Assembly (NCBI RefSeq): GCF_014203395.1 | Contig: NZ_JACHIW010000001.1 | Location: 5,191,501 to 5,255,500, forward strand | Source of the DNA: Saccharopolyspora phatthalungensis | GTDB taxonomy: Bacteria > Actinomycetota > Actinomycetes > Mycobacteriales > Pseudonocardiaceae | Length of the DNA: 64,000 nt | Reading direction: 5' to 3' | Part shown: positions 1 to 64,000 of the stretch, piece after piece | How the letters are laid out: every line of letters starts with the position of its first letter | Position numbering within the stretch: the stretch's first letter is position 1 | Program-made: the position numbers and the translations under genes | Notes under the pieces: generated by a model | What the model saw: the letters and a program-made list of their open reading frames with translations, nothing else | What the model was told of the DNA's origin: nothing | The model's database searches: none

Positions 1-1
1 G

Positions 2-1804
2 GCGTCCGTGCCGGTCGCCTTCCTCACCGCCTACTACGGCCTTGTCGTGCTCGGCGGACTCACGGCGGGCGAGTCGGTGCTGGTCCACGCGGCGGCCGGT
101 GGCGTCGGCATGGCGGCGGTGCAACTGGCCACCTCGCTGGGCGCCACGGTCTACGGCACGGCCAGCCCCGGCAAGTGGGACGTCCTGCGAGGCCTGGGCA
201 TCGCCGAGGACCGCATCGCCTCGTCCCGCACGCTGGAGTTCGCCGAGCGGCTCGCCGGAGCTCGCATCGACGTCGTGCTGAACTCGCTGACCGGCGAGTT
301 CATCGACTCCTCGGTGGGGCTGATGGGCGAGGGCGGCCGGTTCCTGGAGCTGGGCAAGGCCGACATCCGGTCCGGTACCGGGATCCCCGGCTACACGGTG
401 TTCGACCTGATGGACGCCGGTCCCGAGCGGATCAGGCAGATGCTGGACGAGGTGCTGGCGCTGTTCGCGTCCGGCGCGCTGACCCCGTTGCCGGTGGCGG
501 CGTGGGACGTGCGCCAGGCACGGGACGCGTTCCGAACCATGAGCCAGGCCAGACACATCGGCAAGATCGTGCTGACCGTTCCGCAGGCGCTCGACCCCGA
601 CGGCACGATGCTGGTCACCGGTGCGGCCGGAGCCATCGGCGGCCATGTCGCACGCCACCTGGTCACCGAGCACGGTGCCCGGCGGCTGCTGCTGGTCAGC
701 AGGAGCGGCGGCAACTCCGAGCAGGCGCAACGGTTGTCCGCGGAGCTCACCGCGCTCGGTGCGGACGTGACGTTCGCGGCCTGCGACGTCGCCGACCGCC
801 AGGCGCTCGCTGGCGTGCTGGCCGACATCCCAACCGGGCACCCGCTCACCGCGGTCGTGCACTCGGCAGGCGTCCTGCGCGACGGCATTGTCACAGCGAT
901 GACGCCCGAGCAGGTGGACGTCGTGCTGCGGGCCAAGGTGGACGCGGCGATCACCCTGCACGAGCTCACCAGGGACGCCGACCTCGCCGCGTTCGTGCTG
1001 TTCTCCTCGGCGGCGGGCGTGTTCGGCAGCCCCGGCCAGGGCAACTACGCGGCGGCCAACGCGTTCCTCGACGCCTACGCCCAGCACCTGCGCACCGCGG
1101 GCTTCCCGGCGCAGTCGCTGGCCTGGGGACCGTGGACGCCCGACGAGGGCATGACCGCGCAGCTGGCCACGACCGACCACGCCCGGGTCAGCCGGGGCGG
1201 GATGCACACCCTCACGGCCGAGCAGGGACTTGCCCTGTTCGACGCGGCGCTGGCGGGTGGCGACCCGCAGCCACTGGCCGTCCGGTTCGACACAACCGCG
1301 CTCCGCGAGCAGGCGCGGGCGGGCACGCTGGTGCCACTGTTGCGCGGACTGGTTACCGCACCCATGCGCAGGCAGGCCGACAGCGGCCAGCGGCAGGCGT
1401 TACGGCAGGCGGATGCTCTGGCTGGGCTCACCGGCGAGGAACTGGAACAGGCGCTGCTGGACCTAGTGCGGTCCGAGGCGGCGCTGGTGCTCGGGCACGG
1501 CTCGGTCGACGGCATCGACCCGGAGCGGGGCTTCCTCGACCTCGGGTTCGACTCGCTGACCGCGCTGGAGTTCCGCAACCGGCTCGGCACCGCGACCGGC
1601 CTCCGGCTGACCGCGACGGTGATCTTCGACCACCCGAGCCCGGCGGCGCTCGCCGTCCAACTGCGCACCCTGCTTGAACCCGAACCGGGACCGGAGACCC
1701 CGGCCGAAGCACCCGCGGCCGCGCAGGCCGTCTCGGACAGCGAGATCGACGCCATGGAACTGGACAAGCTCGTCCAATTCGCGCTGGAAAGCGCCGACCT
1801 CTGA
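2..1804 (+). CDS. Type I PKS, C-terminal part (ER-KR-ACP), cut by left window edge
   Basis: This is the 3' end of a modular type I polyketide synthase; the reading frame is open to the left edge, so KS, AT and probably DH lie outside. Visible first is most of an enoylreductase with the NADPH motif LVHAAAGGVGMAAVQL (about residues 27-42). A ketoreductase follows, with TGAAGAIGG (about 205), the B-type-like VLRDG, and the catalytic YAAAN (about 345). An ACP follows with LGFDSL as phosphopantetheine site (about 517). The last 50 residues are acidic and probably form a C-terminal docking segment. The module is therefore fully reducing. One leucine is coded by a rare TTA codon (1400-1402). The next PKS gene starts 9 bases downstream, so the two proteins probably act consecutively. 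Confidence 0.95.
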   Translation, partial: ASVPVAFLTAYYGLVVLGGLTAGESVLVHAAAGGVGMAAVQLATSLGATVYGTASPGKWDVLRGLGIAEDRIASSRTLEFAERLAGARIDVVLNSLTGEFIDSSVGLMGEGGRFLELGKADIRSGTGIPGYTVFDLMDAGPERIRQMLDEVLALFASGALTPLPVAAWDVRQARDAFRTMSQARHIGKIVLTVPQALDPDGTMLVTGAAGAIGGHVARHLVTEHGARRLLLVSRSGGNSEQAQRLSAELTALGADVTFAACDVADRQALAGVLADIPTGHPLTAVVHSAGVLRDGIVTAMTPEQVDVVLRAKVDAAITLHELTRDADLAAFVLFSSAAGVFGSPGQGNYAAANAFLDAYAQHLRTAGFPAQSLAWGPWTPDEGMTAQLATTDHARVSRGGMHTLTAEQGLALFDAALAGGDPQPLAVRFDTTALREQARAGTLVPLLRGLVTAPMRRQADSGQRQALRQADALAGLTGEELEQALLDLVRSEAALVLGHGSVDGIDPERGFLDLGFDSLTALEFRNRLGTATGLRLTATVIFDHPSPAALAVQLRTLLEPEPGPETPAEAPAAAQAVSDSEIDAMELDKLVQFALESADL

Positions 1805-1813
1805 GGAACGACC

Positions 1814-7672
<5,859 letters not shown>

Positions 7673-7685
7673 GAGGAAGACGTCC

Positions 7686-9086
7686 ATGGCAGAACACGCG
7701 ATCGTGCTGGGCGGGGGACTGGTCGGCATGCTGTCCGCGGCGGCGCTGGTCCACCATGTCGACCACGTCACCGTCATCGAACGGGACACTCTGCCGTCAG
7801 TTCCCGAGGTGCGCAAGGGCGTGCCGCAGGCCCGACACGCCCACATGCTGATGTCCAGCGGTGCCCGCGCGATGGACCGGCTCGTGCCCGGCCTGATCGA
7901 CCACGTCCTGGCGGCCGGCGGTCACCGGATCAGCATGCGCACCGGCATCGTCTCCAACACCGCGCACGGCTGGGTACCGCGGAAAGCCGACCTCCAGTAC
8001 GTGATCACCTGCGGCCGGCCGCTGCTGGACTTCATCGTCGGGCAGCGGGTGCTGGCAACCGGCCGAGTCACCGTCCGACAGGAGACCGACGTGGTCGGCC
8101 TATGCGGCGACGCGCGTCGGGTCACCGACGCGAGGATCAGGGAGCGTGGCAGCGGCGATGTCACCGAAGTGGCTGCCGACTTCGTCGTGGACGCGACGGG
8201 TCGCGGCTCCAACGCCGGCAACTGGCTGGTCGAACTGGGGCTGCCCGAGGTGCGCGAGGTCGCCGTCGACAGCGGCCTGAGCTACTCGACCCAGGTCTTC
8301 CGCGTACCCGTGCCGATGGGTGCGGACTTTCCGGCCCTCAACATCCTGCCGGTCCCCGGTGAGCGGTTGCCCAGTCACGCCGGTGCACTGCTGCCCATCG
8401 AGGACGATCGCTGGATCGTCACGATCTCCGGTCTGCGCGGTGCCGAACCGCCGAGCACCAACGAGGAGTTCGTCGCGTTCGCCCGTGGCCTGCGGCACCC
8501 CGTCATCGGCGACCTGATCGCCGGTGCCGAGCCGCTCGGCCCGGTGCACCGCACGCGCAGCACCTCCAACCGTCGCCGCTACTACGAGGAGATGCCGCAG
8601 TGGCCGGCCGGGTTCGTCGTCCTGGGGGACGCCTCCGCCGCGTTCAACCCGGTCTACGGCCATGGAATGTCGGTCGCGGCCATGTCCGCGCTGGCCCTGC
8701 GCACCGCGCTCGAGCGCACCGGTTTCCCCAGCTCGGCAGGAAAACCCTCGCTGCAGAAGGAGATCTCCGCCTCAGCGGCCGTCGCGTGGGCCCTGGCCAC
8801 CGGTCAGGACCAGCGCTACCCGAACGGCGACGGCGAAGTCCACAGCAGCGGCGGCGTGGCCGCACGGCTGTTGCGCGCCTACCTGAACCGGGTGAACAAG
8901 ACGTCGGCCAGCCGCCTGTCCGTGGCGTCCGCGATGGCCGACGTGTTCACCCTGTCGGCACCGCTTTCCCGGCTGACCGAACCGAAAGTCGTCCTCGCGG
9001 CGCTGCTCGGCCCCACCGAACCGCCACTGGACGAGCCGCCGTTCACCCCGGCGGAACGGAAGCTTCTCTCTCAGGTCTTGCTCTGA
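7686..9086 (+). CDS. FAD-dependent monooxygenase/epoxidase, MonCI/PldD/HerE-like
   Basis: A 466-residue group A-type flavoprotein. The N-terminus has the Rossmann dinucleotide motif VLGGGLVGM, followed by VIERD for FAD ribose binding. The second FAD motif is at about residues 313-330 as GDASAAFNPVYGHGMS, which closely resembles the motif of olefin epoxidases in polyether and macrolide pathways (MonCI in monensin, PldD in pladienolide, HerE-type in herboxidiene). The start is 13 bases after the PKS stop with a gaggaag RBS, so it is probably co-transcribed with the PKS. The likely role is epoxidation of a double bond in the polyketide after or before release; the site cannot be told from sequence. 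Hydroxylation is an alternative. Confidence 0.85.
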   Translation: MAEHAIVLGGGLVGMLSAAALVHHVDHVTVIERDTLPSVPEVRKGVPQARHAHMLMSSGARAMDRLVPGLIDHVLAAGGHRISMRTGIVSNTAHGWVPRKADLQYVITCGRPLLDFIVGQRVLATGRVTVRQETDVVGLCGDARRVTDARIRERGSGDVTEVAADFVVDATGRGSNAGNWLVELGLPEVREVAVDSGLSYSTQVFRVPVPMGADFPALNILPVPGERLPSHAGALLPIEDDRWIVTISGLRGAEPPSTNEEFVAFARGLRHPVIGDLIAGAEPLGPVHRTRSTSNRRRYYEEMPQWPAGFVVLGDASAAFNPVYGHGMSVAAMSALALRTALERTGFPSSAGKPSLQKEISASAAVAWALATGQDQRYPNGDGEVHSSGGVAARLLRAYLNRVNKTSASRLSVASAMADVFTLSAPLSRLTEPKVVLAALLGPTEPPLDEPPFTPAERKLLSQVLL

Positions 9087-9130
9087 GCCACTGTCAACCA
9101 CACGTCACACACCATCGAAGGAGTACGGCA

Positions 9131-9988
9131 ATGACTCTGATCACCGAGGACACGCTGTGGGCGCCCGAGGAGATCGGCGTTCGCTACGACAAGATCGCCA
9201 AGGTGCCGGCGGTGCTGTCGTTGGGGGAGAACCTGCACTTCGGCTATTGGGACGACCCAGCGGCCGTCGGCGATATCGCCGACGCGATGACCCGCCTGAG
9301 TTCCGTGGTTTTCGGCAAGCTCGACGTGGGGCCGGGTCACCGCGTGCTGGACGTGGGCTGTGGCGTGGGCGGCCCGGCGGTGCGCCTGGCCAAGACCACC
9401 GGCGCCGAGGTCGTGGGTATCACGGTCAGCCAGGAGCAGGTCCGCAAGGCTAGCGAGCTGGCCGAGGCCGAGGGCGTGGCGCACCTGGCCCGTTTCCAGC
9501 TCGCCGACGCGATGAACCTGCCGTTCCAGGAAGGTGAGTTCGACGCGGCTTTCGCCCTGGAGTCCATCATGCACATGGACCGGGTCGGCGTGCTCAGCCG
9601 GGTCGCGCGGGTGCTGCGGCCCGGTGGCCAGCTCGCGTTGACCGACGAGGTGCTGCTGGCGCCGATTCCGGCCGACCGTGCGGAGGACGAGGACATCCTC
9701 GTGCGCTACATGCGGAGCAACCTGATCCGGTCACTGGCGACCGTCGAGGGCTACCCAGCGCTGCTGGTCGAGGCCGGCTTCGTTGACGGTGAGGTCCTCG
9801 ACGTCAGCGCGAACGTGATCACGTTGACCTTCCAGACCCTGTGGCAGCGCGCGCAGGAGAACGCGCGGAAGATCCTCAGCGACATGGGCTCGCAGCAGCG
9901 CGACGTGGACGAGGAGCTGCAGGTGTGGCAGCGCCTCGCGGAGATCCCCGAGTTCGGCTATCTGGTCGTGAGCGCCCGGCGCCCGTAG
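9131..9988 (+). CDS. SAM-dependent methyltransferase (small-molecule tailoring)
   Basis: A 285-residue class I methyltransferase. The SAM-binding motif VLDVGCGVGGPAVRLAKTTG lies at about residues 73-92, followed by the acidic-loop and motif II/III features of the UbiE/CcoQ-like Methyltransf_11 group. The ATG at 9131 is chosen because GAAGGAG lies seven bases upstream; the open frame extends further upstream but overlaps the flavoprotein gene. It sits between the epoxidase and the P450. Methyltransferases of this kind act on sugar or macrolide hydroxyls (for example AveD-like) or on epoxide-opened hydroxyls in herboxidiene-type pathways. O-methylation of the polyketide is the best guess; C-methylation is not excluded. 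Confidence 0.85.
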   Translation: MTLITEDTLWAPEEIGVRYDKIAKVPAVLSLGENLHFGYWDDPAAVGDIADAMTRLSSVVFGKLDVGPGHRVLDVGCGVGGPAVRLAKTTGAEVVGITVSQEQVRKASELAEAEGVAHLARFQLADAMNLPFQEGEFDAAFALESIMHMDRVGVLSRVARVLRPGGQLALTDEVLLAPIPADRAEDEDILVRYMRSNLIRSLATVEGYPALLVEAGFVDGEVLDVSANVITLTFQTLWQRAQENARKILSDMGSQQRDVDEELQVWQRLAEIPEFGYLVVSARRP

Positions 9989-10012
9989 TGATCACGTGTC
10001 CTTGGAGGACCA

Positions 10013-11281
10013 GTGTCCAGCAAATGTCCGGTGGCTGACCTCTACAGCCACGACTACTTCCACAATCCGTATCCCACCCTCACCTCGTTCCGTGAGGCCG
10101 GGCCCGCCCACCGCGTGCTGCGGCCGGACGGCCTGGAGACGTGGCTGATCACCCGCTACGGCGAGGCGCAGGCCGCGCTGAGCGACCTTCGACTGTCCAT
10201 GGACGGTCGCCGTGTGCAGCAGGCGCTCGGCGCGTTCGCGTACGGCTTCCTCGACCGTGAGTCCGACCCTCCGCGGACCCTGCTGTCCAGTGACCCGCCT
10301 GACCACACCCGCCTGCGCCGTTTGGTGAACCGGACTTTCACGGCCCGGCGGATCGAGGGAATGCGGCCCGTCGTGCAGCGCATCGTGGACGGGCTGCTCG
10401 ACGCGATCGCTCCGCTCGGCAGCGCCGACCTGGTCAGCACCGTCGCGGCGACGGTGCCCATCGAGGTGATCTGCGAACTGCTCGGTGTCCCAGTCGAGGA
10501 CTGTGAGTCGTTCAAGCAGTGGACGACCGCACTGTTCCTGCCGAACTCGGACTCCGGCGACGGCATGACGGCGACCGACGGCATGCGCAATCTGCGCAAG
10601 TACCTGAGCGAACTCATCGCGGTCAAGCGCACCGAACTGGGCGACGCGCAGTCGGACGGGCAAGGTCTGCTGGCAGCGCTGATCGACGTTCGGGACCACG
10701 ACGAGGACCGGTTGTCCGAGCACGAGTTGGTGAGCATGGCCGTGCAGCTGCTCATCGCCGGACACGAGACCACGGTCAACGGCATCAGCAACGCCGTGCT
10801 CAACCTGTTGCGCAGCCCAGACCAGCTCTCCCTGCTGCGGGAGGACCCGTCGCTGCTGCCCCAGGCCGTCGAGGAGTTGCTGCGCTTCGACGGGCCGCTG
10901 GAGACCGCGATCCTGCGGGTGGCCACCGAGGACATCCCGATCGGCAATCAGGTGATTCCTGAGGGGGCACTGGTGAAGATCGTGCTCGCTTCGGCCAACC
11001 GTGACCCGGAGGTGTTCGACGAGCCCGATACGTTGGACATCACCCGTACCGGCACCCGGCATCTGCAGTTCGGCCACGGCATCCACAACTGCCTGGGTTC
11101 CTACCTGGCCCGGATGGAGATCGAGATCGCGGTCCGCTCGCTGCTGGCGCGGTTCCCCGACCTGGCGCTGGCGGTGCCGACGGAGGAGATCCGCTGGCGG
11201 GAGATCATGATCATGCGGAGTCTGGTCGCACTTCCCGTCGTGTTCACTCCCCAACGCACGAACTCCTTATCCGTCGCGTGA
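10013..11281 (+). CDS. Cytochrome P450 (complete)
   Basis: A 422-residue bacterial class I P450 that needs ferredoxin and reductase partners; none is encoded in the visible tailoring block. Key elements are intact: I-helix AGHETT (about 250), the ExxR motif in VEELLRF, and the heme-binding loop FGHGIHNCLG (about 348-357). The GTG start at 10013 has GGAGG five bases upstream. The gene follows the methyltransferase by 24 bases and is followed by a second P450 after 15 bases. It is probably a regioselective polyketide hydroxylase. A TTA leucine codon sits four codons before the stop (11267-11269). Confidence 0.92.
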   Translation: MSSKCPVADLYSHDYFHNPYPTLTSFREAGPAHRVLRPDGLETWLITRYGEAQAALSDLRLSMDGRRVQQALGAFAYGFLDRESDPPRTLLSSDPPDHTRLRRLVNRTFTARRIEGMRPVVQRIVDGLLDAIAPLGSADLVSTVAATVPIEVICELLGVPVEDCESFKQWTTALFLPNSDSGDGMTATDGMRNLRKYLSELIAVKRTELGDAQSDGQGLLAALIDVRDHDEDRLSEHELVSMAVQLLIAGHETTVNGISNAVLNLLRSPDQLSLLREDPSLLPQAVEELLRFDGPLETAILRVATEDIPIGNQVIPEGALVKIVLASANRDPEVFDEPDTLDITRTGTRHLQFGHGIHNCLGSYLARMEIEIAVRSLLARFPDLALAVPTEEIRWREIMIMRSLVALPVVFTPQRTNSLSVA

Positions 11282-11296
11282 ACTCTGGACATCGAC

Positions 11297-12213
11297 ATGA
11301 ACGACTTCGTCGCGGAATACCCGATGCGAAGGGTATGTCCGTTCGAGCCAGTCCCCGAGGTGGCGGTTATGCGCTGCAACGATCCGGTCGCCAGGGTCCG
11401 GATCTGGGACGGAAGTACCCCGTGGCTGATCTTCCGGTACGAGGACCAGCGCGCCGCGCTGTCCGATCCGCGGATCAGCGCCGACGTGAGTCGGCCGGGC
11501 TTTCCCCATCACAGTGAGGCCGCCGCCTGTCGCAGTAAGGGGCCTCGATCCTTCATCGCCATGGACCGTTCCGAGCACTCCGTTCATCGCCGGATGCTGA
11601 CCAGGGACTTCACCGTCAAGCGGGTGAAATCCCTGCGGCCCAGGATTCAGCAGATCGTGGACGGCCTGATCGACGACATACTCGCCCGCCCACAGCCGGC
11701 GGACCTCGTCGAGAACTTCGCGGTTCCGCTCCCCACACTGGTGATCTGCGAAATCCTCGGCGTTGCGTACGCTGACCGCGGGTTCTTCCACGCGCGCGCC
11801 AATGCGGTCATGTCCACGACGGCCGGTGCCGAGGCGGCGATCGCCGCCAGTGCCGCGCTGCGCTCGTACCTGGGTGACCTGGTCGAGGCCAAGAACGCCG
11901 ACCCGGCCGACGACCTGCTCAGCAAGCTGGCCGTCGACCAGCTCCGGACCGGAATCCTGACCAGGGCCGACATCGCCGATATCGCTATGTTGCTGCTCAT
12001 CGGCGGCCAGGAGAGCACCGCGAACATGATCGCGCTCGGCACCCTGACCCTCCTGCGGCATCCCGACCAGTTAGCCGAGCTCCATGACGATCCGGGGCTG
12101 GTCGACAACGCCGTCGAGGAGTTGCTGCGCTACCTCAACGTCACCCACCATGGGCTGCGCCGGGTCGCCGTCGAGGACGTCAAACTAGGTGGCCAGTTGA
12201 TCAAGGCCGGCGC
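11297..12213 (+). pseudogene. Second cytochrome P450, 3' truncated (no heme loop)
   Basis: Starts at ATG 11297 and reads as a P450 for about 305 residues: substrate-binding N-terminus, I-helix IGGQESTAN, and the ExxR motif in VEELLRYL. Homology stops abruptly after GGQLIKAG. The frame then runs on through foreign DNA to a stop at 12484, giving an unrelated tail. The cysteine heme-ligand loop FGxGxHxC is missing, so the product cannot bind heme in the usual way. The adjoining sequence is a transposase fragment, so an IS insertion followed by a deletion most likely removed the 3' third. A TTA codon is present at 12071-12073. Confidence 0.85.
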
Positions 12214-12519
12214 TGCGAGGACCGCGTCCGCACCGCGAAAGACACCGGCCTGCGCAACCTACCCCTGCACGGTTTCAACGCCAACCGGATCTGGATCGAA
12301 ATCGCCTGCCTGGCAACAGAACTCACCACCTGGATGCAAAACCTCGCCCTGCACGACCACCCCGCCCGCCGCTGGGAACCCAAACGTCTACGGCTACGCC
12401 TGTTCTCCACTGCGGCACGACTGGCTCGTCACGCCCGGCAAACCCGCCTCCGGCTCGCTGCCCGCTGGCCCTACACCGGGCTGATCATCACCGCACTGGC
12501 CCGCCTGCACCCCGGCTGA
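12214..12519 (+). mobile_element. IS1380-like transposase C-terminal remnant
   Basis: In a frame different from the P450, 12214-12519 encodes a segment beginning RCEDRVRTAKDTGLRNLP and containing NRIWIEIACLATELTTWMQ and a terminal LIITALARLHPG. This matches the conserved C-terminal part of IS1380-family transposases (the DDE region with RIRxxKDTGL... and the helical tail). Only about 100 codons remain, with no start codon or N-terminal domain, so the element is dead. It abuts the broken P450 directly. Confidence 0.75.
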
Positions 12520-12969
12520 CCAGCACCACCCCACCCCTACGGCCAAAGAAAGGAGATCCTCCCGGGCCCGTGGAACCCGGCAGCCACCCGCTGAACGGGC
12601 GCATCGGCGCGCACGGTGTCTTTGAGCTGCTGCTGACGTGCGCAGTGTCCGAAGTAGACGTTGCTTTGGCGGCCGAGAACGCTTGTCGCACAAGCTGATC
12701 CCAGTATAGGGATGGGATGTGATCGCGCAGCAGGGTCGAGTCGAGGGTGTGCACGTGCCACACCACCGGCGGCCGAGGACGTTCCTGGGGCTGGGCCCGG
12801 TCATCGTGCCTTCAGGCGGCACCCTCGCCCTCGGTTCCCCGGTCGCGGTGCCTCCTCGACCAGGCCGGACCGTCTACGCCGACCCAGCACTGCGCGGTGT
12901 ACTGACGAGGCCCGATCCGGACGGCTCCGCCGACGGCACGGTCCGCGGAGCCGGGTCAGCGGCCGTAGC
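12520..12969. other. Intergenic stretch, no recognisable gene
   Basis: This 450-base stretch separates the polyketide cluster from the next gene. Short overlapping open frames occur on both strands (for example around 12488-12822 on the minus strand), but none shows a recognisable family or convincing start. It probably contains further decayed mobile-element DNA, given the transposase relic immediately to the left. Confidence 0.5.
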
Positions 12970-14175
12970 TCACGTCGACCATGACTCTCGCATCCGGGCT
13001 CGCGCCTCCGCGTACTTCAGTCCGACGGCCTGGTCACCCGCCACGGACTCGACCTCGCGATCATCCACGAGGCGCGGATAGTCGGTGTACCCCTGAGCGC
13101 CTCCGGTGTAGAACGTTGCGCGATCGGGAACCGCCAGCGCCGCACCCACTCTGAACCGCTCGACGAGGTCGGGGTTGGCGATGAACGCCCGACCGAACGC
13201 CACCAGGTCGGCCGTCCCCGCTTCAACGGCGCGGTTGCCCGTCGTTCGGGTGTGGTCGGTGGCGGAGATCAGAGGGCCTGTGAACAGGGGGCGGAAATGT
13301 CCGGCGATCGTCGGTGCCGGCAGCGTGAACTCGTCGGTCGGGTTGATCGGTTCGAGCAGGTGCAGATACGCGAGCTCCCGGGCATCGAGCTGACGAGCCA
13401 CGTACTCGAACAGGGGGAAGGTCTCCTCATCGACGAGCACCCCACCCAACCGGTGCAGTGCAGGATTGAGCCGCACGCCCACTCGACCTCGAGGTATCTC
13501 CTCCGCGACAGCATCGACGACCTCGAGCAAGAAGCGGGCGCGGTTCTCGATCGTGCCCCCGTAACGGTCGGTGCGGCGGTTCATGCTCCGGGCGAAGAAC
13601 TGGCTGAACAGGTACCCGTTGCCGCCGTGGATCTCAACGCCGTCAAAACCCGCACGCACGGCGTTGGCCGCCGCCGCTTGGAAGTCCTCGACCGTCGCCT
13701 CGACCTCGCCTGTGCTCAGGGCACGAGGCACCACGGTCGGTGTGTGGCCACGATTCGTAAAGCATTTGTCGTTCGGGTTGATGGCCGACGGAGCCACCGG
13801 CAGTTGCCCGTCCGGCTGCAAGTCGGGATGCGACAGTGCTCCCACGTGCCAGAGCTGGGCGAAGATCCGACCTCCGGCACGGTGCACGGCGTTGGTCACG
13901 CCGCTCCAGCCCCGCACCTGCGCCGCGCTGTGGATGCCGGGAACGTTGATGTAGCCCACCCCTTGTGGAGAGATCGGTGTCCCTTCGGTGACGATGAGAC
14001 CCGCACCAGCGCGCTGGGCGTAATACACGGCGTGCAGATCGGTTGCAGCCCGTTCTGGATTGTCCGCTCGACTGCGCGTCATGGGCGCCATGACGATGCG
14101 ATTTGGCAATAGCAGGTCACCAATTCTGGATGGCCGGAGCAGAGGCTGCTCGCGGTCGATTCCGGTGTCACTCAT
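12970..14175 (-). CDS. NADH:flavin oxidoreductase, Old Yellow Enzyme family (full length)
   Basis: A 401-residue FMN-dependent ene-reductase. The N-terminus NRIVMAPMTRSRA is the OYE FMN-binding strand; EIHGGNGYLFSQFF and RTDRYGG are the substrate and FMN loop; ADLVAFGRAFIANPDL near the C-terminus binds FMN phosphate. The ATG at 14175 is preferred over the upstream in-frame ATG because GGGAG lies six bases before it. It reduces activated C=C bonds with NAD(P)H. It is divergent from the epimerase-like gene at 14546, so the two probably share a control region. A close but internally deleted paralogue lies at 21821-22705. Confidence 0.92.
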   Translation of the reverse strand: MSDTGIDREQPLLRPSRIGDLLLPNRIVMAPMTRSRADNPERAATDLHAVYYAQRAGAGLIVTEGTPISPQGVGYINVPGIHSAAQVRGWSGVTNAVHRAGGRIFAQLWHVGALSHPDLQPDGQLPVAPSAINPNDKCFTNRGHTPTVVPRALSTGEVEATVEDFQAAAANAVRAGFDGVEIHGGNGYLFSQFFARSMNRRTDRYGGTIENRARFLLEVVDAVAEEIPRGRVGVRLNPALHRLGGVLVDEETFPLFEYVARQLDARELAYLHLLEPINPTDEFTLPAPTIAGHFRPLFTGPLISATDHTRTTGNRAVEAGTADLVAFGRAFIANPDLVERFRVGAALAVPDRATFYTGGAQGYTDYPRLVDDREVESVAGDQAVGLKYAEARARMRESWST

Positions 14176-14545
14176 CTCGTTCTCCCGTATCTGCAAGATA
14201 AAAGGGGCTTGTGATCCCGTCTTCGACGACGCGGCTTCCAGACCGGCGGAGTAGTCGAATTCGATCCGCCGGTGGATGTGGACGCAGAAGCCGAATTAGT
14301 CGACGCAGAATTGCCCACCACGAGCCCGCAGCGTGGACGAGCCTGGCAGGCTGATTTCCCACCGTCCAACGAGGATGTTCGATGGCGTCATCGGGGACGT
14401 CGATAGCCGGAACCCCCGAGCCCGGGCGGCGATCCATCGCCGTTTCCGATGCAGAGATGCGGGTTTCTTGTTGGATTTCGATGGTTTCGGCCGGTCACGA
14501 TGTCATGTGTTCGACTCGTCATCAGGGAGCTGAGGGAGACACCAA
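14176..14545. promoter_or_regulatory. Divergent control region between OYE and epimerase-like gene, with dyad
   Basis: A 370-base divergent intergenic region with no gene. It contains an inverted repeat CCGGCGGA (14243-14250) / TCCGCCGG (14265-14272), and the spacer includes the perfect palindrome TCGAATTCGA (14255-14264). Related GAATT/GTCGA words recur just downstream. The layout fits an operator for one regulator controlling both directions; the LysR-type gene at 17915 is a candidate by proximity only. Confidence 0.45.
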
Positions 14546-15436
14546 GTGCGAGTTCTATTGACCGGGGCGACCGGGTACATCGGCAGCGCAGTTCTGGATG
14601 CCCTCGTGGGGGCAGGGCACGACGTGCAGGCACTCGTGCGCGACGTCGGCAAGGCCGAGGCCATCGAGGCGCCCGGGGTCACGCCCGTCGTGGGAGACCT
14701 GCAAGACGTGGACCATCTCGGTGCGCTCGCGTCGGTCGCCGAGGGCGTTGTGCACACGGCGTCGCCGGGGGACGAGACGAGCGCCCGCGTCGACCATGGT
14801 GTCGTCGACGCGGTCGTCGGAGCCCTCGCCGACAGCGGGAAGCCTTTTGTCTACACGGCCGGGCTGTGGGACTACGGCCCCGGCCAGGAGATCACGGAAG
14901 CCACGTCGTTCTCGCCGCCACTACTGACGTCGTGGCGGCCGGAGGTGACCGCTCGAGTCCTCGACGCCAGAGGGGTCCGGTCGGTGGTCGTCGCGCCAGG
15001 TCTGGCATTCGGGCGCCAGGAGCGACTGCTGCATCTCGTGACGGGTGCCCCCTGCACTGATGACGGCGATCCGGCCCTGGTGACGATCGGGGCCGGCAGC
15101 CAGCACTGGAGTCCCGTGCACGTGGACGATCTCGCCGACCTCTACGTCCGTGCCTTGGAACAGGGCGAGGCCGGTTCAACCTTCATCGGGGTGGACGGCA
15201 CGCAGCCGACGGTCGGAGACCTCGCCGCCGTGGCGAGTCGGGCCCGGGGCCTGGAGGGGCGGGTCGCCACCGAGACGCCGGAGGAGACCCACGAGCGCCT
15301 CGGCGTCCTTGCGGAGCCGCTACTCATGGACCAGCGCGCGAGCGGGGCTCGTGCTCGACAGCTGCTCGGATGGTCCCCGCAGCAGCTCGACCTGACCGCT
15401 CATGTGGCGGCGACCACGGCTGTCGCCGACAACTGA
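14546..15436 (+). CDS. NAD(P)-binding epimerase/dehydratase-like (atypical extended SDR)
   Basis: A 296-residue protein with the N-terminal Rossmann motif TGATGYIG and an extended-SDR layout. The usual YxxxK is not obvious: the region FVYTAGLWDYGPG replaces the catalytic Tyr segment, as in atypical NAD(P)-binding proteins that act as reductases or isomerases. The GTG start at 14546 follows gagggag eight bases upstream. Its stop is 16 bases before the amidohydrolase start, so the two are probably co-transcribed. Substrate unknown. Confidence 0.75.
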   Translation: MRVLLTGATGYIGSAVLDALVGAGHDVQALVRDVGKAEAIEAPGVTPVVGDLQDVDHLGALASVAEGVVHTASPGDETSARVDHGVVDAVVGALADSGKPFVYTAGLWDYGPGQEITEATSFSPPLLTSWRPEVTARVLDARGVRSVVVAPGLAFGRQERLLHLVTGAPCTDDGDPALVTIGAGSQHWSPVHVDDLADLYVRALEQGEAGSTFIGVDGTQPTVGDLAAVASRARGLEGRVATETPEETHERLGVLAEPLLMDQRASGARARQLLGWSPQQLDLTAHVAATTAVADN

Positions 15437-15452
15437 CCGATCGGAGGAAAAC

Positions 15453-16844
15453 ATGTCAGATCAGACCGGTACGGTGCGCCCGGTGCAGGGCGGGCGGATC
15501 CTCGTGAAGGGAGCGCACCTGCTCACCCAGGATCCGGCCATCGGAGATCTCGTCGGGGACGTGCTCGTCGAGGACGGCCGCATCAGCGAGGTATCGCAGT
15601 CGATCGAGGTGTCCGGGGAGGTCCGTGTGGTGGACGGATCCCGGAAAGCATTGCTTCCCGGCATGATCGACACGCACCGGCATGCGTGGCAAGGCGCGAT
15701 CCGCAGCCTCGGGCCTTCGTGGTCCTACCCGCAGTACCGGGATCACGTGCAGATCGGGCTGGGCCCGTACTTCGAGCCCGAAGATGTTCGCATCGGCAAC
15801 CTGGCTGCGGACCTGATGGCGCTCGATGCGGGCATCACCACCGTGCGCGACGAGTCACACATCATGAACAGCCCGGAGCACAGCGACGCCGCCATCGACG
15901 CTCACTGGAGCTCGGGGATCCGGTGCGTGTTCGGTCATGGGTGGCCATCCACCGAGGCCGAGTCCTGGCAGTTCGGGAGCGACCGCCATCACCCCGACGA
16001 CATCCGCCGGGTGCGTGAACAGGTTCTGAACGACGACACTGCCCGCGTCACGCTGTACGCGATGCTCCGCGGCCCGGAGCTCTCGACGCCGGAGATCGCC
16101 TGCGGCGACATCGCGACCGCGCGGGAACTCGACCTGCGGATCAGCATGCACGTGGGCCTCGGGGAATGGGGGGTCAAGCAGCAGGCTGTCCGGAGGCTCT
16201 TCGGCTCGGGTGAGCTGGGTCCCGACATGACCTTCATCCACTGCTGCACCACGACCGACGAGGAACTTCGGATGATGGCCGACCACGGTGCGACGGCTTC
16301 AGTCGCAGCCGCGCTGGAGGTCTTCATGCCCGGCCTCGGGCAGCCAGCGACGAATCGGCTGCTCAAGGCCGGAATACGCCCCAGTCTCAGCGTTGACGTG
16401 GAGTCCGCGGTCAGCGGGGACATGTTCGGCGTGATGCGCGCTGCGCTGGCCTACCAGCAGCTCTTGAGCGCCGGCGTCGCCGGCGGCATGGACACGGGGA
16501 AAGACTTGCCGACCTTTGATGCCGCGGACCTGCTCAGCTTCGCGACGATCGAGGGGGCCCGCGCCTGCGGCATCGACGATCGGACCGGGAGCATCAGTCC
16601 GGGAAAGGAAGCCGACCTGATCCTAATGTCCCTCTCCGACCCGAACCTCCTGCCTGCCAACGACGTCGCGTCGGCGCTGGTGACGGGCGCGCACGCAGGC
16701 AACGTCGAGATGGTCATGGTGGCCGGCCGAATCCTCAAAAGCGAGGGGCGCATTTCTGGCGCAGAGGACATCGTCGACGCCGCAGCTGCCTCCTCGCGGC
16801 GTGTGCACCGAGCCGCTGGGCTGCAAATTCCGACCTCGGACTGA
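15453..16844 (+). CDS. Amidohydrolase-superfamily metal-dependent hydrolase
   Basis: A 463-residue TIM-barrel hydrolase of the cytosine deaminase/chlorohydrolase-like subgroup. The N-terminal beta-sandwich precedes the metal-binding HRH in LLPGMIDTHRHAWQG (about residues 67-81). Later metal ligands are likely in SMHVGLGE and FIHCCTTTDEEL, and the C-terminus has ISPGKEADLILM, which is typical of the family. The ATG at 15453 is chosen for its RBS gatcggaggaaaac. It hydrolyses a C-N (or C-Cl) bond of a ring or amide substrate, unknown here. It lies in a + strand run with the epimerase-like and metallo-beta-lactamase-fold genes. Confidence 0.85.
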   Translation: MSDQTGTVRPVQGGRILVKGAHLLTQDPAIGDLVGDVLVEDGRISEVSQSIEVSGEVRVVDGSRKALLPGMIDTHRHAWQGAIRSLGPSWSYPQYRDHVQIGLGPYFEPEDVRIGNLAADLMALDAGITTVRDESHIMNSPEHSDAAIDAHWSSGIRCVFGHGWPSTEAESWQFGSDRHHPDDIRRVREQVLNDDTARVTLYAMLRGPELSTPEIACGDIATARELDLRISMHVGLGEWGVKQQAVRRLFGSGELGPDMTFIHCCTTTDEELRMMADHGATASVAAALEVFMPGLGQPATNRLLKAGIRPSLSVDVESAVSGDMFGVMRAALAYQQLLSAGVAGGMDTGKDLPTFDAADLLSFATIEGARACGIDDRTGSISPGKEADLILMSLSDPNLLPANDVASALVTGAHAGNVEMVMVAGRILKSEGRISGAEDIVDAAAASSRRVHRAAGLQIPTSD

Positions 16845-16897
16845 TCCTCGCGTCCTGCGACACGAGCGCACGCCAAGAACATTCAGAGAGGTTTTCC

Positions 16898-17878
16898 ATG
16901 TCGGTGATTCCCCCGAGCAATCCGTTGCGTGAGAGCCAGCCGCACGTCGCACCGTCGGCCACAGACGTGCTGCCGCCGGGTACGAAGATCGACGAGCTGT
17001 TCGAGCGCAACATGACGGAGCCCTACGTGCTGCAACGGCTGTCGCCAAGAGTCTGGTGGGTGTCCGTCACGAACTACACGACCGTATTCCTCGTCGGGGA
17101 GGAATCCGTGCTCCTGTTCGACGCGCCACTGAAGCGCTACGACGGGGTCGTGTCCGCCGTCTCCGCGGTCACGGACAAGCCGATCTCCACGATCGTCTAC
17201 AGCCACTTCCACACGGACCACCTCGACGACATCGACAGGTATGTGCAAGCAGCCCAGGATGAAGGCAGGACGCTCCGGCTGGTCGCAAGCGAGCAGACTG
17301 ATGCGAAGCTAGCTGCGGCTCGCAGCATCCTCCCGCGGCCGACCCAGACGGTGAGCTGGCCGAACGGAAGCTTCGACTTCGAGGGCAGCAGGGTGGAGCT
17401 CCACGGGTTCGAGTGGGCTGCGCACACCGAGGACCACGCAGCGTGGCTGCTCCCCTCCGAGCGGGTCGTTCACGTGCCGGACCTCATCAGCCCCGACCAG
17501 CCACCGTTCTGGCGGTTCGCCGCCAACGAGCGGTTCCTGTTCACTCGCGACAACCTGGATGCGGTCGACAAGCTGGAGTGGGACCACCTCAGTGGGGGCC
17601 ACGGCAACGTGGGTGACCACGGGGACCTAGCCGCGGAGCAGGAGTTCATCGCCGAGCTGCTGGCCGTGTGCGAAAACGAGGTGTCCAGGAATCCGCTCGA
17701 GGCCTACGTTGATCCAGAGCTGGGTTCGCACACGGCCTGGTTCGCGAAGTTCCTCGAGACGACCAGCGCACAGGCTGCCGACAAGCTTCGCGAGAAGTAC
17801 GGACACATGTACGGCTTCGAGTCGAGCATCCGTGCCAACGCCGAGGCAGTCACGTTGCACCTGGTCCAGTACCACTAG
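16898..17878 (+). CDS. Metallo-beta-lactamase-fold hydrolase
   Basis: A 326-residue MBL-fold protein. The Zn-binding HxHxDH signature is HFHTDHLDD (about residues 105-113). Further candidate ligands are the histidines in AAHTEDHAAW and HLSGGHGN. ATG 16898 has GAGAGG nine bases upstream. No signal peptide is seen, so it probably acts in the cytoplasm. The family includes glyoxalase II-like, lactonase-like and alkylsulfatase-like enzymes; the substrate is undetermined. It follows the amidohydrolase by 53 bases and converges on the LysR gene. Confidence 0.85.
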   Translation: MSVIPPSNPLRESQPHVAPSATDVLPPGTKIDELFERNMTEPYVLQRLSPRVWWVSVTNYTTVFLVGEESVLLFDAPLKRYDGVVSAVSAVTDKPISTIVYSHFHTDHLDDIDRYVQAAQDEGRTLRLVASEQTDAKLAAARSILPRPTQTVSWPNGSFDFEGSRVELHGFEWAAHTEDHAAWLLPSERVVHVPDLISPDQPPFWRFAANERFLFTRDNLDAVDKLEWDHLSGGHGNVGDHGDLAAEQEFIAELLAVCENEVSRNPLEAYVDPELGSHTAWFAKFLETTSAQAADKLREKYGHMYGFESSIRANAEAVTLHLVQYH

Positions 17879-17914
17879 GCGCGCGGCACCAATGAGGACG
17901 GCTCCCGGGCGCGA

Positions 17915-18811
17915 CTAGAAACCGCGCTCGGGAGCCAGGTGCGCGGGGATGAGCTCCAGGAAGCGAGCGACGGCCGCGGTCAGGGGGCGCGTGCTCGACG
18001 AGCCGACACACAGCGTCCACCTCGCGGACTTCTCCGCGAGCGGGACCGCGCGGACGCGCAACTCAGCCCCGATGAACTCCGGAGCTAGCAAGGCCACCCC
18101 GAGTCCTTGCTCGACGAACTTGGGTATCGCCGCGATCTCAACGGTCTCGACGGCGACGTTCGGTGACATGTCCGCGCGAGCAAACACCTTCTCGGTCATG
18201 GTGCGTTGGCCGAAACCTAAGGGCATATCCACGAACTGTTGCTCGCGGAGATCCGACAGCCGGATTTCCTCGCGATCCGCGAGGGGATGGCCTTCGGGAA
18301 CGACGACGTGTGCGTCGTAGCGTCGCAGCGGGACAGTCCGCAGACGCGACTCGTGCTCGGTGGTACCAAAGAACGCGAGATCGAGACGGCTCTCGCGAAG
18401 CGACTGCAGCAGGCCCGCCGTTCCTCGAGATGACGTCTCGAGCTTGAGGCGGATCCGGGGATGACACCGATGGAACTCACCCAGGAGCCTGGGCAGGTCT
18501 ACCATGGCGAGTCCCGAGAGGACTCCCACGTGCAGCTCACCCGTCAGTGCCTCGTCGCTGGCGCGAGCCTCCCGCCTGGCCTTGTCCATGGAGTCCAGGA
18601 GCTCAAGGGCCTGCGGCAAGAACCGCGCGCCAGCGTCCGTGAGAGTCACGGATCGGCTCGACCGGGTCAGCAGCTCGACGCCCAGCTCCTTCTCGAGCGA
18701 ACGCACGGACGCGGACAACGTCGACTGGGTGACGTAGGCGTTAGCCGCGGCCCGCGTGAAGCTCAGTTCGCGGGCGACACCGACGAAGTACTCCAGCTTC
18801 CGCTCGTCCAC
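17915..18811 (-). CDS. LysR-family transcriptional regulator
   Basis: A 298-residue LysR regulator. The N-terminal winged helix-turn-helix reads LSFTRAAANAYVTQSTLSAS (about residues 16-35), followed by the linker helix and a periplasmic-binding-protein-like effector domain (about 90-290). It is convergent with the MBL-fold gene, with 36 bases between the stops, and reads away from the upstream NB-ARC regulator. It probably senses a small molecule handled by the adjacent OYE/epimerase/amidohydrolase/MBL genes (inference from position). Confidence 0.93.
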   Translation of the reverse strand: MDERKLEYFVGVARELSFTRAAANAYVTQSTLSASVRSLEKELGVELLTRSSRSVTLTDAGARFLPQALELLDSMDKARREARASDEALTGELHVGVLSGLAMVDLPRLLGEFHRCHPRIRLKLETSSRGTAGLLQSLRESRLDLAFFGTTEHESRLRTVPLRRYDAHVVVPEGHPLADREEIRLSDLREQQFVDMPLGFGQRTMTEKVFARADMSPNVAVETVEIAAIPKFVEQGLGVALLAPEFIGAELRVRAVPLAEKSARWTLCVGSSSTRPLTAAVARFLELIPAHLAPERGF

Positions 18812-19278
18812 GCCGATCTATCTCCTCACCCGGGATGCGACATGCCGAATCACACCCGACATGCGCCGACATCGCATTTGCGGTGCGGGCTGTCAGTTGC
18901 CGACCACACTCGCCGTTGATGAACAGTTCCTTCGGCAAGCTCAGGAATTTGCTCACGTCGTCAAGTCGTTTGGCGACGACAGCCGTCATCGTATCCACCT
19001 CCCTCGTTGGAGCCGTGCCGGGGTCGGATGCCGCCCCCAGCGGGGCGGTTCGGTCGTGTCGCCACGGGCGAGCCGGAGCCGTTCAAGCTTTGCGCAATCG
19101 CGAAGCGAGGCGAGAGGTCAGGCCTTGATGTGCCGACGCCGTCTATACCATGATCCAGCCGAACTCCACACTGCTGTGGCGGCATCGGTGCTGGCCGTGG
19201 CTTGATAGCGTCAGGTCGAGAACCAGAAGCTCTTGCCTGGATCCTATTGAGAGATTGGGGTGGGAGGTCCCCCGAGCC
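18812..19278. other. Intergenic region upstream of LysR gene, with possible ALDH N-terminal relic
   Basis: No complete gene is seen in this 467-base gap. On the minus strand, about 18906-18998 encodes MTAVVAKRLDDVSKF followed by SLPKELFINGE, which resembles the first strand of aldehyde dehydrogenases (usually ...LFINGEW). Homology stops there. It may be the stump of a deleted aldehyde dehydrogenase gene, or chance. Confidence 0.3.
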
Positions 19279-21603
19279 TCACTGCGCGTTGCCTTCTCGT
19301 TGCGCAGAGACCCAGGCCGCGATCTGAGCGCGTGCGGTGAATCCGAGCTTGACCAGGATGTTTTCTACGTGAGCTTCGGCCGTCCGCGGAGAGATCACTA
19401 GGTCGTTGGCGATCTGCTTGTTGCTCATTCCTTGTGCGACTAGGTCGGCGATCTCGCGCTCGCGGGGGCTAAGCGACGCGGTGGGTTCCTTCGTGGCTTG
19501 GGAATTTGTTCGGCGTCGCTCGCCGAGCGCGTAACCGATCGCTTCTTGCAGGGGCACGTTCGCGCCTTGCTCGAAGAACTTGCCGTAGCGGGGCTCTCCC
19601 AGGCTTCGACGGATCTGACGTTGACACCGATCGTGGTATTCGTTGAAGTAGATCAACAATGGTAGCCCCGCCTCGCGGCGGATGGTGTCGGCGAGTCCGA
19701 AAAACCGCGCGGCCTGCTCGCTTCGCCTCTCGCTCGTGGCGATCCATGCCAGTGCCTCGACGCACAGCCCAGTGGTGTAGTAGTCGGTGAAGTCTCGTTG
19801 CATCGCAAGGCTTTCGCGCTGCAACCTGGTCGCGCGCGACGTGTCGCCCTTGCGCCACGCTTCCACGCCGAGCCCCCAGAGCGCGGTAGAACGACGCCAC
19901 TTCTCGCCATGAGTTCGACATAGGTCGAGCAATTCATTGCAGTGGTCGGATGTTCGCGCTGAGTCGGCAAGAAGTGAACTGGCGACGCCCAAAATGATGA
20001 GCGCGGTCGAAAACCAGTGAATATCGCCCGACTTGCGAAGGCCATCGACGACCTGTTCGCCGGCGGCGACGGCCGCCGGGAAGTCGTTCTGCAGCGTAGC
20101 GACGAACGCTTCCAGGATGCGAACCAGCAGCTGGCCGATCTCGTCACCGAGACCCCAGCTCAGGCGCCGCCCTTCGCCGAGCAGCTCCACGGCGGTGGCG
20201 AGATCACTTTGCTGCAGCGCGAGGTAGCTCGCGGTAAGAAGGAGGCGCAGTCGGCTTGGGCTCGCCTTGGCGTCTCGCTCCAGGAGGCGGTTGCACCAGT
20301 GGCGCCCCTCGCTGATGAGTCCGCTGATTCGCCAGTAGTCCCGCAGCGCGTCAGCGATGCGCATGCCCGTGTAGACCTCGCCCGGTTCCCTGAGACAGAA
20401 TTCGAGTGCGGTTCTGATATTGGCGTGGTTGAGCCGCATCTCAGCAAACAATGTGGCTTGGTCGGGACCGAACCAATCGCGTCGCATTTTCTCGACCAGT
20501 CCGAGGCACCAATCGCGATGGCGTCGCCGCAAGCGTTCTTCCTCACCCATGCGACGCAGCACTTCCTGGCCGTACTGCCGGATCGTTTCGAGTAACTGAA
20601 ACCGCACGTGGCCGTCGCGTTCCTCGCGAATGAGGATCGACTTGTCCACCAGACCCGCGATCGCGGTGAGGACGTCGGTCTCGGTCGGGGCATCGCCTGA
20701 GCAGACCGCCTCTGCCGCCGCAAGATCGAAGTGCTTGGCAAACACCGATGCCCTGGCCCAGACCATCCGCTCGGCATCCGAACACAGGTCGAAACGCCAA
20801 TCGATCAAAGCGTGCAGCGTCCGGTGCCGGGGCAGCGCGGCCCGGTTTCCTGCGGTCAGGAAACCGAATCGATCGTTCAGCCGCTGCAGGATTTGCTCAG
20901 GCGAGAGCACCCGTAGGCCGAACGCAGCCAGCTCGATCGCCAGCGGAATCCCATCCAGCCGACGGCAAATGGCGTTTACCGCCGGGCCTGTGCGCTCATC
21001 GAGTGTGAAATCGGGTACAACGGCCTTCGCGCGTTCCACGAACAACGACACAGCCTCGTAGGCCAGCAAACTTGCGGGAGGGACGATCGTATCATCGGAA
21101 GGGCAATTCAACGCCGATACGGTCAAGATGTGCTCACCGGCAATGCCGAGCGGCTGTCGCGTGGTCGTCAAAATCCGCAGTTGTGGACAGCGCTTCAAGA
21201 GAATTGCCGCGGTGATCGCAACCGACTGCAGCACGTGCTCGCAGTTGTCGAATACGAGCAGCAAGCGACCGTCCCCGACACGCCCTGCCACGGTTTCCGG
21301 AGTCCATTGGGTCGATTGATCTTGGATTCCCAGAGCCGTCACCGCAGCTTGCGGCACCAGGCCCTCGTCATCCAAACCGGCCAGTTCGACGAGCCACACG
21401 CCATCCGGAAATAGGCGACGCACGTCCCATGCGACGCGCAAAGCCAATCGCGTCTTGCCGACACCACCAAGCCCAGTAAGGCTCACGAGTCGCCTTGCTG
21501 ACAACGCGCTCCGGACCTCGCCCAGCTCTCTCCGACGGCCGACGAAGCTGGTTACCTCCGCTGGCCACCGGCCCGGAAGCAGTTGCAGGGAAGGTGCGTT
21601 CAT
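19279..21603 (-). CDS. NB-ARC/AAA ATPase regulator with C-terminal LuxR HTH
   Basis: A 774-residue signal-transducing regulator. The N-terminal ATPase has a Walker A LTGLGGVGKTRLAL (about residues 42-55) and a Walker B-like LLLVFDNCEH (about 113). A winged-helix and helical repeat (TPR-like) middle follows. The C-terminus is a LuxR helix-turn-helix, LSPREREIADLVAQGMSNKQ through ISPRTAEAHVENILVKLGF. Such proteins hydrolyse ATP to oligomerise and bind DNA through the LuxR domain. It is the last gene of a minus-strand stretch and has no obvious partner. A paralogous architecture is encoded at 56684-58957. Target genes are unknown. Confidence 0.92.
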   Translation of the reverse strand: MNAPSLQLLPGRWPAEVTSFVGRRRELGEVRSALSARRLVSLTGLGGVGKTRLALRVAWDVRRLFPDGVWLVELAGLDDEGLVPQAAVTALGIQDQSTQWTPETVAGRVGDGRLLLVFDNCEHVLQSVAITAAILLKRCPQLRILTTTRQPLGIAGEHILTVSALNCPSDDTIVPPASLLAYEAVSLFVERAKAVVPDFTLDERTGPAVNAICRRLDGIPLAIELAAFGLRVLSPEQILQRLNDRFGFLTAGNRAALPRHRTLHALIDWRFDLCSDAERMVWARASVFAKHFDLAAAEAVCSGDAPTETDVLTAIAGLVDKSILIREERDGHVRFQLLETIRQYGQEVLRRMGEEERLRRRHRDWCLGLVEKMRRDWFGPDQATLFAEMRLNHANIRTALEFCLREPGEVYTGMRIADALRDYWRISGLISEGRHWCNRLLERDAKASPSRLRLLLTASYLALQQSDLATAVELLGEGRRLSWGLGDEIGQLLVRILEAFVATLQNDFPAAVAAGEQVVDGLRKSGDIHWFSTALIILGVASSLLADSARTSDHCNELLDLCRTHGEKWRRSTALWGLGVEAWRKGDTSRATRLQRESLAMQRDFTDYYTTGLCVEALAWIATSERRSEQAARFFGLADTIRREAGLPLLIYFNEYHDRCQRQIRRSLGEPRYGKFFEQGANVPLQEAIGYALGERRRTNSQATKEPTASLSPREREIADLVAQGMSNKQIANDLVISPRTAEAHVENILVKLGFTARAQIAAWVSAQREGNAQ

Positions 21604-21820
21604 GATGCGCTCAGACTAGCTTCGCCTGTCGTCATCAGCAGCTGTGCGCGGACGCAGCTCCATTCGGATCGCGACTCCGATCGCATGGCATCACGACGTG
21701 GCGGACGCGGCACAGCCGCGCATGGTCACCGGTCTGGACGCGGTCGAGTAACAGCCGAGCGGTGCAGGAGATCGGCTCAAGCGCCCGCCCCGCCACATAC
21801 CCGCCAAACCAGGTTGATCA

Positions 21821-22705
21821 TCAGCGTCGGGTGGCGCGGCTGCGGGCGCGGGCGGTGGCGTAGTCGAGGCCGACGCGTTGGTTGTTCTGAACGGTGTCGA
21901 GGGTGTGGTGTTGGTCGTCGCGGGGGTAGTCGGTGTAGCCGGGGGCGCCTCCGCCGTAGAAGGTGGCGCGATCGGGGTCGTCGAAGATCACTCCGCCCAG
22001 TTCGTGCAGTGCGGGGTTGAGGCGCACGCCGATGCGGTCGGGGGGCACTTCGTGGGCGACGGCGTCGAGGACCTCGAACAGGAAGCGGGCGCGGTTTTCG
22101 ATGGATCCGCCGTATTGGTCGGTGCGCTGGTTCATGCTGCGGGCGAAGAATTGGCTGAACAGGTATCCGTTGGCGGCGTGAAGTTCGATGCCGTCGAAGC
22201 CGGCGCGCATGGCGTTGCGGGCTGCGTGGCGGAATTCTGCGACGGTGTCGGTGACTTCTTCGGCGGTCAGGGCCCGGGGGGTGACGGTGGGGGTGTGGCC
22301 GGCGTGCGTGAATGCCTTGTCGTGTGGGTTGATCGCTGAGGGGGCGACCGGAAGGGCGCCGTCTTGCTGGAGGTCGGGGTGGGACAGGGCGCCGGTGTGC
22401 CAGAGTTGGCAGAAGATGCGTCCGCCTGCGGCGTGCACGGCGTCGGTGACGAGTTTCCAGCCGGTGACCTGGGTTTCGGTGTAGAGGCCGGGGACGTGGA
22501 TGAAGCCGATGGCGCGGGGGCTGACGTAGGTTCCTTCGGTGATGATGAGACCGGCGCTGGCGCGTTGGGAGTAGTACTCGGCGTGCAATTCCGTGGGCGC
22601 CAGGTCGGGATTGGTGGCGCGGTTGCGGGTCATCGGGGCCATCACAATCCGATTGGGCAACGTGAGCGTGCCCAAGGTGTAAGGCCGCAAAAGCGGTTGC
22701 GTCAT
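21821..22705 (-). pseudogene. Second Old Yellow Enzyme homologue with in-frame internal deletion
   Basis: A 294-residue reading frame, closely related to the OYE at 12970 (shared NRIVMAPMTR, NGYLFSQFFARSMN, RTDQYGGSIENRARFL). The full-length paralogue has about 95-100 residues between GGVLVDE and VPDRATFY; here GGVIFDD runs directly into PDRATFYGGG (junction near 21977-21985). The deleted part contains the last barrel strands and the FMN phosphate-binding ADLVAFGRAF region, so activity is very unlikely, although the frame is open. It lies 72 bases downstream of the transporter gene and was probably the last gene of an ACAD-transporter-OYE operon. Confidence 0.8.
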
Positions 22706-22777
22706 GATCTGGTCCTCAGGGCCTCACGTTGAGTCGGAGACAAGCGGTGGTTGGCGACGCCTGACGGGCTGCGGCGG

Positions 22778-24112
22778 TCAGTGCGCGGGCGCGACCGGCC
22801 GCAGCGCTGTTGTGCTGATGGCGCCAATTGCGCATCCGATCGCCATGTAAATGGCGATTGATGTTGAGGTTCCGAAGCCCGCGAGTAAGGCGGTGGCGAT
22901 GAAGGGGGCGAACGCGCCGCCGAGAACGTTGGCGAGCTGGATGCCCAGCGACAGGGAGGAGTAGCGGACCTCGGTGGTGAAGGCTTCGGAGAAGAGGGCA
23001 CCGTGGGGCCCGTACATGAGGCTGTGCACGAGTCCGAGGCCGACGACCAGCGCGAGGGTGAGGAGCGTGACGGAGCCGGTGTCGACGAGGGGCCAGAAGG
23101 CGAAGCAGAACAGGCCGAGCAGGACGGCGCCGCTGGCGAAGACGGTCCGTCGGCCGAACCGGTCCGACAGCAGTCCGGCCAACGGAAGTGCGAACAGTTC
23201 GACAGCAGAGGCGATCATCACGGCGCTGAGCACGGCGCTTTCGGCCATGCCAAGAATCGCCTTGTTCGTCGTATAGGCCACGATGAAGGTGATGAATACG
23301 TAGTAGGTGATGTTGATCGCGACGTAGCAGCCGGCCGCGAGCAGGATCTGACGGGGATGGCGCCGGATCGCCAGGAACAGCGGGGATCGGCTGCGGTCGG
23401 TCTTCTTCTCAGTGGCCCGGAATTCCGCGGTCTCCTCAAGCCGCAACTGAATCCCGACGGCGAACACGATGAGGACGAAGCTGGCCACGAACGGGATCCG
23501 CCATCCCCACGTGACGAATGCCTCGTGCGGCATCATGGTCGTGACCAGCAGGAATGCGCCGTTCGCGAGGAGTACGCCGCCCGGTGCGCCTGCCGCCGCG
23601 AAGCTGCTGTAGAAGCCGCGTCGCCTAGCGGGTGCGTTCTCGGTGGCCAGTAGGATGACGCCTCCTTGCTGGCCTCCGACCGCGATGCCTTGCAGGAACC
23701 GCAGCAACACCAGCAGCACTGGTGCGGCGGCGCCGACGACCTGGTAGGTAGGCAGCAGTCCGATCAGGGTCGTCGCCACTCCCATGGCGACAAGGGCGGT
23801 GATGAGGCTTTTCTTGCGGCCGAAGGTGTCGCCGAGGTGGCCGAACAGGGCGCCGCCGAACGGCCGGGCCACGAAGGCGACCCCGAACGCGGCAAACGAG
23901 AGCAGCGTGCCGGTCAGCGAATCCGTGACGGGGAAGAACAGTTGGGGGAACACGAGTGCGGCTGCCGTGCCGTAGATGAAGAAGTCGTACCACTCGATGC
24001 TTGCGCAGGCCCAAGAGGCAAACGCGACGCCGATGGTGCGGCGCCGATCGGGCGGGGTCGACGCGGCGGCGGTCGGCGGGCTCGAGGGCGGGGCGGATGG
24101 CAACTCTGACAT
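22778..24112 (-). CDS. MFS transporter, metabolite:H+ symporter (MHS) type
   Basis: A 444-residue integral membrane protein with 12 predicted hydrophobic segments. The first reads IGVAFASWACASIEWYDFFI, where the EWYDF motif is typical of the metabolite:H+ symporter family (ShiA/KgtP/PcaK-like organic-acid importers). The loop GHLGDTFGRKKSL is the MFS signature between TM2 and TM3, and a second copy LSDRFGRRTVF is between TM8 and TM9. The ATG at 24112 has GGAGG nine bases upstream; the longer open frame upstream lacks an RBS. Being next to acyl-CoA dehydrogenase suggests it imports the carboxylate substrate of the catabolic island. Confidence 0.9.
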   Translation of the reverse strand: MSELPSAPPSSPPTAAASTPPDRRRTIGVAFASWACASIEWYDFFIYGTAAALVFPQLFFPVTDSLTGTLLSFAAFGVAFVARPFGGALFGHLGDTFGRKKSLITALVAMGVATTLIGLLPTYQVVGAAAPVLLVLLRFLQGIAVGGQQGGVILLATENAPARRRGFYSSFAAAGAPGGVLLANGAFLLVTTMMPHEAFVTWGWRIPFVASFVLIVFAVGIQLRLEETAEFRATEKKTDRSRSPLFLAIRRHPRQILLAAGCYVAINITYYVFITFIVAYTTNKAILGMAESAVLSAVMIASAVELFALPLAGLLSDRFGRRTVFASGAVLLGLFCFAFWPLVDTGSVTLLTLALVVGLGLVHSLMYGPHGALFSEAFTTEVRYSSLSLGIQLANVLGGAFAPFIATALLAGFGTSTSIAIYMAIGCAIGAISTTALRPVAPAH

Positions 24113-24278
24113 CACGGGGAACCTCCGAGGGCGAGACGAGCGTGTGAAATGGTGTCGATGTGCAGGGCACGTTCTGTGCAGCTGTTGCACGGGGAACGGA
24201 GCGGCTTCGGCTATCTCCGCGGGGGCTTGCCGGGCAGCGACTCCGCGATCGCGGCGACTGTGCGCTCCCGGAGCGTAC

Positions 24279-25424
24279 TCAAGGGGCCACCTCCCGCAGC
24301 AGGTCACGGGCGATGATGACCTTCTGCACCTCGCTGGTGCCTTCGTAGATGCGATAGAGGCGCGCGTCGCGGAATAGCCTCTCGACCGGGGTGGTGCTGA
24401 GATAACCCATCCCGCCGTGCACCTGGACACCGCGATCGGTGATCCGGGAGGCCATCTCACTGCAGTACAACTTCGCGGCCGAGGGGCCTTTTGAGGTGTC
24501 CTCGCCGCTGTCATAGCGGGCGGCGGCGTCGAGTACCAGTGCCCGGCCGGCGGCCAGTTCGGTGTAGGACTCGGCGAGCATGGCTTGGACTAGCTGGTAT
24601 TCGCCGATCGGCCGACCGCCCTGACGGCTCGCCGCGGCGTGCGCCACGGACTCGTCGAGCACCCGCTGGCAGAGTCCGACGCACAGGGCGGCGATGTGCA
24701 GGCGGCCTCGGGAGAGCACGGTCATCGCGCTGCGGAACGCCCGACCCTCAGCACCGATCATCCGGCTCTCCGGGACTTGAACGCCGTCGAGGTATACCTC
24801 GGCGGTCCAGGCACCGTGCTGGCCCATCTTGGCGTCGCGCGGACCGATTGTGAGCCCGGGAGTGCCGGCATCGACGACGAATGCCGAGATTCCTTTGCTG
24901 CCGCGCTGCCCGCTGTCGGTGCGTGCGAACACGACGAACAGGTCCGCGAGCGGCGCGTTGGTGATGTAGCGCTTGGTGCCGTCGAGCACCCAGCCGTCGC
25001 CCTGGCGCCGGGCGGTCGTGCGCATCCCGGAGGGGTCCGAACCTGCCTCGGATTCCGTGAGGGCGAAGGAGGCGATCAGCTCGCCCGCGGCGAGCCGGGG
25101 CAGGAACTCGGCACGTTGCGTCTCGTTACCGAAGCGCGCGATCATCTGCCCTGCGATGCCGTTGTTCGTCCCGAACAAGGACCGGAAGGCGGGCGCGGTG
25201 TAGCCGAATTCGAAGGCAAGCCTGACGTCCTCGGACATCGTGACTCCCAAGCCGCCGTACTCCTCCGGCAGCGCGTACCCGAACAGGCCCATGTCGGCCG
25301 CAGCGGCGCGGATCTCGTCGGGAATCGCGTCGGCGTCCTCGATCTCCTGCTCCCGGGGGACCACGAGGTCACGGACCAGCCGACGGACGGCGGTGACGAC
25401 CTGGTCAAAGGATTCAGCGTCCAC
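24279..25424 (-). CDS. Acyl-CoA dehydrogenase
   Basis: A 381-residue FAD flavoprotein with the normal three-domain layout. ALTESEAGSDPSGMRT binds FAD and substrate (about residues 117-132), RYITNAPLADLFVVFAR is the beta-domain, and the C-terminal RLYRIYEGTSEVQK contains the catalytic glutamate of the YEGT motif. It oxidises an acyl-CoA to the 2-enoyl-CoA and passes electrons to ETF, whose subunits are encoded at 33576-35357. It is divergent from the thiolase gene across a 153-base control region that carries a copy of the island motif. Confidence 0.94.
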   Translation of the reverse strand: MDAESFDQVVTAVRRLVRDLVVPREQEIEDADAIPDEIRAAAADMGLFGYALPEEYGGLGVTMSEDVRLAFEFGYTAPAFRSLFGTNNGIAGQMIARFGNETQRAEFLPRLAAGELIASFALTESEAGSDPSGMRTTARRQGDGWVLDGTKRYITNAPLADLFVVFARTDSGQRGSKGISAFVVDAGTPGLTIGPRDAKMGQHGAWTAEVYLDGVQVPESRMIGAEGRAFRSAMTVLSRGRLHIAALCVGLCQRVLDESVAHAAASRQGGRPIGEYQLVQAMLAESYTELAAGRALVLDAAARYDSGEDTSKGPSAAKLYCSEMASRITDRGVQVHGGMGYLSTTPVERLFRDARLYRIYEGTSEVQKVIIARDLLREVAP

Positions 25425-25501
25425 GGTTCCTCATTGGTCGGGGGCCAAGTGCGAGCCCAACTGCGGGCTTGGAGGAAGTGAACAGAAATCCGTCGCGGGG
25501 C

Positions 25502-25521
25502 AGTGTTCAAACTTTGGGCAC
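25502..25521 (-). promoter_or_regulatory. Putative operator, copy 1 of island motif (TGTTCA-N5-TGnnCA)
   Basis: On the + strand AGTGTTCAAACTTTGGGCAC reads as an imperfect inverted repeat, TGTTCA-AACTT-TGGGCA. In the opposite orientation it matches motifs at 49661-49680 and 27868-27887 in 14 of 17 core positions. It lies between the divergent acyl-CoA dehydrogenase and thiolase genes. The best candidate regulator is the bEBP-like protein at 47951 (inference). Confidence 0.5.
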
Positions 25522-25577
25522 GTGGCGACGCGCTGGGTTGTGAGTCTTGACGTCGACCCGTTCTGTGAGGAGGCCTC

Positions 25578-26786
25578 TTGCGACGCGCAGCCATCGTCAA
25601 TCCGCTTCGTACCCCCGTCGGAACCTTTGGAGGTGCTTTGCGCGACGTCCCGGTGGAGGACCTCGCCGCGACCGTCGTCCGTGCGCTGCTTTCGGCGTCC
25701 GGTGTCGATCCCGGGCGGGTCGACGACGTCGTGTTCGCGCAGTCGTACGCGAACTCGGAAGTGCCCTGTGTGGGGCGTTGGGCGGCGCTGCACGCGGGCC
25801 TGCCGATCGGCGTGCCGGGGATGCAACTCGACCGGCGGTGCGGAGGCGGGCTGCAAGCACTGCTAACCGCGGGAATGATGGTGCAGACCGGCGCCGCGGA
25901 CGTCGTGCTCGCGGGCGGAGTTGAGTCGATGAGTCGAATCGAGTACTACTCGACCGCCGCCCGGTGGGGCGCCCGTGCCGGCACCGTCGCGCTCTACGAC
26001 CGGCTCGACCGCGGGCGCGAACGTTCCCAGCCCGAGGCCCGCTTCGGGCCTATCTCCGGGATGGTGGAGACGGCCGAGAACCTCGCCGCCGACTTCGGCA
26101 TCGACCGCGCCCAGGCGGACGCCTACGCCGCCCGGAGCCACCAACGCGCCGCCGCCGCATGGAAGGACGGCCGGTTCGACGATGAGGTGGTTCCCGTGGA
26201 GGTGCCGCGACGGCGGGAAGGCCCGCTGCTGGTCACCGCCGACGAGGGGGTACGGCCGGAGTCGACGCCCGAAACCCTCGCAGGGCTGCGACCGATTCGC
26301 GAGGGCGGCACCGTGACCGCCGGTAACGCCAGCCAGCAGAACGACGCCGCGGCCGCGTGTCTGGTCGTCGCCGAGGATCGGCTGTCCGAGCTCGGCCTGG
26401 AGCCTCTGGGCTACCTGGGCTCCTGGACGGCAGTGGGCTGCGAACCGTCGCGGATGGGCATCGGACCTGTGCCCGCCACGGCAAAGCTTGCCGCGCGGGT
26501 GGGTTTGAGCCCGCGCGAACTGCTCGACGGTATGGACCTCGTCGAGCTGAACGAGGCGTTCGCCGTACAGGTCCTGGCGGTTCTGGAGGGTTGGGGCTGG
26601 CACGACCACGACCGGCTCAACGTCAACGGATCCGGCATCTCGCTAGGTCACCCCATCGGCGCGACCGGCATGCGGATGATCACGACCCTGCTGCACGAGT
26701 TGCGCAGGCGCGGCGGACGAAAGGGCCTCGCCACCATGTGCATCGGCGGTGGCCAAGGTCTGGCCGCGACGATCGAAACCCGTTGA
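25578..26786 (+). CDS. Thiolase (acetyl-CoA acyltransferase type)
   Basis: A 402-residue thiolase. The nucleophilic Cys is in LDRRCGGGLQAL (about residue 88), the catalytic His in NGSGISLGHPIGATG, and the second Cys in MCIGGGQG near the C-terminus; all three are present, so it should be active. TTG at 25578 is the start, with gaggagg six bases upstream. It performs the last, thiolytic step of beta-oxidation (or the reverse condensation). It opens the + strand arm of the catabolic island and is followed by the relic regulator. Confidence 0.93.
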   Translation: MRRAAIVNPLRTPVGTFGGALRDVPVEDLAATVVRALLSASGVDPGRVDDVVFAQSYANSEVPCVGRWAALHAGLPIGVPGMQLDRRCGGGLQALLTAGMMVQTGAADVVLAGGVESMSRIEYYSTAARWGARAGTVALYDRLDRGRERSQPEARFGPISGMVETAENLAADFGIDRAQADAYAARSHQRAAAAWKDGRFDDEVVPVEVPRRREGPLLVTADEGVRPESTPETLAGLRPIREGGTVTAGNASQQNDAAAACLVVAEDRLSELGLEPLGYLGSWTAVGCEPSRMGIGPVPATAKLAARVGLSPRELLDGMDLVELNEAFAVQVLAVLEGWGWHDHDRLNVNGSGISLGHPIGATGMRMITTLLHELRRRGGRKGLATMCIGGGQGLAATIETR

Positions 26787-26866
26787 ACAGCACCATCACA
26801 CCGCTGCTTAGGCTAGATCGCATGCCTTCAGCCGGGGACGTCGCCATGGTCCTCGATAGACGTGAC

Positions 26867-27866
26867 ATGTTCGACGCGACCACGGTCGCCATGAGCTGCC
26901 GACGACCGCATCGGCCGAAATCCGGACCTCGTGGGAACGGTCATGGCTGGCCGGGGTGCGGCCGGACGCTGAACCGGCTCGATGCATCGAAGTGGACCAG
27001 GACAGCAGCCTGCTTCGGTTGGCGTTGCCCGTGCTCGAACGAGTGGCCGCGTAACTGGCCGATACTCTTCCTACTTCACCGTGCTCGTGGACTCTGCCGC
27101 TCGACTCGGCCACCGCCGTGGCTGGATCAGCCACGGATCGAAAACCTTCGCGAAGTCTTCGTGCTGGGGTGCCAGTTCATCGACGAGTGCACCGGCACCA
27201 ACGGAATTGGGACTCCTTTCGAGCTGCGCCGAGGTGTGTGCGTGCTCGGGGATGACATTTCACGCAGTCGGTGCGGGCTACAGCGTTACGGCTTTCCGAG
27301 CTTCCATCCGGTGACCCGCCGACTGGCGCAGGGTTCCGGCAGAGTCGTTTTGGCTGTCAGGTGGTGATTCCGTAGAGGGTGAGTGGTCGGGTGAAGTCGC
27401 GGGCGGTGTGGCGTAGGGCTTTGGCGATGTTGGTGTGCCCGGTCAGACGAAGCGCTGATGGCCAGGTTGCGTGGGAAGGCCATGATTCTGGGTGCGTTGC
27501 CGGTGCGGGTTCGGGAGTGGTCTTCGGTGTAGGTGACGTCGCGGACCCAGTGCAGGTGGTTGTCGATTTCCCAGTGGCCGCGTAGGTAGGTGCGCACGCT
27601 AGCGGGGTGGGCGTGCTGGCCGGTGATATTGGTGATCCCCACGGCGGCGTCGGCCCGGGGCTGGCCGGTGGCGTTGATGGTGGTGTAGCGCTCGGGAGGA
27701 AGGCGTGGGTGGCATGCGGAGCCCTGGCCGACTGGCGGGGGTGCTCGACCTGTCCGGACCGGCGGGGCGCGCAGAATTCCCTGTTCGGGCGATTCCTTGT
27801 GGCGGACCGTCGCAGACTTCGAACGGGCGCTGCTCGCCGACTCCCGGGAATCCGAATGCTGCAAGC
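26867..27866 (+). pseudogene. Relic of a bEBP-like activator, frameshifted and split by an IS fragment
   Basis: In shifting + frames this stretch matches the intact activator at 47951-49648: ELPTTASAEIRTSWERSWLA, then EVDQDSSLLRLALPVLERV followed by a stop, CTGTNGIGTPFELRRGV, GYSVTAF-like residues, and FHPVTRRL up to about 27335. After an ISAs1-like fragment (27357-27700) the match resumes as VLDLSGPAGR and LFGRFL and ends with FERALLADSRESE at 27866. The AAA and Fis-type helix-turn-helix domains are missing. There are several frameshifts, one stop, one IS insertion and one large 3' deletion. Confidence 0.85.
27357..27700 (-). mobile_element. ISAs1-family transposase C-terminal fragment
   Basis: The minus strand encodes YLRGHWEIDNHLHWVRDVTY, then EDHSRTRTGNAPRIMAFPRN, and in a neighbouring frame LRLTGHTNIAKALRHTARDF up to a stop at 27357. 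This is the conserved C-terminal region of ISAs1-family transposases (RGHWxIENxLHWVRDVTF..., RTGN.PR.MA.LRNLA). A frameshift near 27460 separates the two parts and the N-terminal half is absent. It lies inside the relic activator gene, so it arrived after, or caused, that gene's inactivation. Confidence 0.8.
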
Positions 27867-27867
27867 A

Positions 27868-27887
27868 TGTGCAAAGCCTGAACAGTT
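27868..27887 (+). promoter_or_regulatory. Putative operator, copy 2 of island motif
   Basis: TGTGCAAAGCCTGAACAGTT starts two bases after the end of the relic activator and matches the motif at 49661-49680 in 17 of 20 positions. The same gene-then-motif order occurs at both loci, which shows that the downstream control region was duplicated together with the regulator gene. It lies about 290 bases upstream of the CoA ligase start. Confidence 0.55.
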
Positions 27888-28037
27888 CTGTCTACGGCGG
27901 CTCGTCAGCATGGGAACTGATCCGACCGAGCGCGCCAAACCCGCGTCGCACACCGAATCCCGTGACGGAGGTGAACGGATGGCAGCTTTCGCCGACGTCG
28001 TTTCGACACGAATTTCTCGCTTACCGAAGCCAATCCT

Positions 28038-28125
28038 GATCGGCGGAGAACGGATGCGATCCCACTCCCGGCGCGCTTGCCCCGCCGCGCCTCGAGACCA
28101 AGGCCGTGAACATCGCTTCCTGACC
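28038..28125 (+). promoter_or_regulatory. Promoter blocks upstream of CoA ligase, shared with the alcohol dehydrogenase promoter
   Basis: GATCGGCGGAGAACGGA (28038-28054) and the block starting GCCGTGAACATCGC and ending CTGACC (28103-28125) recur, nearly identical, at 49782-49798 and 49819-49841 before the alcohol dehydrogenase. The downstream block is 47 bases from the CoA ligase start, a reasonable promoter or leader distance. No clear -10/-35 can be assigned. Confidence 0.45.
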
Positions 28126-28172
28126 CGGGGGCTGCCTTCTTTCCCCGCAATGCTGCGAGAGGTTTCTCCACC

Positions 28173-29534
28173 ATGTACGTCCACCCCATGAAGCCAGCGT
28201 CCGCGACCCATTGGAGCGCGGTGGAAATTCTGCCCGCTGCTCAGGCCCGCCGACTGCAGGACGAGCGGCTGCGCGAACAGATCGCCTACCTGGCCCGGCA
28301 CAGTGCGTTCTACCAGGCGAAGTTCGCCGAGCACGGCGTCGATCCGAACGTGGTGCATACAGTTGATGACCTCGCGGACTTGCCCTTCACTGAGAAGCAG
28401 GAACTGCGCGACAGTCTCGCGGCGAATCCGCCGCTGGGCTTGCACGTCGCTGCGGCCGACGACGAGATCGTCCAGATCCAGGCATCCTCCGGCACCACGG
28501 GCAGCCCTTCCTACGTCGGACTCACCGCCTCCGATATCACGACGTGGTGCGAACTGGGCGCCCGCGCCCTGTATGCCAACGGGTTTCGCCCCGGTGACCG
28601 GCTGCTGCACGCGTTCGGAATGAGCAAGGGCTTCGTCGGCGGACTGCCCGTGGTGCAGATCCTGCAGTACATGGGGATTCTCGACATCCCCATCGGCGCG
28701 GAGGCCGGTGCGGACCGGCTGCTGCGGGTGCAGGCCGACCAGCGGCCCAACGCGCTCATCGGCACCCCGCATTTCCTGGCTCATCTCGCCGAGCAGGCGC
28801 CGTCAATCGTCGGGCGAGAGGCGCGCGAACTCGGGGTGCGGGCGATCAGCGTCGGCGGCGAACCCGGGGCCGGGTTGCCCAGCGTGCGGGAAAACCTCGA
28901 GTCGCTCTGGGGCGCTTCGGTACGGGAGATGCTGGGCGGCACTGACATCGCCTGCACCTACTGGGGCGAGTGCGAACAGGCCGATGGCATGCACTTCCTG
29001 TCCCCTGACTTGATGATTGCCGAGCTGATCAACCCCGACACCGGGGAACGGATCGAGCCCGTCGATGGCGCGCACGGTGAGCTGGTCTACACCGCCCTTC
29101 GCCGCCAAGCCTCCCCCCTGCTGCGGTTCCGGACACGCGACCACGTCGTCGTCACCGGCACTGACTGCTCGTGCGGACGCACCGGCTACAAGGTGCGCTG
29201 TGTCGGCCGGACCGACGACATGCTCATCGTGCGCGGGATCAACGTATTCCCCTCGGCGATCAAGGATCTCGTGCTCGGTCTGGCACCCGCGACGACGGGC
29301 GAGATGCGGATCCGGGTCGACTTCACGGGCCACTCCACCCAGCGTCCGTTGCCGCTGGTCGTGGAGCATGCCGCGGATCTTGAGCCCTACCGGCACGACG
29401 AGCTGCGCATTGCGATCGAGGAGCGTGTCCGATCTGCCCTCAACGTCAAGAGCGTCGTGGAACTCGTGCCAGCGGGGACGCTGAAGCGTCCCGACCACGT
29501 CAAGGTCGCTTTGATCGAACGGGTGGGCGCATGA
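28173..29534 (+). CDS. Acyl/aryl-CoA ligase, PaaK (phenylacetate-CoA ligase) family
   Basis: A 453-residue adenylate-forming enzyme of the short PaaK group. The AMP-binding loop is [16 protein letters not shown] (about residues 106-121), followed by [10 protein letters not shown] and the [20 protein letters not shown] hinge region near residue 335. The C-terminal AMP-binding_C_2 subdomain ends the protein. It activates a carboxylic acid with ATP and CoA. ATG 28173 has GAGAGG about ten bases upstream. The next gene overlaps its stop by four bases (ATGA), so the ligase, hydratase and CoA-transferase are translationally coupled. An aromatic or short branched acid is plausible as substrate. Confidence 0.9.
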
Positions 29535-30328
29535 GCCCCAAGCCCTACGAAGAGTTTCCGACGCTGGCGATCGACCGGCCCCGCGACGGTGTGCTCCGCA
29601 TCGTGCTCGACGGTCCGGACCTGCACGCGGTCGGCGCTGATATGCACCGGGAGTTGGCCGACGTTTGGACTGCGATCGACCGCGACGACTCGGTTCGCGC
29701 GGTCCTGATCCGCGGCGCGGGGGACAAGGCTTTCTCGGCTGGGGGCAGCTTCGAGCTCGTAGAGTCCATGCTCGACGACTGGCAGGTCCGCACGCGGGTG
29801 CTCCGCGAAGCCCGCGACCTGGTTTACAACGTCATCAACTGTTCGGTGCCGATCGTCTCCGCGATCAACGGGCCAGCAGTAGGTGCCGGCCTCGTCGCCG
29901 CGCTGCTCGCCGACGTGTCCGTCGCCGGTCGGCAGGCGAAGATCGTCGACGGACACGTCCGGCTCGGCGTCGCCGCCGGTGACCACGCCGCGATCTGCTG
30001 GCCACTGCTCTGCGGCATGGCGAAGGCGAAGTACCACCTGCTCACCAACGAAGTTCTGACCGGTGAAGAGGCTGAGCGGATCGGCCTCGTCTCCGTCGTC
30101 GTCGACGACGAAGCCGTGCAAGACCGGGCCATGGAAATCGCGACCACCCTGGCAGCCGGTGCACCGACCGCGCTCCGCTGGACCAAGTACGCGCTCAACA
30201 ACTGGTACCGGCAAGCCGGACCGCTCTTCGACGCCTCGCTCGGACTGGAGTTCTACGGCTTCGGCGGGCCAGAGGTCGTCGAAGGGGTCGCGGCGCACCG
30301 GCAGAAGCGTCCGCCGAGGTTCACATGA
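29531..30328 (+). CDS. Enoyl-CoA hydratase/isomerase family protein
   Basis: A 265-residue crotonase-fold protein. The oxyanion-hole loops are [11 protein letters not shown] (about 68-78) and [20 protein letters not shown] (about 114-133). The usual catalytic glutamate positions are occupied by [19 protein letters not shown], a pattern seen in a subgroup of actinobacterial EchA-type proteins, so the reaction may be isomerisation, hydrolysis or lyase rather than classical hydration. The ATGA overlaps on both sides place it in an operon with the CoA ligase and CoA-transferase. Confidence 0.88.
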
Positions 30329-31536
30329 AAGCCCCGCACCCGCCGTTGGACGGGATCACGGTCCTCACCTTGGAGCAGGCGGTGTCCGCGCCGCTGTGCA
30401 CACGGCATCTCGCCGACCTCGGAGCGCGCGTGATCAAGATCGAGCACCCGGCCGGTGGTGACTCCGCACGGCATTACGACGGGGCGGTGCGCGGGCTGGC
30501 GGCGCACTTCGTGTGGCTCAACCACGGCAAGGAATCCGTCGCGCTCGACCTGGGCGTCGCGGAGGACCGGGCGCTGTTTACCGGACTCCTGGAACTGACC
30601 GACGTTGTGGTCAGCAATCTGGCACCGGGTGCTCTCGGGCGGCTCGGGCTCTCTCCTGCCGGACTCGTCGAGGAGCATCCGCGACTGATCGTGGTCGACA
30701 TCTCCGGGTACGGCACCGGGGGCCCGCTCGATCACAAGCGTGCCTACGACCTGCTCGTGCAGTCCGAGGGTGGGTCGTGCGCGATCACCGGACGTCCCGG
30801 CGAGCCCGCCAAGTCCGGCATCCCGATCGCCGACGTCGGCACCGCGCTGTACGCCTTCTCCGCGGTGCTCACGGCCCTTTATGACCGCGAGCGGACCGGG
30901 CGGGGGACCGTAGTTTCCGTTGCGATGCTCGACGTCATCGGCGAGATGATGGGTTTCGCCCTCAACCAGGTTCTGCACGCTGGAGCCGAGCCCGAACCGG
31001 TCGGGATGGGCTCACCGATGGTAGCTCCGTACGGCGCCTACCCCACCGCCGACGGCCATACGGTCGTGCTGGGCACGACGAGTGATCGCGAATGGCGCAG
31101 GCTTGCCAGCGACCTCCTCTGCCGCCCCGACCTCGCCGCCGACCCGAGGTTCGTCCGCAACGCTGACCGGGTCCGCCTGCGCGACGAGCTCGATGCCGTC
31201 CTCCGAGCCTGGTGTGCGGAACGGGACCTCGCCGACATCCAGCGTCGGGCCGATGAAGCGGGGATCGGCAACGCGCGCCTCAACGGGGTCCGGGACCTTG
31301 CTCGGCACCCTCAATTGGCCGACCGGAAGCGTTGGCGCGAGGTCGATTCACCAGTCGGCGGCGTGCCCGCGCTCCTGCCGCCTGTTATCAGCCCGGACTG
31401 GAACGTTCGCGCCGGGCGTGTCCCGGCACTCGGCGCTGACACGGACGCCGTACGAGCCGAGGTAGCGGCTGCCACGGGCTGCACTCCGGAGACCCAACCC
31501 TCGCCAGCCACGACTCGAAGGGAATCCCGTCGATGA
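30325..31536 (+). CDS. Class III (CaiB/BaiF) CoA-transferase, 1
   Basis: A 403-residue family III CoA-transferase. The N-terminal Rossmann part has [20 protein letters not shown] and ARVIKIEHP. The expected catalytic aspartate lies in [12 protein letters not shown] (about residue 146). It moves CoA between acids or isomerises acyl-CoA, and resembles the acetyl-CoA:oxalate/succinyl-CoA-type branch in having full-length large and small domains. Its ATG overlaps the hydratase stop. The last about 25 residues are Pro/Thr/Arg-rich, probably an unstructured tail. Confidence 0.9.
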
Positions 31537-31794
31537 ACCCCGACACTTCTCCGAACTCGGGACGGGTGCCGAGCTGCCGCGTCGCATGGGCTGGACCTGG
31601 TCGCTCCTGCACTACTCCGCTGGGGCTCGACCATTGGTCTCAAACGGTCAGCACAGGTCGGTGTGACACGTTCATCGAGACCGGTCACGGGACCGCATAA
31701 CGCCGGTCCGGGCATGCCTTTTGACAATTCGCGGCCTCCCGCCCGAGGCACCATACGCTGCTATTACCCGGCAAACGCCGTGGAGGTCCGTCCC

Positions 31795-33030
31795 TTGTTT
31801 TCAGTCGATTCACCAAAACGGCCGCTCGCCGGACTTCGGGTTCTCGAGTGTGCGAGCTTCGTGGCCGGTCCGTCCGGTTGCATGGCGCTCGGTCAGCTCG
31901 GCGCCGACGTCATCCGCGTGGACCCGCTCGGCGGGGCAGCAGACTACAGGCGCTTGCCGGTGTCCACGCGGACAGGCGAAAGCCTCTACTGGACGGCGTT
32001 GAACAAGGGCAAGAGATCGGTTGCCGTCGACCTTCGCGCACCCGAAGGCCGCGAGCTCGTTGCTGCGCTGGCCACTGCCCCGGGATCCGACGGCGGCATC
32101 GTCGTGGACAACAATGCCGGTCGGTCCTGGCTGGCATACGAGTCCCTGGCCGAGAGGCGTCCCGACGTCATCCAGGTGCGCATCCAGGGGCATGCGGACG
32201 GCCGTCCTGCGGTTGACTACACGGTCAATCCTGAGGTGGGCGTTCCTGGTATCACGGGGCCAACCGATGTCGCAGAACCGGTCAACCACGTGCTGCCAGC
32301 GTGGGACCTGCTCACCGGCATGACCGCGATGACGGGCCTGCTCGCTGCACTGCACCGACGTGATCGCCACGGCGAAGGGGCGCTGCTTCAGATCGCCCTG
32401 GCCGATGTCGCCCTGACGAGTGTGGCGAATCTGGGTTGGCTCGCCGAGGCCGACGAAAGGGGCGCGGACCGCCCCAGGCATGGCAACCACGTTTACGGCA
32501 CGTTCGGCGTCGACTTCGCCACCAGCGATGGTCACCGCGTCATGGTCGTCGCCTTGACCTCCCGGCAGTGGGACGCCCTGCGTGCCGCGACCAACACCGA
32601 AAAGGTGTTCGCGGCACTCGAGGATGCGCTTGGTGTCGACTTCTCCCTGGAATCCGATCGCTACCGACTCCGCGAGATGATCGCGGCCGTGCTCCGCCCG
32701 TGGTTCGTGGCCCGGACGCTCGAGGAAGTCGGTCATCAGTTGGCGGCCGCCCCCGTGTTGTGGAGCAGATATCGCAGCTTGCACGAGGCGGTCACCGAGT
32801 TCAGAGCCCTTGGCTCGCCGCCGGTGCTGGTCGAAGTCGAGCAACCAGGGATCGGTGCCATGATCTCGGCGCGGTCTCCGCTCCGGATCGCAGCGGAGTA
32901 CGGTGCATCCGCAGTGGCACCCCGGCTCGGGCAACACACCGATGAGGTGCTTGCCCAGGTGCTCGGTCTCAGCGACGCGGAATTGGGCCGACTGCACGAT
33001 CGCGGCGTCGTCGTGAGCGGCTCAGCGTGA
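31795..33030 (+). CDS. Class III CoA-transferase resembling 2-methylfumaryl-CoA isomerase (Mct)
   Basis: A 411-residue CaiB-family protein if the TTG at 31795 is used; GGAGG lies eight bases upstream, and the extra upstream codons look non-coding. Several long blocks resemble mesaconyl-CoA C1-C4 CoA-transferase (2-methylfumaryl-CoA isomerase): LGQLGADVIRVDPLGG, LNKGKRSVAVDLR, VDYTVNPEVGVPGITGP, NHVLPAWDLLTGM, RPRHGNHVYGTFGVDF, and the C-terminal RLGQHTDEVLAQVLGLS. In that family CoA is shifted within a C5 dicarboxylate. A role on a branched or unsaturated dicarboxylyl-CoA intermediate is plausible. It is separated from the preceding CoA-transferase by 258 bases. Confidence 0.82.
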   Translation: MFSVDSPKRPLAGLRVLECASFVAGPSGCMALGQLGADVIRVDPLGGAADYRRLPVSTRTGESLYWTALNKGKRSVAVDLRAPEGRELVAALATAPGSDGGIVVDNNAGRSWLAYESLAERRPDVIQVRIQGHADGRPAVDYTVNPEVGVPGITGPTDVAEPVNHVLPAWDLLTGMTAMTGLLAALHRRDRHGEGALLQIALADVALTSVANLGWLAEADERGADRPRHGNHVYGTFGVDFATSDGHRVMVVALTSRQWDALRAATNTEKVFAALEDALGVDFSLESDRYRLREMIAAVLRPWFVARTLEEVGHQLAAAPVLWSRYRSLHEAVTEFRALGSPPVLVEVEQPGIGAMISARSPLRIAAEYGASAVAPRLGQHTDEVLAQVLGLSDAELGRLHDRGVVVSGSA

Positions 33031-33575
33031 TGGAGGTACTGCGGTCTCAGCGGCCTCGTTCCAGCGAGTAAGACAGCCAAGGTCGCGAACGGCGAAAGCC
33101 CCGTGACAGGCCCTCTCCGCCATCTGGACACGGACCTGTAGCCGGGAAGCACCTGAAGCGTGCGCTGCAGATCATGCGGCCGCTCAAAGCAAGCGTTGGC
33201 GAGCGCCGTAGTGGCCCGTCGCCCGCTCGGTGCCCATGCCATGCGAGTCACCTTGCCGTGCTGAATTTTGTTTCCTCGACCGCCCGGTCGTTGATCTGAC
33301 CTCATCCAGCACGGCAACCACCGACTCACGATCCAGCGCACCTGACGGTTCTGCTGGAATGCGCATCGCGCACATGCTTATCAACACGACAACATTCATC
33401 ACGGCAGCGTGGCGAATTCCAGGCAATGGCCTGACCTATCCCGCAACCAGATGACCGACAGCGTTGACCGGGTCGATTGATCGGGGCGTGCACTGACAGG
33501 AATCCGGCGTTGGGCCGCCAGGGGAGTCGCGTGGTGGTCCAACGCCGGACCCGAGTCGAAGTGCACGGACTGCGG
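33031..33575. other. Degenerate interval between CoA-transferase and etfA
   Basis: This 545-base interval holds the etfB relic (33184-33399, minus strand) and otherwise no recognisable gene. Degraded frames around 33040-33180 may be further etfB remains but cannot be matched with confidence. Confidence 0.5.
33184..33399 (-). pseudogene. Relic of etfB (electron transfer flavoprotein beta subunit)
   Basis: From 33399 the minus strand reads MNVVVLISMCAMRIP, then GALDRESVVAVLDEV, then MGTERATGHYGARQRLL. The intact etfB at 34575-35357 has MNVVVLVKQVPDTGSE, HALDRESTEAVLDEI, and MGPGRATEAIRKALSMGAD at the same relative positions. The segment between ALDRES...LDE and MG.xRAT is shortened and the rest of the gene is absent. 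It lies just downstream of the functional etfBA pair on the same strand, so it is probably the stump of a tandem or earlier copy. Confidence 0.75.
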
Positions 33576-34535
33576 TCAGCCTTGGCGTTTGGTGATTTCC
33601 CCAGTGAGTTGAGGAACGACCTGGAAGAGGTCACCGACGACGCCGAAATCCGCGATATCGAAAATCGGGGCCTCCGGGTCCTTGTTGACCGCCACGATGG
33701 TCTTCGAGGTCTGCATCCCAGCCCGGTGCTGGATGGCACCGGAGATGCCGAGGGCGACGTAGAGCTGTGGGGAGACGGTCTTGCCGGTCTGGCCGATCTG
33801 GAACTGGTGCGGGTAATAGCCGGAGTCCACCGCCGCACGTGAGGCACCTACCGCGGCACCCAGCGTGTCGGCCAGCTTCTCCACCACCGCGAAGTTCTCC
33901 GCCGAACCGAGCCCGCGACCGCCGGAGACCACCACCGACGCTTCGGTCAGTTCCGGGCGGTCGCCTGCATCGGCCGGCTGCCGCGCCGTGATCCGGGCGT
34001 TGCGCCCCGCGTCGATCGCGGACACGTCCACCGGCTGCTCGACCGCGGCACCCTCGTCGGGCTCGGCGTCGATAGCGCCCGGCTGCACCGTGATCACCGG
34101 AAAACCCGTCACGACCTTGGACCTGGCGGTGTAGCTTCCACCGAACAGCGAATGCGAGGCGACACCGTCGCTATCGAGGTCGACCACCTCGGACAGCAGA
34201 CCGGAGCCCAGGCGCAGCGCCAATCTACCCGCGATCTCCTTGCCATCCATGGATGCGGCAATCAGCACTGCGGCCGGTGTGTTCGACGCCGCGACTCGGG
34301 CCAGCACGTTTACCTGCGGGGTCACCAGATACGAAGCGGCCTCTGCAGACTCGGCCACGTACACCGTCGCGGCGCCATAAGCGGCCAGCTTGTCGATGAG
34401 CTTCGCCGCCGTGCCCGGCTCGCCTACCACCACCGCCGACGGCTCACCAAGCCGCCGCGCGATGGTCAGCAACTCGAAGGTGACCTTCTTGACCTCCCCA
34501 TCGGAGTGCTCGACGAGGATCAACACTTCAGCCAT
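33576..34535 (-). CDS. etfA: Electron transfer flavoprotein alpha subunit
   Basis: A 319-residue ETF alpha subunit. The N-terminus [17 protein letters not shown] begins the small domain. The C-terminal FAD-binding part contains [51 protein letters not shown] and [18 protein letters not shown]. With EtfB it accepts electrons from acyl-CoA dehydrogenases (genes at 24279, 43339). The ATG at 34535 follows GAGGCG nine bases upstream; a longer upstream frame exists but lacks an RBS. It is 39 bases downstream of etfB, in the same operon. Confidence 0.96.
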
Positions 34536-34574
34536 AGTTCGCGCCTCATTTTCCCTAGCGAAATCCACACAGCT

Positions 34575-35357
34575 TCAGACAAGCTTCTGCCCGGCCAAGA
34601 ACTCGACGAGCCGAACGCCGCCCGCGCCGTCGTCTGTCACTCGCTGACCGGCCTGCTTCGGCGGCGTCGGCGCGGACTCGAGGACCCGTGATCCACCGTT
34701 GGCCAAGCCCACCTCCGAGGCGTCGATGCCCGCGTCCGCCAGCGAGAGCACTTGCACCGGCTTTTTCTTCGCGGCCATGATCCCTTTGAAGGAGGGATAC
34801 CGTGGTTCGTTGATTTTCTCCGCCACACTCACCACGGCGGGCAGGCTCGCCGCCAAGCGCATCAAACCCGCGTCCGCCTCGCGTTCCACAGTCACCGTGG
34901 TGCCCTCGATGCCGACGGTTCGCGCATGCGTCAACTGCGGCCATCCCAACGATTCGGCCACCATCGCCGGCACGGCACCGATGCGTCCATCGGTGGCCTC
35001 GTCGCCCGCCACCACCAGATCGACGCTCTCGATCGTGCCCACGACGTGCGCCAGAGCCTTCGCAGTTTGCACCGCATCCGAGCCGCGCAACGCCTCGTCG
35101 CAGAGGTACACGGCGCGGTCCGCCCCCATCGACAGCGCCTTGCGAATCGCCTCCGTCGCCCGGCCTGGGCCCATGCACACGATGGTCACCTCACCGCCAT
35201 GCGTTTCCCTGATCCGCAACGCTTCTTCCACGGCACGCTCGTTGATCTCATCCAGTACAGCCTCTGTGGACTCACGGTCGAGAGCGTGATCCGAACCAGA
35301 CAGCCTGCGCTCAGAGCCTGTATCGGGCACCTGCTTGACCAAGACCACAACGTTCAT
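34575..35357 (-). CDS. etfB: Electron transfer flavoprotein beta subunit
   Basis: A 260-residue ETF beta subunit, the normal length. It has VVVLVKQVPDTGSERRLSG at the start, the AMP-binding CMGPGRATEAIRKALSMGAD region (about 63-82), DLVVAGDEATDGRIGAVPAM (about 112-131), and the EtfB C-terminal AKKKPVQVLSLADAG. ATG 35357 has GGGAGG nine bases upstream. It is the first gene of the etfBA operon and is divergent from the DUF1330 gene. Confidence 0.96.
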   Translation of the reverse strand: MNVVVLVKQVPDTGSERRLSGSDHALDRESTEAVLDEINERAVEEALRIRETHGGEVTIVCMGPGRATEAIRKALSMGADRAVYLCDEALRGSDAVQTAKALAHVVGTIESVDLVVAGDEATDGRIGAVPAMVAESLGWPQLTHARTVGIEGTTVTVEREADAGLMRLAASLPAVVSVAEKINEPRYPSFKGIMAAKKKPVQVLSLADAGIDASEVGLANGGSRVLESAPTPPKQAGQRVTDDGAGGVRLVEFLAGQKLV

Positions 35358-35761
35358 GGGTCTTCGACCTCCCGCCGAATGTCGAAACGCGCCAGCGACA
35401 CGCATCTGGCATCAATTTTGCGATGCAAACTAAGCGCCCGTGATGCGCAAGTCAACCAGGAAGTGACGCAGCCATAGTTCAGACGCAGAGAAAGGAAACC
35501 CTTGTCACCGCTGAAGAACCGGTCAAGTAAGTTGCGAGTAGCCTGTCTTCCCTTCGCGCCGGCGCGCAGGAGTACCCTAGACCGTCGCAAGTGGATCGTA
35601 CCGTCCCGCCGACCGTCGGGGTGGGTGTGGGAGGTCTACCCCATCGGGCTGTGACCACCTATGGTCTGCCCGGGTCACGGCCTGAGACAGACGGGCGATC
35701 GCCCCTTCGCCGCCGGTGTCCTTCCAATTCTGAGCTCGAATTCGACATGCAGGAGGACGAT
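35358..35761. promoter_or_regulatory. Divergent control region etfB / DUF1330 gene, with TTTGC-GAT-GCAAA palindrome
   Basis: A 404-base region without a gene. It contains the inverted repeat TTTGCGATGCAAA (35417-35429), overlapping a second dyad GCATC...GATGC, 60 bases upstream of the etfB start. This is a reasonable place for an operator. No other relic is seen. Confidence 0.4.
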
Positions 35762-36046
35762 TTGTCTGCCTATCTGATCGGCGTCCGGGAGCGAGTGCAC
35801 GACCAAGACGCATATGACAAGTACCTGGAGGCGGCGCCACCGACGCTGCCGGCAAGCACCAAGTTTCACGCCTTGGACGGCCGTTTCACGGTTCTCGAGG
35901 GCGCGGCCGCTGACGGAGTTGTGCTCGTCGAATTCGACAGCTACGAGCAAGCCTTGGAGTGGTACCACAGCGGCGAGTACCGGGCGGCGAAGAACTTCCG
36001 CGATGGTGCCGTCGACTACCGCCTGATCGTCGTCGAGGGTCTGTGA
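35762..36046 (+). CDS. DUF1330 family protein
   Basis: A 94-residue protein, the typical length of DUF1330 (ferredoxin-like alpha/beta barrel). It starts with SAYLIGVRERVHDQDAYDKY and has the family's core VVLVEFDSYEQALEWYHSGE (about residues 56-75) and a C-terminal DYRLIVVEG. The TTG at 35762 is preferred because AGGAGG lies six bases upstream; the longer open frame has no RBS. Function is unknown for the family, but members often lie in catabolic operons, as here. The next, broken frame begins with an overlapping ATG (TGATG), implying coupling. Confidence 0.85.
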   Translation: MSAYLIGVRERVHDQDAYDKYLEAAPPTLPASTKFHALDGRFTVLEGAAADGVVLVEFDSYEQALEWYHSGEYRAAKNFRDGAVDYRLIVVEGL

Positions 36047-36395
36047 TGGCCGCCGACGGGGCGAAGCACATCGCCGATCTCATCATGCGCTGGGTCACCG
36101 AAGGCTGGCGCCGCCCCGCGGGCGGCCGCCTTTCAACTTCCGCGCACAGCCGGAGGAATTCTACGATTGGCCGTCGCCGTACGTCATCCTGCACGACAAC
36201 GCTGACCCTCAGCGCACGATCGCTCGGTCCGCCTCGGCACCTGTCATGTCTCAAGCGGGAACCACATCGCTACCTGACAAGGCGGGCGAGGCGGGCCGTT
36301 CTCGTCGGGTCCCGCGGATGGCGCACGTGGATTTCAGTTCCGACGGTGTTCAGAGATTGAGCAGAAGACGCGGCGATGCGGACCACATGATTTGA
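36046..36395 (+). pseudogene. Frameshifted unidentified gene coupled to the DUF1330 gene
   Basis: ATG 36046 overlaps the DUF1330 stop and begins MAADGAKHIADLIMRWVTEG. After a frameshift near 36110 a second + frame reads PPFNFRAQPEEFYDWPSPYV to about residue 90 and stops at 36395. Both halves have coding character and would join naturally. I do not recognise the family. The rest of the gap to 36532 is non-coding leader for the aldehyde dehydrogenase. Confidence 0.45.
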
Positions 36396-36532
36396 CAGGT
36401 CCGTCACCTCAAATACCGCGAACCGGCCCGTGTGGCGTCCGCTCCCAGGCGCTCCCCGTGCCTGTGAGCAGACTTCCCGACCGCGGCGTCTATACGGACG
36501 CGCCGATGTCCGCCATCTGAAAGGACGCAGAA

Positions 36533-38086
36533 ATGGCATCTCCAGCTGTTGCACTGCAGACGACCCTTGGTGGTCTGTGGGGTTCGAGGGAGCCGGACGA
36601 GGCATTGCTCAACCTGGTCGAAAAGGGCAGGCCGGGCAGCCCTTTCCTGCTGGTCGACGGAAAGCTGCGGGAAGCGACGTCCGGAGCCCACTTCGATAAC
36701 GTCAACCCCACCACCGAGCAGGTGATGGGAACGACCGCTGATGCCGGTCCCGAAGACGTCGAGGCGGCGGTGGCGGCGGCTCGGCGCGCGTTCGACGAGA
36801 CCGACTGGTCGACGAATCATTCCTTCCGCCGCCGCTGCCTCGAACAGCTGCACCTGGGACTGGTCAAGGTGGCCGACGAGCTCCGGGCCACGGCCACGAG
36901 GGAGATCGGTGTCGGGATTCGCACCACCTACGGCTTCCACAGCGACTTCGCCCTCGATCTGCTGCCGTGGTGGGCGCAGTACGCCACGAACTACGACTAC
37001 GAGGTCCCCCTGCCCGACCAGCCGTGGGCGGCGGGCAACAACCGGATCATCGCCAAGGAGCCGCTGGGCGTCATCGCGGCGATCACGCCGTGGAACTACC
37101 CGCTCTACACCACCATGACCAAGATCGGGCCCGCGTTGGCCGCCGGCAACACGACGATCCTCAAACCAGCGCCGCAAACGCCCTGGCATGCCACCCTCAT
37201 CGCCAAGGTGGTCGCCGAGGAGACCGACATCCCACCGGGGGTGCTCAACATCCTGCCCACGTCGGACAACTCGGTTGCCGAATTGCTCACCACCGACCCA
37301 CGAGTGGACATGGTCCACTTCACGGGCTCGACGGCGGTGGGCAAAAAGATCATTCGGAACACCGCCGACCGCATCGGGCGCGTCGCCCTCGAACTTGGTG
37401 GAAAAAGCGCCAACATCGTCCTCGACGACGCACCGATCACTGACCTCATCCCAATCGCCGCCGGCCTGGTCTGCATGAATTCCGGCCAGGGATGCGTCCT
37501 GCCCACCCGACTGCTGGTCCCACATGACCGTTACGAGGAGAGCGTCGAACTCGCGACCTTCGCCTATGAGAACATCCCGTACGGTGACCCGCGCGAACCG
37601 CACGTCATCCAGGGTCCCCAGGTAAGCCAGGTACAGCGCGAACGCGTCCTCTCCTACATCGAGAAGGGGCGGGCGGAGGGAGCCACCGTCCTGGCCGGAG
37701 GTGGCACGCCCGCACACCTGGAGACGGGATACTTCGTTGAGCCGACACTGTTCGCCGACGTCGACCCGCGTTCGACGATCGCCCAGGAGGAGATCTTCGG
37801 TCCAGTCCTCTGCCTGATGCCCTATCGCGACGAAGACCACGCCGTCCAGATCGCCAACGACACGTCGTACGGTCTGGCCGGCTCGGTCTGGAGCGCCACG
37901 AGCGAACGGGCGGTCGCCGTTGCCCGGCGGATCAGGTCGGGCATGCTTTCGGTCAACGGCGGCTTCTTCTACGCCCGCGATCTACCGGTGGGCGGTTACA
38001 AGCAGAGCGGGCTCGGTCGCGAGTGCGGCGTGGAGGGTTTCGAGGAATTTCTCGAAACCAAGGCGATCGCCATCGGCGTGTCCTGA
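36533..38086 (+). CDS. Aldehyde dehydrogenase (NAD(P)+-dependent)
   Basis: A 517-residue aldehyde dehydrogenase, slightly long because of an N-terminal extension of about 35 residues. Conserved elements are PWNYPLY (about 187), the NAD-binding FTGSTAVGKKI (about 264), the general base in LELGGKSANIV (about 286), the catalytic Cys in NSGQGC (about 321), and EEIFGPVLCLMPY (about 419). It oxidises an aldehyde to the acid that the PaaK-like ligase could activate. ATG 36533 has AAAGGA eight bases upstream. Confidence 0.94.
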   Translation: MASPAVALQTTLGGLWGSREPDEALLNLVEKGRPGSPFLLVDGKLREATSGAHFDNVNPTTEQVMGTTADAGPEDVEAAVAAARRAFDETDWSTNHSFRRRCLEQLHLGLVKVADELRATATREIGVGIRTTYGFHSDFALDLLPWWAQYATNYDYEVPLPDQPWAAGNNRIIAKEPLGVIAAITPWNYPLYTTMTKIGPALAAGNTTILKPAPQTPWHATLIAKVVAEETDIPPGVLNILPTSDNSVAELLTTDPRVDMVHFTGSTAVGKKIIRNTADRIGRVALELGGKSANIVLDDAPITDLIPIAAGLVCMNSGQGCVLPTRLLVPHDRYEESVELATFAYENIPYGDPREPHVIQGPQVSQVQRERVLSYIEKGRAEGATVLAGGGTPAHLETGYFVEPTLFADVDPRSTIAQEEIFGPVLCLMPYRDEDHAVQIANDTSYGLAGSVWSATSERAVAVARRIRSGMLSVNGGFFYARDLPVGGYKQSGLGRECGVEGFEEFLETKAIAIGVS

Positions 38087-38221
38087 GCCCAGGCTTGCGT
38101 GTCTCGCCCCGGCGCGGGCGGCGTATGGGCGCACGCGCCGGGGCGCTGCGGTCGATCGCCGCAGGGTACGGCGACGGTAAGACCCGTCGAAGTTTTCTGC
38201 CCCGCCAGAAGGGATAAACAT

Positions 38222-38956
38222 ATGTTGAAGGGAAAGACCGCCGTTGTCACCGGCGGCGCACAGGGGATCGGCCTGGCCATCGCGCACGCGTTTGTCGAGC
38301 AGGGAGCCCGCGTGGTGATCGGCGATCTAAACGAGAACGCATCCCGCCGGGCGGTCGAGGAGCTCGGCGGCGAGTCCGTCACCTGCCACACCGTGTGCGA
38401 TGTGCGTGACACCACGCTGGTGGAGCAAGCACTCGACACGGCCGAGGAAGCGTTCGGCCCGGTGGACATCTTCGTCAACAACGCTGGCCTGACCCGAGAC
38501 GCGACCATGCGCAAGATGTCCGAAGAGGACTTCGACATGGTCATCGCGGTTCACCTCAAAGGCGCGTGGAACGGCACGCGTGCCGCGGCCCGGCGGATGC
38601 GCGAGCGCGAGTCGGGAGTGATCGTGAACATCTCGTCGATGTCCGGGAAGGTCGGCAACATCGGCCAGACCAACTATTCCGCCGCCAAGGCCGGCATCGT
38701 CGGGCTCACCAAGGCTGCCGCAAAAGAGCTCGCTTTCAAGGGAGTCCGGGTCAACGCGGTTCAGCCCGGCTTCATCGACACCCCGATGACCGAGGCGATG
38801 CCCGAGCACGTCAAGCAGCAGAAGCTCGCCGAGATCCCGATGGGACGCGTCGGTCAGCCGGCCGAAGTCGCCAGCGTGGTGGTCTTCCTGGCCAGCGACA
38901 TGTCCAGCTACATGACCGGAGCGGTACTTGAGGTCGCTGGCGGGAGGTACATGTGA
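38222..38956 (+). CDS. Short-chain dehydrogenase, FabG/3-hydroxyacyl-CoA dehydrogenase-like
   Basis: A 244-residue classical [11 protein letters not shown] nucleotide motif (about 10-17), NNAG (about 86), catalytic Ser in VNISSMSG, and YSAAK as the YxxxK pair (about 152-156). The length and PGFIDTPM match FabG-type 3-oxoacyl reductases or 3-hydroxyacyl-CoA dehydrogenases. The ATG at 38222 follows AAGGGA. The MaoC gene begins within its stop (ATGTGA overlap), so the two act together; the likely order is hydration of enoyl-CoA by MaoC, then oxidation of the hydroxyacyl-CoA. Confidence 0.93.
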
Positions 38957-39450
38957 GCGCCTCCACCGTATCCCGAGGCGGCATGTTCGACACGGTCGCA
39001 CAACTCGAAGCAGCCGTCGGCACCATACTAGGCACCAGTGAGTGGCTGGCGATCGACCAGCAGCGGATCGACCTTTTCGCCGAAGCCACCGGCGACCGCC
39101 AGTGGATCCACGTCGACCCCGAACGTGCGCAGGGAGGTCCCTACGGCACCACGATCGCCCACGGGTTTCTCATCCTCTCGCTGGTGGTACCGCTGGCATC
39201 GGGCTTCGTCCAGTTGACGACGGCGAGCATGAAGATCAACTATGGGATCGACCGGGTGCGCTTTCCAGCCCCCGTGGCCGCCGGGTCACGAGTGCGCGCC
39301 ACCGCGAAACTGCTTGCCGTTGAGTCGATGAGTGCAGGTCTGCGCACCAAACAGGAAGTCACCATCGAGCTCGACGGATCGGAGCGTCCGGCCTGCGTGG
39401 CCGAGACGCTGACAGTCCTCGTTTTGTCTCCCCACGTAAAGCAGGTCTGA
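38953..39450 (+). CDS. MaoC-family (R)-specific enoyl-CoA hydratase
   Basis: A 165-residue hot-dog-fold protein. The catalytic hydratase-2 motif is [18 protein letters not shown] (about residues 42-59), with the Asp and His in place, followed by [17 protein letters not shown] 38953 overlaps the FabG stop; an in-frame ATG ten codons on (38983) is an alternative. It hydrates trans-2-enoyl-CoA to the (R)-3-hydroxyacyl-CoA. Confidence 0.92.
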
Positions 39451-39556
39451 TAAAAGCGATGGCACACGCGCCGAGCCTCTTCCTGCGCACCATCCACCAC
39501 CCGCCGCAAGTCATCCCAGCCGACCGCATCCGGGAACTGATGCGCGGGCTGGCAAC

Positions 39557-39814
39557 CAGAGCAGCGACTACTGGGATCACGTTCCGGAGCTCACGCGTTC
39601 GGCGATAGAGGAGATGCTCCGGCGCTTCGTCGAGGACGAGATTATGCGTTCCGGTGGACAGCACATACCCGCTCGGAAGACAGGCGGCGAGCTCCTGGCG
39701 ATCGAGGACGGACGCGTGAAAAGCAACGTCGTCATCGTGCCGGAGCGTGTGACTTGTGTGAGTTCGGGAGACAGGGGGGCATGGCGATCATCGAACCCGA
39801 CGGGGTGCCCTTGA
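39557..39814 (+). other. Coding-like remnant, unidentified
   Basis: In the 655-base gap between MaoC and IclR, one + frame reads QSSDYWDHVPELTRSAIEEM and continues through EDEIMRSGGQHIPARKTGGE to a stop at 39814. It looks like real protein sequence but has no start codon nearby and I do not recognise it. It is probably the 3' end of a deleted gene. The remainder (39815-40105) is the IclR promoter region. Confidence 0.3.
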
Positions 39815-40011
39815 ACATGGCCGGCCAAGCACCGGCTCTCGCGCACCGCTGACTTTGCCTCGGCTGCCTCCGTGGCCGCCATGAAACCGGGCATGGATGG
39901 CCCGCCGCGGGCGTTCGACCTCAAGGGAGTTGGGCGCCGCGTCGGAGACCGCGCTTCGATCTTTCGTATCGCGTCTGATGGCCAATTCGGGCAAGATGCC
40001 CCGGGCGTCGA

Positions 40012-40054
40012 CCCGTTCTTACGTGATACGGGATAGAGGTATGTATTTGCGTAG
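40012..40054 (+). promoter_or_regulatory. Putative IclR operator sites upstream of the IclR gene
   Basis: GTATGTATTTGCGTAG (40039-40054) matches TTACGTATTTACGTAC at 47608-47623, upstream of the ThDP-enzyme operon, in 12 of 16 positions; both are near-palindromes with TAyGTA half-sites. A second dyad, ACCCGT...ACGGGA, lies at about 40011-40033. The positions 50-95 bases before the IclR start suit autoregulation. Confidence 0.4.
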
Positions 40055-40105
40055 GTCGGCCCTCGCTGCGATACTGACGTCCTCGGTGCGAGGGAGGTTT
40101 GCAGG

Positions 40106-40864
40106 GTGGCCATCGAGATCTCGTCCGGCGACCGTCCCGGCACTGTCCGCAGACGACACCGGATGGTCGACCGTGTCGTCGCGCTGCTCGAACTCGCGGC
40201 ACGCCAGCGCGAAGGTCTCACGCTCACCGAACTGGCCCGCAACCTCGACGCCCCGGTGAGCTCGATCCAGGGGTTGGTCAACGGGCTGGTAGCCACCGGC
40301 TACCTGGACGAGCGAAACCGACGCTACCACCTCGGCACCGCCCCGTACCTGCTGAACCTGATGGCCGGCCGGCACATGGTCACCCACGTGACGCATACCG
40401 AACTCGAGGCCGTGCATGCCGAGAGCGGCCTGACCACGCTGCTGTCGATCGTCGTTGGCCAGGAGGTGTTCTACATCGACAGTTGTTCCTCGCAGCCCCG
40501 CTACGACTACCTCGCGAAGAACTACATTCGCCGGTCGCTGATCCGCACGTCGAGCGGATGGGTCTTGCTAGCCAATTTCAGTAGGCGGGACCTGTGGGCC
40601 TACCTTTCCGCGCTGCCGCCGGAGGACGAATCTCGGGTGGAGCGTTTCCTCGCAGTGCTGGATTCGGTGCAGGAGAGCGGGATCTGCGCGGCCCCGCGCA
40701 TATCTGACGTGGCGGACGGGGTCGCGGCCGCGGTGCGCGAGGGCGGGCGGACCGTCGCAGCGGTGAGCGTCGTAGGCCCGCCCGAGGAAATCCAGGACCG
40801 GCGCGATGACCTGGTCTGCATGCTCAAGAAACACCAGGCGCGATGGAACGAGAACTCCCGCTGA
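40106..40864 (+). CDS. IclR-family transcriptional regulator
   Basis: A 252-residue IclR regulator. The N-terminal winged helix includes LTLTELARNLDAPVSSIQGL (about residues 38-57) and GYLDERNRRYHLG. The C-terminal GAF-like effector domain (about 85-250) binds a small metabolite. GTG 40106 is preceded by GGGAGG. It follows the FabG/MaoC genes and sits next to the ThDP-enzyme operon, so it probably represses one or both until a pathway intermediate accumulates. Confidence 0.93.
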   Translation: MAIEISSGDRPGTVRRRHRMVDRVVALLELAARQREGLTLTELARNLDAPVSSIQGLVNGLVATGYLDERNRRYHLGTAPYLLNLMAGRHMVTHVTHTELEAVHAESGLTTLLSIVVGQEVFYIDSCSSQPRYDYLAKNYIRRSLIRTSSGWVLLANFSRRDLWAYLSALPPEDESRVERFLAVLDSVQESGICAAPRISDVADGVAAAVREGGRTVAAVSVVGPPEEIQDRRDDLVCMLKKHQARWNENSR

Positions 40865-41163
40865 TAGGCGCGTCCCTACAGCACGAACGTCTGCGCACTG
40901 CACCGCGCAGCGCCCGCTCCACGAACGTTGCGAGATCGCTGATATCAACCGCGATGCGCGCTTCGGGAAAATCCTTGGCCAGTAGATCTGCGTCCTTCTC
41001 GAGCCAACTCGAATTGGTTTCGCGACAAGTTCATGAGGTGCTCCGACAAGGGGCTCCGGCCGTACTAAAGTTGACGCGGCGAGGAATTCGCTCGCGCTGA
41101 TCCTCCATTTAGCGTTTTCGCGCGAAAACGCCACCACCTTCGGGGCCATCGACCCCACATCCG
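40865..41163. other. Degenerate interval with a 20-bp perfect palindrome
   Basis: GCGTTTTCGCGCGAAAACGC at 41112-41131 is a perfect 20-base palindrome about 30 bases before the maturase relic. On the minus strand, about 40880-41000 has coding-like frames such as KDADLLAKDFPEARIAVDIS, but they are interrupted and unrecognised. The palindrome could be a terminator-like structure, an operator, or part of the degraded intron RNA. Confidence 0.4.
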
Positions 41164-41452
41164 CGAGCACTCAGACACAAGTGGGTTCGACTTCCTCGGG
41201 TTCAACGTCCGCCGCTACAGCAGCACGTTGCTGATCAAACCGTCGGCTGCTGCGATCACGATTACTGGGTCTTCGGCGCCGCCGCCAGCGGCGTCTACCT
41301 GCCCAAGTTCGCCTGGACCGACATCGTCCGGCACCCTGATCACCGGCGGCGCGTCCCCGGACGACCCGACCTTGGCCCACTACTGGACCAAGCGACGACG
41401 ACGGGCCACACCCCCACTGGACAACTACACGCTGCGCGTGCTTACCAGGTAG
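41164..41452 (+). mobile_element. Group II intron reverse transcriptase/maturase remnant
   Basis: Three + frames in succession carry C-terminal maturase pieces: HSDTSGFDFLGFNVRRYSST followed by LLIKPS (41168 on), then SGVYLPKFAWTDIVRHP, then ASPDDPTLAHYWTKRRRRAT ending LRVL at a stop at 41452. These are signature blocks of group II intron-encoded proteins (FDFLGFxxRRY..., ...KFAWTxIVRH..., ASPDDPxLxxYWxxRR). At least two frameshifts and an internal deletion of the maturase X domain show that it is dead. Confidence 0.75.
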
Positions 41453-41594
41453 GACGGACGCGCGGAACGTCTTGATCCGGGTGGTGACCAGGACCGGTAT
41501 CGTCACCTCGGCGGGGAGCCCCCATACACTCGGCGGACGGCGCCACCTTCTGCCGCATGCCCGCGATCCAACAGGACTCATTGCCGTGGTGGGC

Positions 41595-42374
41595 TCACAG
41601 CGCACGTCCTCGCCATGCCATGCCGCCGTCGAGCGTGACGATGCAGCCGCTGGTGTAGCCGGAGCGCGCCGAGGCCAGGAACACCACCGTGTCGGCCACC
41701 TCCTCGGCAGTCGCGATCCGCTGTGCTGGGTAGCTCCGCACGTAGTCGGCCCACCGTCCCGAGTCACCGAACTCGGTGGCCGCGCGGGTCCGCAATGCGT
41801 CGGTCAGTCGGCTGGTCTCGACCGGTCCCGGATTGACCCCGACGACTCGGACACCGTGGTCGAGCGAGTAGGCTCCGACCGTGCGGGTGAGGGTCATTAG
41901 TGCGGAGTTCGCCATCGACCCGGCCAGGTAGCCGACGTCGGGCCGCTCGCCCGAGACGCCGACGACGTTGACCACCACCCCGGTGCCGCGTTCGGTCATC
42001 GCCGCCAGTGCCAGCTGGGTGAGCTCCAGATAGCCCCATACTTTGAGGTCCCAAGCCCGCCGCCAGGCCGCGAGGTCCGCAGCCTCCAGCGCACCCTGCG
42101 GGATCGCACCGGCGTTGTTCACCAGGATGTCCACCTCATCGAGCACGCTGGAAAGCTGCCCGCGGTCGCCCGAACGAGATAAGTCGAGCACGTGGCCGAC
42201 AACCTCGGTTCCCTTCACCTCGCGGGAAAGCCGCGCCACCGACTCGGAATCGCGCGCGGCGACATGGATCCGGCCGACGCCTTCGGCCGCGAAGGCACGC
42301 ACGGTCGCCGCACCGATGCCGCGCGAGCCACCCGTGACCAGAACCGACTGGCCCGCCGTGTAGCAAAGGTCCAT
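41595..42374 (-). CDS. Short-chain dehydrogenase-like protein lacking the catalytic lysine
   Basis: A 259-residue SDR, last gene of the ThDP-enzyme operon. The Rossmann motif TGGSRGIG and NNAG are present, but the active-site segment reads GYLAGSMANSALM: the tyrosine is followed four residues later by Ser instead of Lys, and the preceding Ser position is also unusual (VNVVGVSG). It may belong to a divergent SDR subgroup with a changed active site. ATG 42374 has GGGAGG nine bases upstream. Confidence 0.85.
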   Translation of the reverse strand: MDLCYTAGQSVLVTGGSRGIGAATVRAFAAEGVGRIHVAARDSESVARLSREVKGTEVVGHVLDLSRSGDRGQLSSVLDEVDILVNNAGAIPQGALEAADLAAWRRAWDLKVWGYLELTQLALAAMTERGTGVVVNVVGVSGERPDVGYLAGSMANSALMTLTRTVGAYSLDHGVRVVGVNPGPVETSRLTDALRTRAATEFGDSGRWADYVRSYPAQRIATAEEVADTVVFLASARSGYTSGCIVTLDGGMAWRGRAL

Positions 42375-42417
42375 TAAACATGCCTCCCAATAGCCGTCGA
42401 CCGCGATTCCCGACCGG

Positions 42418-42831
42418 TCACAGAGGTGACTCCACCGCGATGGTCCGCGGGTTCGCGGGCATGAAGATCTCGATGAACTCGAGATCATCGGACGTTGCGG
42501 TCTCGTTGTGCCGGTAGCCGCCGGGAATGAAGCAGACGCCGTTTTCGTGGATGCGGCGCGTCGCCCCGTCCTCGAACTGCAATTCCAGCCAGCCCTTCGT
42601 GATGTAGAGCCACTGGAAGTCACAGTCGTGGTAATGCCAGCCGGTTTCCTTCACCATGCCGGCGCGAATTTTGGTCACCTCGGTGCTGACCAGCCCTTGG
42701 CTCACGCCCGCGACGCCCAAGTCGAAGTACCGGGCGAACGCTCGGCGGCCTGGGATCTCCGCCGCGTCGTCGAGGGCGATCGCATGCGCGGTCATGCCCG
42801 TCGGGATCTCTCGTGTTCGGTCCGCACTCAT
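42418..42831 (-). CDS. Single-domain cupin protein
   Basis: A 137-residue cupin. Metal ligands are likely HYH in GWHYHDCDFQWLYI (about residues 66-68) and the His in FIPGGYRHNETAT. It may be a small dioxygenase, isomerase or sensor; the sequence does not decide. Its start overlaps the stop of the upstream acyl-CoA dehydrogenase-like gene by four bases and it is 43 bases before the SDR gene, all in one operon. Confidence 0.85.
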   Translation of the reverse strand: MSADRTREIPTGMTAHAIALDDAAEIPGRRAFARYFDLGVAGVSQGLVSTEVTKIRAGMVKETGWHYHDCDFQWLYITKGWLELQFEDGATRRIHENGVCFIPGGYRHNETATSDDLEFIEIFMPANPRTIAVESPL

Positions 42832-43337
42832 GATTTTTCCTCCACTTCATTGTGGATCGAGGGTGCCAGGTCCAGATCACTCAGAGACACACCCTCCACC
42901 GCGTATCGCAAGACTGCCGTGTCCCAGAACCGGGCGCCGCCCTCGCCTGAACGCCACGTGAGGATGCGCGTGGTGAACTCGTGCAGCGGATGCTCGCGGG
43001 TCGTACCGATCGCGCCAAGGACCTGGTGGGCGTTGCGGACCACCGGTTCGGCGGCATGTCCCACGCACGAGCGGGCTACCGCCACTGCCGGCATGAGCCG
43101 ACCGGGCGCGGCGTCGTCAGCGATCAAGACGGCCGCGTCGGTCGCCGTCCGCGCCAGAGCGGTTTCCGCGGCGAGTATGGCCAACATCCTTTGCGCGGCC
43201 TGAAATGCCAGATCGGCGGGACCCAGCTCGGTCAGCTGCTGCCACAGTTCCCGCTCGCGACTCGGTTCATGGGCTCGCAGCACCGCTTCGATCAGTGATC
43301 GAACCTCGGTGTCGACAAGGCTGTCGAGCGTCGTCAT
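42828..43337 (-). pseudogene. Acyl-CoA dehydrogenase-like gene with in-frame internal deletion
   Basis: A 169-residue frame (normal family length is about 350-390). The first 40 residues match an acyl-CoA dehydrogenase N-terminal helix bundle up to ELWQQLTELG. They are joined directly to the C-terminal four-helix domain, PADLAFQAAQRMLAILAAET onwards, at about 43215-43225. The whole beta-domain with the FAD contacts, about 200 residues, is missing while the frame stays open. It starts one base after the stop of the full-length acyl-CoA dehydrogenase, an arrangement like heteromeric FadE pairs (ChsE-type), so the intact form was probably the partner subunit. Confidence 0.7.
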
Positions 43338-43338
43338 C

Positions 43339-44466
43339 TCAACCCCACCCGCGCGCGACGACCCCGTACAGGATCTCGTTGGTTCCGCCGCGCAACGTGA
43401 AGCCTGGGCGCTGGACGGCCGCGGACCGGACCGCCTCCGGGAGCGCGCCGGTTCCGTTGCCTGCCAGCAGGTCTGCCAGTTCTACTAGATCCCCTTCGGC
43501 CACAGTGCCCAGCATCTTCACCGTCGCGGCTGGCACATCGGCGCCGTCACCGCGTTCCAACGCCGCAGCTACCGACAGCGACATGTGATGCAACCCGTGC
43601 AAACGAGCCACCAAGCGGCCGACCCCGGGGTCGGGCTCAAGGCGGCCCTCGCGGACCCTACGCAGGAGCAGGCCCACCAGCAAAGCGGTTGACAGGAACC
43701 GTTCCGGCCCGCTGCGTTCGAATCCCAGCTCCGAAGTCACCTGGCGCCAGCCGTCGCCCTCCTGCCCTAGCAGGTTCTCCCGCGGCACGACGACGTTGCT
43801 GAAGACCACCTCGTTGAAATGGCGTCCCCCACTCATCGATTCGATGGGCCGTACCTGCACCCCCGGAGCGCGAAGATCGACGATCAGCTGCGATAAACCG
43901 CGCTGCCGCTCACCGTGCCGCCCGCTCGTGCGGGCGAGGACCACGATGAGATCGGCCTGGTGTGCTCCCGAGATCCAGACTTTGGTGCCGCTGAGCAACC
44001 ACCCACCGTCCACTTCGGTCGCCCGCGTCCGCACGTTCGCCAGATCGGAACCGGCATCTGGTTCGCTCATCCCGATCGCGAACGAGCACTCGGCGGCGGC
44101 GATGGCCGGCAGCAGTCGCCTTTTCTGTTCCTCAGTGCCGAAGCGCAGCAACGACGGCGCCGCTTGCCGGTCGGCGACCCAATGCGCGGCGACGGGCGCG
44201 CCTGCGACCAGCAACTCCTCCGTGACCACGAACCGTTCCAGGAAGCTGCGACCGCGCCCGCCATAGGCACGCGGGATGGTCATCCCGACCCAGCCGCGCT
44301 CGGCCAGCGCCCGGCTGAACACCGTGGACCAGCCGGTGAGCCAGGCATCGATCGTGGGCACGAAGACCCCGCGGTTTCGTTGCTCGGTAAGGAAATCCCG
44401 GACCGCTGCCCGTAGCTGGGCCAGGGCCGGGTCCGGCACCACGGCCGACGGCAGCACAGCGGTCAT
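43339..44466 (-). CDS. Acyl-CoA dehydrogenase (FadE/ChsE-like) with Gly at the usual catalytic Glu position
   Basis: A 375-residue acyl-CoA dehydrogenase with FAD/substrate segments FAIGMSEPDAGSDLANVRTR (about 126-145) and GTKVWISGAHQADLIVV. Near the C-terminus, where MCAD-type enzymes have YEGT with the catalytic Glu, this protein reads FTLRGGTNEILYG, so that Glu is replaced by Gly. The base may sit elsewhere, or in a partner subunit as in heteromeric steroid/isoprenoid FadEs. ATG 44466 overlaps the CoA-transferase stop by four bases; the longer open frame upstream is the shadow of the CoA-transferase. Confidence 0.9.
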   Translation of the reverse strand: MTAVLPSAVVPDPALAQLRAAVRDFLTEQRNRGVFVPTIDAWLTGWSTVFSRALAERGWVGMTIPRAYGGRGRSFLERFVVTEELLVAGAPVAAHWVADRQAAPSLLRFGTEEQKRRLLPAIAAAECSFAIGMSEPDAGSDLANVRTRATEVDGGWLLSGTKVWISGAHQADLIVVLARTSGRHGERQRGLSQLIVDLRAPGVQVRPIESMSGGRHFNEVVFSNVVVPRENLLGQEGDGWRQVTSELGFERSGPERFLSTALLVGLLLRRVREGRLEPDPGVGRLVARLHGLHHMSLSVAAALERGDGADVPAATVKMLGTVAEGDLVELADLLAGNGTGALPEAVRSAAVQRPGFTLRGGTNEILYGVVARGWG

Positions 44467-45376
44467 TGCGCCGCCTCCGCCACACCCTGCCGCACGAGCT
44501 CGCTGATCTCGCGCTGACTGTACCCAAGGGTCGACAACAACTCCACGGTGTTCTGTCCCAGCCGGGGGGCGTGCCGACGAAGACTCACCGGCGACTCGCT
44601 CATGCGGATCGGGCTCAGTGTGCTGAAATACGGGCCCTCTGTGGGGTGCCGAGCCGGGGTGACGAGCGACTGTTCCCGGATGTAGGGGTCGTCTTGCAGG
44701 CGACTCAGGTCCAGCAGTGCCGCTGCGGGGATGTTGCGTTCCCGGCAGAGCTCGAGCCACTCCCGGGTGGTGCGCTTGGGGGTCGCCTCGTGGATGGCCG
44801 CGAGAAGTTCCCCCATGTTGCTATGGCGGGAGTTCACATCGCCGAATCGCGGATCCTCCGCCAGGTGCGTGAGCTCGGCGATCTCGAAGAAGTTCGCCCA
44901 GTTCGCATCCGAATACGGCAGCAGACACACGTACCCATCAGCGGTCCGGTACGGGGTGCGCTCGCGCACCAGGACCCGGCCCCAGCCGAATTCCCCTTCG
45001 GGCGGATCGAACGTGTGACCTCCGAAGTGCTCCACCAGATTGAAATGGATCATCGTGTCCACCATGGGAACTTCGATGTGCTGCCCCGTTCCGGTCGCGG
45101 CCCGGCGCATCAGGGCCGCGAGGATGCCGATCACCATGTGCAGCCCGCTGACCTTGTCCGCGATGACGTATGGGGCGTATCGCGGTTCCCCGTCGACATG
45201 CCCTCGTTGCGTCGCGCGCCGATCAGTCGGGTCATGTCGCCGTCGAGGCGTTCGATCTTGATCACTTCCGCACCGAGGTCGCCGAGCACGGCGGTCGCGT
45301 AGGGGCCCATCACGACGGTGGTCAGGTCCAGCACCGTTACCCCGTCGAGCGCCCCGGCGGTGCCCGTGGTGGTCAT
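44463..45376 (-). pseudogene. Class III CoA-transferase with internal deletion and frameshift
   Basis: The N-terminal 60 or so codons (from ATG 45376) read [40 protein letters not shown] and end at NEGMS. The continuation is in another frame, [20 protein letters not shown], onwards to the stop at 44463 with a complete small domain and C-terminus. At the junction (about 45185-45200) about 85-90 residues, including the catalytic Asp region (PAYDxxxQ), are missing and the frame is shifted. The residual product cannot transfer CoA. The C-terminal frame has an internal ATG at 45137 but lacks the active site. Confidence 0.82.
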
Positions 45377-45404
45377 GTCTTGGCGCCCTTCGCGTCGTGG
45401 GACA

Positions 45405-45911
45405 TCACGCCGTCACTCGCTCCGCCACGCCGCCACCCCGCTCGCGATGCTCTGGTGCCTGGTGCGCTAGCGGCTGCATCGCCGCAGCCAGGTGCAGTAC
45501 GGAATCCAGCGAGCCGGAGCGGGATTCAGTCAGCAGTCGCTTGGCCATCCGCAAGGCGTGCGCCGGGTTCCGGGCGATGCGGGCCGCGAGCGCGCTGGCC
45601 TCAGGCATGAGCTCGTCGGCATCGACCACCCGGCCGACCATGCCCCAGGCGAGCGCCGTGGCGGCGTCCACGCGGTCGCCGGTGAACGTCATTTCAGCCG
45701 CCCGCGCCTCACCGATGACGCGTGGCAGGAACCAGGTGCCGCCGTCGCCGGGGATCAAGCCGAGCCGCACGAAGCTCTCAGCGAAATAAGCTGATTCGGT
45801 CGCGATCCGCAGATCGCACATCAAAGCCCAGATCGCGTTGCCGGCGTGTCGGAGGTTGATGGTCCAGGTCTGGACGGGCCCCTCGCACGCGACGAGCAAT
45901 GGGTCGTTCAT
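45405..45911 (-). pseudogene. Enoyl-CoA hydratase-like gene with in-frame internal deletion
   Basis: A 168-residue frame; intact crotonases have about 255. The N-terminal strand MNDPLLVACEGPVQTWTINL is followed, after RHAGNAI, directly by WALMCDLRIATESAYFAESF and a complete C-terminal part with FVRLGLIPGDGGTWFLPR. About 80-90 residues are missing, including the first oxyanion-hole loop and most of the GHAxGAG loop. The frame is open, but hydratase activity is unlikely. The start is 14 bases after the ThDP-enzyme stop. Confidence 0.75.
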
Positions 45912-45925
45912 GTCGTCGGCCCCAT

Positions 45926-47539
45926 TCAGAAGGAAAGATGATGAGTCGGATCGAGGCGGATGTCGACAACCAGTGGCGCCTCCAGCGACGCAACGCGCTT
46001 GGCGAGGACGTCGACATCCTCAAGCTGCGTGACCAAGTGGGCCTCCGCGCCGGCAGCCGACGCGACCGCGCTGAGATCCGGCCAGTCGTTGTAGGCGTGG
46101 CGCGGGTCGAACCCAAGTGCGGTGAGCTTGTGGTACTCGGCGCCGTACGCGCCGTCGTTGAAGACCAGAACCAGGAGCGGCAGCCGTTCGCGAGCAGCCG
46201 TGGCCAGTTCCGAGGCGTGCATCATGAAGCCACCGTCGCCGACAAGCGCAACGGTCAGCTCGCTCACCCCGGCGACAGCCGCACCGATACCCGCCGCCAC
46301 GCCCAGTCCGATCGAACCGAAACCGGTCATTGCCGTGAACCGGCCCGGTCGGCAGCGGTCCAGGTACGGCCAAACCCCGGCGACGAACCGCCCGACGTCG
46401 CTGACGATCGTGCAGTCGACGGGTAGGGCCTGGTTCAGTCGCTGGCTGACAACACGGATGTCGACGGTCCGGGGACCTGACCGCTGGTCGGCAGGAGTCC
46501 AGGTGCGGATCATGGCTGCGGCTTCGACTGATCGCGCCCGCCACGAGTCGCTGCCGGAGAATCCGCCCGCGCGGAGCTCGGCCGTCATCGTGGCCGCGAC
46601 CGCACGTGCGTCGCCCACAATGCTCTCGTCGGGCTGCACAAGCCAGCCAAGCTTCGACGGATCCACGTCCACCTGGAGCAGCCGCTTGTCCTGGAACAGC
46701 TCACCGCCCAGGGTCGTGTACTTGTTCAGGGCCGCGCCGAAGGCGAGAACGCAGTCGCTGTCGTTGAGGATCTGGCTCGCGCCCTCGTGCGAAAGGCTGC
46801 CCATGATGCCCAGATGCCGCGGGTGGTCCCGGAAAAGTCCGCGCGCGAGCCCCGTGGTGAACAGGGGCGCGCCAAGCAGATCGGCCAGCGCCACCAGCTC
46901 TGCTTCGGCAGCCGCCGCGACGACGCCCCGTCCGGCGAGCACGATCGGACGGGAAGAAGCAGCGACGAGTCCCAAAGCCTGATCGAGCGCACCGCCGGTA
47001 ACCGGCGCGATCTGAGTCGGCCACACCGGCTCCGCGACCTGCCCCTCGGACGCGCTCTCCGCCACGGAGATCGGCAAGGGAACGTTAAGGACCACCGGTG
47101 CGCCTGAGCCGCGTAGCCGCCGGAGGGCTCGAGCGAAGTCGCGGACGACCGTGTCAGGCCGGTGGATGCGCTCGTGCGCAACGCCGAGTGAAGCGCAGAC
47201 GGCGCCGATGTCGAGGCGCTGGAGGTGGGTAGCCTCCGCGGGCGGATCACCGGTGATCAACAGAATCGGCGCAGGAAACCGAGCCGCTTCGACGAGGGCG
47301 GTGAGCGTGTTGGTGAATCCGGGTCCGTGCGTGACCGTCGCGACGCCGGGACGACCGGTCATGCGCGCGTAGACGTCGGCCATCGACAACGCACCGGCTT
47401 CGTGCACCGCGCGTACGAAGCGGCCGCCGTCAAGCTCGAACGCACTGGTCAGGTACATGTTCGCATCGCCCATGAGCCCGAACACGGTGTCGACTCCGTG
47501 AGCCTGAAGCAGCGACGCCAGCTGCTCATAGACCTTCAT
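45926..47539 (-). CDS. Thiamine diphosphate-dependent decarboxylase/lyase (acetolactate synthase-like)
   Basis: A 537-residue ThDP enzyme with the three-domain layout. The N-terminal Pyr domain has the ThDP-activating Glu in VRAVHEAGALSMADVYAR (about residue 47), a central FAD/ADP-like domain follows, and the C-terminal PP domain has the GDGGFMM...NDGAYG metal-diphosphate motif (about 424-455). It could be a 2-oxo-acid decarboxylase, a carboligase, or a 2-hydroxyacyl-CoA/oxalyl-CoA-type lyase; the last suits the CoA enzymes around it. It is the first of seven minus-strand genes with gaps of 43 bases or less or with overlaps. Confidence 0.88.
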   Translation of the reverse strand: MKVYEQLASLLQAHGVDTVFGLMGDANMYLTSAFELDGGRFVRAVHEAGALSMADVYARMTGRPGVATVTHGPGFTNTLTALVEAARFPAPILLITGDPPAEATHLQRLDIGAVCASLGVAHERIHRPDTVVRDFARALRRLRGSGAPVVLNVPLPISVAESASEGQVAEPVWPTQIAPVTGGALDQALGLVAASSRPIVLAGRGVVAAAAEAELVALADLLGAPLFTTGLARGLFRDHPRHLGIMGSLSHEGASQILNDSDCVLAFGAALNKYTTLGGELFQDKRLLQVDVDPSKLGWLVQPDESIVGDARAVAATMTAELRAGGFSGSDSWRARSVEAAAMIRTWTPADQRSGPRTVDIRVVSQRLNQALPVDCTIVSDVGRFVAGVWPYLDRCRPGRFTAMTGFGSIGLGVAAGIGAAVAGVSELTVALVGDGGFMMHASELATAARERLPLLVLVFNDGAYGAEYHKLTALGFDPRHAYNDWPDLSAVASAAGAEAHLVTQLEDVDVLAKRVASLEAPLVVDIRLDPTHHLSF

Positions 47540-47950
47540 CGAGCCCCTTCCGTCCAGGGTCGCACCACTCTCGCAGAAACCCCGTCGATACTCAATGCCA
47601 TACTCTGTTACGTATTTACGTACATCTCGACCGCGTGTTGCACATCGAAGTTGAAGTCAAGATCTGGGGCTCGGTCAATGGTCTCCTGCGGCCGAATGAG
47701 TCCGAGTTACCTATATAAGTAAAAGAATCCGCACTTGCGTATCTGCACCTTACCGACAATAGTGAGCGAAGCCAGCCGGTCAGTTTGCCGGGAAGTCGAT
47801 GTTGGTAGCCGACATCGATGATCCGGAGGTCCTGTTCGCACGCTTCGCGGGAGCCTTTGACGCGCTCCACGCGGCTTATGAGCGGGTACTACGGCTGGTG
47901 CGAGCCGTGCTGGTGGTCCGGCCGGTTGAGGTGTGCGGGAAGGAGTCGAC
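47540..47950. promoter_or_regulatory. Divergent control region ThDP operon / activator, with IclR-like palindrome
   Basis: A 411-base divergent region, AT-rich for this DNA and without a gene. TTACGTATTTACGTAC (47608-47623) is a near-perfect palindrome with two TACGTA half-sites, about 70 bases from the ThDP gene start; a related word, TTGCGTATCTGCAC, lies near 47733. The first is similar to a site before the IclR gene (40039-40054). Confidence 0.45.
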
Positions 47951-49648
47951 ATGGGTGTCGAACTGTTGGAAATGGCCTCCATCGCGCGGGAACTACCAAA
48001 GACCGCCGGGGCCGAGATCCGGAGTTCGTGGGAGCGTTGCTGGTCGTCCGGCGTGCGTCCGGACTTGTCGCTCGACCGCCTCGAGACCGCGGAAGTCGAC
48101 CAGGACAGCCGGTTCATGCGCGCCGCGCTGCCGGTGCTGGATCGAGTCGCCGATGAGCTGGCGGAGACGTCCTTCTTTACCGTGCTCGCCGACTGCGCGG
48201 CCCGAATCGTGGACCGTGGCCGGATCAGTCATCGCATCGAGGAGGTCCTCGACAGCACGGGGGTCGTGCTCGGCCGGCGGTTCACCGAGGATTCCACCGG
48301 GACCAACGGGATCGCCACTCCGTTCGAGCTGCGCCGGGGCTTGGCCGTCTCCGGCGGCGAGCATTTCGCGCAGTCGCTTCGGTGTTACAGCTGCTACGGC
48401 TACCCGATCATCAATCCGGTGACCCGCAGACTCGAAGGCGTACTGACCCTCGCCGGGCCGGCGGGCGAGGAGAACCCCTTGTTCGGTCCGTTTCTCCGGT
48501 CGGCGGCGGCGGAGATCGAACAGGCTCTGCTGGCGAATTCCCGCGATACCGAACGACGGTTGCTGGCCGCGTTCGATGCCGCAGTCGCCAGGCGCGACGG
48601 GCGTGCCGTGGTGGCCTTGGGGGACACCGGGGTCGTGCTGGCCAACCAGGTGGCACTGGATCATTTCGATTCCGCGGATCACGGTCGGCTCCGAGAGCTG
48701 GCCGCCGGATTGCGCTGGGGTGGTGGGGGGCGCGCTGTGGACTTCGAGACGACCAGTGGGCTGCGCCTCAGGATGCAGCTGGAGGTGGTCGACGGGTATG
48801 GCAACGTCCTGATCCGCTTCGTTCCCGCGTACCGTTCGCGGCCCGCTCCTGTGCGCGGGCCTAGCTTGCTCGGTGGGGCTCGTGAGTCGACCGAACGGGA
48901 GTTGGTGCGCTGCAGCACGCACCGGCTGGCCACGGTCGTCGCAGGCGAGCCTGGCACCGGTCGGACGAGTATCGCGCTGCGCTTGGCGGAGAGCACCGAT
49001 GCCGCAGTCGTCGCTTTGAGTGGTGTCGACGTGGATTTTCAGGGGCGGGTGGGCTGGCTCGATCGCCTCCGCCGCGCGGGGGACTCCGGTGCGCTGGTGA
49101 TCGTCGACGGATTCGAGCTTCTCGATGATCGACTCTCGCGGGCCGTCGGGGAGAGCATTGCCAGCGGAGCTTGGATCGTCCTCATCGGACCGCCGGTGGA
49201 GCAGCTCGAACCCGAGCACCGGCACCTTGCGTTCCGGTGTCCGGGGCGTATCGAGCTGATGCCCTTGCATGCACGGCGGGCGGAGATTCCTGCGCTGGCA
49301 CAAGCCATTCTCGCCGAGGAGACCGGCGGGTTGGCGCGGTTCACGCCGGAAGCGCTGGCCCGCCTCGCGGAGCTTGATTGGCCCGGCAATGTGCGGGAGC
49401 TGGACCACGTGGTGCGGAGGTGCGCAGCACACCGCAGTGCGGGTGACGTGCTCATCAGTGATCTTCCGCCGGAGTACCGCTCTGGTCCGGAAAGAACGCG
49501 AATGAGCCCGTGGGAACGGGCCGACCACGACGTGATAGTCGCCGCGCTCGAGCGCAACGGCGGCAACAAGGTGAGGGCGGCGAAAGACCTCGGAATCAGC
49601 CGCGGGACGTTGTACAACCGGATCAGGACACTGCGCATCAAGGTCTGA
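47951..49648 (+). CDS. bEBP-like (AcoR-type) activator without GAFTGA and with altered Walker A
   Basis: A 565-residue regulator shaped like a bacterial enhancer-binding protein. A GAF-type sensor region (about 60-210) contains STGTNGIATPFELRRGLAVS and GYPIINPVTRRLEGVL. A degenerate AAA domain (about 300-480) has GEPGTGRTS in place of the Walker A GxxGxGKT (Lys to Arg), ALVIVDGFELLDD as Walker B, and LDWPGNVRELDHVV. A Fis-type HTH ends the protein (GGNKVRAAKDLGISRGTLYN). The GAFTGA loop that contacts sigma54 is absent, as expected in actinobacteria, which lack sigma54. It is divergent from the ThDP operon and upstream of the alcohol dehydrogenase. A relic copy lies at 26867. Confidence 0.9.
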   Translation: MGVELLEMASIARELPKTAGAEIRSSWERCWSSGVRPDLSLDRLETAEVDQDSRFMRAALPVLDRVADELAETSFFTVLADCAARIVDRGRISHRIEEVLDSTGVVLGRRFTEDSTGTNGIATPFELRRGLAVSGGEHFAQSLRCYSCYGYPIINPVTRRLEGVLTLAGPAGEENPLFGPFLRSAAAEIEQALLANSRDTERRLLAAFDAAVARRDGRAVVALGDTGVVLANQVALDHFDSADHGRLRELAAGLRWGGGGRAVDFETTSGLRLRMQLEVVDGYGNVLIRFVPAYRSRPAPVRGPSLLGGARESTERELVRCSTHRLATVVAGEPGTGRTSIALRLAESTDAAVVALSGVDVDFQGRVGWLDRLRRAGDSGALVIVDGFELLDDRLSRAVGESIASGAWIVLIGPPVEQLEPEHRHLAFRCPGRIELMPLHARRAEIPALAQAILAEETGGLARFTPEALARLAELDWPGNVRELDHVVRRCAAHRSAGDVLISDLPPEYRSGPERTRMSPWERADHDVIVAALERNGGNKVRAAKDLGISRGTLYNRIRTLRIKV

Positions 49649-49660
49649 GGCTGCCGTCCG

Positions 49661-49680
49661 TGTGCAGAGTTTGAACAGTT
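49661..49680 (+). promoter_or_regulatory. Putative operator, copy 3 of island motif
   Basis: TGTGCAGAGTTTGAACAGTT starts 13 bases after the activator stop and about 230 bases before the alcohol dehydrogenase start. On the opposite strand it reads TGTTCA-AACTC-TGCACA, an almost perfect inverted repeat with a 5-base spacer. It is the best-formed of the three copies and fits a dimeric Fis-type HTH. Confidence 0.55.
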
Positions 49681-49781
49681 TCGCCGATGTGCTTGCGGCA
49701 ACATCCACGACCGTCCCAACGGGCATCACCCTGCCCCGCTTCCCACCTCGGAGGTGGCACCCAGGGCACCGAAGCAGCGTT

Positions 49782-49841
49782 GACCGGCGGAGATCGGAGC
49801 CGCTCCCTCGATGTCAGAGCCGTGAACATCGCCCGCTGACC
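49782..49841 (+). promoter_or_regulatory. Promoter blocks upstream of alcohol dehydrogenase
   Basis: GACCGGCGGAGATCGGA (49782-49798) and the block starting GCCGTGAACATCGC and ending CTGACC (49819-49841) are nearly identical to blocks before the CoA ligase (28038-28125). The downstream block ends 49 bases before the GTG start. Conservation between two loci that otherwise differ suggests a promoter or leader element. Confidence 0.45.
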
Positions 49842-49890
49842 GGCGCGGCTTCCCGCACGACTGTCCGCAACGACGCGAAAGGAACATGTC

Positions 49891-51003
49891 GTGAAAGTCA
49901 AAGCAGCAGTGAGCCTAGCTGTGCACCATCCGTTCGAGATCATGGAACTGAATCTGGACGGGCCTGGCGTGGGTGAGGTCCTGATCAAGAACGTGGCCGC
50001 CGGGCTGTGCCATTCGGACCTGCACCTCACCGATGGGGACATGCCGCCTCGTTACCCGATCGTCGGCGGGCACGAGGGCTCCGGAATCGTGGAGGAGGTG
50101 GGGCCGGGCGTCACCAAGGTCAAGCCCGGAGACCACGTCGTCTGTAGCTACATCCCGAACTGCGGAGTGTGTCGCTACTGCGCCTCCGGACGCTCGAACC
50201 TGTGCGACCAGGGTGCGTCGATCCTCGAAGGCCGGTTCCCGGACGGGTCGTTCAAGTTCCACAAGGACGGCCTTGACTACGGAAGCCTGTGTCTGCTCGG
50301 CAGTTTCGCGGAACGGTCCACGGTGTCCCAGCATTCGGTGGTCAAGGTCGACGACTGGATCCCGCTCGAGACCGCTGTCCTGGTGGGCTGCGGCGTACCG
50401 GCGGGCTGGGGGGCCGCGGTCTACAACAACGGCCTTCGCCCTGGGGACACCGCGGTGATCTTCGGGATCGGAGGTCTGGGCATCAACGCGGTCCAGGGCG
50501 CGGTGATGGCCGGGGCACGGTATATCGTCGCGATCGACCCGCTGCAGTTCAAACGAGATACAGCGCTCAAGTTCGGAGCAACGCACGCCTTCGCCACCGC
50601 CGAGGAGGCACACGAGGCGGTCTGCGAGCTGACGTGGGGCCAGATGGCTGACGGCGCGTTGATCTTCGTGGGTACCCCGGACGAAAAGGTCATCTCCGAG
50701 GCTTTTGCGATCATCGGGAAGGGTGGCACGGTGAGCCTGGCCAGCCTGGCCGATCCGGCCAAGCTTACCGTGCACATCTCGGGCATGGAGCTGACCCTGA
50801 TGGAGAAGACGATCAAGGGTTCGCTGTTCGGCTCATCGAATCCGCAGTACGACATCGTGCGGCTGCTGCGCCTCTACGACGAGGGCAAGCTGAAGCTCGA
50901 TGAGCTGATAACCCAGCGGTACAGCCTTGAGGAAGTGAACCAGGGCTACGACGACCTCCGGGCCGGCAAGAACATCCGCGGCGTCATCATCCACGATTCC
51001 TGA
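49891..51003 (+). CDS. Zinc alcohol dehydrogenase, NDMA-dependent (Rxyl_3153-like) type
   Basis: A 370-residue medium-chain dehydrogenase. The catalytic Zn site has GLCHSDLH (about residue 37) and GGHEGSG; the structural Zn site has four Cys in CGVCRYCASGRSNLC (about 91-105). The Rossmann motif is GIGGLGINAVQG. Length and sequence fit the NDMA-dependent alcohol dehydrogenases whose tightly bound NAD is recycled by mycofactocin; no mycofactocin genes are in the window. GTG 49891 has AAAGGA eight bases upstream. It would oxidise the alcohol that feeds the aldehyde dehydrogenase at 36533. Confidence 0.88.
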   Translation: MKVKAAVSLAVHHPFEIMELNLDGPGVGEVLIKNVAAGLCHSDLHLTDGDMPPRYPIVGGHEGSGIVEEVGPGVTKVKPGDHVVCSYIPNCGVCRYCASGRSNLCDQGASILEGRFPDGSFKFHKDGLDYGSLCLLGSFAERSTVSQHSVVKVDDWIPLETAVLVGCGVPAGWGAAVYNNGLRPGDTAVIFGIGGLGINAVQGAVMAGARYIVAIDPLQFKRDTALKFGATHAFATAEEAHEAVCELTWGQMADGALIFVGTPDEKVISEAFAIIGKGGTVSLASLADPAKLTVHISGMELTLMEKTIKGSLFGSSNPQYDIVRLLRLYDEGKLKLDELITQRYSLEEVNQGYDDLRAGKNIRGVIIHDS

Positions 51004-51365
51004 CCGGAGCGGGACGGTCGCGGTGACGCTCGCCGGGGCCGTCCCGACGATGTTCAGGCGTTTTTGACGCTGGCGATGGGAGGAAAGCGGGAGGATTGTG
51101 TTGACCTGGACGGCGGTATGTTGCATAGAACAGTAGTGAGCTGTAGCGTTTTTTGTGCTGCGGTTTCTCGGTTTCCGCAAAGTGACTGTCGCTTGTGGAC
51201 GAACATGGGAGTCAAGGGGTCAAACGGCCCTGACGCGGTTTGCGTGGCTGGATGAGGTAAGGCTCGGCGCCGGGTTCAGGAGGTGAAATCGGATCGGACC
51301 TGTTGTTGGAGGCGTTCGGCTCGGTGTATCGGTTCGATCGGTATCTTCAGCCTTGGGTCGAGTTT
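51004..51365. other. Intergenic stretch, nothing recognised
   Basis: No supported gene, repeat or RNA is seen in this 362-base stretch. A weak inverted repeat, TGCGG...CCGCA, lies near 51160-51180. Confidence 0.4.
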
Positions 51366-51656
51366 TTAATGGTGTCGTGCTGTCTTGTCGTGGTGTTCGG
51401 CGATGGGTGGGGGTTCTCCGGTGAGGGTGGCGAGTGCGGTGGCGTTTCCTGGATGCTGGGCGCGGTTGAAGGTGGTGGCGCGTCCGGCGTCGGTGTGTCC
51501 GGCGTAGGCGCGGGCGATGGCCGTCAGGACGTCGCCGGTGCGGTCGAGTAGGAGCAGCGGCATCACGACGGTGGTGATGCCTTTGCCCAGCAGGGGGAAC
51601 CCGTAGAAGCCGAGGTACACCCCGGCGCTGCGACGCACCCCGGCGCGCGGGGTCAT
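51366..51656 (-). CDS. Small hypothetical protein
   Basis: A 96-residue frame on the minus strand with an N-terminal hydrophobic stretch, VYLGFYGFPLLGKGITTVVM and onward through LLLL, followed by a polar Ala/His-rich tail. Its ATG overlaps the stop of the upstream small frame (ATGA), which argues that both are real and coupled. The family is not recognised. A degraded gene is the alternative. Confidence 0.35.
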   Translation of the reverse strand: MTPRAGVRRSAGVYLGFYGFPLLGKGITTVVMPLLLLDRTGDVLTAIARAYAGHTDAGRATTFNRAQHPGNATALATLTGEPPPIAEHHDKTARHH

Positions 51657-51919
51657 CGCCGGCGCCCGGCCGGCGCCGTGAGCCGCTTGGTGGAGCGGCG
51701 GAACGCCCAGACGACCACCAGCAGGGCCAGCGCCGTCAGCGGAGTACCCATCGCGATCTTCGCGAACGCCAGCCAGCCCGTGGCGTCGGCGAGATCTGCT
51801 GGCACAGGAACGAGAACGGCATCATCAGCGCCGCCAAGGCCCCGGCGCACTCCCCAGCCAGGATCGGCCAGCGTTGTTACACGAGCCGGGACTCGGCCTT
51901 TCGTGGGAATGATCTCCAT
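51653..51919 (-). CDS. Small putative membrane protein
   Basis: An 88-residue frame with one clear transmembrane segment near the C-terminus (AMGTPLTALALLVVVWAF) followed by a basic RRSTKRL. The family is unknown. It overlaps the next small frame by four bases. It could be the remnant of a transporter or of a mobile-element spread gene. Confidence 0.35.
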   Translation of the reverse strand: MEIIPTKGRVPARVTTLADPGWGVRRGLGGADDAVLVPVPADLADATGWLAFAKIAMGTPLTALALLVVVWAFRRSTKRLTAPAGRRR

Positions 51920-51993
51920 TCGTTCGCGCCCCCGTACGCGAAGTCCCTAGGGTGCGCCCTGCCCTGGAGACGACCGAGGACGGAGCTGCCCTG

Positions 51994-52317
51994 GTGGAGG
52001 GATTTCGCGTCGACCTGACCGCCTTGACCCACGCATCGGAAGGTGTGCGCGACACGATCGACTCGATGAACCGGCGTAGGGTCCGCGACATCGACTGCCC
52101 GGCGGATGCCTTCGGCCACGACCGGCTGGCCGCGACCGTTGCTGACTTCTGCGAGCACTGGGACCAGGGCGTTAGCGACCTGACCGAGGACGTCAAGGAG
52201 ATCTCCGCACGGCTGGCTCAATGCGTCCAGGTCTACCGGCATACAGACGAAGCCGCCCAAGTGCACTTCGAGGGCATCGTGCTGCGTGCTAGCGGCGGCG
52301 ACCCTGCGGCGCAGTGA
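51994..52317 (+). CDS. ESX/WXG100-like small helical protein
   Basis: A 107-residue, mostly alpha-helical acidic protein. GTG 51994 (beginning VEGFRVDLTALTHASEGVRD) follows a GGAG about 15 bases upstream; a longer start at 51952 is possible. The helical-hairpin pattern, length and position directly before a toxin-like gene match the small partner proteins of type VII secretion substrates, although no clear WxG is visible. Its stop overlaps the next ATG. Confidence 0.55.
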   Translation: MEGFRVDLTALTHASEGVRDTIDSMNRRRVRDIDCPADAFGHDRLAATVADFCEHWDQGVSDLTEDVKEISARLAQCVQVYRHTDEAAQVHFEGIVLRASGGDPAAQ

Positions 52318-53149
52318 TGGCAGCGGAACTCGGAACCATCACCGACCCCAAGTCCCTCGTCCAGGGCAACGCCGACGCTGTCCGTACGACTGCGGCCGCC
52401 ATGCGGGACTACGGTGACGCACTGCACGAAGCAGGCGAAGGACTTAAGCGCATCGACATCGAAGGCTGGAGCGGCCAGGCGGCCGAGCAGTTCCGCTCCG
52501 CGTTCGACGGCGAACCGATCAAGTGGCTGGAAGCCGGGGACTGCTTTCAGTACGCAGGTGGGGCGCTGGAGCAGTACAGCGAGTCGTTGACCTGGGCACA
52601 GGGACGAGCCGCCGAAGCAATCCGGTTGTGGAACGAGGGCGAAGCCGCGACCCAGCAGGCCAAGGCCGAGCACGCGCGAGCAGCGGAACAAGTGAACTCC
52701 CTTGGCGCTGCGGGTGTCGGCGTGGGCGGAAGCATGGTGGTGGCCTCGCTGGGTGGTCTCGGCGCTGAAGCCGCGGGCGACGACAGGGTCGAGGTGATCG
52801 ACACCGATGACGCCGAACCCGCTCCAGCGCCAGCGCTGCCATGGGAAGACCCGGCGGTCCAGGAGAAGATCCCGGAGGAGTGGGGCGACGGTAAGCCGAA
52901 CAATTCCGGGGTTGGTCACCGCTGGCTTGACCCGATAGTCACCCGTCCAATGCTGGTGTGCGGATCGACCAGGGCAACCCCAACAACTCTCAGCCGACCC
53001 AGCAAGTTGATCACGTCATCGTCCGGGACAATGGGAAGGTGATCGGGCGCGACGGAAACCCGATCGAGGGATCGATCAAGGACAACCCTGAGCAAGCTCA
53101 CATACCGCTACGTGAATGGAAGCAGTGGAAGTCGTGGAATCACCCGTAG
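52317..53149 (+). CDS. Type VII-style polymorphic toxin, apparent single-base frameshift
   Basis: The N-terminal about 100 residues form a WXG-type helical hairpin (GWSGQAAEQFRSAFDG at about 49-64). An alanine-rich linker and PWEDPAVQEKIPEEWGDG follow. The toxin-like C-terminus starts NNSGVGHRWLDP, after which the frame is lost; one base over it continues as SNAGVRIDQGNPNNS, QQVDHVIV, GKVIGRDGNP, AHIPLREWKQWKSW to a stop at 53149. One extra C in the CCC run at 52931-52933 would restore a continuous protein of about 277 residues. The C-terminal block resembles known polymorphic toxin ends with ...GNP...AHIPLSEW (type 17-like). An immunity candidate overlaps the 3' end. Confidence 0.7.
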
Positions 53150-53529
53150 AACCGGTCCGCTACCCCAGTATGCGCGCTGAGATCGTGCTCGCGGTGAAGG
53201 CGCTGTCCGATCCGGATTACCAGCAGCGTGTTTGGATCCGGCGGCAGTATCCCCACGAGAATTTCTACGACGATTTCACCCAGAACGCGCACATCCTCTT
53301 CGATGACACATGCGTCCTGCCCGACCCGGAAACAGGGGTCGGCGACGTTCTTTACCCGGACGAAGTCGGCGTGCTTCGAGCGCTCGGCGAAGTGCTCGAT
53401 CCCCTGATCAACGAGCTGGGCAACGTCAGTGACGAGCGCTACCTTCAGCACCCGCAGTGGGCGGAGGTCCTCCGCCGGTCCGAGAGGGCATACCGGGTGC
53501 TCAGCCAGAACGACAGCGCGAGTAGGTAA
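53116..53529 (+). CDS. SCO4402-like family protein, probable immunity protein
   Basis: A 137-residue soluble protein; RYPSMRAEIVLAVKALSDPD (about 14-33), DDFTQNAHILFDDTCVLPDP (about 51-70) and YLQHPQWAEVLRRSERAYRV near the end are typical of the SCO4402-like family. It begins inside the 3' end of the toxin-like gene in another frame. That tight coupling is typical of toxin-immunity pairs, so protecting the host from the upstream toxin is the likely role (inference). Confidence 0.75.
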   Translation: MEAVEVVESPVEPVRYPSMRAEIVLAVKALSDPDYQQRVWIRRQYPHENFYDDFTQNAHILFDDTCVLPDPETGVGDVLYPDEVGVLRALGEVLDPLINELGNVSDERYLQHPQWAEVLRRSERAYRVLSQNDSASR

Positions 53530-53825
53530 GGCGTCAGGGCAGCTCAGCGCGCTCGACCCGAGCCCGAGCCATTCCGGTAGCCCCCTCGAAACGGGGCTCC
53601 GTCGACGTGGCGGGTGATGATGTGTCGATCGCGGAGGGGCGACGTCGTCCAAATAGATCGTTTCTGGAAGGTGGCAGCCCAGTGCCGCCCCACAGAACAT
53701 TTATGGCGAAGCGCGCATCCCGTTACCGGCGCGCGGGTGAGGCCATGCCGACCGCTCCGCCACGACGGATGCTCGGCTGCGGGTTGTGGGGGAGCGGCGG
53801 CGGGTGGTGATGTTAGGGCGCGGTA
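53530..53825. other. Intergenic stretch, nothing recognised
   Basis: This 296-base gap between the immunity candidate and the convergent diguanylate cyclase has only short uninformative frames. Confidence 0.4.
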
Positions 53826-55354
53826 CTAGGCGAGCACGTCGTGGCCGTCTGCTGAGGTGATCGGTGTGTGGTGTCCGGGTGGTTGGTCAGCCGTGGCGAC
53901 GCGGTTTTTTCCCTTTTTTGCCTGCTGTAGCAATGCGATGTCCGCGGTCTCCTGCAGGGATTTCAGTGTGGTTCCGTGCAGTGGTGCGGTGGCGAGTCCG
54001 ATGGACACTGTTGCGCTGGGCTTGTCTTTCCCGATCATGATCGGCTTGCCGCCTGCGGGTGTGGTGACTTGGATTGCCCGTTGTTCGATCGAGGTGCGGA
54101 TGCGTTCGGCGATGACAAGTGCGGTTTGGCGAGGCGTTCTGGGAAGGAGGGCAAGGAACTCGTCGCCGCCCCATCGGCACAGCAGATCACCTTGCCGGGT
54201 TTCGGCTCGCAGCACGTGCGCGATGTTTTGAGGATTTCGTCGGCTCCGAGGTGCCCGATGGTGTCGTTCCACTGCTTGAGGTTGTCGAGGTCGATGAGCA
54301 GGAGGGACGTGTGTTGGTGGTGGTCGTGGTCGGTAGCCAGCGCGAGCTGTGCCAGTGGCTCGAATGCCGCCCGGACTGGGAGCCCGGTCAGAGGGTCGTG
54401 TAGGGCGTTGCGCCGAACGTCCTCGTGGTCTCGCTTTGCCTTCTCGAGGTGGTGTTTGCAGCGGGTGGCCGCGATCGCCAGTGGCAGGACCGGGATGAGC
54501 AACAGCGCGGAGTGTGCTTGCAGCACGGCTGTGCATGCTGCGGCCAGCAGTGCGGTGAGCTCGAGTGCGTTGTCGTCGCGGTCGCCGAACAGCCGTGCCG
54601 GCCTCCACGTGCGTTCGGAGAGTGCGATGGCGCCCGCGACGAGTGCTGCCTGGGTCAGGAAGTAGGCCGCTACGCATGCGGTCAGACCGAGGGAAACCGT
54701 TGTGATACCGGCGGGTGTGGTCGGCCAGGGTGTGTGACCGGTGAGTACCGGGTGAAGGCCCGTGTACTGGGCGAGGGCGTGTGCGGCGAGCATGGAGAGG
54801 ACGATGCCGCTGGTGCTGAACAGGTATCGGTGTGGTGGTTTGCGTGCGATGAGCCACCGTTGTGTTCGGACCGCGGCGCAGACCGCGAGTGCTAGGAGCG
54901 GGGGAAGCAGTATTGCGGCGGTGAACAGCCAGACGCTGGTGAGGTCAATGTGCGCGACACCGCGGTCTCGACTGGCACCGCGCCTGCGTTCTTCGGGCTC
55001 GCGGGTCAGCGCGGCGTGGGCGCAGGCGCAGCAGATGAGCACCACGAAGCAGTGGAGATCGGCTGGGTCGTAGTGCTCGGTGAGAACGGCTCTGGCGGCG
55101 AAAGTCACGGCGAGCAGGTGCCCCAGCAGCACCCATACCCGTGCCAGGGCGGGCAGCGCCGTCCATCCTCTCGGTCTAGGTCGTGGCTGCGGGATCTGCC
55201 CTGGTAAAGGCCAGTTTCGGTGAGATCGTGCGCGGGGGATACTGGGGGCGCCTGGACCGTCGTCCCCGACAGGCGGGCGGGTTGCTTCCGCGCTGGCTGC
55301 GGGGCGTGCTGCTAGCGGAGGTGAGTGTCGTGATCGACCGGGACTGGTAACCAT
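53826..55354 (-). CDS. Membrane-anchored GGDEF diguanylate cyclase, apparent frameshift
   Basis: An N-terminal membrane domain of about six hydrophobic segments (for example SVWLFTAAILLPPLLALAV and LTACVAAYFLTQAALVAG) is followed by a GGDEF domain: HDPLTGLPVRAAFEPLAQLA, LLLIDLDNLKQWNDTIGHLG, then ADEILK. There the frame breaks; one base over, NIAHVLRAETRQGDLLCRWG continues through the intact GGDEF and SIGLATAPLHG to a stop at 53826. The break is in a four-base A run on the coding strand (T run 54226-54229); one more A would restore it. The intact protein would make cyclic di-GMP. The start is uncertain (ATG 55354, or upstream 55414). Confidence 0.8.
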
Positions 55355-55502
55355 CGCTGTGCTGCGCCTTTCGGTGTGAAGCCTCCCCGGCACGGGAGGT
55401 GTTGTGCGTGGCAACGCAGACAGTTTCGGTGGGCAGCGCCTCCGCCATCCCCATGTCCGGGGGCGCTGTCCCCGAGCCCTCGACTGTGCGAGTCCCTTGG
55501 GG

Positions 55503-56729
55503 TCAGTGATCGCGGTTGGTGGCGGCGTCGGCCAGCTTCGTCAGTTGAGTGTTGGCCGGCTCGGGTAGTCCGGATTCGTGGAGGGTGGCGATCGCGGTGG
55601 TGGTCAGTTCCGTGATCTGCCGCTCGACGGCGTCCAGGGCACCGAGACGGTTCAGCGTCTCGCGGGCTTGATCGACGTGCGTATCGTCGAGTTCGGGGTT
55701 GCCCAACAGGTGCTGCAGTAGGTCGATGGCCTCATGATCGTGTTGGTCGCGGGTTCGGGAGAAGGCGTCGGCGATGAGTAGGGTTCGTTTGCCTTCCCGC
55801 AGGTCTTCGCCTGCGGGTTTGCCGGTGATGGCAGGGTCGCCGAAGACACCGAGCACGTCGTCGCGGAGCTGGAATGCGATGCCGATCCTGGAGCCGAAGC
55901 GGCGCAGGATTTCCAGTGTCCACTGGTCTGCGCCGGCGATTTCGGCTCCGATCTCCAGTGGGCGCTGCACCGTGTAGGAGGCTGATTTGAGTTCGGCGAT
56001 TCGCACTGCGGTGGGGGAGGTGTGGTCGCCGCGTGCGGGGGAGAGGATGTCCAGGTACTGGCCGGCAAGGACTTCGGTGCGCATGGCTTGCCATGGCCGA
56101 AGCGCGCGTGCGACGGCGTGTGGATCCAGACCTGAACTGTGCAGCATGTCGTCGGCCCACACTAGGGCGAGGTCACCGAGTAAGGTCGCTGCGCTTGTTC
56201 CGAATTGGACGGCGTTGCCGTTCCACGTTCTGTTGTGGTGCAGTGTGGTGAAGGTGTGGTGGATCGTCGGGTGGCCGCGGCGGGTGTCGGTGTTGTCGAT
56301 GATGTCGTCGTGCACCAGCATCGCGGCGTGCAGGAGTTCCAGTGCGCTCGCGGCGCGTAATGCGGCCCCTGCCTGGGCTGTGTTGTCGGGTCCGCCCGCT
56401 GCGCGCCAGCCCCACCACGCGAAGGTAGGGCGCAGGCGTTTGCCGCCGTTGAGTACGAACTGGACGAGGTGCTCGACGGCTGTCGCGAATGCCGGGTCGA
56501 GAGAGCGTGTTTCGGCGCGGTGGAATACCAGGTAGTCGGTTAGGTTCTGCTGTATCCGGTCCAGGAGACCGGTTTCTGTGGAGATGTGCACGCGGACACT
56601 GTTGATCGCGTGAGTCCTGATCGGGTATCCGGGGAATTCCGGGACTACGGTCCGTAGATCAGCAAGGACGGTGCGTGCTTGCTCTAGGTTTCGTGATCGA
56701 GGGTGTCGGCCATGTTGCGGGTTACCCAC
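55503..56729 (-). CDS. Polyprenyl (isoprenyl) diphosphate synthase
   Basis: A trans-isoprenyl diphosphate synthase of up to 408 residues. The first aspartate-rich motif is VHDDIIDNTDTRRG (about residues 140-153), with NGGKRLRP before it; the second region is FQLRDDVLGVFGD (about 270). It condenses IPP with allylic diphosphates; the chain length cannot be told. The first about 50 residues of the long frame overlap the upstream regulator by 46 bases and look poorly conserved, so the true start may be a later GTG. It may make quinone or carotenoid side chains, or feed a terpenoid product. Confidence 0.88.
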   Translation of the reverse strand: MGNPQHGRHPRSRNLEQARTVLADLRTVVPEFPGYPIRTHAINSVRVHISTETGLLDRIQQNLTDYLVFHRAETRSLDPAFATAVEHLVQFVLNGGKRLRPTFAWWGWRAAGGPDNTAQAGAALRAASALELLHAAMLVHDDIIDNTDTRRGHPTIHHTFTTLHHNRTWNGNAVQFGTSAATLLGDLALVWADDMLHSSGLDPHAVARALRPWQAMRTEVLAGQYLDILSPARGDHTSPTAVRIAELKSASYTVQRPLEIGAEIAGADQWTLEILRRFGSRIGIAFQLRDDVLGVFGDPAITGKPAGEDLREGKRTLLIADAFSRTRDQHDHEAIDLLQHLLGNPELDDTHVDQARETLNRLGALDAVERQITELTTTAIATLHESGLPEPANTQLTKLADAATNRDH

Positions 56730-58957
56730 GTGGCGATCTCGGTTCTGTTCCGTACGTCGAGCCGGGAGCGCAGGGCAAGGATGTGACTTTCTACGGTCCG
56801 GGGGCTGATCACCAGCTCGTCGGCGATTTCTTTGTCTGTCAGTCCTTTCGCGATCAGGAGCGCGATCTCCCGCTGCCGGGGCGTGAGTGCGCCGTCAGCG
56901 GGGTTTGGGGGCGTTGAGTGGTTACCCAGCGCGTGCTCCAGCGCTGTGTGTTTGTCGGGCGCCTGGAATGCATGGTGGTAGGCGTGTTCGTAGGAGCCGG
57001 TGCCCAGTTGCGTGCGCAGCTGTGTGAGTGCGGCTTTGCGTGCGTCTGCGAATGGCCCCAGTCCAGCGAAGTACACGTGGGTCAGTTGCTGCAGGCGGTC
57101 GGCGGCGCCCAGACAAGCACCTGCCTTGTCGGGGTCTCCGGCCGTGGCCCATGCCCAGGCCAGGGCCTCGCTGAGCCACAGGATGCCCCACGAGTCCTGT
57201 ATCTGCGATTGTTTGCGTAGCGCGCGTTGCAGATGAGTGGTGGCCTGGGCTGGGTCGTGGTCGAACCATAGCGCGAGCAGTCCCTGAAGCCACCATGCGA
57301 ACGAGAGTGCCCACTCAGCGCCGTGGGCTTCGGCGTGGGCCGAGCATTGTCCGACCGCGTCGCGGGCGAGCACCATGTCTCCGAGGAACAACGCCGAGAG
57401 GGCACGAAGCATCAGGCATTGCTGGAGCAGGCCGGCGTCGTTTGTTGTTCGGGCATTGTCGACGGCTTGGGTGAGAGCGTCGAGTGCGCGTGGCGACTGA
57501 TCAGTCAGCAGTGCTGACAACCCGTCGGCGTAGCTGAGCGCATAGGCTTGGGCTTCTGGTGTGTTGACCTCCTGCGCCAGTTCGAGGACCTCGGCGACGA
57601 GGCGTTTCGCTTGTGTTTGCTGGCCTTGGCAGTTGGCGATCAGGGCGAGCAGGGAAACGGCCTTGACGCGCAGCGGGGTGGCCTGCGTGCTGGTCACCGC
57701 GAGCATGCGTTTCAGCCACCGTCTGCCCTCATCCATCAGTCCGAGGAACAGCACTGACCTGCTGGCGTTGAGTGACACCGCGATCCTCAGGCCGGTCTCG
57801 GGCTCTGTGTGCTCGGCGGAGGTCATCGCCTGGCGGAAGTTGTCCCAGTCCGGGTAGATCCTCTGGAGCGTCCCGACTTCGTTGGGCCCGCACCACGTCA
57901 GGGCGGTCTCTTCCGCGAGGGCCGCGTAGTAGGCGCGGTGGCGGCGCCGGAGTTCGTTTTCCTCGTCAAGTTCGCGTAGCCGGTCACATCCGAATGAGCG
58001 CAGCGTCTCCAGCATCCGGTAGCGACCCGCGGCTTGATCGATTTCGACGATGCTTTTGTCGATCAGATCAGCGAGCATGACTTCGGGGCGGCGCACGTGT
58101 TCGTCGGCGCAGACGGCTTCCACCGCCGCGAGCGTGTAGCCGCCGGCGAACACCGACAGCCTGGCCCACAGCCGCTGATGCGCCGCGGTGAGCAGGTCCC
58201 ATGACCACTGCACGACTGTGTGCAGGGTGCCGTGATGTTGCTGCTGTCCCGGGTCGCCTCTGGTGAGCAGGTGGAAGCGGACGTTGAGGCGGGACACCAT
58301 TTGGGTTAGGCCCAGGGAGGGCAGGCGGCGGGCTGCCAGTTCGATGGCCAACGGCACTTGGTCGAGCCGTTCGCACAACTCGAGGGCTGTCGGGTGGTCA
58401 CTCGGGCCGAGCGTGAGGCCCGCGGCCGCGGCCCGGTCAATCAGCAATTCCACGGCGGTGCTGAGGTCGAGTTTCGGTACCGCGAGGACGTGTTCGCCGT
58501 CGGTGTGCAGAGGCTCGCGGCTGGTCGTCAGGATGTGCAGGCCGGGGCACGAGCGCAGCAGGTGACCGATGAGCGTGGCGATGGGTTCGATCAGGTGCTC
58601 GCAGTTGTCCAGGACCAGCAGCAGGTTCTTGTCCTGCAGATGTGCGACCAGGGCGTCCTCTTTGGACCGGGCTGATTGGTCGTGTATGTCGAGTGCGACC
58701 AGCATGGTCTGAGCCAGCAGTTCGTCCCGGGAGAGGGCAGCCAGCGCTACGCCCCAGACGCCGTCGCCGAATCGCTGGGACTTGTGGATGGCCGAGGCGA
58801 TCCGTGCGGCTACCCGGGTCTTGCCGACGCCGCCCGTGCCGACCAGCGAAACCAGACGTGTGCCCGCTGCCAGCATGCGCGCGCCACGGTCCACGAGATC
58901 GCGGCGTCCCAGGAAGCTGGTCAACTCCGGCGTGTCGTTCAGTGCCCCCGACTGCAC
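56684..58957 (-). CDS. NB-ARC/AAA ATPase regulator with C-terminal LuxR HTH, second
   Basis: A 757-residue regulator. The ATPase has a Walker A, LVGTGGVGKTRVAARIA (about residues 36-52), and LLLVLDNCEHLIEP (about 108-121). TPR-like helices fill the middle, and a LuxR HTH ends it (LTPRQREIALLIAKGLTDKE... ISPRTVESHILALRSRLDV). GTG 58957 is preferred because AGGGGG lies five bases upstream; an ATG at 58990 is the alternative. It has the same architecture as 19279-21603. The polyprenyl synthase gene overlaps its 3' end, so the regulator may control it. Confidence 0.9.
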   Translation of the reverse strand: MQSGALNDTPELTSFLGRRDLVDRGARMLAAGTRLVSLVGTGGVGKTRVAARIASAIHKSQRFGDGVWGVALAALSRDELLAQTMLVALDIHDQSARSKEDALVAHLQDKNLLLVLDNCEHLIEPIATLIGHLLRSCPGLHILTTSREPLHTDGEHVLAVPKLDLSTAVELLIDRAAAAGLTLGPSDHPTALELCERLDQVPLAIELAARRLPSLGLTQMVSRLNVRFHLLTRGDPGQQQHHGTLHTVVQWSWDLLTAAHQRLWARLSVFAGGYTLAAVEAVCADEHVRRPEVMLADLIDKSIVEIDQAAGRYRMLETLRSFGCDRLRELDEENELRRRHRAYYAALAEETALTWCGPNEVGTLQRIYPDWDNFRQAMTSAEHTEPETGLRIAVSLNASRSVLFLGLMDEGRRWLKRMLAVTSTQATPLRVKAVSLLALIANCQGQQTQAKRLVAEVLELAQEVNTPEAQAYALSYADGLSALLTDQSPRALDALTQAVDNARTTNDAGLLQQCLMLRALSALFLGDMVLARDAVGQCSAHAEAHGAEWALSFAWWLQGLLALWFDHDPAQATTHLQRALRKQSQIQDSWGILWLSEALAWAWATAGDPDKAGACLGAADRLQQLTHVYFAGLGPFADARKAALTQLRTQLGTGSYEHAYHHAFQAPDKHTALEHALGNHSTPPNPADGALTPRQREIALLIAKGLTDKEIADELVISPRTVESHILALRSRLDVRNRTEIATWVTRNMADTLDHET

Positions 58958-58990
58958 ACGCTCACCCCCTGTCCAGGTTGGTCTACACAT

Positions 58991-59720
58991 TAACCCTCGG
59001 TCGGGCGGGTACCCGGGCTATCACGGAGGCCGGGACCGTCCGTCTGACGGAGTATGCGTGTCCCTGCGGCAGGGGGCCGGGAAATTACCCAGTAACCGCG
59101 GATTCGGGAGACTCCGGGAAATTACGGTGCCTCCCACTTGAATTAGTGGTTCGCGGTCCGAGGTGGCGATTTCGCGCATTGCTGGATTCCTCACGGCCTC
59201 GAGGTCACGACAGAGCAAAAAAGCTACCTTTCGCTTTCAACTACCGCACAGAAAGTAACTAGAACAGGGTTGAAACTACACCATTCGAGTGATGATTGCG
59301 GCGAGCTGCACACGCCCTGTGGCGTTTACCGTGAGCAACGGTATAGGCCTGAGGCGCGCCTCGGCACGAGGCATCCCTTCGCGAAAAGTAGCCGCTAGGG
59401 GGTCAAAAACGGTGGCCATCGGGTTCTGCTACGTAGAGTGACAACGGGATCCGATACGGAGTGTCACAATGTCGCGCGACGGAATGGTGACACAACGTGA
59501 GCATCTGGGCTAGCGCTGCTTCACGCGGCGTGGTCACAGACAACTCGGCCATTTCGAAGTGCTCTAACCGGGGCTGGTGCCCACGGTCGCTGTTTCGTCT
59601 GCCGTCGCCGTTCGGCGGGCGCTGAGCGGATTTTCCTAAGAAGCTCGCTTCAGGCAGGCGACCGGGTAGCCGGATAACCGGGAATTGTCGGTAGTGGATT
59701 ATCACGGCTTGGGGAAAAAC
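58991..59720. promoter_or_regulatory. Long intergenic region with GTGACA/TGTCAC repeats
   Basis: A 730-base region without a supported gene. It contains GTGACA (59438-59443), GTGTCAC (59461-59467) and GTGACAC (59487-59493); the last two form an inverted repeat with a 19-base spacer. They lie 230-280 bases before the Pra-like gene and could be operator or replication-related sites. A minus-strand open frame at 59403-59705 covers the repeats but has no recognisable family. Confidence 0.45.
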
Positions 59721-60191
59721 ATGGCTTTACGTTCAGGATTTCGCTACCCGATCGCGTTCGCGCAAGCGTTCCCCATGGGAGCGCGAGTTGTCTCCGGCGC
59801 GACACCAGCCGAGGGCAAGCCCGACGATGAAGCCGGACCGCGGCAGCGCATCGACGCCGAGACCGGCCTGCCCGTCTGGCTGATCACCGTCGCCGACCTG
59901 GCCTCGGTCCGGCTGACGCAGACGGCGGTGACTGTGGAGATCCTCGCCGAGAACAAGCCCGTTCTGCCGCAACGGCCCGAGATCGAGTTCGTCGGCTTGA
60001 CCGTGGAACCTGTTCGCGGCGGGACCGAGAAAGAGCCGTGGACGACGTTCACCTACCGGGCGCTGGAGGTCGTCGCCGCTCCGAGACGCATGGAGGACAC
60101 GCGGCCCTTGCCGATGGCGCTGTGGCTGGGAGAACCCGATGAGCCCCAGCGCGCTGGTTCCCCGCAGCGTTCCGTTGGAGGGACGTCGTGA
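59721..60191 (+). CDS. Pra-like protein (plasmid replication/integration/excision activator family)
   Basis: A 156-residue protein. RIDAETGLPVWLITVADLAS (about residues 43-62) preceded by FAQAFPMGARVVSG resembles the conserved core of Pra-like activators of actinomycete integrative elements (FPhGa...Q..D..TGlPlW.V.V.D). ATG 59721 has GGGGA eight bases upstream. No integrase, replicase or att site is visible in the window, so the element is incomplete here or this is a domesticated homologue. It is coupled to the next gene by overlap. Confidence 0.6.
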   Translation: MALRSGFRYPIAFAQAFPMGARVVSGATPAEGKPDDEAGPRQRIDAETGLPVWLITVADLASVRLTQTAVTVEILAENKPVLPQRPEIEFVGLTVEPVRGGTEKEPWTTFTYRALEVVAAPRRMEDTRPLPMALWLGEPDEPQRAGSPQRSVGGTS

Positions 60192-60535
60192 CCCGCAACG
60201 ATCTGCGAGCCGAGATCGTCAACGCCAACGGCCCCGGACAGTCGGTGCTGGATCTGTTGCCTCGGCAGTGGACGCACGCCCCCTGCGACGACGGAGGCTG
60301 GTGGCTGCTCGGCGGCGATTTGGCCGGTGACCCCGACGTCATGGTGAAGGTGGAGCACGCCCACCCAGCCGCCGGCCGGGGCGACCTCGCCGAAGCCGTC
60401 GCCCTGCTGTTCGGCCGGCTGGTCACGCGTGAACTGGGCGGTCGAGTCGTGAGTACCGACCTGACAGCAGAGGAGGTCGCGGAGCTGAGTTCGCAACTGC
60501 GGTGGCTGCGCACGATGATGTGGTCCGGGCGATGA
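60188..60535 (+). CDS. Hypothetical protein
   Basis: A 115-residue protein starting at GTG 60188, with GGAGG eight bases upstream and a four-base overlap with the Pra-like gene. No recognised domain; residues 36-80 (DDGGWWLLGGDLAGDPDVMV and on) suggest a small alpha/beta fold. The WhiB-like gene begins in its stop (ATGA). Tight coupling marks a three-gene operon. Confidence 0.65.
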   Translation: MTRNDLRAEIVNANGPGQSVLDLLPRQWTHAPCDDGGWWLLGGDLAGDPDVMVKVEHAHPAAGRGDLAEAVALLFGRLVTRELGGRVVSTDLTAEEVAELSSQLRWLRTMMWSGR

Positions 60536-60888
60536 GCGGCGTGCGGTGGACAGCGATCGAACGGGGCACTACGCCCAGACGCATCGCGCGGGGCTGGGCC
60601 GAGTTGGCCCTGACGTTGTGGGGTGATACTCGCCCGCCGGACTGGCACACCCGCGCGGCGTGCCGCGGCCGAGCACCACTGTGGTGGGACGGCGCCGACG
60701 ACAACGCCGGGACCGCGCAGCGCATCTGCCACACATGCCCGGTATGGCGCGAATGCCGTTCCGACGCCGAGTGGTACGAGACCGCAGCGCAGGACACGGC
60801 TGTCATCATCGGCATTACCGGCGGTGACACCGCAAGTCAGCGCGCCCGTCGATACGCAGCACACCGGTACGGGATCAGATCCGGATGA
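60532..60888 (+). CDS. WhiB-family iron-sulfur transcriptional regulator
   Basis: A 118-residue WhiB-like protein. The four [4Fe-4S] cysteines are visible as AACRG (about residue 40), then CHTCPVWREC (about 63-72). The C-terminal GITGGDTASQRARRYAAH is the DNA-binding turn plus basic segment (canonical GVWGG is GITGG here). ATG 60532 overlaps the preceding stop. Present on many actinomycete mobile elements and phages; it probably regulates the local operon. Confidence 0.85.
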   Translation: MSGVRWTAIERGTTPRRIARGWAELALTLWGDTRPPDWHTRAACRGRAPLWWDGADDNAGTAQRICHTCPVWRECRSDAEWYETAAQDTAVIIGITGGDTASQRARRYAAHRYGIRSG

Positions 60889-61040
60889 CACTCAGAGCCT
60901 GGTGCCAGGAGGGCGGGATGCCTGCCTCAGGCACCAGGCTCCACCGGCCCCGTGACCAGATTGATTCCGGATATGCCAACTTGCGTGGGCACCCCGATCG
61001 CCCGCCGGCGCGGCGGGTACAAGCGAAAGGAACGACAGTT

Positions 61041-63340
61041 GTGGCCAGTATGAAAGGCCGCCCCGAGCCATGGCTGACCTTCGGAGCCGAGCTGCAACGG
61101 CGGCGCGAAGACAGCGGGCTCTCGCTTCGAGACCTGGCCAAGAGGGTCAACTACTCGTTCGGATACCTCGGGAAACTCGAGCGAGGTCAGAGCACTCCCA
61201 CGCTAGATGTCGCCCGGCGTCTCGATGCCGAACTGGGCATGAGTGAACAGCAGCCGAGGCTGGTGGAACTGGCGATCGAGGCGACAGACGGAGTGACCGG
61301 CCTTCGTCTGGCCCGACCGGCTCAACTCCCGCCTGGGGTAGCGGATTTCATCGGTCGGACCCAGGAGTGGCAACACCTGGACGCGATCATGGACGGCAAC
61401 AGCTCGGGTTCGGTGCGCATGTGCCTGGTGGAAGGGCTGCCCGGAGTCGGCAAGACCGCGCTCGTGGTGCGCTGGGCACACACGATCGCACACCGATTTC
61501 CGGACGGGCAGGTGTTCGTCGACCTCCGCGGCTGGGGCCGCGACGACCAGCGCCGCCAGCCCGGTGAGGTGCTCGAGGAGATCCTGCGCGCTCTCGGCGT
61601 CCCCTCCGAGGTCATCAGTCCCGATCTTGACAAACGCACCAAGCTGTACCGGAGTGTGCTGGCCGGCAAAGGGATCCTCGTCGTGTGGACAACGCCGCCA
61701 GCGCCGACCAGATCCTCCCACTGGTACCCGGGTCCCCCGGTTGCATGGTCGTGGTCACCAGCCGAGTCCGGTTAGATGGCGTCGCCCGGAGCGCCGGAGC
61801 GCCCCGGGTTCTCATCGAGCCCATGTCTCCCGACGACGCGCTCACACTGTTGTCCGCAGTCGCTGGCAGGAATTGGGTCCGCGAGCAAAGGGAAGCAGCG
61901 GCGGCGGTCGCCGACCGGTGCAGTCGGGTGCCCTTGGCCCTGCGCGCGATCGGCGACCGCGTTGCCGCGCATCCGCAGCACAGCATGGTCGAGCTCGCTG
62001 GCGAACTGGCGACGGATGAGGGCCTGCTCGACACGCTGGAATGGCACGACCCGAGCGTGCCCGGCGTCCGAGAAACGATCTCCTGGTCCGACAAACTCCT
62101 GCCAAGCCAGCCCCGCCAGGCGTTGCGCATGCTGGGCCCTTACCGCGCAGAGATCGACATGCGAGCCGCCGCGGCCGTGATGCGCTGGCCGCTGCCGCAC
62201 ACCCGGCGGGTGCTGGAACGACTGCTCAACGAGCACCTGCTCACCGAAACGACCCACCAGCGCTACCGGATGACCGACCTCGTGCGGGCCTACGCGACCG
62301 AGCGCGCCCTCCAGGATCTGCCACAACACGAGCGCGACAGGGCAATGCAGCGATGGCTGGACTGGTACCTGCATTCAGCCGCCGCAGCCTCCAGAATGCT
62401 CGCACCTCATCGTGACCTCCCCGCCTTGGATGCATGCGCGCCCGAGGTCGACGCGCTCGTGGTCGCGCCGCAGGACTACCACGCTGCCCTGGGGTGGTGC
62501 GCTCGCGAACTGCCGCACCTTGGCCACGCCATCGACCGCGCGCACGCCCTCGGCCACCACAGCACCGCGTGGAAACTCGCCGTGGTCTACGGCACGTACC
62601 TTGAGCTGCGCCGACCATGGCAGACGTGGATCTCCGTGTACTCCACGGCAACCGAAATCGCCCGTGTCTCCCAGGATCGCGCCGGAGAGAGCTGGTGCCT
62701 GCACCACCTCGGCAGCGCATGGGCCCACCTGCGCAACTACGACGCCGCCCTGCCCGCGCTCGCCGAGGCGATACGACTTCGCGCGGAAATCGAGGACCAG
62801 CAGGGCCTCGCGTGGTCGCGGTGCGTCCTGGGAGCGATGTTCCTGGACATGGGGCGATATTCGGACGGGCACGAACAGTTCGAGCAAGCCTGGCAGACAT
62901 TTACACAGGTCGCCCCTGCCTACGGGACGGCGAGCGCGCTCGCCGGGCTAGGCACCGCACAGCAGCGACTCGGCAACGCCGAGCAGGCTCGCGGCCGGTT
63001 GACCGACGCGTTACGGCTATTCGACGACGCAGGCGCTCGCGACGGTGCGGCGCTCGCGCTCCTACACCTGGGCGAGACATTCCACGCCCTGAGGCAACCG
63101 CAGCGGGCCTTGGACTATGTCGAACGAGGGATACGCATCCGGCGAGAGCTGGACGACCGCAGCGGGATCGCTGAATGCCTGCATGTGCGGGCGCAGATCC
63201 TGCATACCTCTGGGGACCTCGACGCAGCACGCGCGGCATGGACGGAAGCGCTGTCCCTTTTCGACAGCCTCGCGGACCCACGGGCCTCGGATGTGCGCAG
63301 CCGACTCGCCACCGTCGAAACCACTGTGCAGGGGTACTGA
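61041..63340 (+). CDS. XRE-type HTH / NB-ARC / TPR regulator, apparent frameshift
   Basis: GTG 61041 (AAAGGA nine bases upstream) begins an XRE helix-turn-helix, RREDSGLSLRDLAKRVNYSF (about residues 18-37), then an NB-ARC with FIGRTQEW and Walker A GLPGVGKTALVVRWA (about 132-146). At GKGILVV (about 61685) the frame breaks; one base over, DNAASADQILPLVPGSPG and VVVTSR continue the NB-ARC, and TPR repeats (LGSAWAHLRNYDAALPALAE and others) run to 63340. One extra base between gtcgtg and tggac would restore VVLDNAAS and a protein of about 765 residues. It is a SARP-less AfsR-like or STAND sensor. The target is unknown. Confidence 0.8.
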
Positions 63341-63409
63341 AGCCTAATGTATCAGCACGAAGCGCACAAAGAAGACCAAAGTGGACGCCCGGAACCTGTT
63401 CACCACAAA

Positions 63410-63566
63410 CGCAGTCCACCTACGACATCGTGGCCACGTGGCCCGTCCGTATTTCCCGCTACGGCAATTTCTTCTACACAAACACTCCTCACGATGGGCT
63501 CAAGGCCGCCGCAACATCACCCACGGCTGCATCACTCTCCACGTCCGACGTTTCGACGGCGGGTGA
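63410..63566 (+). pseudogene. L,D-transpeptidase C-terminal relic
   Basis: One + frame reads STYDIVATWPVRISRYGNFF; another, a little downstream, reads SRWAQGRRNITHGCITL. The second matches the L,D-transpeptidase active-site block (QGRRNVSHGCINL, with the catalytic Cys of SHGC) and the first the strands before it. A frameshift between them and the missing flanks show that it is not functional. Confidence 0.45.
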
Positions 63567-63808
63567 AAATTCGTTCTGTCTCACTTTTCGTGAAGCGGTC
63601 ATCGTCCCTGCTGCGGTTCGGATGTGACGTCTCGTGATGTTCCTCGGTGATCGCCGCAAACCAGGAGCCGTCGCTGATCGACCGCCCGACGTGGCTCACT
63701 TATGAGCCGGGCGTTCCACTTCCATCAGATCCAGGCATGTCGCCAGCGCACGATGCTCTACCGGGTCGTCGGGAGACTGCGGCCGGTTTGCGGCTCTCCA
63801 GTCCAGTA
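63567..63808. other. Intergenic stretch, nothing recognised
   Basis: No supported gene between the transpeptidase relic and the IS fragment. Confidence 0.4.
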
Positions 63809-64000
63809 AGAGGCTGTTGGGTATGTGAGTGATTACGCTGCGAGATGGGTCTCCACGCTCAGTCTACGGGCGACTTGGCGTTCGGTGGCGTTGGACCACT
63901 GGACGGCTTGGCCGGCAGCCGGCCGGCCTTGAGGCGGATTATCGCGAGTTTGATCACGGTTTCGGAGTTGGCGGTCAGGAGACGCCGACTGCGAACGAGC
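63809..64000 (-). mobile_element. IS5-family-like transposase 3' end, cut by right window edge
   Basis: The minus strand carries RRLLTANSETVIKLAIIRLK and, one frame over, GQAVQWSNATERQVARRLSV before a stop at 63833. Together they match the end of IS5-family transposases (RR.L..D.E...ETSEAVIKIAMIRLM.RRLAG... followed by a WSNATE-like tail). The sequence gaggctgttgggtatgtgag (63809-63828) just outside the stop looks like an IS terminal repeat. The rest of the element lies beyond the window. Confidence 0.55.

Follow-up and report, generated by a model that had tools for sequence, protein, structure and literature searches.

Within a 64,000-nucleotide stretch of the Saccharopolyspora phatthalungensis genome (the window), three genes of one putative catabolic operon lack their middle parts and keep their ends. 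The initial annotation offered three causes for this pattern: a deletion-prone mechanism, relaxed selection and an assembly artefact. Which of them best accounts for the damage is examined here by comparison with intact operons from other species.

Organization of the operon

The operon lies on the minus strand and encodes a ThDP-dependent enzyme, an enoyl-CoA hydratase (ECH), a class III CoA-transferase, two acyl-CoA dehydrogenases (ACAD1 and ACAD2), a cupin and a short-chain dehydrogenase (SDR) (Table 1). A gene encoding an IclR-type regulator is convergent with the operon, both in the window and in all three relatives described below.

Table 1. Features of the window discussed in the text
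Feature	Coordinates	Strand	Condition	Basis
OYE paralogue	21821..22705	-	shortened, junction near 21977	alignment to paralogue
Relic activator, paralogue of activator 47933-49648	26866..27880	+	relic	70% identity over ~430-450 bp
IclR-type regulator	40106..40864	+	intact	Pfam PF09339/PF01614
6-phosphogluconate/hydroxyisobutyrate-dehydrogenase-type shred	40908..41061	-	two frames	E-value 7.8e-5 (weak); family from L028 gene (Pfam)
Group II intron reverse transcriptase/maturase (ltrA) remnant, probable	41075..41449	+	remnant	tblastn against plasmids
OYE shred	41456..41582	-	two frames	E-value 1.3e-5 (weak)
SDR	41595..42374	-	intact	Pfam PF00106/PF13561, synteny
Cupin	42418..42831	-	intact	Pfam PF07883, synteny
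ACAD2	42828..43337	-	shortened, 169 aa	Pfam, alignment
ACAD1	43339..44466	-	intact, 375 aa	Pfam
Class III CoA-transferase	44463..45376	-	split in two pieces	Pfam, alignment to intact operons
ECH	45405..45911	-	middle absent, 168 aa	Pfam, alignment to L027/L028
ThDP-dependent enzyme, operon gene 1	45926..47539	-	intact, 537 aa	Pfam TPP_enzyme_N/M/C

A zinc alcohol dehydrogenase gene (Pfam; 49891-51003) adjoins the operon and has 85% DNA identity to L027, the Amycolatopsis locus described below; compared with L027, its strand is flipped relative to the ThDP gene, which indicates a local inversion. Other features of the window include a possibly broken GGDEF protein (54035-55132; domain positions 1-61 of 161 matched, with ~60 residues beyond), a DUF3159 gene fragment (51653-51919) of which positions 145-187 of 188 are left, and a minus-strand Rfam match to ASpks antisense RNA (2864-2932) within a large plus-strand ORF. 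Coding density (0.76 in the window against 0.37-0.87 in ten control stretches from the window's genome, and 0.997 and 0.504 in the flanks) is uninformative here because the simple caller overlooks long ORFs, as seen in the downstream flank.

Intact operons in other species

Searching the genome collection with the ThDP enzyme gave 102 confirmed relatives, from which 80 loci were kept. Gene order was checked at six of these (L027-L031 and L098) and also at L002; the remaining 74 loci have 28-36% identity. Among 397 genomes of the order, four have a ThDP match with an E-value of 1e-150 or below, including the window's own; one of the other three (G202, locus L121) carries the operon, and two are without it within 13 kb. 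A syntenic operon is thus present at three of the ten ThDP loci examined: in Amycolatopsis tucumanensis (L027), in Nocardioides carbamazepini (L028) and in G202, which belongs to the same order as the window. The window ThDP enzyme is 74% identical to that of L027, 61% to that of L028 and 60% to the G202 copy.

The three operons have a common gene order (ThDP-ECH-CoA-transferase-ACAD1-ACAD2-cupin-SDR, with the convergent IclR gene). The window shares this order, but ECH, CoA-transferase and ACAD2 are full length only in the references (3/3). Alignment to these operons confirms that the window genes are cut in the middle with their ends kept, as first described; the gene starts align with the intact operons, and cupin and SDR are in place. 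The initial annotation had left room for the same short forms being found in other species, and none of the three syntenic operons has them. An OYE gene follows SDR in L027 and L028, whereas none was found in the 13-kb stretch at L121. The A. tucumanensis OYE gene (L027:17023-18977) matches the Nocardioides OYE in two frames and so may itself be frameshifted.

No closer operon was found in the genus (22 genomes, including the window's own). Among 40 relatives plus the window's genome, none was found either; the best other ThDP enzyme has 45% identity (L002), and no operon gene was seen at this locus, of which 4.6 kb was available. The plasmid collection contains no ThDP match at 1e-100, and the operon DNA gives partial gene matches only.

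Lesions in the operon genes

The window ECH compares with proteins of 264 aa in L027 and 265 aa in L028. Relative to L027, ~280 bp are missing at 45826-45838 and one extra base lies beside the junction, giving a net loss of 279 bp that preserves the frame and removes ~93 of 264 residues (~residues 26-119, L027 numbering). The reported in-frame loss of the middle therefore stands, but it is an incomplete description, as the C-terminus also differs from that of the relatives; by our reading of the sequences, this is a second length change near the 3' end.

In the CoA-transferase gene, ~298 bp are missing at 45194-45198 relative to L027, which bears out the earlier report of a lost middle and a frameshift. 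The deletion removes ~99 of 403 residues (~residues 61-160, L027 numbering) and shifts the frame, so that the gene is divided into two ORFs: an N-terminal piece (45131-45376) and a C-terminal ORF (44463-45137, frame open from ~45199). ACAD2, which has 321 aa in L027 and 341 aa in L028, lacks ~459 bp near 43203-43211. This loss is in frame, as initially annotated, but it amounts to ~153 residues in the L027 alignment (~46-199, L027 numbering; 160 residues relative to L028) and not to 200.

These three clean, large deletions lie within 2.7 kb, and what survives of the cut genes has no stop codons in the main frames. A fourth clean loss is found outside the operon, in the OYE gene at 21821, which lacks ~99 residues (~298 bp) relative to its paralogue at 12970-14196 in the same window. 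The paralogue alignment agrees with the view that this gene has suffered the same kind of mid-gene loss. No relative of it was found outside its own genome at an E-value of 1e-80 or below in the 22 genus genomes. Each of the four clean losses takes away more than 20% of its gene, in cases that were chosen for being noticeable, and three of the four are 280-298 bp long, an unexplained similarity in a tiny sample.

Mobile-element remnants

The relic activator had been grouped with the mid-gene losses. It differs from the clean cases because an ISAs1 transposase remnant, matching the C-terminal end, lies inside it (~27454-27618, minus strand; NF033564, E-value: 4.7e-14, 52.3 bits, under the family cut-off of 70).

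Two further eroded operon genes, absent from the initial annotation, are found at 40865-41594, in the interval from SDR to the IclR gene, and a probable mobile-element remnant separates them. At this position L027 has an OYE gene and L028 has OYE and dehydrogenase genes (Pfam families); the window has only shreds. The OYE shred corresponds to ~residues 256-298 of the L027 OYE, and the dehydrogenase shred to ~residues 206-256 of 266 of the gene that follows OYE in L028. Both identities lean on the expected order and strand, since the E-values refer to a target of 1 kb and the same list contains many weaker chance matches.

The intervening insert (41075-41449) matches 21 plasmid records by tblastn. 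Five of the ten matches listed are on genes annotated ltrA, and among the matches listed 25-46% of the query is covered, with a best E-value of 8e-6. The insert has no Pfam or NCBIfam match and no intron RNA in Rfam at the gathering score. A 68-bp part of it (41112-41179) has an 81% copy at G000:C2:1984805-1984872, with shorter matches elsewhere. Judging from these remnants, mobile elements probably took part in the damage at two sites, the relic activator and the 40865-41594 gap. The claim that the junctions are free of IS elements thus holds, as far as can be seen, for ECH, CoA-transferase, ACAD2 and the OYE gene at 21821, but not for these two sites.

Deletion junctions and end joining

By eye, the ECH junction shares 2 bp, or up to 7 bp if the lost left side resembled that of the window, and has the one extra base; the CoA-transferase junction shares 3-4 bp, and the ACAD2 and OYE junctions share ~0-2 bp. 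These values are limited by references that are only ~75% identical, and the G202 comparison at the ECH left and ACAD2 right junctions is at the protein level only. In the L027 operon, random position pairs share at least 4 bp at a frequency of 0.028 and at least 6 bp at a frequency of 0.004, which makes the ECH junction suggestive, the CoA-transferase junction weak and the others unremarkable. The search for microhomology proposed in the initial annotation therefore yields short homologies (0-7 bp) against diverged references, and no long direct repeats (none above ~7 bp).

End joining is a plausible maker of such junctions, as the genome encodes Ku (PF02735, one match) and LigD-type ligase domains (TIGR02779, four matches, two above the cut-off). 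The window's genome resembles mycobacteria with Ku/LigD end joining, as portrayed in the portion of PMC3519483 drawn on here, in having these domains and junctions without long homology; it differs in that end joining is here a candidate cause of the junctions. The same portion of that study reports that precise direct-repeat deletions in mycobacteria arise independently of NHEJ.

Search for mid-gene gaps elsewhere in the genome

By our count, 17 of 23 CoA-transferase III rows and 54 of 69 AMP-binding rows in the whole genome are near full length. Besides the two rows of the operon, the CoA-transferase III family has four partial rows at three places, with N- or C-terminal parts missing. Seven of eight OYE rows are near full length, the eighth being the gene at 21821. 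For ECH, 10 of 15 rows are near full length and four are without the C-terminal part; the operon's copy is the only one without the first 100 profile positions. No CoA-transferase III, OYE or ECH copy with both ends kept and the middle missing was seen outside the window. A genome-wide tendency to such deletions is accordingly unsupported, and, judged by these four families, gaps in the middle of genes do not appear to be widespread in the genome. One AMP-binding row (G000:C1:885148) has 367 profile positions in 879 bp and may be shortened inside. Broken loci do occur elsewhere, an example being L109 (G000:C2:784000-790000, near 786307), which has partial CoA-transferase, ECH and AMP-binding family matches.

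Timing of the deletions

Unique amino-acid changes were counted in the window and in L027 (window:L027), with L028 and L121 as outgroups. In the cut genes, the counts are 4:3 for the ECH C-terminal part, 7:6 and 2:3 for the CoA-transferase pieces and 2:4 for the ACAD2 C-terminal part; in the intact genes, they are 20:16 for ThDP, 10:9 for ACAD1, 6:1 for cupin (p = 0.12) and 6:4 for SDR. Pooled over their larger pieces, the cut genes give 15:16 (ratio 0.94, CI 0.43-2.02), a count that leaves out the small ECH and ACAD2 N-terminal pieces; the intact genes give 42:30 (ratio 1.40, CI 0.86-2.32). A separate alignment of the larger pieces gives 5:8, 3:2 and 4:4. With L028 as the sole outgroup, the small N-terminal pieces give 5:4 for ECH (25 sites) and 4:1 for ACAD2 (16 sites), the latter hinting at more relaxation than in the larger pieces.

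What remains of the cut genes therefore does not evolve measurably faster than its intact relative, and, measured against the split from Amycolatopsis, the deletions appear recent. For relaxed selection on the remnants, the counts (no acceleration in the larger pieces, 4:1 in the small ACAD2 piece) are compatible with recent loss. Four genes have an omega of 0.16-0.19 between the window and L027. With omega values of 0.17-0.25, relaxation covers at most ~0.21-0.34 of the window's branch, a rough estimate because synonymous sites are near saturation.

Explanations for the deletions

Among the three causes offered at the outset, relaxed selection fits best, as the genes are whole in all three relatives and cut here. 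On the sequence of this one strain's assembly, the operon has probably been inactivated recently and is in ordinary gene decay. The cut genes have full-length orthologues in conserved synteny, and either much of the ORF or the reading frame is gone; these are two of the marks of a pseudogene formed by deletion. The frameshift in the CoA-transferase gene and the two operon genes shredded in two frames beside mobile debris argue for decay. The lack of stop codons in the main frames and the size of the four clean losses argue against it, and part of the operon may remain in use, given that ThDP, ACAD1 and SDR are intact and show no acceleration. That the deletions are present only in the assembly is suggested by four losses within otherwise clean genes and, by our reading, by two single-base differences within G runs of the ECH gene; nevertheless, this explanation is unlikely. 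Assembly collapse at repeats requires repeats far longer than those at the junctions, and no direct repeat that could collapse is present. No separate fragment with just the lost CoA-transferase or ECH positions appeared in the family searches, no close copy of the CoA-transferase exists besides the operon's own (best other 32%), and two further operon genes have decayed in multiple steps. The 8.54-Mb assembly has 6 contigs and is 99.42% complete and 3.32% contaminated. Given the missing junction repeats and the full length of most family copies, neither collapse in assembly nor a genome-wide habit of deletion is a favoured explanation.

The deletions might alternatively have arisen together, in one episode of damage and repair or in a deletion-prone segment. 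Repeated breakage with error-prone joining, or a process specific to the segment, would then have cut neighbouring genes near-simultaneously, leaving gaps of ~280-460 bp and little other damage. The closeness of the three clean deletions and the presence of Ku and LigD-type ligases are in keeping with this, and the missing stop codons and lack of clear acceleration imply that little time has elapsed. However, a dead operon is itself expected to gather clustered deletions, the OYE/dehydrogenase stretch, with its two frames and mobile debris, appears to be older and the shared junction bases vary from ~0 to 7, which makes a common origin quite improbable, as is either process that might have produced it. 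It is more improbable again, to the point of being hardly credible, that the shortened genes were kept for a new role. Although the frame is kept across the ECH and ACAD2 junctions and the larger surviving parts are unaccelerated, the CoA-transferase is frameshifted, the ECH C-terminus is changed, and a recent date by itself accounts for the missing acceleration.

Proposed model of operon decay

The proposed model for recent decay of the operon is as follows. The pathway would have fallen out of use: with one step lost, selection on the other genes would have lapsed, and the operon would have been eroded by separate deletions. At least four losses (ECH, CoA-transferase, ACAD2 and the OYE/dehydrogenase stretch) would have been fixed independently, their broken ends joined by non-homologous end joining or through slippage at short homologies. 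From the lesions we infer that the enzymes have lost their function, that the losses were independent and followed this order, and that end joining or slippage made the junctions.

Deletion-driven pseudogene formation in bacteria is already well described (PMC2916853, in the portion considered here), and the window looks like an event of this known kind, ordinary and fairly recent, and not like a new mechanism. According to that portion, 346 of 378 Salmonella pseudogenes have a single lesion; among these 346, deletions of 20% of the gene or less account for 141 and stop codons for 131. As in those pseudogenes, genes in conserved synteny appear inactivated in one lineage, through deletion, with orthologues intact elsewhere. 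In contrast to them, several larger mid-gene deletions occur in one operon here, and clean losses that all exceed 20% of the gene are somewhat unusual against the trend given there. Among the few papers listed for internal deletions within catabolic operons of actinobacteria, none dealt with this by title and abstract opening.

Annotators should be wary of the two short ORFs, ECH and ACAD2, which are more probably remnants than small enzymes. More broadly, the locus clearly illustrates an operon at an early stage of decay, with intact syntenic references at hand, in which large deletions precede visible decay by point mutation. It can serve as an example in asking whether, in high-GC bacteria with end joining, large deletions are the first to appear.
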